A DNA stretch of 64,000 bases from Phymorhynchus buccinoides (Eukaryota > Mollusca > Gastropoda > Neogastropoda > Raphitomidae), in contig CM065695.1 of the NCBI GenBank assembly GCA_017654935.2, positions 33,596,575-33,660,574 on the forward strand, in the 5' to 3' direction. Below are positions 1 through 64,000 of the stretch, piece after piece (position 1 is the first letter of the stretch; each line of letters starts with the position of its first letter). Under the pieces are notes generated by a model. It had not been told where the DNA came from, searched no databases, and saw only the letters and a list, made by a program, of their open reading frames with translations. Position numbers and translations under genes: made by a program.

Positions 1-838
1 CATACGGAATAGTATTCAAGTTTCAATAAATGATGGCTGCTGATGATTTTCCTGAAGGGGGGTGATGACAGTGTCTGGGGAGACAGCTGTGTTGCAGCTC
101 TGGACCAAGTTTTAAGGCAAAGTCCGACGATGCAATCACAAGAACCCTCGCGCAGAGTGTTTGTTACTTTCGCAAGAGTGTTCACCCATTCTCACAGCGT
201 GACAGAACTACCAGGTGCGTGCGAGAGGAAGCATCGTCGGACAAAGGCCTTTAACAGTCACATTTAATTTCATGCAATTGCATCACATTTCCATGGGTGA
301 GAGTTGTTCAGGAATGCTCCTGAAATCAGGAATGAAAAAACCCTGACAGAAACTGAGAAAGAGTCTTGAGGAATGGTCATCGTGTAATCCGGGAACAACG
401 TGCTTATTGAAGAAAAAGAAATTCTGCTCCTGGCATTGATCATCACTTGATGGCAGACAGAAAATATGACAGTAGAATTTGCGATACTATTACTAACCTA
501 AACCACCACCACCACCAACCCTTGCCACATTGCACAGACACACAATCAGGGGTGCATGTGGGTATGCCTGAAGCCTGAATTCAGGCAATTGGATGTTACT
601 TCAGGCAGCTGAGTGCCTGAAGAAAGGGCTCTTTAATATGATAATCATTCTTTTGTGCATTGGGTTTCGGCAAGAAAGTTCAGGCAAAAGTTTTGGTCAC
701 TGCATGCACCCATGCACAATGCACATGAATCGGAAGCATGGAGATCTGATGTCGGTGATGAGCACTCAGGACTTTGGGAAGCTTCAGAGACCCTTGAAAT
801 GTGTCATTTCAGGAATTGAATGAGAACTTTTCACTTTA
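1..838. other. No gene recognised; probable LDHD intron
   Basis: This contains a CAGG-rich region with several TCAGGAAT and TTCAGGCA words (about 300-700) but no exon similar to the N-terminal half of LDHD on either strand. The open frames are short and unlike any family I know. Confidence 0.5.
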
Positions 839-1105
839 GTTTCACCAAAAAGCCTGAATGTCACAAAGAGTGATTACTTCGCAGCCTACCAACCTTGCAA
901 AGAATGAAGCCAACTTTCTCACTTTACCACCTGGAAGGTGAAAAAGGTGGAAGGCGGGACGTGTTAAGTATGGTAGCAGTAGGCAGTGGGTGAGTTCACA
1001 ATGATCCCCACCTGTAGTGTAGGTGAAAGGGTGGGAGTAGAAAAAAGGGCTTCTGTCAGCTGCGGACTGCGAACTCTTTGTATATTCAGGCTTTTTGGTT
1101 TCACC
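839..1105. mobile_element. Miniature inverted-repeat element with 8-bp target duplication (hAT-like)
   Basis: Ends are AAAAAGCCTGAAT and ATTCAGGCTTTTT in inverted order, flanked on both sides by GTTTCACC (839-846 and 1098-1105). An 8-base duplication is typical of hAT-type insertions. A second, longer copy lies at about 62350-62820. Confidence 0.8.
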
Positions 1106-1117
1106 CATGCATTTCAG

Positions 1118-1286
1118 GATCCCCGGCGGAGCAGACGCCTCTCTCTGTGGCATGTGTGCCACCAGTGCCTCGGGGACCAACGCTGTTCGGTACGGCACCA
1201 TGCGAGAAAACACCATCAACCTGGAAGTGGTGTCTGCCGATGGAAGCGTGTTTTGGACTGCTGGTGAACGGAAGCGCTGCATGTGG
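1118..1286 (+). CDS. LDHD: LDHD exon, FAD-binding domain part
   Basis: The acceptor CATTTCAG precedes the exon and the frame reads [19 protein letters not shown], then [19 protein letters not shown] and [18 protein letters not shown], with no interruption. The 3' end is set at the TGG before GTGCTT, a weak donor. With that phase the next exon would have to start at ACG (4432), after CAGAAAG, rather than directly after CAG, so this junction is not resolved. The acceptor sits 12 bases downstream of a miniature transposon's target duplication. Confidence 0.82.
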
Positions 1287-4200
1287 GTGCTTTAGCTTTT
1301 AGAAGTAGAGCTCTTTTGGCTAGGTACTTGATTTTAAAGGAAATATGCAGTTGAAAGAAAGTCTTGATCCCTGTGGATTTGTTAGAATTTTTTTTTTAAT
1401 AGAAATTTTCTTTGAATTGGTTTAGGTATATGATTATAGTTTCCATTATGATTATAGTTTCTCTTGATATAGAGTACTAACAGGTCTGCGCGTACCCCCC
1501 CTTGAAATAGTAGAGATTGTAGAGAAATCACACCATGCTTACATCATTGTTTGCGTCATTTTGAGGGGTACGCAACCCCCTAGCGTACTTTAGTTTGTGA
1601 GTTGAAGAGAAAATGTTTCCATGTGTGTTTTAGATAGTATCTTTTTTTGTTATTTATTTTAGTGTTATAACAATTAGCATTATTTGTATTGTAAGTGGAA
1701 GAGCAAGCAGTGGACAGTTACAACATATGTTTATTGCTGGAGGGTGGTGTCTGCCGATGGAAGCGTGTTTTGGACTGCCGGTGAACGGAAACGCTGCATG
1801 TGGGTGATTCAACTTTATAGTCAAGCTCTTTCGGTTAGAGTCTTTATTGTTAACCCCTTATTCAACCGCCAGCCAGAATTTCAGCCAAAGATTTCCATTA
1901 AATTTACCTGGGTAGAGAACAAATCCATCTGCAGTATTGGGGATTGTTCTGTGACATATATAAAATAAGGGCTATCCTTACTTCCCAAAACTATGCTCCC
2001 CACATGGCCGAAAGCAGCAGAGGCGCAGTAAAACCTTTATTTCATCCTTCCCAAAACTAAGACAATAGGGTATTTGGATAATAGAATTTGGTGTTAGTGG
2101 CATAGGTGTTAAATCACTGTGGTTGATTATTATTATTATTAGGTATTATTAGGTACTTTATAGTCACAGAGGCGTCTTCTGTGAAATTCGGGTTGCTCCC
2201 ACCTGGAGAGCGCGTCGCAGCAAGAGGCAGCGCCACCCAATCTTTTTTTTTTTTTTTTTTTTGCACGTGATTTTTGTCACTGATGAGGGGGGGGGGGGGG
2301 GGGGGGTAAATTTTATTTTTTAACCAATGACAACTTTTTTCGTTGCCAACTACTGGGTTTTATCGTTCATGCCTAAAAGTGCTAAGTGCATGGGCACATG
2401 GGACCTCGGTTTATCATCGTCTCATCCGAAAGGACTCCACGTTCAGACCGTTAAGGCCTAGTGTAGAATGAGAGGAAAAAATCCCCTTTACCCAGGTTCG
2501 AACTCTCGGGTTTACTTGACACGAAGCGAACGCGCTAGCGCTACACTACAAACTGGTGTCCACTCCACTCTACACCACTTGGCGGTGAAAGGGTTAAGGA
2601 AATATGTAATTGAAAGTCTTGATCCTTGTAGATTTCTGTTAGAATTTCTTTTTTAATAGACATTTTCTTTGAATTGGTTTAGGTATATGAGTACCGTATT
2701 TTTCTGACTATAAGGCGATACTTTTTTTCCCCATACTGAGACCCCTGCGCCTTATAATATGACTAATGAATATTGTTAGAAAATATGGTAACCGCAATCT
2801 GAATTTTGTGTACAAATTTCTGTGGGTCTATTTGCGTGCCTTATAATCCGAAAAATATGTTATGGTGTTTTCCATTATGATTAAAGTTTTCTTATGTAGT
2901 TCTTGAGTTACTTAGAAGAAGAAAATCTTTCCCAGTGTCTTTTTAGACAATGTTTTAATGTTAGCGACTTTGACAGGTCAAAATGGAACGTCGTTGGGCG
3001 TGACCGGAAGCAAGGGGAGAGCATGCGTGCTTTCGGGAAGGGAGAGTTGCGGTCCTTTGCTACTTTCGTTCTTATTTTTATGTGCTTAGGTGCTAGGGCA
3101 TAGGTTTCCAAATTGAAGATGTTTATGCTATTGTTTTGAGTGTTGGTAAGTATTTAGTTGAACGATATTCTTCTTCAGCAGTTGAGGTGAGGAGAAGGGC
3201 AAACAGCTGAGGGACGAGGAAGGGATTAGATAGAGCCAGGGGGTAGGGTGGAATGGGGCAGGGAGGGGATAGGCGAATGGGAGAAAGTGTGAGCACAATC
3301 ATATGATTATACAGAGACAAAGAAAGAGGGCTGACGGGGTACACAATGCTAAAAAAAACCAAAAACGTAGAAAAAGTAATTTATAATTTTTTTTTTTGGG
3401 GGGGCACGCATGCACGAACACGCATGGACCAACGCACACACACCACGAACAAGCAGCAAACACCACACAACACCACACAAACCCACTCCAAACCACACAC
3501 ACACACACGATCCACGACACACACAAAGCACACACACACATGTGAACAAACGACACACACACAAGTGGCGGAGGTCTATAGATTGGACATTGTTGCCCAA
3601 GGGCTGGAGGATGCCCAAAGATGAGCAAGAAAGCGCTCGACAGGGATGAATCGTGGAATTTATGGTAGGATTTGGTCTAGACGTTTTTGCAGAGAGCAAA
3701 GATAGAGAAGTGAGAAAGATCTTAATTTGGGAAGGCAGAAGGGAAGGTTTACGTGGGTGCTTTAAATATTTTTTTGGTGTTTCACAACTGTTACTTTTTT
3801 AAAAATTTGATAAATGACCTTTGACAAACTCAGAGTGCATTACTAACATTACTTACTATTAATGCAAATACTAGAGTACTAGTCCTCACCCCGTCTCCAC
3901 CGTCTCCGTACACGAACAAACCGTTGGTTTTGTGTATGTATCGCTAAAAACCCCCCCCATGACCCACGCCCCCTCTCGGCGACAACGTGGCTCCGAATGA
4001 ACTCGGAACGACGTATCATACACCACATGAACTTTGGCGAACTTACGTACATACCCCATGCCCACTACGCTCGGTTTCGTCCCTAACTCCTGAAATCTGG
4101 AGAGTCTTATTCGAAGTCTAGGACCAGGTTTAACGATATCGTCATGTAAAGACAGACGCTCGAACCTGGTTACGTACGTGGGTGGAGTGTCCGCAAACAT

Positions 4201-7200
4201 TCATGCTCGACGCCACCCCTTCTACCCCCCCCCCCCCCCGTCATTGCCCCCCTCGCCTTGCATCATACTAGAGTGTAACAAACGACAAACCGCTTTCAGT
4301 CACTCCTGCGTTCATTTGTATTGGCAATCAATCTTAGGGGTCCGGATAACGGCAACCCCTTTGGTACTCTAAAAAGAGTTCACTTTACTTCAATCAAAGT
4401 GGGGTTTCTTATTTTTTTATGTTGCAGAAAGACGGCTGCCGGGTACGCAGTACAAACCACTGACCAAACCTGTTTTCATTGTGGGGTCTGAGGGTACCCT
4501 GGGGATCATCACCAAGGCCATCCTACGACCTTCATGCCATCCCTGAGGCTGTGAGTGTCAGTGTATGTATGGTGCCGGTACAAGTACAGGGGGTGTCAGG
4601 TAACTGTCGCGCGCCAATGCTTCGTTAACCGACACCCCTTTGACTGCCAGAGAAAAATTTAGAGAAAAAAATCATGACATGAAAAACCCCCCCCCCGTGG
4701 GGATGCCACGGAGGTACACCTTTTGTATGGAATAGTTCCCCCACCTTCTGGAATTTCTGTGCTTGTACACTTCCTCTAATCTGCCACTCTCTCTTTGACT
4801 CTTCGACGCTGCCTTTTTCCCTGTGCTAACTGTCATCTACTATCTTTCTGCCTTACCGGTCCATTCTTCTGCCTTTTTTGCACTTACAAAGCGCTTTCAA
4901 AAAACATTTCTTCCATCCGAAGTCTGATCTTGCTGGGCCTAGCTATTTCTTTCTTGGTTAGGCGCATAATGGCAGCATGCTGCATCTGCGCTCATAACTG
5001 ACAGGAAACTGTCTGAGCGATTGAAGAAGACAAAAGAAGAAGAAGATGATATGTAAAAAAGAGAACTGATTGAGCCAATCTGGCAAAATGGTCTGGGATC
5101 TATAACTCTCTTGACTCTTATTCCCCTTCATCTGGGATGACGTAATCAGTGACATCATACAAGTGCGTAAGTGATGCGCTATATGGCAATTTAGGGGGTT
5201 AAAGGGGCACCCTGACTGATGCACCATACTTTTTTTGCTAAAGAAACATGTACGAAGGTCACTCCAGAATAAAAAAGAACAGCCTTTTCAAGGATCGGAC
5301 TCACTTAAGCCGGTCATGTTCTTTTGCTGTGGTTTCCTAGAAATCAAACTAGTGTCAACAACGGCGATTCCTCCTTGGCGGAGTTGCCGGAGAAAGAGAA
5401 GCCATTTTGGACGGGCGTGACGTGCGAGACACAGCCAGTGAGAGTGGTTGAAGCTTATTTCTGCTTGTTTTGTAGTGCAGTAAAAAAAAATCTTGGAGCT
5501 ATTTGCTTTGTTGTGAGCGAAACTCCTTTTGGCTCAATATAAACTTTGTATAAAAACGTGTATAAAAAGTCCGCGTGTATTGTGGCACATTTAGATAAAA
5601 TAAGCGCGTCACGATTAAAAAAGAGAAAGCATGCCTTCTCTTTCACTGAAAGAATCAGACTTCCAGCAGGTTTGATTTCTAGGAAACCAGACCAAATTCA
5701 TTGTTGCGATCTCTGCGTAATAGGAAACGGTGTACTTTCTCCTTGGTGGTGATCTCAGTTTTAAAAAAAAAAAAGTTTTAAAATGGTCACGCAGAGAGAT
5801 GACCGTCTTTTGTAAAAATCCCTAAAGGGGGGGCATGTTAACCAGAGCCCACAGAACTACAGATGACTATGCAGTGTTGGTCTTGAAATTAAGCATGTCA
5901 CTCAGATCCATGGCTCCATTAAAAGCGGATTAAGCTCGACTGTGTGGTTTCAGTCTTCCCATTGCAGCCCATATTCACAGCACTCTGGGTGTGGAGGTTA
6001 AGTTCGGTCCCTAGACACGGAACTATCAACAAAACACCCAAAGAACGACGCCTCTGATGTGGGCATTTATTCGAACCCATAGACCTCCCAGCTTGGTAGT
6101 GTCCGCGACGCTAACCACGTCGCGGGAGTTGTTTCTTGCACCACAGCGGCTGGTTGGTGCGCCGATTCTGACCCCCTGATTTTGAACAGAGAGTTAACAC
6201 TGGTGTTCATGCCGCTTGTTTTTTACTTGTCATTTACAGACCTTGTCTGCGGTCGTGCATTTCCCAGGGGTGCAAGAGGCTGTGGATACCACAGTTCAGA
6301 TTCTGCAGATCGGGGTGCCCATTGCGCGCATAGGTATGGAGCTTATCTCTGTGTGGGTGTGATTGGTGTGTAAAAAAGCTTGTAGAAACCGATGTGTGCT
6401 TGACATTCATTCAGACAGCAAAATGACATTCATTCAGACAGCAAAACTACAAGCGAAGGTTTTCTTTTCCATGACGTTTTGGCTGGTGCCTATTTGGTAT
6501 TTGGTGTATATTCTATTACACAGGAGAGACTTATTTTTTGTGAAATTGGGGTCGGGCTGCTCTCCCCGGAGAACGCGTCTCCCGCAAGTGCAGTGCATCT
6601 ACTAACAATTTAAAATACTGAAAAAAACTTGGTGGGGGGGGGCACAGGTGTGAGGAGGGGGTGCGATGTGTACACACTTAGAAAATATCTCTCCATATGA
6701 TAAATCGGAAAATGCCCGTACCTGTGTAGCTCATTTAGGGGTCAGCTATCAATTTGGCACCATGAGCCACTCTGGCGTAGATGTCTGGTTCTCCCAGGAA
6801 CCAGCCGACTTTCAACTGTGCCGTGGGATTCTTCGAACCCCGTGCGTACTTAGAAACTCGCATCCAGTAGCACGTGTCAGACACCAGCTTTAAGTCCCGC
6901 ATGCCGAGAGGGACTGCTCCGAAATTCTGACCTGCCCTCCTGGAGTTCAGAGTTCTTTTCCTGTCCAAACTAGAAAGTTACAAAAGGGCGAGGCCCGGGA
7001 TTCGAACCCCGGGTCACTCACAGCTGCAGTCACAGCATTACACTTCCCCAGGCGAACGTCTGTAACCACAGTTCTCCTGCCACCTTTCTGCGCCCCTTGT
7101 ATAAGTTTATCTATGGTAATTGATTTCTGTGCATTGGATATTGAAAAAATAATGTGTGCTTGAAATTCATTCAAACAGCAAAATGATATTCATTCAGACA

Positions 7201-10200
7201 GCAAAACTACAAGCGAAGGTTTTCTTTTCCATGACGTTTTGGCTGGTGCCTATTTGGTATTTGGTGTATTCTAGTCACAGAGACTTATCTCTGTGAAATT
7301 CGGGCTGCTCTCCCCTGGAGAGCGCGTCACCGCAAGTGCAGCGCCTACCAAATTTTAAAATAATAAAAAAATTGGTCCAGGGGGGGGGGCACAGGGTGAG
7401 GAGGGGGTGTGGGCACACTTGGAAAACCTAGCTATCAATTTGGCCATACCAGGCAGCGGGATTTCTCCCTGCTCTTACCGACTTTCAACTGCCGTGGGAT
7501 TTTTACGTGCGTAAAGCGCACGGGTCAGACTAGCTTTAAGTCCCCATCCGAAGGACTGGACGTTCAGTTCGATTTTCCTGTCAAACTAGAAAGAAAGGGC
7601 GAGGCCGGGATTCGAACCCGGGTCACTCACGCTGCAGTCACGCATTACATTTGGCAGGCGAACGTCTTAACCACTCTGCCACCTTTCTCCCTTGTATAAG
7701 TTTATGTATGGTAATTGTTCTGCATTGGATATTGAAAAAATAATATACAGTTTATTTTGGAAAGCGGGATGGTAGTTTCCTTTTCCTTAGCAAGTTTTTG
7801 AGTGTACCGTTTGTCAGGGGTGATAATTATTCACTCTTAGCCTTTTTGATGAAGAAAGCATTTGTTATGATTTTCTTTCTGCTTTTCAAATATCTCACCT
7901 GTGGATTGTGCACAATACTCTACTATGAGATTACTCCCCTTTGTCCAGTCCCTAATACAACAATACTACATAAATAAGAGTGTGGCTGCCCACGTGGCGG
8001 GGTAATCAAAAACGGTCACACACACACACACGTAATGTTCTCATCCCTAGCTGGTACATTTGTACCATAGTGTTCAATTGCTTCGGCTGTTGGAATGATC
8101 CCTGGAGTCTTTTAGCCAGGGTACGGCAACACCAGCAAAGAAGATACATCAAGTGAAATTAAGGAACATTTGGATTTTTTTTTTTTTTACATTCACCATT
8201 TTTTTTTAATGGATTGCTGTTTGAACTACGAATAACCTTGTTGGATTTTATCAGACCAGCAAGAGTAAGGTGTGCATACAAGAGAGAAGAACACTGAACG
8301 CTTACTTCAACCCACTGTCTACAGTTTTGTTTTGCTTTGCTGCCTTTTCCAATGGTTGACATTCTGGTTGTGATGGATGTCGAGTCCCCAAAGCACAAAC
8401 AGAATTCTTCTTGTTGAAGCTATTAGAAAGATTGATTGATTGATTGAGCGAGTGATTGATCGGATTGTTTGATTGAGTAATTGATTGATTCAAAGTTAGT
8501 GCAAACATAATTTTTCTCATTGACACTGAAAAAAATAGATTGATGGATTGACCGATGAGTGAAGAATTGTTTCAAAGTTTTGGGACGAGGTGGCAATCAT
8601 GGCCTATTGATTGATTGGTTGATTAATTGCTTTGGCTGTTGGAATGATCCCTGGAGTCTTTTAGCCAGGGTATGACAACAACAGCAAGAAAGCGCTTTGG
8701 GCTCATCTGAGGTAAAGCGCTATATGCATGTACTATTATTATTATTATTATTATTGTTATTAATGGATGGATTGTTTCAGAGTTTGTAGATGAGGTGACA
8801 ATCATGGTGTATTGATTGATGGATGGATTGTTTCAGAGTTTTTGGATGAGATGACAATCATGGTGTATTGATTGAATGATTGATGGATTGTTTCAGAGTT
8901 TGTGGATGAGGTGGCAATCATGGTGTATTGATTGAATGATTGATGGATTGTTTCAGAGTTTTTGGACGAGGTGGCAATCATGGTGTATTGATTGATGGAT
9001 GGATTGTTTCAGAGTTTTTGGATGAGATGACAATCATGGTGTAATGATTGATTGATGGATGGATTGTTTCAGAGTTTTTGGATGAGGTGGCAATCATGGT
9101 GTATTGATTGAATGATTGATGGATTGTTTCAGAGTTTTTGGACGAGGTGGCAATCATGGTGTATTGATTGAATGATTGATGGACGGATTGTTTCAGAGTT
9201 TGTGGACGAGGTGGCAATCATGGTGTATTGATTGAATGATTGATGGACGGATTGTTTCAGAGTTTGTGGACGAGGTGGCAATCATGGTGTATTGATTGAA
9301 TGATTGATGGACGGATTGTTTCAGAGTTTGTGGACGAGGTGGCAATCATGGTGTATTGATTGAATGATTGATGGACGGATTGTTTCAGAGTTTGTGGACG
9401 AGGTGGCAATCATGGTGTATTGATTGAATGATTGATGGACGGATTGTTTCAGAGTTTGTGGACGAGGTGGCAATCATGGTCTATTGATTGAATGATTGAT
9501 GGACGGATTGTTTCAGAGTTTTTGGATGAGATGACAATCATGGTGTAATGATTGATTGATGGATGGATTGTTTCAGAGTTTTTGGACGAGGTGGCAATCA
9601 TGGCGTTCAACAAGTACAGCAAGTTTGACATGAAGGAGGCCCCCTCCCTCTTCCTGGAGTTCCACGGGTCAGAGAGCTCTGTGAAGGAGCAGGTGACCAC
9701 TGTGGGTCAGTCAGTCACTTTTTTTTTTTTTTCCCTGTATTTTAAGGCGATACTTTTTTTCCTAGACTGATTCCCCTGCGCCTTATAATAATGTGACTGA
9801 TAATATAGTAAGAAATTATAATAACAAAATTGAACAAAGGGGGAGAACTCCTTTTTTAATTAACTCCCCTCCACCAAAGTTGATTACGATACCAATCACC
9901 TAGCAATGAGTGGATAATAATAATAATAATAATTGGCACTTATATAGCGCACATATCTAGAAAATTCTATTCATGGCGCTTTACAAAGAAATAAAACTAT
10001 AAACATTCACACACACACACGCACACACACACAAAAAAATACGATGAAGGGAGGGGGTTGGGAAAGGGGGTGAGGGTGGGGGGGGGGGGGGGACGGGTGG
10101 GGGGGGGGGGGGGGGGGGGGGGCGTGGGCACACACACCACACATACACGCTGCATGCACACACACACATACACACACACGCACGCACTACGCGCGCACGC

Positions 10201-12556
10201 ACGCACGCACACACACACAAACACAAACAAGCGCACACACACACGCACACACACACACACCACTCAATTTCCACACGGCACAATCAACACACACACTGCA
10301 TACACACACACACACACATTGCATACACACACACACACACATTGCACGCACACGCACACGCACACGGATCAGAGCCAAAGGAAGCAAGCAAAGCATCATT
10401 TCTCTGAATTTTGTGTAAAATTTGGGGGGGGATGCGTTTTTATGATCAGGTGCGCCTTTGTAGTCCGTAAATACGGTATACTAATAAACATTAGAGGACT
10501 ACTAGCCGTTTAGGTACCCGCTTCGTGCATACAGACCTGATCCTTTTTCCCCGAAGTGCAAAAGTAAACAAATTCCGATTCCTTCCGGCCCAGCTCTTCA
10601 CAATAGCAGTGAAAGTACGCTTACCTGTACACCCACCCACCCACTCTTGCGTAGTTAGGGCCTGCCAGTCTTTCGCCGGAGCCCGTTTTTCTGTCGTCTG
10701 GAACAATCACTAGCGTCGGAGGCAACGTCTCAGCCTTTTCTACGGGATAGCAAAAAAGTATCGCCTTATCGTCAGAATAATATGGTACTCTTATTACAGA
10801 CAAACCTCTATTTTAAGACTTCCACAATGTCCGGAAAAATCGGTCGTAAATTGGAGGGGTCGTATGACAGAGGTTTTCACTGGCAGCCGTAGAAAGAAAA
10901 AAGTTCAGCACAGTTCATACTCTCTTCTTCATGCACACATACAATGACATATTAAAACTGGATTTGGGTCTTTCCAACTCCATAGGATTGTGCAATCGAT
11001 GTATTACAGTTTCACTTCGCCGACTTCTGTTAATCACCTCCACTCTCGTCCAAAGTCTGGTTTTCTTTTTCAAAGTCAGTGGTTTTTCGTGCTTTTCCTA
11101 CGCTTTCCGCCATCTTTTCTACAACAAGGGAAGCGACTCCGCTTTCAGGCCCTTGACCGTGGTTGTTTCCCTTTGCTCGAAGTCTATGCAGACGACAACA
11201 ACGGTCGTAAAAACCAACAAAATGGCGGTCGTAAGTCGCGTTTTAGAGGAAGTCGTTTAAGAGAGGTCGTTTACATAGTAAAATGCATCCGTGCCAACAA
11301 ATCCGGTCTCAAATGAGAGGTGGTCGCTTAACAGAGTGTCGTAAAATAGGGGTTTGTCTGTACTCTTCTTCAGTACAATCACCACCTCGCAATTTTGGAT
11401 CATTTCAGTTTGTCTGCTGGGCTGGTTGCAATGCTGACGTACGACTGTATAATGCTATTAATAGAACGATGATTTAGTGACAAAATGATAATAATAAATC
11501 AATCTTCTATAGTGCTATTCTCCTGACACAGCAGGACTCACCGCACCTTCACATGAAAAAAAAGAATAAAGTAAGTTTACCCCACGCACACAAAATATAT
11601 TCAAAATACATGTACTTAAAATTATTTAGAAAAAAATCACTTTATCGCACTCACACAACTCACATTTAAAATACTTACCGTAATTTTAGGGTTATAAGGC
11701 GATATTTGTTTTCTCCAATTTCGACCTATGCGCCTAATAAACGAAGGACGCTCTATTAGTGATCAAAATCGTGAGAAGAGAGGCAATAGATTGCCTATAC
11801 TCAGTACAGTACTACTGTGAGTCACAACATCGAAAGTGGTAAACGAGTCGCCCGATACGACGAATACTCACGTTAAAATGCTTCAAAATCCCTATTATCA
11901 TCCGAGATACTGTCCGACAGATGAACATAACCCTTCATTGGATGTAAAAAGCATGGATGTTGTAGAGCTTAAAATGCCATAATTCTACCAGTTTTCGCGA
12001 AGAAAAGTCCAAAACAACAACAACCGGAAGTCGCAAAAACGGAAGTTCGATTAATTGAGAAGGGAGCCAACTCTCATTTATGACAGCAGTAATGGTCGGT
12101 CAGTAAGCGTTTACAGGCTAAGACGCTGTACGTGGATTCACTGTCGACTTTAGACTTTCTTTTGCGAGGTGTATGTCGCCTTATAAACGAGGGCGCCGAT
12201 ATTTCTTGCACTTTTTTTTTACTTCAAGATTTATCGATTTTTCCTGAAAATTGCCCTATTGCGCACTTAGGCCTTTATCAATACTGCAGCTCGCAAGAGC
12301 AGCGCCTAATGATCTGAACAAAAAATTATGGTACATCAAACACATAATTATTTTAATGCAAAAAAAGACATCTTGACAGGGTTTGTCACTGACAGTGGGT
12401 GATGATCCATTGGTGTGTGTGTGCAGAGGAGATAGCGGGCAGCAACGGGGGCAGCGACTTCAAGTGGGCCACAGAGGCAGAGGAGAGGAACCGCCTGTGG
12501 AAGGCCAGGCACGAACTGTGGTACGCCTGTTTGGCTCTCGTGCCGGGATCCCCAAG
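1118..12556 (+). CDS. LDHD: LDHD-like D-lactate dehydrogenase, partial (five internal exons)
   Basis: Five exons, 1118-1286, 4428-4550, 6240-6333, 9577-9705 and 12427-12556, translate in order into the middle of the mitochondrial D-lactate dehydrogenase family, an FAD flavoprotein that oxidises D-lactate and related D-2-hydroxyacids to 2-oxoacids. Visible landmarks are GADASLCGM and [11 protein letters not shown] in the FAD-binding domain, [11 protein letters not shown] at the domain end, then [14 protein letters not shown] and [13 protein letters not shown] of the C-terminal FAD-oxidase domain. Phases agree at the last three junctions (ATA-G|AG, GTG-G|AG and a 12427-12556 exon ending in AG). 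The N-terminal part and presequence must lie left of the window. The C-terminal exons, with the GDGN and TGEHGIG type motifs, were not found up to the gap. One exon is frame-broken by extra bases, so this is either a damaged gene or a locally poor consensus. Family assignment is firm; functional state is uncertain. Confidence 0.85.
1742..1806 (+). pseudogene. LDHD: Partial duplicate of the LDHD exon 3' end and donor
   Basis: About 60 bases repeat the 3' end of the exon at 1118-1286 (GTGGTGTCTGCCGATGGAAG through GCTGCATGTGGGTG) with two or three differences. Similarity carries on into the intron. The 5' part of the exon is missing and there is no convincing acceptor directly upstream, so it is probably not a usable exon, although its donor GTGATT is retained. 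Confidence 0.8.
1850..2597. mobile_element. TTAA-flanked piggyBac-like MITE (family 1), interrupted by a SINE
   Basis: It begins TTAACCCCTT with ACCGCCAG and ends GGCGGTGAAAGGGTTAA. Internal sequence matches the copies at 38899, 50268, 54705 and 57591 (for example TTTACCTGGGTAGAGAACAA). A SINE is inserted at about 2124-2575. The empty site is preserved in the duplicated block at 1328-1345, which shows a single TTAA. Confidence 0.85.
2124..2575 (-). mobile_element. tRNA-derived SINE, family A, copy 1
   Basis: Read on the - strand, a tRNA-like head (GTAGCGC, GCGTTCGCTT and GGTTCGAAC-like boxes) is followed by a central motif containing GATGAGACGATGATAAACCG and a tail ending in GTACCTAATAATACC. 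It contains a poly-T and a poly-G run and several extra bases compared with the copy at 48137. Confidence 0.8.
2694..2864. mobile_element. MITE of the TACCGTATTTTTC family, copy 1
   Basis: Terminal inverted repeats are TACCGTATTTTTCTGACTAT and CCGAAAAATATGTTA. Related copies or ends occur at 9735-10480, 10758-10790, 23280-23530 and 37638-39312. The target duplication looks like TA. Confidence 0.75.
3400..3575. repeat. Degenerate (AC)n tract
   Basis: AC/CACA-rich microsatellite, preceded by poly-T and poly-G runs. Long open frames here are a by-product of low complexity. Confidence 0.9.
3576..4427. other. LDHD intron, nothing recognised
   Basis: This is unique-looking sequence with poly-C runs at about 3950 and 4207-4219. 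There are no exon-like or repeat-like matches to other parts of the window. Confidence 0.5.
4428..4550 (+). CDS. LDHD: LDHD exon with frame disruptions
   Basis: After TTATGTTGCAG the sequence encodes KTAAGY, then in a second frame [14 protein letters not shown], then in a third LHAIPEA, and ends at GCT before GTGAGT. These are consecutive pieces of the conserved LDHD segment, so the exon identity is clear, but no single frame reads through and a TGA falls in the first frame. The differences look like scattered inserted bases (for example after GGGTAC and before CTTCATGCC). Similar insertion noise is seen in nearby repeats, so a consensus error is at least as likely as a true pseudogene. Confidence 0.75.
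4625..5202. mobile_element. TTAA-flanked MITE (family 2), interrupted
   Basis: It begins TTAACCGACACCCCTTTGAC and ends AGGGGGTTAA, and shares TGAGCCAATCTGGCAAAATG with the intact copy at 34848-35081. A block of about 370 bases (repeat E) interrupts it. Confidence 0.75.
4685..5045 (+). repeat. Dispersed repeat E, inserted in the TTAA element
   Basis: Contains AATAGTTCCCCCACCTTCTG and the end GACAGGAAACTGTCTGAGCG. It matches, on the opposite strand, 60415-60583 plus 61540-61640, 63035-63320 and, on the same strand, the reverse of 40245-40480. A tRNA-like B-box is visible in the 40 kb copy, so the family is probably a SINE. Confidence 0.7.
5199..5830. mobile_element. TTAA-flanked long-palindrome element, degraded copy
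   Basis: It starts TTAAAGGGGCACCCTGACTG directly at the TTAA of the preceding element. The arms contain GGTTTCCTAGAAATCAAAC and its inverse GTTTGATTTCTAGGAAACC. The clean copy is 59664-60212. The right end is eroded. Confidence 0.7.
5890..6130 (-). mobile_element. SINE family D, copy 1
   Basis: Shares GTGGTTTCAGTCTTCCC and GACCTCCCAG with 45885-46065. The - strand reads like a tRNA head with a TTCGAA B-box. This copy carries several extra bases. Confidence 0.65.
6240..6333 (+). CDS. LDHD: LDHD exon
   Basis: Between TCATTTACAG and GTATGG the frame reads [20 protein letters not shown] then [11 protein letters not shown], plus one base. It joins PEA of the previous exon in phase 0 and gives the first base of the glutamate codon completed at 9577. 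It corresponds to the helix leading into the substrate-side domain of D-lactate dehydrogenase. Confidence 0.88.
6402..7150. repeat. Segmental duplication, copy 1 (insertion-rich)
   Basis: Starts at GACATTCATTCAGACAGCAA and covers a whole SINE and its flank. Copy 2 follows at 7158-7745. Copy 1 is longer because of many scattered inserted bases. Confidence 0.8.
6525..7110 (-). mobile_element. tRNA-derived SINE, family C, copy 1
   Basis: The - strand head resembles a tRNA (GGTGGCAGGAGAACTGTGGTT, with the box GGGTTCGAATCCCGGG). The body matches 7272-7690 but is expanded by scattered insertions. Confidence 0.8.
7158..7745. repeat. Segmental duplication, copy 2
   Basis: Repeats 6402-7150 from the GAAATTCATTCAAACAGCAA flank through TTGGATATTGAAAAAATAAT. 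Confidence 0.8.
7272..7690 (-). mobile_element. tRNA-derived SINE, family C, copy 2 (cleaner)
   Basis: The - strand reads GGTGGCAGAGTGGTTAAGAC with GGGTTCGAATCCCGG, a good A-box and B-box pair, followed by a body with a TTCGGATGGGGACTTAAAGC motif and a stem-like CGTGCG...CGCACG. Confidence 0.85.
8060..8760. repeat. Intronic duplicated block with LINE 3' tail
   Basis: CTGTTGGAATGATCCCTGGA occurs at about 8090 and 8637. The second is followed by AAGCGCTTTGGGCTCATCTG and (ATT)n, the 3' end of the CR1/L2-like LINE also seen at 60584-61539. Between them are GATT-rich runs and a degenerate member of the array below (about 8565-8605). Confidence 0.7.
8761..9562 (+). repeat. Minisatellite built from the LDHD exon 3' splice site and exon start
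   Basis: Thirteen units of 56-64 bases, each with GGATTGTTTCAGAGTTT, then TGGACGAGGTGGCAATCATG and a TGTATTGATTGAATGATTG-type spacer. Acceptor AGs end at 8780, 8836, 8896, 8956, 9012, 9072, 9132, 9196, 9260, 9324, 9388, 9452 and 9516. The true one is 9576. Units from 9132 to 9516 are mostly 64 bases and nearly identical, suggesting recent homogenisation. Each unit also has ATG|GTGTAT, a possible donor 26 bases after the acceptor. Confidence 0.95.
9577..9705 (+). CDS. LDHD: LDHD exon downstream of a decoy-acceptor array
   Basis: The exon begins at AGTTTTTGGACGAGG after GATTGTTTCAG, completes the E codon, and reads [18 protein letters not shown], then [20 protein letters not shown] and QVTTV, ending before GTCAGT. 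The length of 129 fits phase 1 at both ends. The same acceptor and first 26 or so bases occur 13 times directly upstream. Only this last copy continues into GCGTTCAACAAG, so it is the real exon. Confidence 0.9.
9735..10485. mobile_element. TACCGTATTTTTC-family MITE, split by a LINE 3' end and microsatellite
   Basis: The left part has TTTTAAGGCGATACTTTTTT and the right part ends at CCGTAAATACGGTA. In between is nested material: (AAT)n with the LINE-tail GGCGCTTTACAAAG on the - strand at about 9915-9985, a poly-G/GGT tract at 10071-10123 and (AC)n at 10130-10370. Confidence 0.7.
10797..11360. mobile_element. Tc1/mariner-type (pogo/Tigger-like) MITE, TA-flanked
   Basis: Ends are CAGACAAACCTCTATTTTA and the inverse TAAAATAGGGGTTTGTCTG with TA on each side. 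It is 564 bases and contains several GGTCGTAAA words near both ends. No transposase frame is present. Confidence 0.8.
11676..12333. mobile_element. MITE of the TACCGTAATTTTCGGG family, copy 1
   Basis: It is flanked by TACCGTAATTTTAGGGTTAT and its near-inverse at GATCTGAACAAAAAATTATGG. It is co-linear with 40599-41175 (577 bases) and, reversed, 17391-18121. This copy has about 80 extra bases. Confidence 0.85.
12427..12556 (+). CDS. LDHD: LDHD exon, last one found
   Basis: After TGTGTGTGCAG the frame reads [20 protein letters not shown], then [20 protein letters not shown] and GSP, ending in AG before [19 protein letters not shown] is a strongly conserved LDHD segment. The upstream junction is in phase with 9705. 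A following exon must exist but none is recognised in the 15 kb before the gap. Confidence 0.9.
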
Positions 12557-12644
12557 GTCAGTCTGGTTTTTTTCAACCTGCACCCACCCCTCCCACCCTT
12601 TTTTTAAAGAAAAAAAGCCTACCCAGAATGACCGCTAGCACTAA

Positions 12645-12885
12645 CAATTCTACAGGACCTTTTTAAAAGAAATCGATGCAGGGGGTCCCAGGGGAGATTT
12701 GCATCTAGGAAAAAATTCATGTTTAGCACTCCGCTAATGCCACTGGGACCTTGATTTATCCCCCGCCTCTTAAAGGAACCGTTTATGCTCGATGCTTGGT
12801 GAAAGTGTGAAGGGATTGTCCCTGGGACCACATTGTTTGCCCTGAGGGGACGAAAATTGGGAGCGGCTTGGGCGCCACAATGTTT
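12645..12885. mobile_element. CCCAGGGAC-family MITE, degraded copy
   Basis: Shares GCAGGGGGTCCCAGGG and the CTGGGACC words with 36646-36872, whose ends GGGCTCCCA and TGGGAGCCC are inverted repeats. Confidence 0.65.
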
Positions 12886-12889
12886 CAAT

Positions 12890-14150
12890 ATCAGAAAAGC
12901 GCGATGTGATATATCCCTTAGCTGGCCTTCGGGGACGTGACGCGAGTCTTTGACTGAGGATTAATAAAAGCTACTCAATATGTTTAACTTAGACTCTGTA
13001 ACTTTGACACTGTCATGCGCGCACTGACACACCCTCTCACTATACACACTACAACACAGCACACAACACACGCGATGCCACACCACAGAACACCATCGAT
13101 ACCCTATGCATCACACATGCAATGACACACACAAACACAATACACACACCACACCACACACATACATTATACACAGATTATACAACAGTCCCAACGTAAC
13201 CCACACCTGTCGTTTATGTGCTAATTGTATTGCTCTACATTCATCTGAAAAGCAAAACATTCACTTGATCAGTTAATGATCTTAATCTCTTATTCTTGCC
13301 AGTGTTATGTGAAGGCCACAGACTGTTTCAACTCATTCTGGCATCTTAAAGGGAAGTTAGAATTACACAATATATATTAAACAAGAAAACAAGCAGTCCA
13401 AAGAATAACACCGCTAACGCGACAGAGAGTACTTGGCCAAAACACCCACACCCACCACACACCAGGCTGTCAGCTGTCAGGACACACAAGCGCACATGTG
13501 ATTGCACACACAGACAGACGCACGAAAACAAACTCACACACGCACACACTACCCAGACGCTAATGAATCACACAAACACACAACGTGCACGCGCGGCGAG
13601 CACAAAACGCGCGGACGAACAGCCCTTAGAGCAACACACACACGCATTTCACGCTCCAACGGACACACACTCAAACCAACAACAAAGCGTAAGTAGGAAG
13701 CGCCGACGCACGCATAGGCCGCGTTACCAATAAGGCAAGCTCCATTCCTTCACCCAGAACATTACTGGGAAGATCCAAAAAGTTTCCCAAAATGTAGGGA
13801 ATCATGGGAAAGCAATGACACATGCACAACGCAACATGTGTTTGCCGCTCTTTCAGGCCTACAGTACATTTGATGTGTGTGTTGCACACGCGATATCCAA
13901 GACCCTGCCAGGAGATGATTGTCAAAACCCCAATGAATAGAGATGATTTAAAAAAGGGCCAAGCTTGTTTGAGGTGAAAAAGTGGCGCTCTTTCCTTAAA
14001 ATATAGTGCTTTGGTGTGAGAATGAGTTATTTGCAATTTTGATAAAGGTCAAGCATACCTGCCTACATTTTTGTACATAATTATGCAGCATGAAAAATGA
14101 TATATTAAACTCTTTCCACCATGAAACTTTGTATTCATTTGGTTCAACAC
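12890..14150. other. Degenerate (AC)n tracts and otherwise featureless sequence
   Basis: CA-rich stretches at 13018-13175 and 13490-13680. The rest shows no exon or repeat that I recognise. Confidence 0.5.
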
Positions 14151-14157
14151 AAGATAC

Positions 14158-14395
14158 CAGTGGGGAAACTCCCTATATATAGACCTGATTTTTGGACGTG
14201 TTTTTGCAAGCATTAGGAAGGGAGGGGGTCTGAATTAAGGGGAGGTAACTTTTGAATATACGTGAATCGGTAAATTTGATACTTACAAAACAGGGACAAA
14301 TTTGTCCCTCAGAGAAGTACTCAGGTCCTTATGTAGGGAGGGAGTTCCTATAAATCGGACGCGTCCTTCTAAGGGAGGTTCCATTGCAGTGTGAT
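14158..14395. mobile_element. CAGTGGAACCTC-family (Tigger-like) MITE, degraded copy
   Basis: CAGTGGGGAAACTCCCTATA at the left and AGGGAGGTTCCATTGCAGTG at the right form imperfect inverted ends. See the clean copy at 49449-49632. Confidence 0.6.
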
Positions 14396-14599
14396 AACAG
14401 GTAAGCGACTCTTTGAAATTTCTGGAGCAATTGGACGCATTGCACAAGCTTCCCAGCTTATGTTTCAGTGATAATGGTTGACAGTGATGAAGTTTCCATA
14501 GTTACTAACTTAGTGAACACAATTTGTTGACTAAAAAAAGCAGATCAAGAGCACCACATGAATTCAGGAAGGAGTATAGTAGTTAGCCACAAGTTCATA

Positions 14600-14822
14600 A
14601 TACAGATGAGGGGAACCTCACTTTATTAGGAACTGTCGCACATTACAAGACTACCCTCCCACATCATAAGACCTACTTCTCGTGAGGACTTTGTAAGTAT
14701 TAAAATACACTTATCCCTCCTATAAGACCCCTCCCTTGTAAAGACCTCCATTTTGGATGATTTGGCATGTAAAAATGCAAACCCATTAGGTCTTATAAGG
14801 GAGGTTTCCACTGTCAGTAGTA
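14600..14822. mobile_element. CAGTGGAACCTC-family MITE, second copy
   Basis: Contains ATAAGACCTACTTCTCGTGA, TAAGACCCCTCCCTTGTAA and the right end GGTCTTATAAGGGAGGTTTC. It is co-linear with 49449-49632. Confidence 0.75.
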
Positions 14823-15359
14823 GTAGTAGATAGTAATTGGGGACTTTAGGGATGGTGGGGCCTAGCGGCACTTCCTTTTACATACCTTTCTCGTTAGTGA
14901 CTTTGAATCTTATTTCAGGGTTGGCAAGCCCTGTATCTACAGCTAAGGCTATGAAAATTCAACAAAAATATGTGAATGCGAGACTTTTTTTCTTTCTTTT
15001 TTTTAGTTCATCCAAAGTAGCATTGAAGTTATCTCCTATTACAGATTTGATAAAAATGGATGTATGCATGTTTTAAATTACAAATAGGGTATACCTAGTA
15101 CCAGCCGGCTTTTTTCCCCCCCGCCTGTGAGGCAGAGAGCACCGATCGTCGGCGCCCATGTACCGCCATCCAAGCGGAAAACTATTTCGTTTATGGGTTG
15201 TGCTTTGGCTGGAGAAGGGGGGTGACCAAACTATTATTTCACTTGACTGGGTGTTACGTGTGAAAACCTACGATTACGATGCCCTTCTCTCATAGTGACC
15301 AGACCTGTTTACTTCTTACTGTTTTCCGAGTAGTAGTTACCAATTTGGATGTCTACTCA

Positions 15360-16005
<646 letters not shown>

Positions 16006-16019
16006 CTTTTGATGGTATT

Positions 16020-17390
16020 CAATAACAAATAAATAATGCATATCGTATTTTATCGAGAACTCTATAATGCGCACCTCAATATGTTATAAGGACACAACCC
16101 CAACCATTGTACACAAAAGAACCTCATAGCTTTGGGTCTAATGTGATTCTTACTCTATATTTTGAATCATCCATTATTAATATAGATTGTGCCAAACCCA
16201 GTGCTAACACACATTTTTACACAAAGCAATGACTCAGGTTTTGTTTTAAATTGGCAATTTTCTTAACCTATTAATATCAATCTATATTATCAAGATACGA
16301 CCACCCCATACTCTTTAACATCCTATATAACGATCGCAGCTTTGAACTAGATCTACATTTTTCTTACTCACTACAAATTAGTCAATCACTTACTTATTTC
16401 TCAAGGATCATCACACCCCGCAATACTACAGCATTAGCAACAAAAAACTCCTCAGTTTGTTACTTTCTAGTTCAACTAACTACTATTATCCAAACTTATT
16501 CATAAGGGAATGTTCAAACCCCATACAACTGTTTTTACACAATAACGTCAGTTTGTTTATTCTATTTTTCTGGAGCTATAGTTAGTCATTAAATCATAAT
16601 TGGAGTGTAAGGCACACCCACCATACATGTTACACAAAGACTGCAGTTTTTGTTATCTTATATGATTTAATCTTACTCTATTATTATCAATCCATTATTA
16701 TAAGACGCTAAAAGGTGAATGTCTCAACGATCTCGAGCATAATATAAGCAAAGCTATCGGCCTCCACACGCGTCATAGTATCTAGTGAAAAAACAATTAC
16801 AGGCGTATCTATCATCGGTTTCCTTCATTACATCTCAAATCGCCTGCCTTCCTACTACTGCACCAGCAGATCATCCAGTGTGGTAAACAGTACTTAACAG
16901 ACAGTAACATACACATGGACAGTCAAAAAGAATAAAAGAACACCACACCACCAACAATGCAAGCGTAATGGTTCCAATATTCTTCGTGTGGTAGTCCACA
17001 CGGGTTATCAAGGATGAACGTCCAAGGAAAACTTTGAAAGAAGAACGTGTAAATGAAATGATGACCAGGATTTTATCAATGCGCTTGAAAGTTCTCATGT
17101 CTCGTAGTGAACCTTCAAATTACTAATGTGGATGTATAAATAGGAGTCTTTCTTTACTGACATGGATGCTGCATTGTGCTTATTTACAGAGAAGGATAAA
17201 TTAAATCAAACAAAGTACTTCAATTCACTCGCAGAAAACAACACTAAGTATGCTGTGCACGCAAATCTCCTCTTACATCACGCCACACAACACACACACA
17301 CATGCGCAAACAAAAGTACAGAGTTATAACAAGTTAAATATCAATAAACATGTACTATAAAAGTAAATTACAAAAACACAATATGTTAGT
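16020..17390. other. AT-rich sequence, no gene recognised
   Basis: Fragments resembling TACCGTATTTTTC elements (for example CTATAATGCGCACC at about 16062) occur, but nothing can be delimited. Confidence 0.4.
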
Positions 17391-18121
17391 TATACATATT
17401 TTTCCGATTCATTATGCCGCCTCTTGTGTGTGGCATAAGGCAAAAATAGGGCATTTCAACTGAAAAAATCTGAAAAAAATTAATAGCAAAATGCGCCCTC
17501 ATTTATAAGGCACCGCACAAAAGGGGAGGAAAATCAAACTGCTTTGAAGCCCTTAGCCGCGTGCTTCAGTAAAGGCTTCGCCGGACAGCCATTACGCTGT
17601 TCATTATATAGAACGAGAGTTGGCTCCCCTTGCAAATCATCAAACTTCCGTTTGTGAAACCACTTTATGCTGTTTTGAATGTTGGATCTTTTCTTGCGGA
17701 AAAAAGAAAAGGGAAGGGGGAGACAAGAAAACTTGGTAAGGAATTTATGGCATATTTTAAGTCCTACCACGAGCTTTTTACATCCAATGAAGGGTGTATT
17801 TTTTTTTTATGCATGTACTTTTGACGGTTATGCGCGGAAGTCCGCCCCGGATAATAGAGGATTTTATTTTTGTATTATTGTTGCGAAGCAGTTTTAACTT
17901 AAAGTATTCGGTCGTCATCGTTGACCGCACTTCTTCGTGATTGTCTCAGACTGCACCAGCATACTGTAGGAAGGCAGCCGTTCACGGATATCGTTGCCTC
18001 TGTCTTCTCTTACGATTTTGTTGCGCTAATAGGCAGGCGCCCTCGTTGTTTGATTAGACGCAAGGGAAGTAATCGGCGAAAAAATATCTGTCCTTTTTAG
18101 TGTTAGAGAATAAATTACGGG
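17391..18121. mobile_element. MITE of the TACCGTAATTTTCGGG family, reversed and insertion-rich copy
   Basis: Reverse-complement match to 40599-41175 (GAGAGTTGGCTCCCCTT, ATCCAATGAAGGGTGT, GCGCCCTCGTTGTTTGATTA). It is 731 bases against 577 in the clean copy, the excess being scattered single and short insertions. Confidence 0.8.
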
Positions 18122-19740
18122 CTACTGGGTATTAGACTTCAACTAGAGAGCCCTTTCTCGTCTCGGTGGCCAAAAAGAATTTGAGGTAAGATGGATGGCG
18201 TTGGGGGAAGGGCCCCAGAAGGCAGAATTAATTCCGTTGGCTGCTGCACTAACAGCAGCAGTAAGGAGCTTATCTGACGCATTTTACGTTTAATAATAAG
18301 TAACATCCCATACACTGCAATAATAGATCACAGTAGAATAATGCCGTGTTATCACTCAGCAGCGTGTTCGATGTGCAAAAAACACCAATCCACAGCGCTT
18401 CAAAACAAAAAATGAATAATGAAATGAGAAAACCCTAATAGACCATTGTGTTTAAGCCAGATACGGTTATTACCATACACGGCAATGCGTCAGGCAGACG
18501 ATTAACAACACATGCGCAGGACACACACGACGCGCATGGTGTACTATAATATGATACAGCTTCCTATTACCAAGAAGCAGTTGTGAGCTCACCTGCGGTT
18601 GTTAAACTACAGAGACCACGGCCGTTCTGTGGCGTGGTTGCTGTTTGATAACATTAGCTCACTTTGGTAGGACCCTAATGTGAGCGATTGAGGTGACGTC
18701 ATGTCTGTATCTGATCCCCTTTCGCCTTGCCCGTCATTGGCATGTTTTTTTATACATGCGAGAACAACAAGGGAGAGGGACCAGAGACTGTCAAACATCC
18801 ACCACTCGAACTCCAAACGAATGTAGAACTTTGCTTACTACAAGTTTGGGTAGAACTATCAACAATGCAGGTGGGCGCAGAAGATTTCACTCTTTGTAGT
18901 TTTCCCGGTCTGCGCCGCAATTGTTGTGGTTGGTCCTCTTTGCACACTTGCACGGACAGACAGAAGAGACAGGACAGGACCAAGGGAGATCTGTTTTTTG
19001 TTGTTAAACTACATGTGAACTTCAGCTAGACTCATATAACAATGCAGGGGTGACGGGGATCATGTTGGTCTGTTCCTTTGCAACGGCAAATGTCGCATTA
19101 GGGTCATGACCCCTAGAAGATGATTAGACACGAGACAAGCTCAACACTAACATGCATACAACATCGTGAGAATGCAAGACCCATTGCAGCTGGGGCGTTG
19201 GTCGAAGTCAATGCATTGCGTGACCATCAGCTTGGTCTGTCCTTTGCGCACATGTGTTTCGTGTTGTGGCACAACAGACAGATAGAACAGACACCATCAC
19301 GACAATAGCACACACAACTACTTGAACATGCCCAGCGGACATGACCATCAACAATTGCAGTGTGGGGACCATCACTTTGTCTGTTTGGGCTGCATACCGT
19401 TGCTAGTGGAGGAAATCGTAGATAGCTTGTTATGTAAACACCAATTTTTTACAGGAGGGAGAGAAATAAAGTTACCCACATGAACAGTAAATTGAACTGT
19501 GTGGAACGGGGAAGGCGTCTGCATACACCATTGAAGGGGGCCGACGTTTTAAAACAGTTTTGTGTTGTGTGTGTTCTAATATTATGCTTAATCATTATAA
19601 ATGTTTTGCCATGATGACCAATTAAACAAGTGCTGGTTCGAACACAAAATGATTGCGATACAATGCATCATCTATTTCTTCAATTTATAAGGATTCAAGC
19701 CAAACTGCAAGTGCACGGAAAATTTCATTAATACACAATT
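18122..19740. other. No gene recognised
   Basis: There are no long open frames with family resemblance and no clear copy of the window's repeats, apart from a pair of GTTGTTAAACTACA words at about 18598 and 18997 that may be ends of an unidentified element. Confidence 0.4.
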
Positions 19741-19744
19741 TTTC

Positions 19745-20055
19745 CGTATTTCGGAGATGATAAACCGGACGCGGGGGGGGTTCCCGTAGTGCCCATGCAC
19801 TTAGCAACACATTATTAAAAGTAAAATCCCAGAAGTGGCAACGATACAGTTGTCATCTGGTCAAAATTTAACACCCCACCCCCTTCTTCATACAGTCACA
19901 CAAAAATCGCCATGCAAAAAAAAAAACGAAAAAGAAGAAAGGGGAAGAAAAAAAAGGGGGCCGCACCTTGGCCTGCCGACGCGGCTCTCCAGGTGGGAAG
20001 CTTACCCGAATTTCACAACCAGACGGACCTGCATCTGTGACTATAGAAGTGCCAA
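19745..20055 (+). mobile_element. SINE family A, copy 2 (+ strand, noisy)
   Basis: Contains TGATAAACCGGACGC, GTGCCCATGCACTTAGCA, CCAGGTGGGAAGCTTACCCG and CTGTGACTATA, in the order expected from the reverse of 48137-48510. Confidence 0.75.
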
Positions 20056-20059
20056 TTAA

Positions 20060-21000
20060 TTACAGCATCTTGTCAATACACATTAGACGATCATGTAACT
20101 ATAATCAAAGAAGAGGAGACTGTCAAAACCACCATATCATACAGTAATCAATTTAACCAAATTGCGATAAAAGTACTGAAGTTAAATAGCTGTAACATGT
20201 AGCAAATCCGTATTATCCTTCCAGTTTACCGCCCACTCCACACGACCTAGTAAACCTGTTGTGAGGACTATCATTCGCGTCGTCTCTTTTATGACCCCCA
20301 TGTGGGTTCGCGGGAATCAGCGTGAGATCATAGTGTATTGCATGTGCCAACTTATGTTATCCTGAATTCTGGGTCCTCCAGTGATTAAAAAAGATCCAGC
20401 AGCTGATATAAAGCAACACTTGGGCAATAGGCTGTTGTGAAAATGAAAGAATACGGCAGGAGTCTAATGGGTTTTTAGGGGGGGGGGGGGGTGGGGGGAA
20501 ATGAACATGAAATAAAAATGATAAATCAAAGGAGGAAGGAAAAAGAGAAGAGTAAAAGAGAGAGGAAGAGGGGAAAAGTCAGACTGGAAATAAAGAGAGC
20601 CAGCAGACTAGCAAAGACCCCTTGCTAATGGGTTGACAAGGTCAAGATTCCACCCCCACTCCTGTGTATTTAGCGCCGCGTTTCTTTCTGTTTTATCTCA
20701 CTCTTGCCTCTCTTATTGCAGATATCGGAGCGCTGTCGATCCTTAACATAGAGTTCGTTTTTGCTAGTTGATTTAACGTCTGATTTTATTCATTTATCGA
20801 AGAATTAGAGAAGCTGTTGAATGGTAGATTGATGCCTCTCCCCAAATGTTGGCCAAAGGCGAAAGGAACGTAACATTTTTGTGAATTGAAAGAAAAACAA
20901 TAAAGTCCTTTTTAGGATTGTCTTTTATTGTATTTCACAGAGGTTCAGGGGTTTCCTTTGGACATAGTAATTGTAATAATATTAAAAATTGATTCAGATT
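20060..21000. other. No gene recognised; purine-rich and poly-G runs
   Basis: Poly-G at about 20478-20497 and a GA-rich stretch at 20530-20620 similar to the AAGGCAGAGTCAAAGAGA part of repeat E. Confidence 0.4.
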
Positions 21001-21007
21001 CTTTAAC

Positions 21008-21175
21008 ACGAAAATGAAAATCCGTTTAAGTCTAATCGGTCTGAAACAGATACATATAATGGGGACAATTAGTAGATTAATAAAAAGGATGGTCACGGCT
21101 GGGAACGATCCGGAGGCGAATTTTTTTTTTTTTTTTGCCCTGGGAGGCTAATGGCAACCCCAGGGAGGAAAAGTC
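21008..21175 (+). repeat. Dispersed repeat H, copy 1
   Basis: Shares TGAAAATCCGTTTAA, CGAAACAGA-like words and GGGAACGATCC with 61619-61730. Confidence 0.65.
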
Positions 21176-21179
21176 ACGA

Positions 21180-23279
21180 ATTGTACTTGATTCAGAAAAA
21201 TAAAATATAACATGATATAATATATTGATTTATGTAAACTATTTTTTTAGCCATTGTAATCACCTTTATAAGATTACAGGAACAATGGACCGCGCCATAG
21301 GTATGTTCTATTTATTTTGCCTGTCGAGTGATTTGCGTTTTGGTTTGTGCTATCTCCGTGTCTAATACCATTGGATCATCACTCAGAATCATAAATATTT
21401 CCACTATATAATTGCCCTCTCATCACCATTAACCTATTGACTTTTGAGTCAATTTTATCAACTATTATGTCATATACGATGAGCTAATGATATTATTTGT
21501 TTTGTTGGAATGATCTACCTTATGCTACTAAATTGTTTTTAAAGGGAAAAAGATTAATACATTATTTTTATAGGGGAAAGATAATACTGGACATTTTACG
21601 GGGCAAGATGCCTAATTTCGAGGAATGAGAATGTAGAAAAATATTGAATTGTATTGAAATAAAAATGTATAATATTGTACTTACCACAAGATCATAGAAA
21701 CTAATCCGTTTAATGGCGACAAACCAAAAGAACATGAAATAAAGCTTACACTGTGGTTGCGTTGTTTTTAAAGTACGCAAAAATTACAAAAGATTGCAAA
21801 ATTTCATTAAAATGTTTATCAGAAACTACAGGTTCCCATTCATTTTCTGAATTTTTTAAGTGCTTTAACACAAGAGATTCAAGTAATATAGAACACCTAT
21901 ATAGATTATGCGTTAAAAGGTTTTCCAAAAACCAATTACATCATGTACAGCTTAAAGGGGGCTTTGCCCGCCCCCCTGACTCCCAATCAGAGGCGAAAGA
22001 CTATGAGTAGAACACCACGGCCTGATTCAAAGAGTCATACCAATCTGCGAACCTGCTGAAAAACACACAAATAGATATATCAGTGGTAAATGTGTTTGAT
22101 TGGGTGTTTGGTCGCCATCAATGGTGGCTATATACGGGGTGTGGCCGTTGTGGTGATGCGGGCATGTGTGCCCCCCAGACTCCCGCCTCTTTTCCATCCT
22201 TTTGTTTCTGCACTGAAATCTGATATGTGCGTGCATGTCGATTGTGGTGGATGTATAGGGAATTTTAGTATTTCCCGCCATCAAGGTAAAAAGAAGTGCT
22301 AAAGCCCGAAAGCAGGGAAGCACGCCAAAGAGAAAACATACAAAAGAATAGACAAAGGATCATGAGCACATCAAGCAACAAACAGAGAACCACCCCCACC
22401 GACGAGGAGTCGCAGCCAGTGCGAGACTACATCAGTCCACACCCAGATAACGCAACCTATCAGACAATAAAACTTGGCTACATGGCCAGCTTCTACCGAG
22501 ACCAGGATTTTTCACACAGGACTCTCACTATCGATACTTCATATGGGGGTATTCTCACTATCCAATGGCCCCTAGGACGCTAGCTTCAGCCTCTTGGCAT
22601 GCGACCCTACCCAAAACTCTGCAATGGAAGGAAAGTTCGAGTGCTCGTGGGAATATGCCACTCAGACATGTCGATGAGATGGTCGACCCCCGGGAGCCAT
22701 AGAACTCGAATTCCCACGTATTCACGTCTAATACAAATAACAAATGGACTGCCCACGAAACGGCTTGCGATACTGACCCCCACAGCAAGCTACTAACCCA
22801 GTAGGAAGACGGAGGCTACCCGAGAGCATCAGAGCAAGGATTGCTACCAATCAGTGTCAGTTTGGGAGACGCGACATCACACATTTCCAACGATGCGCCT
22901 TTCTCAGATAACACCCTCACCAAACAGAGCATACCCCGTGCTCTCAGCACCACTAGACTTCCTGCTGTACGGGCAGGAGCTTGTGCTGCTCCACGGGTAG
23001 GGGGTTGTCACCCAGCCGGGTGATCCGCTTCTGAACGGTTTTTGCCGGATATTGGTCTTGCGAACTGAATACTGCTAAAATAAAGACTGATGGTCCGTTT
23101 CTTTCATAGCAACATGTGCGGCACCAGTGTCCTTGCTTGCCTGAGGGGCTTTTTCAGACACTACGTACTGTGAACCCGTCACGGATGGCTTAGCGAATGT
23201 GTTCCTCTTTCAACTTAGAATACAATATTAAAACATACCTCCTGTATTGCTGATGTCTATCTTGTGGGGCCCGTTCTAG
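21180..23279. other. No gene recognised
   Basis: This is AT-rich sequence to about 21960, then mixed sequence. The open frame at 22296-22583 has a reasonable composition but no family resemblance that I can name, and no splice context supports it. Confidence 0.4.
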
Positions 23280-23530
23280 GGAACTCATAAGGCGATTGCT
23301 TTTCCCCAGACTGAGGGGACCCCCCGAGTATCTTTGGGATGATCCCGAGGTGACTATAACGGTCATGCATGAACACACTCGTATCATCATTGACTGTTGG
23401 CGGCCAGTTGTGGTCCGCGGCGCGTGGATAATGACTTTATCCCTTCCCTCCTGCGATGCTCGTTTACTTAATATAAACTGATAATATAGTGAGAGAAAGT
23501 GTAGTAACAAAACAAAAATCTGCATAGGTA
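23280..23530. mobile_element. TACCGTATTTTTC-family MITE, noisy fragment
   Basis: Words CATAAGGCGATTGCTTTTCC, GATAATATAGTGAGA and AAAATCTGCATAGG follow the order of copy 1 (2694-2864) with many insertions. Confidence 0.55.
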
Positions 23531-23555
23531 CTACCACAAATGTTTCTTGTATCCT

Positions 23556-24150
23556 GTCAGGCCATAGCATTCTTTCTGATGCTCTCTGGAGTCGTCTGCC
23601 TTCAGTTACTCTGTTCCGACAGTCTCCAGACTCAGTAAATCATCAGGTAGTTCGACAAAAAACCTCTCTAGAAAAAGCCATCCTTTCCCGTGCTGGCACC
23701 TATTAGCGACTACTTGTCATCAGTTGTCCTATAAAACTCTAGCGAATTCTCGTTTTGTTGTTGTGTACACGTTGAAGCGGGTAAGATTGAAAAAACAGGT
23801 GTTGATGCTGTGTTTTGTGCGTCCTCTGTGTGTGTTGCGGTAGGGTTCAGCGTGGGGTATTACATAATGATGACGTATGTGATGCGGTTGGTATTTCCGT
23901 GTTTTGTTCGACGGGTTTGATGTCTGAGTATTTTTGTCGAACGTATGTGTATGTGTAATGTGTATGCAGGGTGGTGTGTCTGTCTGCATGTGCGTACGTT
24001 GTATGTGAGTGTCTTGTATGTGTATCCATCTGGTACGGCTGTTTGGTGTATGGTGTTGGTGTAATGTTTGGCAGTTTGAGTCTGTTTTGGCAACTCAGCC
24101 TACGATACTGGAATGATAGATGGACAATAAAGAATGTTATTTACAGTCTT
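23556..24150 (+). mobile_element. CR1/L2-like LINE 3' end, divergent copy
   Basis: TCTGCCTTCAG, CCGACAGTCTCC, GACTCAGTAAATCATC, AAAACCTCTCT and AAAGCCATCCTTTCC follow the order of the coding end at 60890-60970, and the GT-rich part after it resembles 61030-61270 (CTGCATGTGCGTACGTTG). A tail-like TTGTAAAGCGCTTT occurs at 24740. Heavily altered. Confidence 0.6.
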
Positions 24151-27100
24151 GGATGAACATTGGACTAAATGTGTGGGTTGTCGGAACGGCTTTTTCGCGC
24201 GCACAACAGCCGTAGTTCGGTGTTGTGGTGTTCGTTGATGTGTGTTGTTTGGACTAGTGATATTTTATTTTTTGTGCTGTCTCCGTAGGTTTGCTGTTTG
24301 CGAGGAGAGATGGCTGTTTTGAGAAGATGAGCATTGCGAAAGTGATGGGAGAGGATTGCGGACGTTTTATTGCACGTAGTGTGAGGAGAGAAAGTGAGCG
24401 AGAGAAGTGATGAGGATATGGTTTTCCGTGGTCGTTTACTGGTTAGGAGGGAAGAGAGTTCGGGGGCGGGGTGGTGGAGTAATCAGAGAAGTTTGTTGTT
24501 GTTTCGATGGGTTCGGGCAATAAAAGAGAAATGATTTGGAGTCGTTCTTGTAGTAGGAATAGGGAGAGAGGCGATGTGAGGAGTGTTGGAGGACGGATAG
24601 AGAAGGTGCGGATGGATGGACGAGGGCGGAAGAGGAGTGCGATGAAGGCATTGGGGGATGAGAGTGAAGTGCTTTCATTTTTGTTATTTTTTTATTTGTG
24701 TATTGTGCTTGTCTTTGTGTATGAATTTATATAACGAATTGTAAAGCGCTTTTGATGACGATCAAACAATTTTAATGTTGGAGATATCCGACAAACAGAT
24801 GCTTTGATGCGCGTGTGATAAATGATTGTACTATTTAAAGCAGAATAGTTAGATTATATTGATTTATTAGTTGAACAAGTCTTTTTGTGTTGTTCGTTAG
24901 TGTTTGCTTCCATTGATTTACGTTGTCCCTTATCGGTGTGTGAAAAGAACGGCGTTATCGCATATGGACGGTAATGCTTGTTGTTAACACTTCAATGAAA
25001 AAAAAATCGGTATTGTCGATTCGTGTAAGTAAGCTCTCTGCTCTCTCTCTCTTTATGTGGCACGCAAAATTTTTTCATTTAAATTCAAAATAGACGTCCT
25101 TATGCTAATTATTGTGGACCGTTCTTGTAACAGTGACCTATATCAGGGCGTTAAGGTTAGTTGTTTTTATGTTGGAGTAAGATTTTTTTTCGCATTTTAT
25201 TTTTGTTTTTTTGGAGTTCTAAGGCAGGGGAATAAGATGAGGAAAAAAAAAAGCCGGTATTGTGCTTATTCCGACATTTCCCTACGAAGTAAAAAAAAAC
25301 AAACCAATTCGTATTCACGCGTCAGAATTTTGCTGTTCGCTCTCTCTGCTCTCATCATCTCTAAAAACTTGGCAGGACATGGAACAAAAAAAGCTTTGTA
25401 GCTATTCTTTAACCCTCAATAAGATGATTTTTGAACTTACTTGACTTGACTTGACCTGCTCTCGAGAGTGTGATTTATTACGGACTTCAAAATACAGAAA
25501 AAACTCATCGGCGGGACACGTTACTCTCATGAACTTGTCTTCTTCTTCTGTCATTTTCACACTACAGAAAAATGTATGGGTTTGAGTTTTTCTTTAGCTT
25601 ATCAGAAATAGAGTAAAACCAGCGGACATTCTACTCTCTGCTGATCAGGCACATCTGTTCGATGAATTTTTTCTGGCCTCGAAATTAGATATACCAATCT
25701 TATAGAGTCGTGACAACATGTCTGTACTCTTACTTTCTGCGTATGCGACTCTATCTTCTCTGTTGATTTTTCTGCGTCAAATAGGAAAAACTGCGGAAAT
25801 TTCTCTCTCTCTCTCTCTGTCTCTCTCTCATTGCATGATATTAAATTGGTATCCGACCATTCCATTGTTTGTTAGTCTCAAACTGGTTAATCTGTATAGG
25901 TGTTGCAGTGCTTGTTGTAGCCTCACGTGTACGGAATGTCCCCAGTGTATGTGTGCTTTGTGTGTGGCGGTGTGTGTCAGTAGGAAGGTCGTGGTAGTAG
26001 TGTTCGGTGTAGGGAAAGAGAGAGAATAGACCAACGACCACAAGAAGGAAGAGCGAGAGTTGGTTAAAGAGCTGAAATGGAGGTGGGCGACGGTAGGAAG
26101 GATATTTGTGGAACGACCCAAATTGTTTTTACACAGAAGTAGAGGATATCTCCCGCTATCCCGGGATGAGAGACGCTGAACAAACGTTTTGACGGTGAGA
26201 GAGGAGTATAGTGGTGGTGAGTAAACTTTGTCTCGGTTTGGAGCGAACCACACACACACCGTTGTTTTTAAATGTATTGTGAAATGTGGTTCCTAAGTGA
26301 ACGTTAATATGGTTGTTTGGGCTGGCTTCTCTGCGAGTAGGTGTTGTGGCAGAGAATATATTAGGCTAAGAACATATAGAGATAGATTACTAGTGGGAAA
26401 GACGGTAGGTGCCCAGATTGGATAGTCATACCTGTTACTAGGTTACGCCCATACAGCTCTGAGAATACACAACGACACATGGAAATGTCGCCACATTTTC
26501 AGCTGTGATTTTTGAACCACATTACGATATCTGGTTCAGTCCACACAGAGGCGGTCAAATTAGCAGCCAAGTGCACATAACAGCACCTCATAGGGTGACT
26601 TTACCACATTGCGCTTTTTGGTTATCATACTATACACTTGTTGTTCCCCACACATACCCGTTTGATGATTCATATTTTTCGTATTAGTTGCGGTCGTAGG
26701 GGCATAACATAATGTGGTTGGGAGTGCTGGTGTGGTTTTGTAGATGCACAAGATATAGCTATCCCATATAACGAGGTGAAGAATCCTATACGGATAGTTA
26801 ATAATCTAGTAGATCGTATCTGCCTCTCTCTCACTAGAGTCACCTTGAGCAAGTTGCTGCCGTGTTTGTGAGGGAACGCCACGTGCGTGTGTGTGATATG
26901 TATATATGTCGTATAGGGGTGGTAAAGTTAGGAGATGGTTGAGAGCATTGAAATGTATCACTTGAAAAATTATTTTAGGGCAGCCTACACTAGGGAATAT
27001 GGGGTTGGGTCACTATGTTATTACTGTAGTGGCATCCAATAATCTCATATTGTGTCTATAACTTTGCGTGAATTTTTTTCCCATTTCAATCACAGCTAGT

Positions 27101-27801
27101 CGATATGATTTTAAAGGCCCTGATGTAACTGTCTCACAAGGTACCACGCTATTCCCCGACAAAATTCTACTTGATTTACTACTTCATTTATCTCTTGCTC
27201 TGCCATGTTATGTGTGTTTGTCTTTTGTCACAATGTCACAACATAACAAGCCTGCTGTTAGAATGATTGCATGGTGCATGCGTGCACAACACAGATATGG
27301 CTATGTTAGTCACCACTCACTAGTACAACAACAGACACATCAGCCCACAAACATTCATGTGCAACATAAAACTATAGTAAGCCGTTTGTTACACATACCG
27401 CTGGCCCATCTAGACCAAACGCTATATCTGTTGTTGGCGGTTGAATAAATTCTTATTATTGGTTGGTTTGTGCAACGCACATGTAGTTATGTTCTGGACG
27501 TGGCCTCTGAGTTATATCGTGAGTGTATACTCGACGCATACTGTCAGTGTTGTTGCGCGCGGCTGACTGACGCGCTCATGCAACTTCATGTGGGATGTGT
27601 AGAGTCAATGCAAAGAGAGAGAGAGTAGAGACATCGATTTGATGTTTGGGAATAGCGAGATATGTGGGAACTCGGATTCATGGTGTTAAAAAATTTATTG
27701 TATGGCGAACTAGCGGTTTATATTTGGGAGCACACAAAAAGTATGCTTCCCTAGCCAGGGAAAGTAACTTGGAAGATCAAAAAAAAGTGGGCTGTTCCGT
27801 A
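24151..27801. other. No gene recognised up to the contig end
   Basis: Contains (CT)n at 25801-25830 and GT-rich patches, but no exon with the missing LDHD C-terminal motifs on either strand. Composition is irregular and may include poor consensus near the gap. Confidence 0.45.
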
Positions 27802-28301
27802 NNNNNNNNNNNNNNNNNNNNNNNNNNNNNNNNNNNNNNNNNNNNNNNNNNNNNNNNNNNNNNNNNNNNNNNNNNNNNNNNNNNNNNNNNNNNNNNNNNN
27901 NNNNNNNNNNNNNNNNNNNNNNNNNNNNNNNNNNNNNNNNNNNNNNNNNNNNNNNNNNNNNNNNNNNNNNNNNNNNNNNNNNNNNNNNNNNNNNNNNNNN
28001 NNNNNNNNNNNNNNNNNNNNNNNNNNNNNNNNNNNNNNNNNNNNNNNNNNNNNNNNNNNNNNNNNNNNNNNNNNNNNNNNNNNNNNNNNNNNNNNNNNNN
28101 NNNNNNNNNNNNNNNNNNNNNNNNNNNNNNNNNNNNNNNNNNNNNNNNNNNNNNNNNNNNNNNNNNNNNNNNNNNNNNNNNNNNNNNNNNNNNNNNNNNN
28201 NNNNNNNNNNNNNNNNNNNNNNNNNNNNNNNNNNNNNNNNNNNNNNNNNNNNNNNNNNNNNNNNNNNNNNNNNNNNNNNNNNNNNNNNNNNNNNNNNNNN
28301 N
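27802..28301. other. Assembly gap, exactly 500 N
   Basis: A round 500-base run of N, the usual placeholder for a scaffold join of unknown length. Features on the two sides need not be adjacent in the genome. Confidence 0.99.
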
Positions 28302-30055
28302 TCGTGGTTGACAAAGGAAAACAGAGTGAACTCCCCTCGCCCACGCGGCGTCTGTTGAACGAAAGTCTTCTTAAGTTCCTCGTGTCAGTGACCGTGTCAT
28401 GTTGTTTTTTAAGCTCAGTGTAACTTGTTGTGTCCTTGTTTTCAGTCGATGTTTTTAGTTATTCAGCACATTTTTTTCTGTTTCATTGTGCAGAAAATTA
28501 TTTTCAAAGAACAGATTACATTGGCTTAGCGCAGTTCAAATTGTCGGCATCGTTTACCACTTTGGGCGTTGGTAACTGACTTGGGCGGCTCGTTTGCCTT
28601 GGCCTGGCTAAGTGCGCGTTGACAAGACTAAGTAGGCGGGGTGTTGAGATTTACGTCTTATTAGGCGTTGCCTCTTTAAGGGACAATGTTCTGAAGACTT
28701 GGTCTTACGAAATATAAGATGTCATGAGCAGAAGTCGAGACGTATACAGTCGTCGTAGTTGTATTCCGGCAACGTTTGCGGACCCTTTAATCAAGTTGAA
28801 TGTTGGGGTTCGCCGTACTGTTTACATTACAGGTCCGAGTCGTGATGTTTTTTCTGACTTGATGCTGGAGTGGAGTCGCAAGCGCATCACGGCAGGAGCC
28901 TTGGAGCATTGTGAGACCGCACGGTTGTCGTTGATATCCTGTGATCTCCCTTTCTTGTCCTTGGGTTGGTGAGGACCTTCTTTCCAAGGTCAGCTTCAGG
29001 ACCTCCAGCGACCTGCTCCATACTGGGTTCTGGTGTTGTCACCACGGTCGGAGACAGACTTATATGTCAAGTGAACAGTCTTAGAGGCCGCGAGCATAGT
29101 CATCTTATCATACCTGACTGACCTGACTGACCTGTATGCAGCGGCTGTTTCCCTCCAGTAATGGACGCATCCGCTCCACTGGGCGCCGCGTCTGTTGACT
29201 CGAGGCCAACCTGTAGGATGATCCAAGTTGTACGTCATCCTTGTCCGCATGCAAGCCATCCACCCATGGTTAGGATGAAGACTGCTTCACCCTTTCTCCT
29301 ATGTCTGCAACCGCAGGACTTCGGTGGTGTGCGATCGGCCCCTCACACCCAGAATGCTAGAACTACGAACTAGACTTGATACTTTATACTGTGATAAATT
29401 TCGATGTTGAGGCCTTTTGTGCCATTCAATCGTTCTTTTCAAGGTGTATCAACTATCTCATGCGTGTGTATATAGCCTAGTGGTAGCAGTTAGGATCATA
29501 CACTCCTGGGGTTTTCCCAGTGGGCGTCAAATCTATTTAGTAAGATTCATGTAGGAGCAACGACACAGACCTGGGAGATCATTCCATGTTGAGATAAACC
29601 GTTCACTGAAAAGACTCCGGTGTCGAGTCTGTGTGGTGTTTAACTTTTACTAGTTTCTTGCTGTGGCCAGAGTTCGTGTTACTATCGCCGCATCATTGTC
29701 AACGTACACTTCCCGTGGCGCCGAGCACCAGCACAGTACCTATTCCCTGAGACGGATGATTCAGCACTTTTGTTGATTTTTTTTCCAACCGATAGCTAAC
29801 AAATACTAGCCAATAAAGTGTTTGGTAATCAACCGAAGAGCAAACCCTGACTAAACGATTCTAGTAGACATTAATGATTAGCTGCTACCGTTTGGTCATA
29901 CTTGCTCTGAAATATATTATGGATAACAGAGTAAAACAAACAAAACTTACATTCTATTCCGTTTTTGTAACACGTCACTAAAGTAAAACAGGTAAGAAAA
30001 AGTTGATTCTTGATTCTTCTTAGTCTTCGCTATATTATTTTATCCTTTTCACTTC
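28302..30055. other. No gene recognised
   Basis: The open frame at 28724-28972 has no recognised family or splice context. TGACCTGACTGACCTG at 29120 is a short simple repeat. Confidence 0.4.
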
Positions 30056-31800
30056 AGTCCTATACAGGGACGGATTAGAGGGGGGGGGCCTGTTGGTGGA
30101 ACCCCCCACCCCACCTCGGCTTCCTAATATAAACAAATGATCTCGCTCTCTTTCTCTTTCACACACCCACAGTGACACACACAAATAAACACCACACAAA
30201 CCACACACCTACATCGTTTCATTCATCCATACAATTTCCTTAACAGTAAAGTACTGTACTTTGAAGTCTGCTGGAAACACCCCCTTTAGGTGCATCGTAA
30301 TCCGCCCTTGTACAATTTTACTCCGAGCAAAGTACCATTTCTCTTCAATTTACTTTATGGAGACAGGCGAGATAGCGTACATCCTGTTTAGATTAGTTCT
30401 GAGACATGGCAATTCTATTCATAAGCTGCCTGAAAAAACTACGGGTCTCGGTTCATCCTGCCTTCCTTGCATAAGTCAGCATAAGTTTCTTTATTGTCCA
30501 TTGCATTGGGTACGCGCACATGGAACTGTCTTCCACCGTGTAAATTAAAATATTACAATAAAAGTATGAAACTAAATTTACATTAAAAATATTTAACTCT
30601 CACATCTCCGCTATCTTGCTCACTCATCCATGCAACCCATCATTCATCCGTTCTCCGCTATTCTTGCATCATCCCAATCATGCACCCACCACCACTTCTG
30701 GCTTCATCTTTAACCCTTTCTTTTCTTTTTTTCCTTGCTTTCCTCCTTTTTTTTCCTTGCTTTACCCTTCCTTTTTTCTGTGTTCATTTTCTCCCCCCGC
30801 CTCCGTTTTTCCTATCCCCCCCCTTTTCCAAAAAATTTTCACCTCTTTCATCCTATTGGTCCTGTGTGGCGGACTAAGTATGGACTTACCAAGAGCCTTT
30901 AGTGTTGTTAATTTGATACAAAATGGTTGTGTTTCTTGTGACCTGTGCTTGGTGTACTTGACACATTCACGAGATAGTGTCACTGTGTGAGTTGTGTTGT
31001 GGTGAGAGAGGTGTGTGTGTGTGCTGCTGAGTGGTGTGTGTGTGTACGTCGTGTGCATGTTATATGCGTGTGTGTTCATTCGCTTACATATGTGTGTATA
31101 TGTTTGTGCAAATGATAACTGTGCATTAAAAGAGTTAAGTGGACAATCACTACAACAACCGAGTGATATGATGAAGATATGATAATAATGAATAGTAAAA
31201 TGGGAACCACCCCACTACCATACTATATTAGTATGTAATATAAGAAAACAGACATCTGACTATGATTGTGATGGTGATTATAATGATGATGATGATGATA
31301 TCACGCACATCATTAGAACACATAAATCAGGACAATAGCTACTTCTGATATAATGACATCACTAATAGCCATCAATCATAATAACAAATTGTAATAATGA
31401 TATAATTTGAACAGATAACTACAGAAACACACCCTGTCCATCCCCCCCCCCCCCCCCCCCCCCCCGCACCCCCCACCCCCACCCACGACACACACACACA
31501 CACACAGTCACCACACACAATACGCGCGCATGAAAGGAATAACATCCCTTTAGAACTAACAGTTGAAATGAAGTCTCACAGAGAAATATTAACTGCCCCC
31601 TCACCCCGATTACCTTCCCCCTTCCCCCTCCTTACCCCTAACCCTCTCCCCTCACACCTCCCTTTCACCCTCTCTTCTCGTCCATATCCCCTCCCTCCTC
31701 CCTTTCCCGCCTCCAATTCCTATGTGTCTCCCACACCACACCCTTTCCCACTCCATTTCCCTGTCTGGCCCCCCCACCCGCCCCGTCCAAACCCTTTTTT
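30056..31800. other. Microsatellite-rich intergenic sequence
   Basis: Poly-G at 30081-30088, CACA tracts at 30160-30210, a CT-rich stretch at 30715-30840, GT runs at 31009-31095, poly-C of about 25 at 31441-31465, and (AC)n at 31488-31508. No gene is seen. Confidence 0.6.
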
Positions 31801-31809
31801 GTTGTGCGA

Positions 31810-32065
31810 TGTCCCATGTTCTTTGCCGTACAGTGGCGTTGCTCCCACGCCTCTCATTCTGAGTCCCAACTCGCAGCCACGTCCCGGCTTGTTCAGGTCG
31901 CAGAATCCGAAACAAGCAGTCCAAGGGGAGCGAATCTTATGTTACTTGTTAGGCTATCACGAAGCAAGCAACCGACACATTCCGAGTGTTGGGGTGGCAG
32001 ACGTCACTTGAAAGTCCTGCTGAGTGGCAATCAGCAGGAAGGGCAGTTGCAGTCAGCCTCCATAC
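31810..32065 (+). repeat. Dispersed repeat F, copy 1
   Basis: Shares GGCGTTGCTCCCAC, CCCAACTCGCAGCCAC and CAGGTCGCA with 45100-45285 and, reversed, 52255-52360. Confidence 0.75.
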
Positions 32066-34370
32066 ACCACAGGCTATTGGCATGCGGAAAAAAAAAAAAT
32101 GGGGCGACATACGGCGACTTGGATGATCTTATGCAGTGCTGGCCTTGAGCCAACAAGACCGCAGATGCCCAGTAGTTGCTCCGGGTGCAATTTTCCGAGC
32201 CGGGAGGACGGTCCTTCTACTGGGGGTGAATCATCTGCCTGCAGAGGGAATATTGACTCGGACTGTGTGTCTCCTGCCTGTCAGGGTTCCCACTGTCCTT
32301 ACAGGTGCTTATAGGTTATTATATTTGTGGATGGGCCTCATAAGGTCTTATAGGTGCTTATATTTAACCTATCAGTCCTTACAGAAAGTACTTAGGTCCT
32401 TATGGATAACAAAAAGTCATCATTTTTTTGTAAAGGACGAAAAAAAATCTGAAATGTACACATTTAGTCTTAAGCCTTTCAAAAATGACAGATTGTGACC
32501 GCATTTGCGACCAATCGCATTCAGAATGAAGTGGAAGTGGAGCAGATGACATAACAAGGGAGGTAAATCACCGAACTCGCTCAATGAGCCTGACCAGAAG
32601 TAACCGGTCGACAATGTTGCCACGTTCTCATGAAGAAAGCAAGATGCCAGGAAAATGCTCTTTCCAAGATCGCTGGTTAAAAGACGGTGATTATAAGTAC
32701 TGGATTAGGACAAAGATCCCAGGAAAGCGCAACGTTTTGTGTGCGCTATATCACTGAACTTGGCGTCATTGGGCACAGATTTTTAGAGAATTTTCTTTAG
32801 GCTCCAGACGGTTTACGTCCTTTTGAGAAGTGAAATGATGCTTATAAGGTCCTTATATTGTAAAAGATCTGAAGGGTGGAACCCTGCCTGTGTGTCGACG
32901 ACTCCATCACCCAGGTACAGAGAAGGCTACCCAGTGACCCTGAAGACAGACCTTGAGTGGGAGGTCAACGACCAGCAACAGCGATACTGCCGACATCTAA
33001 GCAGGCGTAGAGATCGTCAACCTACGGGCTGTCTCACAATGCTCCACCATCTCCTTCCCGCCATGACGATGCCGACTCCACCCTATGCATCAAGGACAGG
33101 AACAACACCCAGACTCTTATTTTTCAAGGTCTAAATAGGGAGGTTCCTCTGTAAAAGATGCTTCATATCTTGTCCCTCCTAAAAGTGTGTGTGTGTGAGT
33201 GAGAGTAAGTGTATGTGTGTGTACATGTAAGTGTATTCATGCATCCATGTGTGGGTACATGTGTGTGTGTACTCCACCCTCTCTCTCCCCCTCTATGCAT
33301 ACAAAAGTGTGTGTTGTGTGTGTGCGTGTGTGTGTGATACAGAGAAAATTATTTTCACAGCCGCTCTAAGAAAATCCTCTTGTCTTTAAGGTTTTCAAGT
33401 TGAATTAGACATTCAAAATATAGACTCTGATAACTTGAAGAAAAACTTTCTGCTGTTGCTATTATATATAGTGTTGATATGTAGTGATAACTCCCAACAT
33501 AATATTTGAGCTTACCGGGTAAAAAGCCTTATAAATGTATTGAGTCGGAAAGATTAGTTGGATCAAGTGCAAGTTAAGATATAAAAAATGAGTCCAAACT
33601 GGTGATAAAGCTTTTGCACTGGCAACAGTCAAAAGTGCTAGTACGGATATAATAACTATTATCAAGCAGGATGTACAATAACTAGTTGAATAAGCATGGT
33701 GGCTGAGATAAAAAGCTTGGCCAGAGATTAAGACTAGTATTTGTGAGAGTAGTACAATGTATGGTACTAAAATGTTACATCATCCTTGTGACTAGGCCTG
33801 GCTGTCACCATTTTCAACTTCCACTAAATTGTATTGTTTTCTCTGGTCTAGATATGTAGTAGTAGTAGTAGTAGTAGTAGAGGGACTGGCTTCTGCCTAA
33901 GCCTCGCAGCTTATGATATGTCCCATCCAGAATGTTTTATCTAATAAGGTTGCATTTGCATGCAAAAAAACAATCAAACTATGATTGCAATATCAATCAA
34001 TCATAATTATAAAACATTTCACTAAGATTTTCATTTTTGTCAAGTAGATTTTTGAAGGCGTTAGTAGATGGTGCATTTTTAGTTCAGGTGGCAGTGAGTT
34101 CCAGGAGTTAGCAAAATCTGTTACTAAAACAATGCTTTCGTTTGTTAGTATTAAACCTTTGAACTTGTACTTTCACCTCTTAAATATATCCCTGATGTAG
34201 AATTTGTTTTATTTATTTTACTTTTTACTAGAGACAGATGGCTTTTTTTTAATAATATGGTAATGTTATTAACCGGATATACCACGGTGGGTGTTATGTA
34301 TTGATTGTTACTGTTTTGTTTTAAATGTGATATCACTGTTTTAATTCAAGGAAATCATAGCCATTCTTTA
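32066..34370. other. No gene recognised
   Basis: Contains degraded pieces of the CAGTGGAACCTC family (CTTATAGGTGCTTATATTTA at 32340, GGTCTAAATAGGGAGGTTCC at 33129), GT runs at 33185-33340 and (TAG)n at 33856-33880. Confidence 0.45.
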
Positions 34371-34439
34371 CTGTGTGTGTAGGAAGACATTTGCATGCAG
34401 TTACTTTCATGCACGCACACATCTTTGCATGTGTGCAGG

Positions 34440-34500
34440 CATGTATGCACACATACACACACTCACCACCACACACAACACACACACACACAACACATCA

Positions 34501-34551
<51 letters not shown>

Positions 34552-34552
34552 T

Positions 34553-34605
<53 letters not shown>

Positions 34606-34615
34606 AGAGAGGCAT
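34440..34615. repeat. (AC)n microsatellite
   Basis: A long, almost pure CA tract, ending in GAGAGAGAG. Confidence 0.95.
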
Positions 34616-34847
34616 GCATGCATTTATAAACAATCACAAGTATAAGAAAAACATCTATAAGCTTTAATAATAAGTTATTAGTTAATTTGATTTAATGAAT
34701 TTGATTTAATTGATATTGCTTCATTTGCAATTTTCATTTAATTAAATATATTAGCCATAAATATTGAGAATGTAAAAAAAAACCGCTGTTGTCTGCTGCT
34801 AATTTTTCTAAGGAAAAAAGGCGTCTTATTTTTACATTACATTTGCT

Positions 34848-35081
34848 TTAACCCTTTGACTGCCAGAGAAAATTAAAGAAAAAATCATTGTACAAATCAT
34901 GCCATGAAAAGACAACTGATAGAGCCAATCTGGCAAAATGGTCTTGGGGATATAACTCTCTTGACTGTGTTAAAGCAAAAGCAAAAGCCAGCATATCAGA
35001 GTTATTCCTCTTCATCTGATGATGTCATCAGTGATGTCATCAAGTCAGTATGTGATACGTTTGCGGAAGTCAAGGGGTTAA
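34848..35081. mobile_element. TTAA-flanked MITE, family 2, intact copy
   Basis: TTAACCCTTTGACTGCCAG at the left and GTCAAGGGGTTAA at the right are inverted ends with TTAA on both sides. It lies about 540 bases upstream of the SMPD3 start codon. Confidence 0.8.
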
Positions 35082-35625
35082 ACAATATGATGTATCATTG
35101 ATTTTTTTTTTTTTTGCATAACAATAGCACCAACGCTGTGGCAAAAGCATTTACTTATTGGTTTGTTTTGATTTTTGTTGACAGACGCATCAGACATTGT
35201 TCAACTGACCAAGTCAGGCGCTTCAGTTCATACCATCTGCAGAGGAGGAAAGTTACCATACAGTGATTTTGTTTGAGTTCACATGTCCACCCTGTGTGAG
35301 CAGAGTTTTGCAGCTTGGCCCATAATTGTCTTATGTAACGTGTCCAGAACTGGCTTCTTGAAAACACTCCTCAGTTGTTTGGAAGCATAGAGGGCAAATC
35401 TCACAACTTGATCTCTACAGAGAAGATTTGTCCATAATAATTAAAAAAACAAAGAGGCCCCAACAGCTGCTTGGGTGAAGAAAGTATACATTTTCATGTT
35501 TTTTGAGTACTTAAATATCATCAGTTGTGTGTGGGTTTTTTTGGGTTTTTTTAAATTTTATTCAAAAAGCTTTTAGTTCTGTTTGAAAAGACTGAACAGA
35601 GTGAACTATTTCACAAAAAACACTG

Positions 35626-36300
35626 ATGGCTAAGCGTGTAAGCCCCGGACTCCCGCCCTCTGTGAGTCTTCCCAGGGGTGCGGATGAACTGCTGAGTTTC
35701 TCTGCAATGTTGGTTTGGCCTGCCCACGCAGCACTGAGCAGCTTGTTGTCGCTGTGGTTTATCACCACAGCGGAGAAAGACGACCCCACCAAACTGACGA
35801 TAAGACGCATGGTGTTGGCGCCCCTTTATACCGTTCTTTTCCTGCTTTTCACTCCCCTGGCTCTCTGCGGTATCCCGGTACGGTGCCTTCTTTCAAACCT
35901 GAAGAAACCTTTTCGGTACTCGATCAGCAAGAACGCTCACACGCAAGCCGAGGAAGAGGACGCGGTAAAACGTCTGTCTGCTCACCGACTAAAAGACTAC
36001 CAGTTTGGCGTAGCTTCGGCAAACACGTGTTTATTAGGGGAAGTCGCGGCCAGGATTAACAACCTTTCTCACTCGGGGCAGAGGTCGAGGTCCATGGGCG
36101 AGCGGGTAGTGGTGGATCAGTTTCACTACGGAAAAGTTTCTGTCACTTCACGGGGTGGGGATGCTGTCGGGGACGGGGCGAAGGCCACGGGCGATTTTGT
36201 GGGCGGGCTGGCGACCCATTTCCCTCGTCTGGATTTCCTGTGCATGCAGGAGGTGGCGGATTGGGACTACAACAAGATTCTGCGTCAGGAACTGCACAAG
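35626..36300 (+). CDS. SMPD3: SMPD3 exon 1 (coding): membrane hairpin and start of catalytic domain
   Basis: Codes for residues 1-225, from MAKRVSPGLP to RQELHK, ending at AAG before GTATGG. It contains both hydrophobic segments, the SANTCLL motif and the catalytic-site motif DFLCMQEV. G+C is clearly higher than in the flanking introns. Confidence 0.93.
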
Positions 36301-39300
36301 GTATGGAGTGTGATTGGAAAAGGAGGCTCGGTTTGTTATGTGTGTGTGTGTATGTGAGTGTTTGTGAAAATATGTGTGAGCGTGTTCTTCTTTTGCTAGT
36401 GTATGTTTCTGCTTTGAAGCGTTGAATTTGTGCACGTGTGCAATCTATGCCCTTTAGAAGGAAAAAAAACAATGTACAAAAAAACATAGTACTGGTCATG
36501 ATGTGATTGCCTTTCCACCTGTTCAAATGAAACCAAAGAGAGGCTCACTACACACTCAAACACACACACACACACACACAACACACACACACACACACAC
36601 ACACACTTACACACACACACATTTATGCACACATACACACACCAGGGCTCCCAGGGACACCCATTTGGGGGTCTATGAAGCACTATAATTCTAAAGGACC
36701 CTATAAAAGAATATGCAGGGGGTCCCAGGGATGCACTATAAAAATTCTTTTTAGCATTCGCTATGCCATCGGGACCCTCTATCCCGCCCACCTCTAGGAC
36801 CCTCTATGCTGTAAGTGAAGGAGTCCGCTGGGACCCCTTGTTTTGCAGGACGATTGGGAGCCCCGACGCACACTCATGCATATGCATGACATGCATGTAC
36901 GCACACACATGCAGAGACACACACACATACACACACACCTCGCACAAAAACATTGTACGTTATGATGATACACACATAGGAAATGTCTATGGGATTTTTT
37001 TGGTATCCACTGCAGTACTCTGGAAGTTTTTAGCGACCATCAGTATCTTTTTCTTTGTCATTTCTCTTCACCCCATGCGAAGCACTGCACAGAATCACTT
37101 GAAATTAAGTATGTTGGTAGATCACCTAAAGCTGGCGTGTCCCACCTTGTTGCTATTTTCTTTTAACATTGTTTAAAAGACAAATATCATCAATACGTGA
37201 AGATTCCTATGTCATCTGCAGGTGTTTCATTATATCAAACTCAAAGACACTGTAATGGGAATAAGACAGACAACTGGAGAGTTAGGCAAGCCGGGTTGAT
37301 AGGGTTATCGTTCGTGATCCCAAAGACTGGAATTTGAATCGACGTGGTTTTTTTAAATACCAGTTTTAAATTTGAGTACTTGGGCAAACCTTTTTCTGTT
37401 TTCCTGAAGACAAAGAAAGGTAAGGAAGCTGCAAATACGGCCAGAAAATCTATGAAACAGTAACAACCATTGTTAGATTACTGCTGATGTTCAAGGGGGG
37501 CATAATCAGGGTTTCTGTCCTCACTACTCATATAGGGGAAAATGGCCGCTTGTCTGTCTTATTCCCATTACAGTGTCTGTGCTTATGTTCCGCACGACAT
37601 AGGGGTGTTGTCAGTAAGACTCAGGAGCTGCTGCTACCGTATTTTGCAGACTACAAGGCAATACTTTTTTCCACATATACCGAGACCCTTGCGTTGTATA
37701 CTATGACTAACAATATAGTAAGAAAGTATAATGTATAAGTTTGTATAGTGTGTATATGTGGTGTGTGTACTTTCTTGCACATGTGTGAGGGTGTGGGTAT
37801 GTGTGGGTGTGTCTGCATGTTTGTGGGTGAGCGTGTGTGTGGTGTGTGTACTTTCTTGCTTTCTTGCTATATGTGCGTGTGCATTCTTGCACATGTGTTT
37901 GCGTGTGTGGGTATATCTGTGTGTGTCTGCATGTTTGTGTGTGTGTGGTGTGTGTGTACTTTCTTGCATTATATGTGTGTGTACATTCTTGCTTGTGTGT
38001 TTATGGGTGTGGGTATATGTGTGTGTGTCTGCATGTTTGTGTGTGTTTTGCATGTTTGTGTGTGTGTGTATGTGTGTGTGTGGTGTGTGTACTTTCTTGC
38101 ATGTGTGTACGTTCTTGCACATGTGTTTGTGTGTGTGTGTGTGTGTGCATGTTTGTGTGTGCGTGCGTGTGTGTGCATGTGTGTGCGTGTGGTTGTGTGT
38201 ACTTTCTTGCATGCATATCGTCGCCCGCACGCAAAAGAGACGTAAGTCGAATGACGTCACTTCACCTGAGGAATGGAAAACTCAATACTTTGGTCATTTC
38301 AGGCCACATAGTGTCATTTTTTATTCATTTAGCATCACCATCGGTATTTTATCTTTGCAAATGGTTGTTTTACAGCTTTGTTAGATGATGCAGCTTGTCT
38401 AGATCAAGTGGTATGTTCAACACTTCGAAGATGACCAATTTTGAGTTACGTTTCTTTTGCATGCGGACGGCGATATGTGTGTGTACATTCTTGCACATGT
38501 GTTTGTGTGACTGAGTTTGTGGGTATGTGTGTGTGGGTGTATGCATGTGTGTGTGTGTGTGTTTGTGCGTGTGTGTGTGTGTGTATGTGTGTGTGTGAAT
38601 ATTTTTATGCTTGAATGGGAAGTAAGGTAGGAGAATAATAAACACAAGTGCAGGTACAGTTAGAAAATCATCTTGTGTTATCTCCTAAGACATGTCTTAT
38701 TAACTGACCATTCGTATTATTGTTGGGTCTTTTTTTGTTACTTTCATTTAGTCCAAATCCATTCCCATGCATGACGTCTTCCTAACACCTCCTACGTCAT
38801 TACTATTTTCGTAAGTATGTATCAACTTCATTGATCGCGTCTCTTCATTCCATTCTATGTCTCTACTTTGGGTCAATGGTTGATAAAGGCTTCTTTTATT
38901 AACCCTTTCGCCGCCAGCCATTTTTCAGCCCAAAAAAAAAGATCGTGAAACTTAGCTGGGTAAAGACAAAACATTATCTGCAATATTGGGAACTCGCCTG
39001 TGACATGTACAAAATTAGGCCTTACCTCCCAAATTTAAGAAAATAGGGTCTTCAGATAACAGGGCCTGATTTGATGCCTAATTTTAGTGACATGGGTGTT
39101 AAACCTTTGTGGTGCGTAAATGCGACATTGGCGGTGAAAGGGTTAAAAAGCCGAACATTCTCAAAGTTTAACCGAAAGCTTGTTGTTTTGTGTTGTTTTT
39201 TTAGTGTAAGGAAGTATGATAATGTGAATTTTGTGTCAAATAGATCTGGGAGGTGCTCCTTATGCTTATAGTGTGTGAGTTATATAGTAGTTATAGTCCG

Positions 39301-42300
39301 AAAAATATGGTACCTGTTTAACGCAGGACTCAGTGAGGAGCAACTACTACCTGTTCAACCTGGGGCTGATGCTGTCCACACAATACCCTGTGTATGTGTT
39401 TGTTACAGATATTAACACATTATTTTCTTACATGTTGATCACAGGTGTTTCCCTACATTCTGCACAATGTGGGCGTGTGGTCAGTGAGGAGCAACTACTA
39501 CCTGTTCAACTCGGGGCTGATAGTGGCCAGTAGACACCGTGTGTGACGAAAACAATTTATTTTCAAACATGTTGTTCACAGGTGTTTCCCTACATTCTGC
39601 ACGATGTGGGCGTGTGGTCAGTCAAGAGCAACTTATACCTGTTCAACTCGGGGCTGATGCTGGCCAGCAGGCATCCTGTGCTGGAGGCGGACTTCAAGTT
39701 CTACCCACGCTCCGTCTCCCAGTGCCTCATCATCGGCAAGGGGCTGCTCATGGTCAAGGTGGGAGAGAAGACAGGGCTGGGGGGAGGGGTGGTGGTAGTA
39801 GAGAGTATTAAAGACCCACCACATCATGTATCAAAATCATGGTTTTCAGGTGTTTTCCCTCTTATTCCTGGTAAAAAAATCTTAAGAAATTTTCCTAGAA
39901 AAAACAACTGAAAACTGTATTTTGCAAGGATACAGAAAGCACAGGGGTCAGTTGTACACTTGTTTATGCAAATAGCATATATGCATGTGCACACATGCTT
40001 TCATGCACATATGTCAGTGTTAATTTGGACGCACGTACGTGCATCTCTGATGCTCGAAACTCCCATCTGATGATGCACAGGGTTTCTTCTTCTTCTTCTT
40101 CTGCGTTCCCGGGCCATAAGGCCACAATGGGTACATATGTGTCTGTTTTCCAGTTTTCACTGGTCTCCTCGCTGCATTCATCCGACGCATTCCGATTTCG
40201 GAGGAGCTCAAAGGAGAAAACTATATGGAAGATTTTTTTTTTTTAAAGGCAAGAGAATGGGCCAAAAGTCAGAAAGATAGTAGATGACACAAAGCAAGGA
40301 AAAAGGCAGAGTCAAAGAGAGATACAGATTACAGGAAGTGACAAGCACAGAACTTCCAGAAGGTGGGGGAACTATTTGTATGGAAGACCCCCCGGTATCC
40401 CCACGGGGGACTGGGTTTCAAACCTGAGTGCTTCACCAAACATAGCAATCTTTCACCTGATGCACAGTTTTGTTTAAAAATGTCAAAAAGTTTTATAGAG
40501 AGACCTAAAATATCCACGTGACCCAGTAAAAATACAGAATCATATTTCCTGTGCTGATCCTAATCCCCAGATTCTGAAGATAGAATTAACACTGGGAGTA
40601 CCGTAATTTTCGGGTTATAAGGCAATATTTTTTTCTCCAATTTCGACCTATGCGCCTAATAAACGAGGGCACCCTATTAGTGAACAAAATCATCAGAAGA
40701 GAAGCAACGATTGCCGTGTTCAGTACAGTCTACTGTGAGTCAGACATCGAAATTGGTCACGAGTCGGCGATATGACGAATACTCACGTTAAAATGCTTCA
40801 AAATTTATCGACAGAGATACCGTCCAACAGATGCCACAACCCTTCATTGGGTATCAAAAGCATCCTTGTGGAGCTTAAAATGCCATAATTCTATCAGTTT
40901 TTACGAAGAATTGTCCAAACACAACAACAGGAAGCAGCACAGACGGAAGTTCGATTATTTGATAGGGGAGCCAACTCTCGTTTATCACAGCAGTAATGGC
41001 GGTCAGTAAGCGTTTACGGGACGCGTACAGGCTTCAAAGTTTGACTTTCTTTTGCGAGGTGCGTATCGCCGTATATACTAGGGCGCCTTTTGTTTTAATT
41101 TTTTCAGATTTTTTTTGGAAAATTGCCCTATTCGCCTTAAGCACAGCAGCGCCTAATGATCCGAAAAATACGGTAGTTAGAAAAAAGAAGAAGAAAAAAG
41201 GAAAATGCAGGTGTGGGGTGTGGGCTACACTTGCATCCGTACAAATCAGCACATATGCATGTGCCTACACGGTTCCATGCACTCATGAATACATTTTAAA
41301 CAAGAGGCAAAGCCTGCAAGGCTCACGTCTGATTTTTATTACTATAGCAGGCATGGGAATTCCCATGACAATTCCCATGCCTGTATAGAGAGAATACTGT
41401 TATGTAGACACTTGTGCATCTGAAAACAGAATTAATTTTTATTTTACTGTGTAAATTAAAATTATTTCTATGCACCCCTACCCCTTTCTTTAAAATTTAA
41501 TTATATGTATGCGCATGTAACAGTGGAGCCCTATTTTTATTTTTGGCAAACAAGTAAAATTGAAAAGCATATTGACCAAGCTTTCAGAAAAAACATAGTG
41601 ACCAATCCCCCCCCCCCGCCGGCCTACGGACACCTGTAGTAGGCCTAGTCTTTGCCTGTGGGTCTAAGCCTCTTACTCTTAGAAAATTAATAATTGAAGT
41701 TGCGTGATCTGTTACTGTTTTAAACTGATCGTTCATGCGATGAAAACTTGTTCCACATCATCTACATTTCTGTAAGATATTTTATATTAGTCCTAATATT
41801 TTATTTTCGTTTCGTTAATTCTTCCCCCCCCCCCCCCCCTTTGCCACAAAGCAAAGGTCAAGGTCACAGCCAGCAAGCTCATCCATGTTTATCTTCCCCT
41901 GTACAGTCTTTGCTCATGGTGATCAATCGTCTAGGCCTAACAAAGGATTCGTACGTCGAAGGCAGTGAAATCGACGAACCCTGGATTTTCCGTATTTTTT
42001 TTTTCAAGACTGAAATGAATGTGGGCTAAATGTTAAGTACGTCGTCTTGATTATGAGGTAAGGCATGGACTCTAGGCCTAGGCCTTGTTGCCGGAAGTGC
42101 AGTAGGCTAAGTTGTGCGCAGAGATGATGTGCAAATGAACACGAACAACCGTTACTCAAAGGCGCAAATAAAAGCTAAACAACCGGGCCGTCAACGCACA
42201 CACTCGGTACATCCATTTGTTACAGAAAATATAAGTTGACGACGTTAAAATGTACCTATTTGTACACACCTGAAGTCTTGTGTTTCTTTTTAAAGAGCGT

Positions 42301-42770
42301 TTTTGTATATCTAATGGAGAGTCTTCTTTCCAGTATGTATCTCCTACTCGGTACAACACAACAGTTACAGTAATCTCTGCAACAAATGATTTTCTTTCTT
42401 TTGTTCCTTACCGATGTATCTGACTGCTTTGATCGCCATGACTTGAAGGCTCACGTCAAAATCAAGTATCCTGCTAACTTTAACCCTCTAACATCTTATG
42501 TTTTTTTAAGAAAATGACAACGTTAAAGTTTCAGTGGAGAGTGAGAGTCTTTAGTTTGAAGAGTGTGACTGAGTCAAGGTTCAAGGTTGCACAACCTTAT
42601 CTTTATTTTGTTCTTTATCAATGTATCTGACTGCTTTGATCGTCGTGACTTGAAGGCTCACGTCAAAATCAAGTATCCTGCTAACTTTAACCCTCTAACG
42701 CCTTATATGTTTTAGAGAAAATGACAACGTTAAGGTTTGAGTTAAGGTTAAAGGTCGGGGCCACGGACGC

Positions 42771-42845
<75 letters not shown>

Positions 42846-45800
42846 ACAAGACACACAACCGAACATGTACGATACTATAGACTCACTTTGTTTTAAAAAA
42901 ACGACGTGAGCCAAAAATGATTATTGATAAACAAGCATCTACAATTAGATTGAAGAAACACATTGATGAGAGGAAAAGTGGATGTTCTGCAACATGTTGT
43001 ACAGATTAATTGGATAACAAACCCGAAATTTACCATTTAAAAGAAAATCAAGGTGTTAGTTACTTCACCAAAAAATTGTCTGGTGGTTGTTTTTGTTATG
43101 CTTACTTTTATTTGTTTATGTGGTTTGTTGCTGTTCTTGTTGTTTTAGATTTTAAAACACTTTAAAAACAATTTTGTAATCGTAATTGACGTTGAAATAT
43201 GCAAATGCCCTCCCTGTATTGCAGGTTCTGATTGGCGCCGAAACAGACAGTCGAAGACATGTGGGCTACATTTACACCACTCACCTGCAGGCTTACCAAG
43301 GTAAGAAGGGAGTGCTGTGTGGGATTGTTGCTGTCGTAATGCAATCATCTCGCATGGTGTGGGAAGATGCATTGTGCCTATTGATATGTTTGTAATCTAA
43401 GAGTTAATGTAGGCATTTTCACAGTGGAGGCTATCCAAAAACTCAGACTGGAACTTGAACGGAGAATTCAACTGGCCTATTGACATGCAAAATGTGTACT
43501 GTTTCAAAGGGACATAACCAGTGTACTCATATAGGGAAAAGAGACCGGATGCTTATCTTCCCCTATACAGTCTTTGATACAATGGGATTATGATTGTCTG
43601 CTATTTGATAACGAAAGAAAAGAATTTAGGGGAAAAAATCACATAAGTATCCATGCTTTGTTTTCATTATTTTGTTTGTGGGTTTGTTTTCCTTGTGTTT
43701 AGTCAGCTAATTCTACACCGTGTTAAGCCTCTCCTTGAAATAAGGGGGTCAGACTTAGTGCGCAAAATGTATCTGGTCAGTAACATTTTAGGGGGTCACA
43801 ATTGATATTTTAGGGGGTCACAATTGATATTTTAGGGGGTCACAATTGATATTTTAAGGGGTCACAATTGATATTTTAGGGGGTCACAATTGATGCAAAA
43901 AGGTTTTAGCATGATGTGCCACTCAAAGTTGTAGTGCATGCTTTGGGAAAACTGTGCATTAGGTGACAATACTTGGCCCTTTACTCAGATGGCTTTATCA
44001 CTGGTTGGCATTAGCCTGTAGAAAGGGCCAATAGTAAATGAGAGCTGTGCTATAAATGATATTCTACAGTATTGGAATATCATGGTACAGCTTAGTCTTT
44101 CGTGGAAGACTATGACTCTCGAACGAGGGGGGGGGGCTTGCACCGGCTCTGGTGCTGCAGCCAGTGGGATTGGTTGGCCTTTGGGGACCTTCCCCAACGC
44201 CAACTCTCGTCCTCAAATCCTGTTGGCCGAGAGAGTGGGGATGTACCCTGGGCAAGGCATCTATGCACTAATTCTCGCCCAGCCCGCCAGAATAGCATCT
44301 GCCCCCTCTGCTATCTGGCAGTCATTGTTGTAAACGACAGACAGACAACAACAGGTGACAATAATATGCTACATTTTAGAGACACACCAGCCTGAAATTC
44401 AGTGCGGTAGATGGGAGATTTTAATATTCTGAACGCCATAGGCACACACACCTGTGCATAAGAATCAGCCCTGTACTGTTTTTGTTTCATTCATGTAAGG
44501 GTCGCCGCTCGTAATTTCAACAGGTTTGCAAGTGTGCTGATTCGAACCCAGCTGGTCACAATGTTGGATCTTTGGGAAAGATACTTTACTCCTATTTCCT
44601 GGTCCTTGGGATGAGACCTAAAACCGAGGTCCTGTGTGCAAATGCACGCATAAGATCTTGCGCGCACGTTAAAGCCCATTCCACTATTCGGTACGAGTAG
44701 GCCGTGTGTGCCGGTGGAATGGATGACACAAACTCACAAAGCATGCATCCTGAGCGCCAACAGCAGTCTAAACGAAGACTTTGGGCGTGGGGCCCAATCG
44801 GACGAAAAACAAAAACAAAACAAAAGGTGTACATGTTTATGCTTATATTTGCTCATCATGAATTATCTCAGTACGTTTCTAATTTATGAATTTGTGGTGT
44901 GTGGCCAGGGGCGGAGCCAGTGATTGTCAGTCAGCTGGACAACATCATAGAGTGGACGGCGGAGTTCAGAAAAAAGACGGCCGACAGTAGAGACGTCGTT
45001 CTCTTTGACATTGTATGCGGGGATTTCAACTTTGACAATATTTCCCCAGGTTAGTGATATAGCATTTGGTTTGGGTGTTTTTTTCTGCTGTCCCATCTTC
45101 TAGGCTATGCAGAGGCGTTGCTCCCACAATGCTCATTCCGAGCCTCCGAGCCCCAACTCGCAGCCACACCCTGATTTGTCAGGTCGCAAGGGGTGCGAAT
45201 CTATGTTAGGTTGTCAGGAGGCAACCACCAGAGGAGACACCGCACTGCTACTGAGTCACCTTGATGGAGTTCAATGGAGCCTGTTTTGAGTTAACATACA
45301 CAGGACACCACCTACTAAGCCCCCTACTGACGACAGTAATGTCTTAGTTGTGGAGCCAGCGTGAGGGCGGACATCCCCCCGAGGGCGCCACAACGACCGT
45401 CCATCAACTCACCTGAACATACTGATCCCCATGACTTTGACCAGAACGGTCCATCGACTCACCAGAACATACTGATCCCCATGACTTTGACCAGAACGGT
45501 CCATCGACTCACCAGAACATACTGATCCCCATGACTTTGACCAGAACGGTCCATCGACTCACCAGAACATACTGATCCCCATGACTTTGACCAGAACGTA
45601 CCAAGGGCAAAAACAGGATTGGTAATCGAAGTCACCATGAGAGCAGGGCTTGCAAGGCCACATAATTTGAGACCATTTTTTTCCTTTTTGATGATTGATG
45701 GAAATAAGGGAGATGATAATGGTGATGCTGCTGATGCTGTGGAGTTCCGTATTGGTCTGAGACTGCATGCCAGGGCTGTGTTCTACACTTCCTTTCATAA

Positions 45801-48360
45801 TGATATCCTAGCGTTAACCAGGCCCGAGAACTACAGACACCTGCAGTGTTGGCTATGAGATTAGAGCAACAGTCTCAGAATCACATTCGTCAAATGGATG
45901 AAGCTCGACTGCGTGGTTTCAGTCTTCCCTTTGAGCCCATACCCACTCACTGTGTTTAGGAGTCGGTCCAGTACTGAGAAAACCCTTTACCTCTGATGGG
46001 ATTCGAACTCAAGACCTCCCAGCCACTAGTCCGCAATGCTAATCACTGCGCTGGCATGTAGCATTTGTTATTGTCGCTGAATTTGTACTGAGACTGTTGA
46101 TTGTTTGGGGTGGTTTTTGGTATTACTAGGGTACTATGTGTTGGCCTCAGGTTTGACTTCATCCTACGATGTTGTTCTCTGTAGCAATATGTATATTGAT
46201 TTTTAACTCTGCCACCATGTTTGGAGAAAAGTTCTTTTGTTGATCCTTTAGTTTGTTTTTGTGTACCGTATATTATTCAATTGTTACAATGGCACAGGTT
46301 AGCTATTCTGTTACTTTCAAAAGTTTGATAAACTGTATGTCAATTTAATCTTAGCCGTCATGGTCTTTGATAACCTTATTTGTATTTGGGTTTAATAATG
46401 TATGTGTTGATGTTGACTTAGGTATGTGCCGTAGTTTAAGTTTAGTTAACTGTAATATTCATAGAAGTTTTCTTTTGTGTGTGCTGATTTTAACCTTGAC
46501 ACATCCCTGAACTATGCATTAATGCGATAGCAGTTCTGCCTATTTATTGGTGAATTTGTGCACCCGTAGGAGTGAGAGGGGTTCAAGTAATAGTTTCCTT
46601 CATGAAGCAGAAGTGAGAATTCTACATTTGTTACATCTTAATAAATGCCCCTAGAATATAAGAAATAGAATGTAGAGACTGCTCCTTGCATGTATGCCTC
46701 TCCTATGAAGCAAACTAAAACTGTTGGTGGATTCGCGGATTTTAATTTGAATTGACGATTTTCTGGAAAAAAACTAGGGGGGAGCACTTCGTCAAAATTG
46801 GAGTTGATTACCTCGACTTACTCGGTCAAAACCATAGCAACAATGGCGGCATGGCGTCGAAGCTTGAAATTGCAGGATGCGAGTCAGCGACTTGCAAACA
46901 TTTTTTCAGAAAAATGAGGGGCGGCCAGTAGAACTTGCAAAATGTGGCGTAAAAATATAAATGACATCAATTTTAAAATGACGTACGGTGTTCTAAGTGA
47001 TGTAAGTCTAATCAAACATACGAGGCGAGAGCTGGGGATCTACTTGAAGGCAGAGTAACTTCCCCTGTTTGACCGATTGAATTAGGCAAGATCACTCCCG
47101 CACACCATGAAATTACTCCCCTTAATTATTTCCGAACAATTCCTATTGACGGCTTTTGTTTTGCACAGGGGATAAAGACAACAGGGACCACCGGGTGTTC
47201 GACGTCTACCACGACCCATGTCGGTTAAAGCCTGGCCAGGACCAGCCCTGGAGTGTAGGTGAGTACAGTGCAACCACTTTGGGGTTCAAATCTGCCCTGT
47301 GTTTAGGGAAAAGTCCCTGGGTCTGCTTCCTCTGTGTTTCTGTCTTCCACATAGCTAGGTGAACGCATGGATGGACCTGTGTCGGTTAAAGCCTGGCCAG
47401 GACCAGCCCTGGAGTGTAGGTGAGCACAGTGCAAACAGTCTGGGGTTCAAATCTGCCCTGTGTTTAGGGGAAAAGTCCCTGGGTCTGCTCCTCTGTGTTT
47501 CTGTCTTCCACATAGCTAGGTGAACGCATGGATGCTCCTGCTTTCAGGATGTTCTCAAGTTCAGGATTTTTGGGGTCCAGGATGTCCTGAAGTTCAGGAT
47601 GTTTTTGTCCAGGATGTCCTGAAGTTCAGGATGTTTTTGTCCAGGATGTCCTGATAATCAGGATTTTTTTTATTGCCTGGATTATGAGAATTTGAGAAGA
47701 TGCATTTTGCTGGTTATAGAGGTCATGAAGTTTAACCAGAAGTGAAAGTGCAACGATAGTCTGTTAATTACATTGGAAACTGTTGTTTCCCTTCAGCTTC
47801 CAGGGGTCATTGCCCCCCGGAACCTCCAGGAGGGGCGCTGTCCCTGCACTCCGCAGTTTCACGGATTGGGCATAACATATACAATGCGCAGGCACGGAGC
47901 TGAAGCAGCCTTACATGCACGAGTCAATGGCCGTCACACCGGAGGCCCTTAAGACGTCGATAGGGGACCCCGTCCTTCGCCACCGGTACCTGGTGGACGC
48001 CAACATCGTGGAGCAGTCCATGAGCACCCTGTGCACGGACAAGCTTTGTCTGGATGGGGACGGCAACATCGTCACTTTCCCTGAGGCGGGCCGGCGTCGC
48101 ATCGACTACATCCTCAGTCGGAAGGACACCCCCGTGGTAAGGTATTATTAGGTACTTTATAGTCACAGAGGCGTCTCTGTGAAATTCGGGTTGCTCCCAC
48201 CTGGAGAGCGCGTCGCAGCCAGAGGCGCACCACCCAATTTTTTGTTTGTTTTTGCATGTGATCTTTGTGTGACATGGGGGGAGGGGAGGGTAAATTTTGA
48301 CCAAATGACAACTTTTTCGTTGCCACTGGGTTTAGCATATGCTAAGTGCATGGGCACACG

Positions 48361-48391
<31 letters not shown>

Positions 48392-50786
48392 TCCACGTTC
48401 AGACTGTAAGGCCTAGTGCAAAGTGAGAGGAAAAATCCCCTGTACCCAGGTTCGAGCTCGGGTTTACTTGACTCGAAGCGAACGCGCTACCACTGTGCCA
48501 CTCTACACTCTTGACGACTTTTAGAAATTTTGATATCCAGTTGAAACCCACCTGACAGGCACCGCGGTATCGTGGATGCCCCAGTAATCAAGAAGCTTTT
48601 ATTCAGTGTCTTCTCTACTTATTTCTTACTTTTAAAATTCTCCAATGTAACAACCCCCTCGTAATTACGGACAGTTTTGACCAGTATGGTGGTCGGTTTC
48701 TCTCTCTCTCTCTCTTGAGTGAGTGAGTGAAGTAAAGATTGATAGTATGGCGCGCCAAAGATGCAAAACTCTATCTAGCAGTTTGACATAGTTTAAAAAC
48801 CCTATCGAACTGTTAGATAGTTTCTAAACTATAGCTAGCAGTTCGATAGAGTTTCAAAACTCGGTCGAACTGCTAGATAGAGTTTCTCGTCGTAAAACTC
48901 TATCGAACGTGCCATTTTCATACTTTTTTTTAAACGAAGCATTTCATTGGTAGATAGGACTAGTATCTTTGACTGTGACCTACACCTAGCCTAATAGGTG
49001 GCATTCTACGAACTCGTTTAGCGGCTTCAATTACAGATGAAACGCCGGGAAGATTCTCTCGTTGAAATCGTTCAGCTGCCATGTTTGTTTGACTACATGT
49101 AAGGGCCTAGGCCTATCATCTTATTCAAATTCACGGGTCACTGCCCTGCCAAGGCCACAAACTGGTCGCTGAAGCCATGTACCAATCAGAAATCGCGATA
49201 GAAAAACTATATCTCGATAGGGTTATTTTGTGGAAACCCTATCTAGCTGTTCGACAGAGTTTTAAAACTATCGAACAGCTAGATAGGGTTTTCAAACTCT
49301 ATCGAACTGATAGATACAGTTTCGAAACTCTCGAACAGCTAGATAGAGTTTTGTATCTTTGGCGCGCCATATGATAGGTTGGGTTTATTAATGTAATGCG
49401 AAGCTATTCATAGATAAAAGTTGAGCCTGATTTTATAATTAGCTGCTACAGTGGAACCTCGCTTATAAGACCTCCCATTATGACTCCTTCCCATATAAGA
49501 CCTACTTCTCTGAGACATTGCCCTTCTTTGTAAGTATTAAAATTACATCCCTTATAGTTTATATTAAGACCCCTCCCTTATAAGACCTCATTTTGGATGT
49601 TTTTTGAAGGTCTTATAAGGGAGGTTCCACTGTACAAACATTGGTGGAATAATTCATTGTTGATTTCATAATGCTACAACGTTCTAATAGACATGAGAAG
49701 TTGTTGTTTTTTAGATGAATTATAGATTACCGGTACATCAAAGGCCTGTGTCATTGGTTTAGATAAAGTGGTCGATATACAATTTAATGAATTGACTTAA
49801 AGATACACTGACACACCACGATTAAGTCCCTTGGTTTTTTTCTGGGTAGCTGTGATCCACATAGTGACATACACATGTCCCCAACTTCAGATTGAGGCTG
49901 CTCTTTAATATTATGTTTCAATTTGAATTTGGGGGCATTTGTATGGGAGTGAGACCTGGTCAAAACAATATTTCTTACCAGCTATAAGAGGGAAAACATG
50001 TGAAACCCGTGATTTTAACACGTGATCTGGTGGATCTTTAAAATAAGCAAGTGTTTTATTGCCACTGTGTGTGTGTGGGGGGGGGGGGGGGGGGGATTGT
50101 GGAGGGCAGGATGTGAATGGTGTGGGGGGGGTGGGTGAGACGAGGGGTGAGGGGAGTGAGAGACTGTGTTTGTGTGTGTGATGTATGCGCGCATATGCCT
50201 CTGTGTGTGTGTGCGTGTGCATGTGTCGATTTATTAATTGAGTGCTATGTCAATATTTTATGACGCTTTAACCCTTTCACCGCCTGCCATATTTCAGCCG
50301 AAAATGTCCAATAAATTTACCTGGGTAGAGAACAAAATCCATCTGCAGTATTGGGGATTCTTCTGTGACATATATGAAATAAGGTCTACCCTTACTTCCC
50401 CAAACTAAGACAATAGACAATTTGGATAATAGACCCCATTTTGATGCCTTTTAGTGACACTGTGGTGCTAAAATGCGACTTTGGCGATGAAAAGGTTAAT
50501 GAAGCCTTTTATTACGACTTTTAACTATTAACTATTTGTCATTTGTAAACGCCTTGAGCTCCTGGTTTTATTGGGAGGTAAGTCATAAATTTACTGTATT
50601 ATTATTATTATTATTATTGGTTTGCCTAGTTAAGTGATGGGGATGCAAACTAATTGACTGGTTGATCAGTTTATTTTAATGATCAATATTTGATTTCAGG
50701 ACATCACCAAGTTCCAGTTCGTGACTCGACTGGCCTCACTGACTGACCACATACCGGTGGCCATGACCTTCAGAGCCAATGTATGA
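35626..50786 (+). CDS. SMPD3: Neutral sphingomyelinase (nSMase2/SMPD3-like), complete, seven coding exons
   Basis: Join 35626-36300, 39582-39758, 43225-43300, 44909-45049, 47169-47258, 47892-48136 and 50700-50786. Together they make 1491 bases, 496 residues and a TGA, with every junction in phase and GT-AG. The enzyme hydrolyses sphingomyelin to ceramide and phosphocholine at Golgi and plasma membrane. Two hydrophobic segments (about residues 23-49 and 62-90) fit the N-terminal membrane hairpin. The Mg-dependent endonuclease/exonuclease/phosphatase fold shows SANTCLL (N133), FLCMQEV (E209), IIGKG (K278), IYTTH (H304), VCGDFNFDN (D348, N350), YHDPCRL, RRRIDYIL and SLTDHIPVAM (D484, H485). It is clearly shorter than the vertebrate enzyme (about 650 residues) because the long loop between the N-terminal region and QEV is short. 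The ATG at 35626 is preceded by an in-frame TGA at 35602. No 5' non-coding exon or poly(A) site is assigned. Confidence 0.93.
36540..36645. repeat. (AC)n microsatellite in SMPD3 intron 1
   Basis: CA repeats with a few interruptions. A shorter tract lies at 36898-36942. Confidence 0.9.
36646..36872. mobile_element. CCCAGGGAC-family MITE
   Basis: Ends GGGCTCCCAGGGAC and GATTGGGAGCCC are inverted repeats. Inside, GGGACCC words recur in both directions. A degraded relative is at 12645-12885. Confidence 0.7.
37570..37640 (+). pseudogene. Possible relic copy of SMPD3 exon 2 start
   Basis: After CCCATTACAG there is a stretch resembling the start of exon 2: TTCCGCACGACATAGGGGTG against TTCTGCACGATGTGGGCGTG, followed by GTCAGTAAGACTCAGGAGC, close to the first partial copy at 39329. 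It contains a TAG and is interrupted by a miniature element. The similarity is modest and judged by eye. Confidence 0.35.
37740..38600. repeat. GT-rich minisatellite interrupted by a small inverted-repeat element
   Basis: GTGTGTACTTTCTTGCA-type units recur at about 37770, 37852, 37885, 37968, 38094, 38112 and 38205. At 38216-38477 an element with ends CATATCGTCGCCCGCA and TGCGGACGGCGATATG interrupts it, after which the GT repeat continues. Confidence 0.8.
38899..39146. mobile_element. TTAA-flanked piggyBac-like MITE, family 1
   Basis: TTAACCCTTTCGCCGCCAG and TTGGCGGTGAAAGGGTTAA are near-perfect inverted ends, with TTAA on both sides. Confidence 0.85.
39329..39405 (+). pseudogene. SMPD3: Partial upstream copy 1 of SMPD3 exon 2
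   Basis: Matches the middle of exon 2 (encodes SVRSNYYLFNLGLMLSTQYP), without the acceptor end. It continues into a short intron-like stretch shared with the region before copy 2 (ACATTATTTTCTTACATGTT). It begins abruptly after a miniature-element end (39312). Confidence 0.75.
39445..39546 (+). pseudogene. SMPD3: Partial upstream copy 2 of SMPD3 exon 2, with acceptor and early stop
   Basis: Follows GATCACAG, the same acceptor context as the true exon, and reads VFPYILHNVGVWSVRSNYYL, then FNSGLIVASRHRV and TGA at 39544-39546. If included in the transcript it would truncate the enzyme before its catalytic lysine. It could be a poison exon or simply a decayed duplicate. Confidence 0.8.
39582..39758 (+). 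CDS. SMPD3: SMPD3 exon 2
   Basis: Starts after TTGTTCACAG and reads VFPYILHDVGVWSVKSNLYL, then FNSGLMLASRHPVLEADFKF and YPRSVSQCLIIGKGLLMVK, ending before GTGGGA. It is 177 bases, phase 0 on both sides. It includes K278 of the conserved KG motif. It is the only one of the three tandem copies that is open to a donor. Confidence 0.93.
39808..39905. mobile_element. Half copy of the TTAA element TTAAAGACCCACCA
   Basis: TTAAAGACCCACCACATCATG and TTCAGGTGTTTTCCCTCTTA match one end of 49797-50041 and 58800-59033 in inverted orientation. The other end is missing. Confidence 0.65.
40245..40490 (-). mobile_element. Repeat E (probable SINE), copy in SMPD3 intron 2
   Basis: Contains GAAGTGACAAGCACAGAACT and CAGAAGGTGGGGGAACTATT. 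The - strand has GGTTTGAAACCC, a plausible tRNA-like B-box, next to CACTCA. Confidence 0.65.
40599..41175. mobile_element. MITE of the TACCGTAATTTTCGGG family, clean copy
   Basis: TACCGTAATTTTCGGGTTAT and ATCCGAAAAATACGGTA are inverted ends. At 577 bases with no transposase frame, it is the reference for the copies at 11676 and 17391. Confidence 0.9.
42397..42740. repeat. Two-copy tandem duplication in SMPD3 intron 2
   Basis: TGTATCTGACTGCTTTGATC through AAATGACAACGTTAA occurs at 42414-42517 and 42624-42735, with a spacing of about 211 bases and a few differences. Confidence 0.9.
42771..42852. repeat. Pure (AC)n microsatellite
   Basis: About 35 uninterrupted AC units, followed by TACACACAAGACACA. 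Confidence 0.98.
43225..43300 (+). CDS. SMPD3: SMPD3 exon 3
   Basis: Between TGTATTGCAG and GTAAGA, encodes VLIGAETDSRRHVGYIYTTH then LQAYQ plus one base. The GYIYTTHLQA segment is the conserved strand with H304 of the phosphatase fold. Confidence 0.93.
43786..43895. repeat. 22-bp tandem repeat, five copies
   Basis: The unit contains AGGGGGTCACAATTGAT. One copy has a single-base change (AAGGGG). Confidence 0.95.
44125..44345 (+). repeat. Dispersed repeat G, copy 1
   Basis: Shares CAGAATAGCA, CCTCTGCTATCTGG, TTGGCC and CCTGGGCAAG with 58550-58720 in the same order. Confidence 0.7.
44500..44830 (+). mobile_element. tRNA-derived SINE, family B, copy 1
   Basis: Begins in a tRNA-like part (GTCGCCGCTCGTAATTTC, GATTCGAACCCAGCTGG), then GATGAGACCTAAAACCGAGG and GCGCACGTTAAAGCCCATTC, and ends in an (AAAAC)n-like tail. 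The clean copy is at 63443-63805. Confidence 0.85.
44909..45049 (+). CDS. SMPD3: SMPD3 exon 4
   Basis: After GTGTGGCCAG the frame completes a glycine and reads AEPVIVSQLDNIIEWTAEF, RKKTAD and then SRDVVLFDIVCGDFNFDN, ending in ISP plus one base before GTTAGT. It carries the catalytic Asp and Asn of the GDFNFDN motif. Confidence 0.94.
45100..45285 (+). repeat. Dispersed repeat F, copy 2
   Basis: AGGCGTTGCTCCCACAATGC, CCCCAACTCGCAGCCACACC and CAGGTCGCAAGGGG match 31810-32065. Confidence 0.75.
45392..45599. repeat. 50-bp tandem repeat, about four copies
   Basis: The unit runs CATACTGATCCCCATGACTT, TGACCAGAAC, GGTCCATCGACTCACCAGAA. Copies start at 45418, 45468, 45518 and 45568, with a divergent partial unit before. 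Confidence 0.95.
45885..46065 (-). mobile_element. tRNA-derived SINE, family D, copy 2
   Basis: The - strand reads GCGCAGTGATTAGCATTGCG (A-box-like) and GAGTTCGAATCCCATCAGAG (B-box). The rest matches 5890-6130. Confidence 0.75.
46066..47160. other. SMPD3 intron 4, nothing recognised
   Basis: This is AT-rich intron sequence without clear repeats of the window's families. Confidence 0.5.
47169..47258 (+). CDS. SMPD3: SMPD3 exon 5
   Basis: After TTTTGCACAG the frame reads GDKDNRDHRVFDVYHDPCRL, then KPGQDQPWSV plus one base before GTGAGT. It is 90 bases and in phase with its neighbours. DPCRL and QPW are conserved in the nSMase2 group. Confidence 0.93.
47213..47535. repeat. Two-copy tandem duplication across the SMPD3 exon 5 donor
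   Basis: CGGTTAAAGCCTGGCCAGGA to CATAGCTAGGTGAACGCATG is present twice, about 162 bases apart, covering exon end, donor and intron start. Confidence 0.92.
47373..47421 (+). pseudogene. SMPD3: Duplicate of SMPD3 exon 5 3' end with donor
   Basis: The last 47 or so bases of exon 5 and about 110 bases of the following intron are repeated directly downstream (47213-47372 against 47375-47535), including the GTGAGC donor. The copy lacks the exon's 5' part and acceptor, so it offers only a second 5' splice site. Confidence 0.85.
47543..47665. repeat. Short tandem repeat of CAGGATGTCCTGAAGTT type
   Basis: About four imperfect units built on TTCAGGATGTTTTTGTC and CAGGATGTCCTGAAG. The unit is partly self-complementary (CAGGA...TCCTG). 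Confidence 0.85.
47892..48136 (+). CDS. SMPD3: SMPD3 exon 6
   Basis: After ACAATGCGCAG the frame reads GTELKQPYMHESMAVTPEAL through LCTDKLCLDGDGNIVTFPEA and GRRRIDYILSRKDTPV, ending at GTG before GTAAGG. It is 245 bases. GRRRIDYIL is the conserved C-terminal motif. The intron that follows is SINE sequence within a few bases of the donor. Confidence 0.93.
48137..48512 (-). mobile_element. tRNA-derived SINE, family A, clean copy, abutting the exon 6 donor
   Basis: On the - strand, GAGTGGCACAGTGGTAGCGC and CCCGAGCTCGAACCTGGG form the tRNA-like head, followed by TCTTTCGGATGAGACGATAA and a tail ending TACCTAATAATACC. It is almost flush with the exon 6 donor GTAAGG. Confidence 0.88.
48748..49369. 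mobile_element. TA-flanked foldback element with GGCGCGCC ends
   Basis: It starts TGGCGCGCCAAAGATGCAAA and ends GTATCTTTGGCGCGCCA, with TA on both sides. Each arm (about 48760-48900 and 49185-49350) is built from repeated CTATCGAACTGCTAGATAG-type words that are themselves palindromic. The middle 280 bases are unique. No coding frame is present. Confidence 0.85.
49449..49632. mobile_element. CAGTGGAACCTC (Tigger/pogo-like) MITE, clean copy
   Basis: CAGTGGAACCTCGCTTATAA and TTATAAGGGAGGTTCCACTG with flanking TA. It is 184 bases. These ends are typical of Tc1/mariner-pogo-derived miniature elements. Confidence 0.9.
49797..50041. mobile_element. TTAA-flanked MITE, family 3
   Basis: TTAAAGATACACTGACACACC and the inverse GATCTGGTGGATCTTTAA are the ends. 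Internal GGGGGCATTTGTATGGGAGT and ACATGTGAAACCCGTGATTT match 58800-59033. Confidence 0.85.
50065..50225. repeat. GT and poly-G low-complexity sequence
   Basis: GTGTGTGTGTG followed by a run of about 17 G, then more GT-rich sequence. Confidence 0.9.
50268..50499. mobile_element. TTAA-flanked piggyBac-like MITE, family 1, in SMPD3 intron 6
   Basis: TTAACCCTTTCACCGCCTG at the left and GGCGATGAAAAGGTTAA at the right. Internal sequence matches 54705-54950 closely. Confidence 0.88.
50700..50786 (+). CDS. SMPD3: SMPD3 exon 7, C-terminus and stop
   Basis: After TTTGATTTCAG the frame reads DITKFQFVTRLASLTDHIPV then AMTFRANV and TGA. TDHIPV holds the catalytic Asp-His pair (D484, H485). The 3' UTR presumably follows, but no poly(A) signal can be chosen with confidence. 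Confidence 0.94.
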   Translation, partial: DITKFQFVTRLASLTDHIPVAMTFRANV

Positions 50787-51291
50787 CCTTGGTGTGACCT
50801 TCGACATTGTTGACCTGAGGATATAATATGTTGGTGAATTTCTGTAAACATTATGAAATGGAGAGAGAAAATGGAAAACAATTTACAAATTGTTAAATGT
50901 TTTTGTATTGTTGCTGTTGTGATTGATGATGTTGTTTATGCAAACGGATTATATTGTATGCTGTGCATTACAAGTCAGACGTGAGTCGTGGTGGTTTCCT
51001 GATATTCTGTTGTTGTGCTGCTTGGTTTTGTGTTCTTACTGCTGTTTGCGCTCAAGGACAAGCATGCTGCATATATAAAAGTCATGTGAGTTTTATCATG
51101 GCTGGGAATGTGCGTTTTCCTCATTGCCACACATGAATAGCATACAGAATGTTTGTGTCACTGTTAGCCACATGCACACATAGTGCACAAATACACATGC
51201 ATTAAGAGACTCATGGGTGCATTTTTTCCTGGTATTGCTGGTACCCACGTGTCGTCATATCCGGCCACAAGGAGCGCCATATTATGGGAGA

Positions 51292-51469
51292 CCGCCATCT
51301 TAGTCCTTACCTTTTTTTTTGAAAAATGCCAGATCGATGCTGCGTATTTGGCTGTTCCAATTCGAAGCTTATCTAAACTGTATTTATATAACATCTGGAT
51401 GTTTTCTTTACACATTTAGATAACATTTTCACTTTTTGTTTGCACACAAATAAGGACTAAGATGGCGAC
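51292..51469 (+). mobile_element. Small element with THAP-like zinc-finger start
   Basis: Inverted ends CCGCCATCTTAGTCCTTA (51293-51310) and TAAGGACTAAGATGGCG (51451-51467). Inside, ATG at 51326 begins MPDRCCVFGCSNSKLI and then stops. The CC-x-x-GC spacing after MP resembles the beginning of a THAP domain, as in P-element-type transposases. It looks like a deleted remnant. Similarity is by eye only. Confidence 0.5.
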
Positions 51470-51784
51470 ACTTCCGTTGGAATGGTCGAGATGCGCACGC
51501 AGGTGGGTTGGAGCCATACAAGGATTTCCTGTTTTTGAATGTTACCATGAAAAGAATGTCCTTTTCTTTTTCTTTTTTCAAACAAGATGTTTGTGTGTCT
51601 ACTGTATTTTTCAAACACTTTAAAATAAGTATTTGTATAAATTGTGGAAAAAGCAAACTAAAATACCTTTTTTAATCAATTTTTTTTTCAGCTGCAGGGG
51701 GACATTACCCATGAACCCCGGCCTTTCAGGGTTTTTTCATTTTGTGTAGTTGCACCCGTGGAGACAGTCTCACACAGAAACTCG

Positions 51785-51818
51785 GACACATAGACACACA
51801 CACACACACACACACATA

Positions 51819-51853
<35 letters not shown>

Positions 51854-51885
51854 ACACACACACACACACACAGACACATCAGATA
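51785..51885. repeat. (AC)n microsatellite
   Basis: CACA tract with a few AGACAC interruptions. Confidence 0.95.
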
Positions 51886-52254
51886 TACACATTTATGCTG
51901 ATATAAATGGGTACAAGTGGCTTTTCTTTTTGAAGGTCAAAAATACTACCTAATCCATCCTTAATATTTTCATAGAAAGCATTTTAGCAGACCAATGATA
52001 AATGTGTTCATGATCTGTGATTTAGAAAAGAAAAATGAATTCATGTTGCAAATTATGAATGCGTGATCTCCTTGAAATACATTAAAACAACTCTACTCAA
52101 TTAAAATTTAAAGATTTGTGTTTGTTTTATTTGTGTGTATTATTTTTTTAAGTTTTTGTGGCCATGGTTTTTTTTTAAACTTTGGCCTCTGTTGGTTGCT
52201 GAAATCATTTTTTTATTTTTTTTTAAAACTTGACTCAAATAATATTTGAATGAA
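51886..52254. other. AT-rich intergenic or 3' UTR sequence
   Basis: Poly-T runs, no gene. It could be part of a long SMPD3 3' UTR. Confidence 0.4.
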
Positions 52255-52365
52255 AGTCAAAAATCTGCAACCTGAACGTGCGGAGGTGTGGCTGCGAATT
52301 GGGATTCGGAATGAGCGGCATGTGAGCAACGCCACTGTACGGCCCAGAAGATGGGACAGCAAAAA
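52255..52365 (-). repeat. Dispersed repeat F, partial reversed copy
   Basis: Reverse complement contains GTGGCGTTGCTCACATGCCG and CCCAATTCGCAGCCACACCT, as in 31810 and 45100. Confidence 0.7.
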
Positions 52366-52699
52366 AAACAAAAAGTTAAAAATCGAATCAATACTTTTTT
52401 TTAGTGTTTGTAGGGGCTCATTTATTATTTATGTTTGAAAAATTCACAAGCAAATGCCTATGATCTTTTTTTTTTTTAAATCATGAATTATTGTTCTGAG
52501 CTTCACTTTACTCTCAACTGTAATTCCACCCTGCCTTAAATTATTTTTTTCTATTTGTATTATTGCTTGATGTTAGGATGTGCATATCAACATTCCATGG
52601 TGCTTTCATAATGTATCAATCTTTGCTAAATTAAAACAAAAATCTTGCTGATAGTAACTATTTAAAACCCTGATGCCTCTCTCTGGCATCAAAATTCTG

Positions 52700-52725
52700 A
52701 TCGCTTCTCGGCCTTTTGGCTAAGA
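52700..52725 (+). pseudogene. U2 snRNA 5' end fragment
   Basis: ATCGCTTCTCGGCCTTTTGG followed by CTAAGA is identical to the first 26 bases of canonical U2 snRNA. Similarity stops at once: the branch-recognition sequence (GTAGTA) and the rest of U2 are absent. It is a truncated U2 pseudogene or the head of a snRNA-derived SINE. Confidence 0.85.
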
Positions 52726-53012
52726 CAGTGATTCAGGAACATACATTTTTTGTTTATACCCTGGTTGGTTTGTTCAGCCCGTCGTACATGGCGAAAGCCG
52801 ATACGCAACGTTAAACTGAACTTCCCCTTTCTGGCGTAGCTTTGAAAGACTTATAAAGAACGCTTGTGATATTTATTCCAATTTAGGGTTTTTTTCAGAA
52901 AGTTTTATATTGTTCGGATTGAAGGAAAACGTTATTACTGATAAAACAATCGACTTTATTATCCTACTAAGTTTTATATCTACAAACGTAAATGGAAAAA
53001 TGATAAATTGTG

Positions 53013-54355
53013 TATTGATGCATTTATTGGGTTATTGAAATACAGATACAGAGTAGAATGCTGTTGTAGTGTTTTTAAAGGTAAAAAAGATCCTCTTTGA
53101 CCAAGAATGGTCTATTTTCACGGCATTGTTTACAAAATAGTTGCATTGGTGGATTTTCCCCCCGAGATTCAAACTCAAGTGTGTGTATATGTGTGTGGTG
53201 TTAAGTGTAAAATAGTTAACTAAAGAATTAAGATATTATGCTTTGTTGCTGTTGTCGTTTGTTTGTTTGTATATATATATATATATATTCTTTTTTTTAG
53301 TAGTAGTATTCTTTTTTTCCAAGTTGTTGGTTATGGGGTATAAATGAGACATTAAACACAATATCTTTAAAATATACAAAAATGTAAACCCTGATACCTC
53401 ACTGCTGAACCTGTTATATAATACATTTACAGCATCTGACTTTGTTTTTCTTGCAAGTAGCTTTGCAGTTATGGCATTTATTGGGTTATTGAAATACAGA
53501 TACAGAGTAGAATGCTATTGTGTTTTTAAAGGTCTATTTTCGTGGCATTGTTGTCATGATTTACCAGGCATGATCCGCGGGAATTTTTCAAAACTTCTGT
53601 GGGAAAAAAAAAATTATCGTAAAGGACCGATGTTGCCGTATTCTTATATCTACAAGTCTGTATTTGGCGATTCTCAAACTGGTTAACCGGAAGTCGCTTT
53701 AGCTCACTCGCTTCAAAGTTGTGCGAAGGAAGGCGAGATGAGTAGCTCCCGCTCAACAAAAGTAGCGATGTTAGCTGAAAATGTGTGTGGAAGGCTATTT
53801 GAGCCGACGAAATGTTCGGACCCCCTCCTCGCTGAATAAAAGTTGTGACGTGAGGTAAGTGTTTTGCCCAAAAAATTTGGGAATGTCGCGTAGCCCCCCC
53901 CCCCCCCCCCCCCCCCACCCACCCCCTTTCAAGAAAACATTGGACGATATGTGAAAATCCGGGTGGAAGGATTTGTGCTCGGCTGAAAAGAATTTTATTC
54001 TTTGAAGATTGAAAGTTGTTTGCGTTGGAAAACATTTCGGGGGGAACGCCCTCCCCCCCCCCCCCCCCCCCCCCCCGCCCGCTGAACAAAACTTCTGACG
54101 TCAGGTGAAAATCCGGGTGGAAGGATTTCTCGGACGAAATTTTTTCCTCTTTTTTGATCTCCATCCACTTTCATGCCTGATTTACAAAACAGTTGCATGG
54201 GCGGATTTCCCCCCCCCCCCCCCCCCCGAGATTCAAACTCAAAAAAATGTAAACCCTGATACCTCACTGCTGAACCTATTTCATAATGCGTTTACAGCAT
54301 CTGACTTTGTTTTTCTCGCAAGTAGCTTTGCAGTTAGTTATGGCACGGGTCCAAA
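53013..54355. repeat. Interleaved duplicated blocks with poly-C runs
   Basis: GCATTTATTGGGTTATTGAA occurs at 53020 and 53475; TGTAAACCCTGATACCTCAC at 53386 and 54248; CCGGGTGGAAGGATTT at 53959 and 54113; GAGATTCAAACTCAA at 53164 and 54228. Poly-C runs lie at 53887-53906, 54053-54076 and 54211-54227. Confidence 0.85.
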
Positions 54356-54704
54356 ATTGTACACATTGAAAGACTGCCCAAATGGAACATATGTTTAGGC
54401 AAGAAATTGGTACTAATAGCAACGCTGTTTATTATTTTCTTTATTGTGCATGCCTAATATGTAGGAAGTTTTTAATTATGTGAAAGAGATTGTTTGGAAA
54501 TTAAAGTGTCCCCAGCGTCATTTATTTGTCCATAAATTGTCTGCATTTGTAGTCGCAATATTTTTTTTATACGGCCTCTGAAGTAAATAAATATATCATC
54601 ACTTTAAGAGAAAAGTCAAAAAACAAAAACAACACTGGTACAAGAATCTTGGTCACGAGACTACTTAAATGGAAATAGCAAAGGCTAGTGCCATGACGAT
54701 GTCC

Positions 54705-54950
54705 TTAACCCTTTCACCGCCAGATATATTTCAGCCAAAAATGTCCATTAAATTTACCTGGGTAGAGAACAAAATCCATCTGCAGTATTGTGGATTCTCC
54801 TGTGACGTATATAAAACAAGGCCTATCCTTACTTCCCAAAACTAAGACAATAGGGTCTTTGGATAATAGACCCCAATTTGATGCCTTTTAGTGACATAGG
54901 TGTTAAATCACTGTGGTGCTAAAATGCGACTTTGGCAGTGAAAGGGTTAA
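54705..54950. mobile_element. TTAA-flanked piggyBac-like MITE, family 1
   Basis: TTAACCCTTTCACCGCCAG and GGCAGTGAAAGGGTTAA are the ends. This is an intact copy of 246 bases. Confidence 0.9.
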
Positions 54951-55087
54951 TAGGGCTTTTGCCACGTGAGGGCGACCTTGAATTTCACCGAGTTGAATTA
55001 GAAAGGTCAGCGTAACTCGGGCAGAACGAGTACGGGCAAATTAGTAGTCTAGTATAGAGAGCGAACACTCGTGGCAAATGCCCTATT
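54951..55087. mobile_element. Short MITE with TAGGGC...GCCACG ends
   Basis: TAGGGCTTTTGCCACG and CGTGGCAAATGCCCTA are inverted. It abuts the previous element. A second copy is nested at 57286-57438. Confidence 0.8.
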
Positions 55088-55351
55088 GAACATTACTTCC
55101 AGTTTATTTATATGGTTCTGGGGGGTTTTTGTGGGTGGTGTGTCAGCAATTTGCTGTCTTTAATTGTTTTAAACATTGTTTAGGCGAATCGAGACGCCTA
55201 CTTCTCAGTTAGTCGATGATGAAATGAGAGTTGGCAAAACGTGTGTAGGCGAAACATGCGTAGGTGAATGGAGGCGCACCGGGCAGAACACACCGGGGGA
55301 AAAGTGTAATCTAATCTTCAGCACAACTGAGTACAAGATTGCCAACAAAAC

Positions 55352-55735
55352 AATGACTTTGAGATTGAGGGTCGTAAACATGAGGGGGGTGTTTAAGGTG
55401 CAAGATTGTCAACAAATAGACTTTGAGATCGAGGGTCATAAACATGATGGGGGTGTTTAAAGTTCAAGACTGCCAGCAAATAATGACTTTGAGATTGAGG
55501 GTCGTAAACATGATGGGGGTGTTTAAAGTTCAAGATTGGCAGCAAATAATAACTTTGAGATTGAGGGTCATAAACATGAGGGGGGTGTTTAAAGTTCAAG
55601 ATTGGCAACAAATAATGACTTTGAGATGGAGGGTCGTAGACATGATGAGGGTGTTTAAAGTTCAAGATTGCCAGCAAATAATGACTTTGAGATGGAGGGT
55701 CGTAAACATGAGGGGGGTGTTTAAAGTACAAATGA
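55352..55735. repeat. 66-bp tandem repeat, about six copies
   Basis: Each unit contains ATGACTTTGAGATTGAGGG, CGTAAACATGA and GGGGGTGTTTAAAGTTCAAG. Because 66 is divisible by three, open frames run through on both strands (108 and 112 residues). Nothing else suggests coding. Confidence 0.93.
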
Positions 55736-55929
55736 AACTATCGTTATAGACACGAGTGATCCAAAAAGTATTCAAAGTGATAGATACTCTTTTTTTTTGG
55801 AGTCATCATGTTTCACTTTTGCTCTTGTATAATTCTATGTGTGTTGCTTTTTTCTGTGATTCTGAGCTGGTTGGATTTTGTTTGTCATGTTATTGCTGTG
55901 ATTTTGTTGCTGTTTTACAGTTACTAGCG

Positions 55930-56330
55930 CAACTCCGAGTCCCAGTAACGCCTAGTAACGGTAACGCCTAGTAACGGTAAGGCGAAGTACTGGTAACGCT
56001 GAGTACAGCAAATTTGAAGCGATTCGGTTCAGAAACGGCGGAGTCGCATACCGCGCGCGTTTCTGAACCGATTCGCTTCCGGTTGGTACACGGATAGTCA
56101 CCGTCCCCGGTGATCTTCCTGCCAAATTCGAAGGCAATCGGTCCAGAAACACCGGAGATACGGGCGCCGAGAGGCCGGCGGATGCGCATTTCACGCATTT
56201 GCCGAACCGCGCAAATGATACGGCCGCCTCGGTTGCCGTTGCCATGGGCCCGTTAGGGCTCACAGCAAATTTGAAGCGATTCGGTCGAAAAACGGCGGAG
56301 TTATAAGGCCCGTTTCGTGTTTCAGACACA
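55930..56330. repeat. CpG-rich repeat block
   Basis: AGCAAATTTGAAGCGATTCG occurs at 56007 and 56264, its variant CCAAATTCGAAGGCAATCGG at 56123, each followed by GGTCCAGAAACGGCGGAG-like sequence, plus GTAACGCCTAGTAACGGTAA repeats at 55945. C+G and CpG are far above the surroundings. No coding family was recognised. Confidence 0.75.
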
Positions 56331-56504
56331 CACAGACACACACACACACACACACGCGCGCGGACAGTTGGCTTATTACTATATGATTCCAGAATTTGTT
56401 TTAAACTTTTGTACACTCTTTATCGTTTGATTTGTTTGGTAGTATGCTTACTCATTGCGTTCCCTATGATAAAATTGATAAAACTGACTTACTCTTTTAC
56501 TCAT

Positions 56505-56691
<187 letters not shown>

Positions 56692-56822
56692 TGCTTGAAA
56701 AACATCAATTGTCTATTTGGCTTTTACTTAAACATTACTTTATGTTTCACTCTTGGAACAATATTAATTATTATGCTATGTGTGAAATTTTAAAAAAAGA
56801 TAATTTATTTTGTGAAATTGTT

Positions 56823-57118
56823 TCAATTGTTATGTTTGACTTGATACAATCATTGTTTTTCTATTATTGATTAGACTAATTTTGACCTTAATGTGATTTG
56901 TAATATTCTAAAACATTCAATTGTTGTTATGTTTGACTTGATACAATCATTGGTTTTTTATTATTGATTAGACTCTAATTTTGACCTTAATGTGATTTGT
57001 AATATTCTAAAACATTCAATAATTGTTATGTTTGACTTGATATAATCATTGTTTTTCTATTATTGATTAGACTCTAATTTTGACCTTAATGTGATTTGTA
57101 ATATTCTAAAACATTGAT
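56823..57118. repeat. About 95-107-bp tandem repeat, three copies
   Basis: GTTATGTTTGACTTGATA to TAATATTCTAAAACATT recurs three times with few differences. Confidence 0.9.
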
Positions 57119-57119
57119 T

Positions 57120-57490
57120 ATTAGGGGAAGACGGGGTAAAAAGCGCATGGGCGGGTAAGAAGCCCACCCCAATTATCTCATGAAATAAAGAAAATTTCAG
57201 TCAAATTTGCCCATGAGACGAATGCTAGACATTAACGCTCGTCTCATGGGCAAAATGAGACTGAAATTTGCTTCATTTCATGAGATAATGGAGCATTTGC
57301 CACGCGCCGGTGACCTTGAATTTCACTGAGTTGAATTTAGAGAGTTGAATTAGAGAGGTCAGCGCAACTCGGGCAGAACGAGCAAGGGCAAATTAGTAGT
57401 CTAGTATAGTGAACGAACACTCGTGGCAAACGCCCTATTGGGGTGGGCTTCTTACCCGCCCATGCGCTTTTTACCCCGTCTTCCCCTAAT
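57120..57490. mobile_element. Palindromic element with perfect 54-bp inverted ends, carrying a nested MITE
   Basis: 57120-57173 and 57437-57490 are exact inverse copies (ATTAGGGGAAGACGGGG... to ...TTCCCCTAAT). Inside are further inverted arms (TTATCTCATGAAAT / ATTTCATGAGATAA, TTGCCCATGAGACGA / TCGTCTCATGGGCAA). A TAGGGC MITE is inserted at 57286-57438. Confidence 0.92.
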
Positions 57491-57590
57491 GAGTTGATAT
57501 TCTGACAAAGTTCATATTTATTATTAAATAAAGTTCATGTAAAAGCATGTACATGTGATGCTTGTTTCTTTCCTTATTTGATGTCTGTCA

Positions 57591-58110
57591 TTAACCCTTT
57601 CACCGCCAATGTCGCATTTATGCACCACAATGGTTTACCACCCCTAAAAAGCATCAAAGCAGGGCCTGTTATCCAGACCCTATTTTCTTAATTTTGGGAG
57701 GTAAGGATAGGTCTAATAATAATAATAATAATAACAGTACATTTATATAGCGCTTTACCTCAGATGAGCCCAAAGCGCTTTACAATCAATTATTCATCAA
57801 CAGATAACAAAAAACAACATTCAAGAGTGACACCAACCACCAACAGTGCATATGCAAAGCAACTCTCTCTCTCTAACACACACGCACACGCACACACACA
57901 CGCACACACAAACACAAACACACACACACACACACACACATAAACACACAATTATTGACGCCAACTCGTTCATACCCCATTCGGTAAGTCACAGCAAGTT
58001 ACACATGTCACAGAGGAATTCCCAATATTGCAGATAAAAACATTTTTCTCTTTCCAGTTAAGTTTAATTGTATTTTTTGGCTAAGCAATGGCTGGCAGCG
58101 GAAGGGTTAA
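57591..58110. mobile_element. TTAA-flanked piggyBac-like MITE, family 1, with LINE insertion
   Basis: TTAACCCTTTCACCGCCAAT and GCGGAAGGGTTAA are the ends. It is in inverse orientation to the other copies and is split by a LINE 3' end at about 57716-57990. Confidence 0.85.
57716..57990 (-). mobile_element. CR1/L2-like LINE 3' end, 5'-truncated
   Basis: The reverse complement matches 61300-61539 (TTGGCGTCAATAATTGTGTG, TTGTAAAGCGCTTTGGGCTC, (ATT)n tail). It includes the internal (AC)n tract. Confidence 0.9.
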
Positions 58111-58544
58111 AAAACCCATCTTGGTTAACTCTGTCTCCCGGTACTAAGTAATTCCCAGTAGCTTTTCACCACAGACATACTAAAATCGACAATTTTCATC
58201 TCCACTTTTCCTTACTCTGTTTGCATACCAGGTGTGAGTGTTTGGTATTGTTGGACAGAACGAGTCTCTGACTATAATTACATCAATTTTCTTTTGACTA
58301 TTTTTTTTCCATTTTCACACCAAAAATACAGGAAAATACAAACATACCCATCTTGTTCCGATAGTGTTTTTTGCTTCTGGTACAAATGCACCAGCTAGGG
58401 GTGAGAACATTACATGTGTGACCGATTTTGGTTACCCCGCCACGTGGGCACCCACACTCGGTCTTTAGGGGGAAGTGAGTGTAGTGAAACACATTACGCA
58501 TTGCATCATTGTAAATTTGAATTTGCATCGATACTTCTTTGTGC

Positions 58545-58725
58545 TGCGTCTAAGGTTCCAGTTGGCCTCTCCAATGCCCAGTGTCCTAAAGCTCTCTTGG
58601 CCAGCAGAGTGGGTGTGTCCCCTGGGCAAGTCATTTTCACTGTGATGAAGCTCCAGCTCGGCCCTCCAGAATAGCACTTTGCCTCCTCTGCTATCTGGAA
58701 GTCATAGTCCCGAAGACCTGGTCAG
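58545..58725 (+). repeat. Dispersed repeat G, copy 2
   Basis: TTGGCCAGCAGAGTGGGTGT, CCCTGGGCAAGTCAT and CCTCTGCTATCTGGAAGTCA match 44125-44345. Confidence 0.7.
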
Positions 58726-58799
58726 ACACGGCTGACTCGCTGGCACGCACAATAAAGAGAGGGAGGGGGAGAAAAAAACTTTTTCTTGCACCTGGTAAC

Positions 58800-59033
58800 T
58801 TAAAGACACACTGACCCACCACGATTAAGTCCCTTGTTTTTTCTGAGTAGCTGTGACCCACATACAAATGCCCCCAACTTCAAATTGAGGCTGCTCTCTA
58901 AAATGATGTTTCGTTTTCAATTTGGGGGCATTTGTATGGGAGTCAAACCTGGTCAAAACAAGATTTCTTACCAGCTATAAGAGGGAAAACATGTGAAACC
59001 CGTGATTTTGACGCGTGATCTGGTGGGTTTTAA
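58800..59033. mobile_element. TTAA-flanked MITE, family 3, second copy
   Basis: TTAAAGACACACTGACCCACC and GATCTGGTGGGTTTTAA are inverted ends, TTAA on both sides. Confidence 0.88.
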
Positions 59034-59663
59034 GGCTTAATGTAAGCCACCTGTAAGGCTTAGTGGCTTTGTTTTGGACATATCAAAAACCGAGTTGTCC
59101 CTCTGGGTGGAGGTTTACACTGTGTCAGTGTTTTCTGCTTTGATCTATAACCAAAATAACAGCTTACAAATTTCATATTTCAAACAGTTAGTGTTATTTA
59201 TTTTTTAACATCATCATTGCATTATATAAAAATCATTTGATGTGTTTGTTTGTACAGGTGATTGTGAGGAAACACCATTGGTCATAGACCCCTATAACCA
59301 CATGCATTCTTGATCATTATCAATCAGCCTATTCAGATCCTGAATTTTGAGCCTCCAGGATGAACCTCCGCCAAGGAAGACTGAAAAGTAGATTCAACCT
59401 GCCTTCTGTACTAAAGGAAGGGAAGCAACCACTCTGAAGGTTAAAATCTGTGCATTATCGTAGTTGCCTCCCTTGGACTGTGTGTGATGAAAGTACCATG
59501 ACAAAGGGGGCAACATTTTGAATATCCGGTGCAAACCTGTGCCAGGTAAAAACTGCTTCGAAGCGTAGCGAGAAGGGCAAAGGTGCAAGTTTATTGTCCT
59601 GTATTTTATTTTAATTTTTCCGCATCACTTGTGGGAAGAAATAGTATGCTGACTTCAGTTTTC

Positions 59664-60212
59664 TTAAAAGTGGACCCTGACGCATGAGTTTTTGCAAGAA
59701 ACACGTCGAGATCACCAGAAAGACACCCTTTTCAAGATCAGAACACTCACTTTGCTCTGGTTTCCTAGAAATCAAACCGTCAAAATGGCGATTCCTCCTT
59801 GGCGGAGATGCCGGAGAGAGTAGCCATTTTGGATGGGGTGGGTGGAGGACACTCGTGGTTGAAGCGTGTTTTTTTGTAGTACAGTAAAAAAAATAAAGGA
59901 GGTATTTCCTTTGTTGTGAGCGAAACTCCTTTAGATAAACTGTATAAAATTTAAAAACAAAAAAAAAAGGCTTGTATTGCGAAACTTTTGTGCAAACTAT
60001 TTGGCAGCCATTAGAAAAGAGACGGCAAACGCCTTCTCTTTGGGTGAAAGAATTTGACTTCCAGCACCTCCGCCAAGGAGGAATCGCCGATTTGACGGTT
60101 TGATTTCTAGGAAACCAGAGCAAAATGAGTGTTGCAATCTCTGTCAAGGGTGTTTTCCTGGTGATCTCGACGTGTTTCTTACAAAATCTCATCCGTCAGG
60201 GTGGCCCTTTAA
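59664..60212. mobile_element. TTAA-flanked long-palindrome element, clean copy
   Basis: The arms of about 150 bases include ACCCTGACG, GTTTTTGCAAGAAACACGTC and CTTTGCTCTGGTTTCCTAG, and their inverses near the right end (GACGTGTTTCTTAC, CGTCAGGGT). It is 549 bases with no transposase frame. Confidence 0.88.
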
Positions 60213-60414
60213 AGGTCTCTCTTCTTTTTCATTACTCTATTATAAGACCCCCTGTTAAAAGACCTCCTCCCATTTAAGACCGATTTTTGGGGGGCACGGA
60301 TGTAATGTATCTTACTATGATTTATGTATAAAACTGACTTCCGTTATAAGACTCCTCCCATGTAAGACCGGATTTTCCCCGACTTTTCGGAAGTCTTAAT
60401 ATAGAGGTTTCTTC

Positions 60415-60583
60415 TTCGATCGCTCAGACAGTTGCCTGTCAATTATGAGCGTGGATGCATCATGCTGCCGTTATGCGCCTATATAACTAATCCGACTTCG
60501 GCTGGAGGAAATCGTTTTGAAAGTGTTTCTTAAACAAAAAAGGCAGGAGAATGTTCCGGTAAGGCAGAAAGATTAGTTGATGA
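60415..60583 (+). repeat. Repeat E, left half, cut by a LINE
   Basis: CGCTCAGACAGTTGCCTGTC, GTTATGCGCCTA and GACTTCGGCTGGAGGAAATC match 63045-63230. The right half resumes at 61540. Confidence 0.8.
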
Positions 60584-61098
60584 CTCATCTCTAAGCTCCA
60601 ACGGGTCCAGAATAATGCTGCTCGTCTCATTTCTCGCTCCCCTAGGTACGATCACATCACTCCGGTTCTTCGTTCCCTACATTGGCTCCCAGTTCAATCA
60701 CGTATTGACTACAAAATTCTCCTCCTTGCCTTCAAGTCACTGAATGATCAAGCTCCCCTGTATCTCTCTGATCTCTATGTCCCAGCTCGCCAACTACGTT
60801 CGTCTTCTGATTCTCGTCTCCTTTCCATTCCCTCCATCCGTCTCAAATCTGCTGGCCAACGTTCTTTTTCTTGTCAAGCACCATCTCTGTGGAATTCTCT
60901 GCCTTCTCCTCTCCGACACTCCAACTCAGTCTCCTCATTCAAAACCTCTCTTAAAACCCATCTTTTTCCTGCTGCGCCCTAAATATTTGATCAGTTGTCT
61001 ATCGTTGTGTGCACGTGAGGGAAGATTGATTTAAGAGGTTTGTGCTGTGTTTTGTGGTGCGTGTGTGTGCGCGTGTGTGCGCGCGTGTGTGTGTGTGT

Positions 61099-61137
<39 letters not shown>

Positions 61138-61508
61138 CATGAATGTGTGCTTGTGTGTATTTTTGGTTTTGTGGGTTGTGTGTGCACGCATGTGTGTGTT
61201 GTGTGCGTGTCTGTCTGCGTGCGTACGTTGTGTGTGAGGGTGTTTGTGTATGTGTGTTGGTGTATGTGGTCAGTCCATGCGGCTCAGTTGCTGTGGCTTA
61301 CCGAATGGGGTATGAACGAGTTGGCGTCAATAATTGTGTGTTTGTGTGTGTGTGTGCGTGTGTGTTAGAGAGAGAGAGAGAGTTGCTTTGCATATGCGCT
61401 GTTGGTGGTTGGTGTCACTCTTGAATGTTGTTTTTTGTTATCTGTTGATGAATAATTGATTGTAAAGCGCTTTGGGCTCATCTGAGGTAAAGCGCTATAT
61501 AAATGTAC

Positions 61509-61539
<31 letters not shown>
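60584..61539 (+). mobile_element. CR1/L2-like LINE, 3' end with reverse-transcriptase C-terminus
   Basis: 60593-60982 is open for 129 codons and ends in TAA. It reads KLQRVQNNAARLISRSPRYD, then HITPVLRSLHWLPVQSRIDY, KILLLAFKSLNDQAPLYLSD and ends FKTSLKTHLFPAAP, the typical C-terminal region of CR1/L2-clade ORF2. A 3' UTR with a GT tract follows, then TTGTAAAGCGCTTTGGGC and an (ATT)n tail. It is 5'-truncated. ATGA is present on both sides. Confidence 0.9.
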
Positions 61540-61541
<2 letters not shown>

Positions 61542-61640
61542 GACAGTAAGCAAAGGGAAAAGGCAGTGTCAAAGAGAGTGACAGATTAGAGGAAATTACT
61601 TGCACATAACCTCCAAGGAATGAAAATCCGTTTAACGTCC
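61540..61640 (+). repeat. Repeat E, right half
   Basis: ATGACAGTAAGCAAAGGGAA and AAGGCAGTGTCAAAGAGAGT continue the block interrupted by the LINE. Confidence 0.8.
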
Positions 61641-61735
61641 TCCGGTCCGAAACAGACACATATGGGACATTAGTAGATATAAAGATGGTGGGAACGATCC
61701 TGGAGGCAATGCCAGGAGGCAGTGCATCAGAGACA
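61619..61735 (+). repeat. Dispersed repeat H, copy 2
   Basis: TGAAAATCCGTTTAACGTCC and GGTGGGAACGATCCTGGAGG match 21008-21175. Confidence 0.65.
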
Positions 61736-62099
61736 ATAGAGGTTTGACTGTATTAGCCTACGTCGCTGTAAACGTTTGTGTGACCCAATTTTCTTAAGCC
61801 AAGGATCGAGCCAATTGTTTTGTTGCTTTAAAAATGTTCGTTTTGTTTCTTTTAGTTCTTTCAACAAGCGACGTATCCAGACAGAAAAGAAAGAAACGTA
61901 CACGCAATGTTCCCCGTGTAACAGCTTATTGGAACCTTCCTGGGTAAACTTACCCCCCTCCCCTACCCTCCTCCCACCCCACCCCACCCCACCCCCTTTT
62001 GTTGGAAAGCTCTGGAAACGGATTCAACCAGAGAGACAACTCACGCAGGGTGCGTTTTCGCTAGGCTTCAACTTCAGTTACATACAGCTTCTTTTTGCT

Positions 62100-62185
62100 T
62101 CTGCTGTTTTTCTTTCACGTTTGCGCGCGCGCGTACACACGCACACGCGTGCTCGCGCGCGCGCACGCACACACACACACGCGTA
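62100..62185. repeat. (CG/CA)n microsatellite
   Basis: Alternating purine-pyrimidine sequence (GCGCGCGCG and ACACACAC), able to form Z-DNA. Confidence 0.85.
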
Positions 62186-62339
62186 GAGAGGGGGTGGGTG
62201 TGGGAGGTGTCTGCTTGAGTGGTGGAATGGGAGGTGTAAAGCTACACAAAAACACGCACGGAGTCGACGGTGTTAATGAAAACGCAGCAGTTCCATGCCC
62301 AGATTTATTATACCTGCCAGGGCAGAAGAACCCCCCAAC

Positions 62340-62820
62340 AGCCTAAATGTTACAAAGAGTGATAACTCCGCAGCCTACCAACCCTTGCAAAGAATGAAGC
62401 CAACTTTCTCACTTCCCACCTGGAAGGTGGGGGGGGGGGGGGGGGGGGGAAGGTGGAAGGTGGGAAGTGTTAGCGTTGTTGTAGGCAGTGAGTGAGTTCA
62501 TAATAATGATCCCCATCTGTAGTGTAGGTGAAAGGGAGTGGGAGTAAGAAGTCATTACGTGACCCAAGTAAATTCAAGTAGACTATGTGTGATGACTGAG
62601 TTTTGTCTTTGCTGGTTTTGTTGTTTGTTTTTTCTCTCTCTCTTCTGCTTCTTTTTCTTTGGTCACCCCCTAAAGTGTGTGCATTTACTTCTATAAAAAA
62701 AAAAAGAAGCTGGCCACCACCACAGAAGAAGAAGAAGAAGAAGAAGAAGAAGAAAAAAAAAAACCCCGGCTTCAGTCAGCTGGGGAGTGCGAACTCTTTG
62801 TGTGTTCAGGCTTTTTGAAA
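62340..62820. mobile_element. Second copy of the AGCCTGAAT...ATTCAGGCT MITE
   Basis: AGCCTAAATGTTACAAAGAG, CAACTTTCTCACTTCCCACC and GTGCGAACTCTTTGTG match 847-1097. It is expanded by a poly-G run (62429-62450) and by about 200 bases including (GAA)n before the right end. Confidence 0.75.
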
Positions 62821-62899
62821 GAACTTTCCGACGGAATGCCAGAGGCTGGCTTTGCTATCCGCCGAATACAGCAATACCAAATGTTCCCCTACTATACCC

Positions 62900-62960
62900 C
62901 CCCCCCCCACACACACACACACACACACACCACCACCACCACCACCACCCCACCCCTGCA
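62900..62960. repeat. (CA)n-(CAC)n microsatellite
   Basis: CACACACA followed by CACCACCAC. Confidence 0.95.
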
Positions 62961-63034
62961 TCATACACACAGCGATGTGGAACAATAGGCGCTTGAACGA
63001 CATTACTTCATTACGTGATAATAAAAATTAAAAA

Positions 63035-63320
63035 AAATATTCGTTCGCTCAGACAGTTTCCTGTCACATGAGCGTAGATGCAGTCATGTTGCCGTTATGC
63101 GCCTAACTAAGAAATAAATAGGTATGTCGGACTTCGGCTGAAGAAATCTTTGTAAGAATTTAGAGGAAACAAAGTCAGGAGAATGAATACCAGTAAGATA
63201 GAAATTAAGATAGCAGATGACAGTAAGCAAAGGGAAAAGGCAGAGTCAAAGAGAATGACAGATTAGAGGAAGTTACAAGCACAGAACTTCCAGAAGGTGG
63301 GGGAACTATTTAGAAAAAAC
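63035..63320 (+). repeat. Repeat E, uninterrupted copy
   Basis: TCGCTCAGACAGTTTCCTGT through AGCAGATGACAGTAAGCAAA to GAAGGTGGGGGAACTATTTA. It shows the uninterrupted sequence across the LINE insertion point at 60584. Confidence 0.8.
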
Positions 63321-63442
63321 AAAATAATTGGACTTCCGACTTATCAGTGACATAAACAATATGCGCCACTGTTTATTAACTACGAACTTTTCAGTTGTGT
63401 CGTTTCATTCAGATTCTAACATACTTAGAACATAGGAGCTAG

Positions 63443-63805
63443 GCGCCGTGGCCGGTTTGTTAGGTACAGTCGCCGCTCGTAATCCAACGGGTTTGCGAGT
63501 GCGCTGCTGGTTCGAACCCAGCTGGTCGACGGTGTTGTATCTTTGGGAAAGATACTTTACTCCTATATTTCCTGGTCCTTCGGATGAGACCTAAAACCGA
63601 GGTCCCGTGTGCGAATGCACGCACAAGACCTTAATTGCGCGCACGTTAAAGCCCATTCCACTATTCGGTATGAGTAGGCCGTGTGGAATGGCCATGGGTG
63701 ACACGAACTTACAAAGCATGCATCCTTTGCGCCAATAGCATTCTAAACGATGACTTTGGGCGTGGGGCAGGATAAACATCCCCAATCGGAAGAAGAAGAA
63801 GAAGA
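63443..63805 (+). mobile_element. tRNA-derived SINE, family B, clean copy
   Basis: The head is GGCGCCGTGGCCGGTTTGTT, then CTGGTTCGAACCCAGCTGG (B-box). The central motif is CTTCGGATGAGACCTAAAAC with CGAGGTCCCGTGTGC. The tail is (GAA)n. No tRNA anticodon arm that would make this a functional tRNA gene is evident. Confidence 0.88.
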
Positions 63806-64000
63806 TACTTTCGTGCTAATCTTGGGGGTATTCAGTAAACTTACAAAATAGTTTTGATGGGAATCGTGTAGATTAAACCTAAACCTTTGGGTTGGGTAGG
63901 CTATCTTATGCCTATGCATGGTGTCTTTGAACTTTATTGCGAGAGGGAACCAATCTCAATGTGGTGTGGGTGTGTATGTGCGTGTGTGGGTGCGTGTGTG
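63806..64000. other. No feature except a GT tract at the window end
   Basis: GTGTGTATGTGCGTGTGTGG runs off the right edge. Confidence 0.7.

Follow-up and report, generated by a model that had tools for sequence, protein, structure and literature searches.

Results

Structure of the array and identity of the gene

The window (the whole stretch of 64,000 nucleotides that was analysed) is part of contig C16, and the genome searched comprised 2.12 Gb. It carries exons of an LDHD gene, one of which is directly preceded by a minisatellite (Table 1). The 42-residue translation of 9576-9701 matched 8jdc, a solved mitochondrial D-lactate dehydrogenase (E 3e-7), in agreement with the gene named in the initial annotation. 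Pfam, given the short exon piece, returned only FAD-oxidase_C at a sub-threshold level (E 0.05). The closest named LDHD proteins were mostly from gastropods, including Littorina (75%) and Babylonia (73-83%), which makes a sea snail the likely host.

Table 1. Features of the LDHD locus, in positions of the window
Feature	Position	Strand	Remarks
Preceding LDHD exon	6240..6333	+	ends ...ATA/G, phase 1; donor GTATGG
Old degenerate copy of acceptor and exon start	8570..8602	+	AG changed to AA; both LDHD copies have one
SINE-like segment with ATT tail, between old copy and array	8641..8763	+	identity by eye only; second LDHD copy has the same segment
Minisatellite of 13 units (TTTCAG acceptor, 27 exon-like bases, TGAT/GATG linker)	8761..9576	+	
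Six near-identical 64-bp units	9133..9516	+	unit-by-unit reading
Linker and acceptor of working exon	9546..9576	+	branch-like TTGAT, A at -22 and -18
Working LDHD exon	9577..9705	+	donor GTCAGT at 9706

Tandem Repeats Finder reported one array at 8766-9603 (13.7 copies, 93% matches, score 1208). When it was read unit by unit, 13 decoy acceptors were counted upstream of the true LDHD acceptor, in units of 56, 60 or 64 bp. The exon-like starts of the decoys are at 8781, 8837, 8897, 8957, 9013, 9073, 9133, 9197, 9261, 9325, 9389, 9453 and 9517, and the true start is at 9577. Over TTTCAG and the following 27 bases (AG...CATGG) the decoys differ from the true site by 0-4 mismatches, and TTTCAG is kept in all 13 of them. 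The tandem units described earlier are therefore present, with 27 copied exon bases where 26 or so had been given, and the near-identity of the 64-base units also held; these six units are probably the most recent expansion. The range first given for the array does hold the 13 units, but a 14th, older copy at 8570 (TTTCAAAGTTTTGGGACGAGG...) lies outside it and has lost the acceptor (TTTCAA). A possible donor had been proposed for every unit; ATGGTGTAT is present in 10 of the 13, the others having GTGTAA (two units) or GTCTAT (one unit). The unit spans the intron-exon boundary, as in the minisatellites known as mirages.

In an older LDHD paralogue, on C20, an intron at the same position is followed by the same exon start; its acceptor is pyrimidine-rich and the array is absent. 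Therefore, the exon is the source of the repeat and not the borrower, and the array was seeded from a functional exon border, as had been proposed.

At 9600-9602 the LDHD exon encodes Met where Asp is the usual residue. Met was found at this position in none of the 120 relatives listed, and as Babylonia's close relative has Gln here, no conclusion was drawn from it.

Another exon-border duplication, without a TGAT linker, was seen in the window at 39330-39680. It comprises an acceptor and exon (FPYILH..LFNSGLMLASR), with a piece of 64 nt present three times (spacing 151 and 137) and a piece of 130 nt present twice. The gene is presumably of the sphingomyelinase type; Pfam found no match in 35623-36357.

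Second LDHD copy and quality of the assembly

A second LDHD copy is located at C16:33420424, inverted and 185 kb from the window copy. Its frames are intact in the matched exons, the same old acceptor copy is present, and beside the array it is more than 99% identical to the window copy (3 substitutions in about 520 bases and 1 in about 500). Ahead of its acceptor it has one partial unit only, the remnant TGACAATCATGGTGTAATGATTG. The partial unit agrees with the last of the 13 in the window and carries TGTAATG, a minority form among them (2 of 13 units), whereas the old copy has TATTG, like the majority. On these sequences it is read as the contraction of a longer array. Two LDHD copies of one assembly, whether alleles or paralogues, thus have 13 units and a partial unit on near-identical flanks, so the unit number appears to change fast and the recent copy-number change proposed initially is supported.

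Between the two copies, the exon at 6240..6333 shows 6 synonymous and no non-synonymous differences, and the three exons compared show 6 synonymous changes and 1 non-synonymous change in all. The second copy is perhaps the other allele. Among the TGAT-pattern matches listed, there were 12 further cases in which an identical or almost identical matched string occurred twice at a distance of 10-200 kb, which suggests haplotypes kept side by side.

The first 27.8 kb of the window is bounded by runs of N, and in places the window copy differs from the second copy by up to 26 insertion events per 250 bp; these insertion-rich parts look like uncorrected long-read stretches. In 8235-8771 and 9523-10022 each 250-bp block has 0-1 insertion and 0-3 substitutions, and the array therefore sits in a clean patch. 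Long impure poly-C and poly-G stretches at 15381-15990 and 10066-10128, in the insertion-rich part of the contig, are probably uncorrected long-read sequence.

Predicted products of decoy use

From the preceding exon, splicing into any of the 13 decoys and reading on leads to a stop after 10 or 11 codons. Inserting the 26-base pieces in order, beginning with the first alone and ending with all 13, also put a stop in each product, and introns between neighbouring units would measure 30-38 nt. The earlier proposal that the units could act as 26-base microexons shifting the frame was rejected on the stops in every product tried, in-order chains included, and on these intron lengths; as a transcript using any of the decoys would meet a stop within 11 codons, regulated microexons are unlikely. 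The same stops separate the units from tandem cassette or mutually exclusive exons, which have an acceptor, an open frame and a donor in each copy. In five of the six arrays tested for stops every matched decoy stops within its unit, and in the array on C12 one decoy reads through without a stop.

On an approximate position matrix the true acceptor scores 2.08. Of the AG sites in the window, 26% score at least as high, and four decoys score higher (3.38, 3.38, 3.38 and 2.75). Local strength therefore does not mark the true site on that matrix.

Arrays of the same design elsewhere in the genome

The array had been called unusual, which does not hold in the sense of a one-off, since arrays of an acceptor plus exon start with a TGAT linker were read by eye at at least 16 other places in the genome and the 'mirages' of amphioxus are comparable. 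The 16 are made up of 14 of the 15 listed clusters and the arrays on C18 and at C1:68.7M. A cluster was defined as at least two separate matches on one strand within about 2 kb, among the matches listed by four TGAT pattern searches and with duplicates merged; the search words contained TGCAG or CTGCA and may favour coding sequence. Among these matches, 14 of the 15 clusters were acceptor and exon-start arrays joined by TGAT and ending at an exon, which has a donor except on C11 and C7, where none was identified. The remaining cluster, on C24, is without an exon. At C16:7.6M the exon part common to the decoys is only about 12 bases, and at C2:2.1M the unit includes the donor. The unit of the latter (C2:2105600-2106500) holds a whole short exon and its donor, and the copies could splice as repeated exons.

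Pfam was run on nine cluster exons and gave three good matches (DYNC2H1, 9e-19; KH, 1.8e-12; RsmB/F, 4.6e-7). Others look like pieces of STIM, glutamate dehydrogenase and a sarcosine-type dehydrogenase; the glutamate dehydrogenase-like piece had no Pfam match. At C1:68665300-68666200, in a gene that resembles glutamate dehydrogenase, two neighbouring exons each have an array, the first linked by TGAT and the second by a different linker.

The array on C19 has the same design, but its working exon lies outside the sequence examined. Its first copy has a TACTAAC-like intron end, the linker is ATGATTGAATG-like, and by word count there are few TGAT words at the later copies too. The exon piece, sought across the genome with up to three mismatches, gave 15 matches, all within the array, and the real exon is perhaps in a 5-kb gap.

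A query of TGAT followed by an acceptor had 33 genome matches, 28 of them outside LDHD and at 25 places once overlaps were merged. These correspond to 22 distinct loci, of which four run into N (L003, L004, L008 and L044). At 12 of the remaining 18, an exon-like acceptor was seen by eye within 62 nt downstream of a GATT tract on the same strand; at one further locus, present twice, the tract follows a donor instead, and at five no exon could be clearly recognised. Nine of the 12 exons were given to Pfam, and four were above the curated cut-off (ankyrin twice, Reeler and Ig), the others being recognised by an open frame and donor. Comparison of an upstream exon-start copy with shuffled sequences at the 12 loci gave L027, L029 and L041, each reached by none of 300 shuffles, and a borderline L034 (1 of 300); the other eight were weaker or not significant. 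L033 has a second exon-start copy downstream.

Direction and position of the TGAT linker

The tract was in the sense direction at all 12 loci of the TGAT-then-acceptor set (p 0.0005), for which the query itself has the acceptor after TGAT and may favour sense matches. With patterns that asked for no acceptor on the TGAT strand, it was sense-directed in eight of the eight exon arrays among nine clusters (p 0.008, among the matches listed), and it was so in all 14 exon-array clusters among the matches listed. Each of the three sense frames of (TGAT)n contains a stop, and the antisense frames contain none.

The first copy could be scored in 11 arrays, those in which the fragment includes this copy with 60 nt or more of flank; C12 and C16:7.6M were left out. 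In eight of the 11 (C30, C11, C4:71.6M, C3, C1:77.2M, C7, C17:54.1M and C19) only 0-1 TGAT words lie in the 60 nt upstream of it, the flank on C3 ending in N after about 65 nt. The exceptions are LDHD, C14 and C18, with 3, 22 and 12 TGAT words before the oldest visible copy, so that these three give no visible sign of an insertion between copies. Several TGAT words precede the last copy in every scored array except C19, whose working copy is outside the fragment.

TGAT tracts were also considered as general 3' splice site elements, and this was rejected: by eye, 2 of 20 unselected (TGAT)6 tracts were beside an acceptor and 18 had no exon alongside. In a separate set of single tracts, no exon was seen beside 8 of 10 sense and 10 of 10 antisense ones. 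Both of the sense single tracts beside an acceptor (2 of 10) were arrays, and one other fragment runs into N. TGCAG 4-30 nt after (TGAT)4 gave 435 matches, against 217 for CTGCA on the same side and 133 on the antisense side. These are overlapping matches, and the distinct loci on C1-C8, among the matches listed, number 49, 34 and 22, therefore the general trend is modest. The antisense form of a mixed GATK pattern had 76 matches.

AATAAA or ATTAAA was present within 40 nt 5' of 6 of the 20 unselected tracts, which is more than on the 3' side of the same strand (1 of 20) and equal to the 3' side of the other strand (6 of 20). On C3, AAAGACAATAAATTA precedes TGAT in each linker and, with its AATAAA, resembles the end of a retroposon. 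Several single tracts are preceded by similar GACAATAAA ends.

Discussion

The array at the LDHD exon is probably a mirage-type minisatellite in which the last copy alone has a complete exon, and the decoys are predicted to be skipped because no other copy carries one. By exon definition, the spliceosome would pair the donor of the working exon with the nearest upstream acceptor. The TTGAT motifs of the linker, 18-22 nt before the exon, could supply the working intron end, and the linker stops in every frame would cut short a transcript that used a decoy, which would probably be degraded. Units may be gained and lost by unequal exchange, as suggested by the contrast between 13 units and a partial one where the flanks are nearly identical.

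Mirages were described in amphioxus as tandem repeats of the 3' end of an intron and the start of the next exon with their AG signals, in Adh3 and in the globin genes BflGb6 and BflGb9 (PMC3087553, where Canestro 2002 is cited as the original). The LDHD array has the same anatomy of tandem acceptors and exon starts. The unit number of the BflGb6 mirage differs between haplotypes (6 and 3; PMC3087553), normal splicing is reported to be undisturbed in the Adh3, globin and TnC genes (PMC3087553, PMC3902484), and somatic instability is reported for the Adh3 mirage. Unlike the amphioxus mirages as described there, the snail arrays share a TGAT linker at unrelated exons, in sense direction wherever it was read; this linker contains stops in every frame, and there is usually little TGAT upstream of the first copy.

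The lancelet PGBD5 gene has tandem repeats of 60 and 108 bp over its 5' and 3' splice sites, and mRNA splicing is thought to be undisturbed (PMC3902484). They differ from the LDHD array in their few, imperfect copies, and the accessible part of that report mentions no common linker. Internal tandem repeats at exon-intron boundaries in human segmental duplications are likewise copy-variable minisatellites in recent duplicates; from the text available, they are linked to the formation of new introns, whereas the LDHD array only lengthens an old one (PMC2812944). Introners, as outlined in PMC9860276, are mobile elements that become introns by reusing a splice site of the target, and the turning of a mobile element into intron sequence with reuse of the target's site would be common to both. 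However, introners make introns at new positions, while the LDHD intron has the same position in the C20 paralogue and it is the exon border that multiplies. In the accessible open-licence literature, no recognisable exon-border array was found in molluscs, mirages as such were found in amphioxus only, with related boundary repeats in human, and nothing relevant was found on repeats with branch points at intron ends.

For the origin of the arrays, a TGAT-rich tract, perhaps the tail of a retroposon, could have come to separate two copies of the exon border. The original acceptor, which then lies upstream, would lead into a piece without a complete exon, while the downstream copy would keep the exon and take its branch point from the TGAT tract. 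A retroposon tail is suggested most directly by the C3 linkers with AAAGACAATAAATTA.

Alternatively, the same array with the same splicing outcome could have arisen without any retroposon, by slippage or template switching at a GATT microsatellite already present at the intron end. We lean slightly against this, although it is a serious candidate: LDHD has a GATT-rich zone at 8430-8490 and TGAT words before its oldest copy, as do C14 and C18, and most linkers open directly with TGAT without a retroposon body. The near absence of TGAT before the first copy in 8 of 11 arrays argues in the other direction, as do the C3 linkers, each of which includes AAAGACAATAAATTA ahead of TGAT, like the GACAATAAA ends at some single tracts.

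The insertion of a tract between border copies can be extended, tentatively, to the idea that TGAT-tailed retroposon ends are portable intron ends with which the genome keeps relocating its 3' splice sites. A retroposon end would land just inside an exon, the target duplication would copy the acceptor and exon start, and the tail would bring branch points and all-frame stops, so that the working 3' splice site hops downstream. Unequal exchange would then multiply the decoys. Only sense insertions would survive, as only these carry the branch point.

It is rather unlikely that the window copy is not an allele but a separate, partly dead paralogue, whose array grew without constraint. Some of its exons are out of frame, no LDHD exon was matched after 12548, and the two copies are inverted and 185 kb apart. 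However, the damage is patchy and of the insertion type, as in raw reads, and both the synonymous excess in the three compared exons (6 against 1) and the 12 other string pairs among the matches listed, which suggest retained haplotypes, speak against it.

A role of the array in splicing control, with LDHD output tuned by copy number through the use of decoys or 26-base microexons, seems improbable. The 13 consensus-like AGs, four of which outscore the true acceptor on the approximate matrix, and the possible GTGTAT donor in 10 units would allow it, but every decoy product and every in-order chain of 1-13 microexons meets a stop, neighbouring units leave introns of only 30-38 nt, and the second LDHD copy looks intact in its matched exons without the array. 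That the array is an artefact of a raw long-read contig is the least credible explanation, for despite the N-bounded, locally insertion-rich sequence around it, the array occupies a clean patch, it consists of ordered unit variants, part of a unit and the old acceptor copy are found in the second LDHD copy as well, and the same design recurs at many other loci.

Mirage-type arrays, as we read them, recur here in one genome with a shared TGAT linker, which suggests that in this probable mollusc they are made in a common way. The genome thereby allows the choice of the spliceosome between near-identical acceptors to be tested in many natural settings, with up to about twenty decoys of nearly the same local sequence differing mainly downstream. 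The unit number of exon-border arrays can change fast, and such arrays can mislead gene annotation.

Other duplications were seen around exons of LDHD and elsewhere. An LDHD exon further upstream has a second version of its 3' end and donor region (1227-1292) in the next intron (1744-1805), a decoy donor, and both versions also match the other LDHD copy. The second LDHD copy (C16:33386292-33458791) contains an exon (VGHVGDGNFH) in two homologous forms, located at 51042 and 53499 on the reverse complement of that segment, which are possibly mutually exclusive exons. At C1:4144360-4145060, an exon end and its donor are repeated three times after a TGAT-adjacent exon, and by eye this is the 5' splice site version of an exon-border array.
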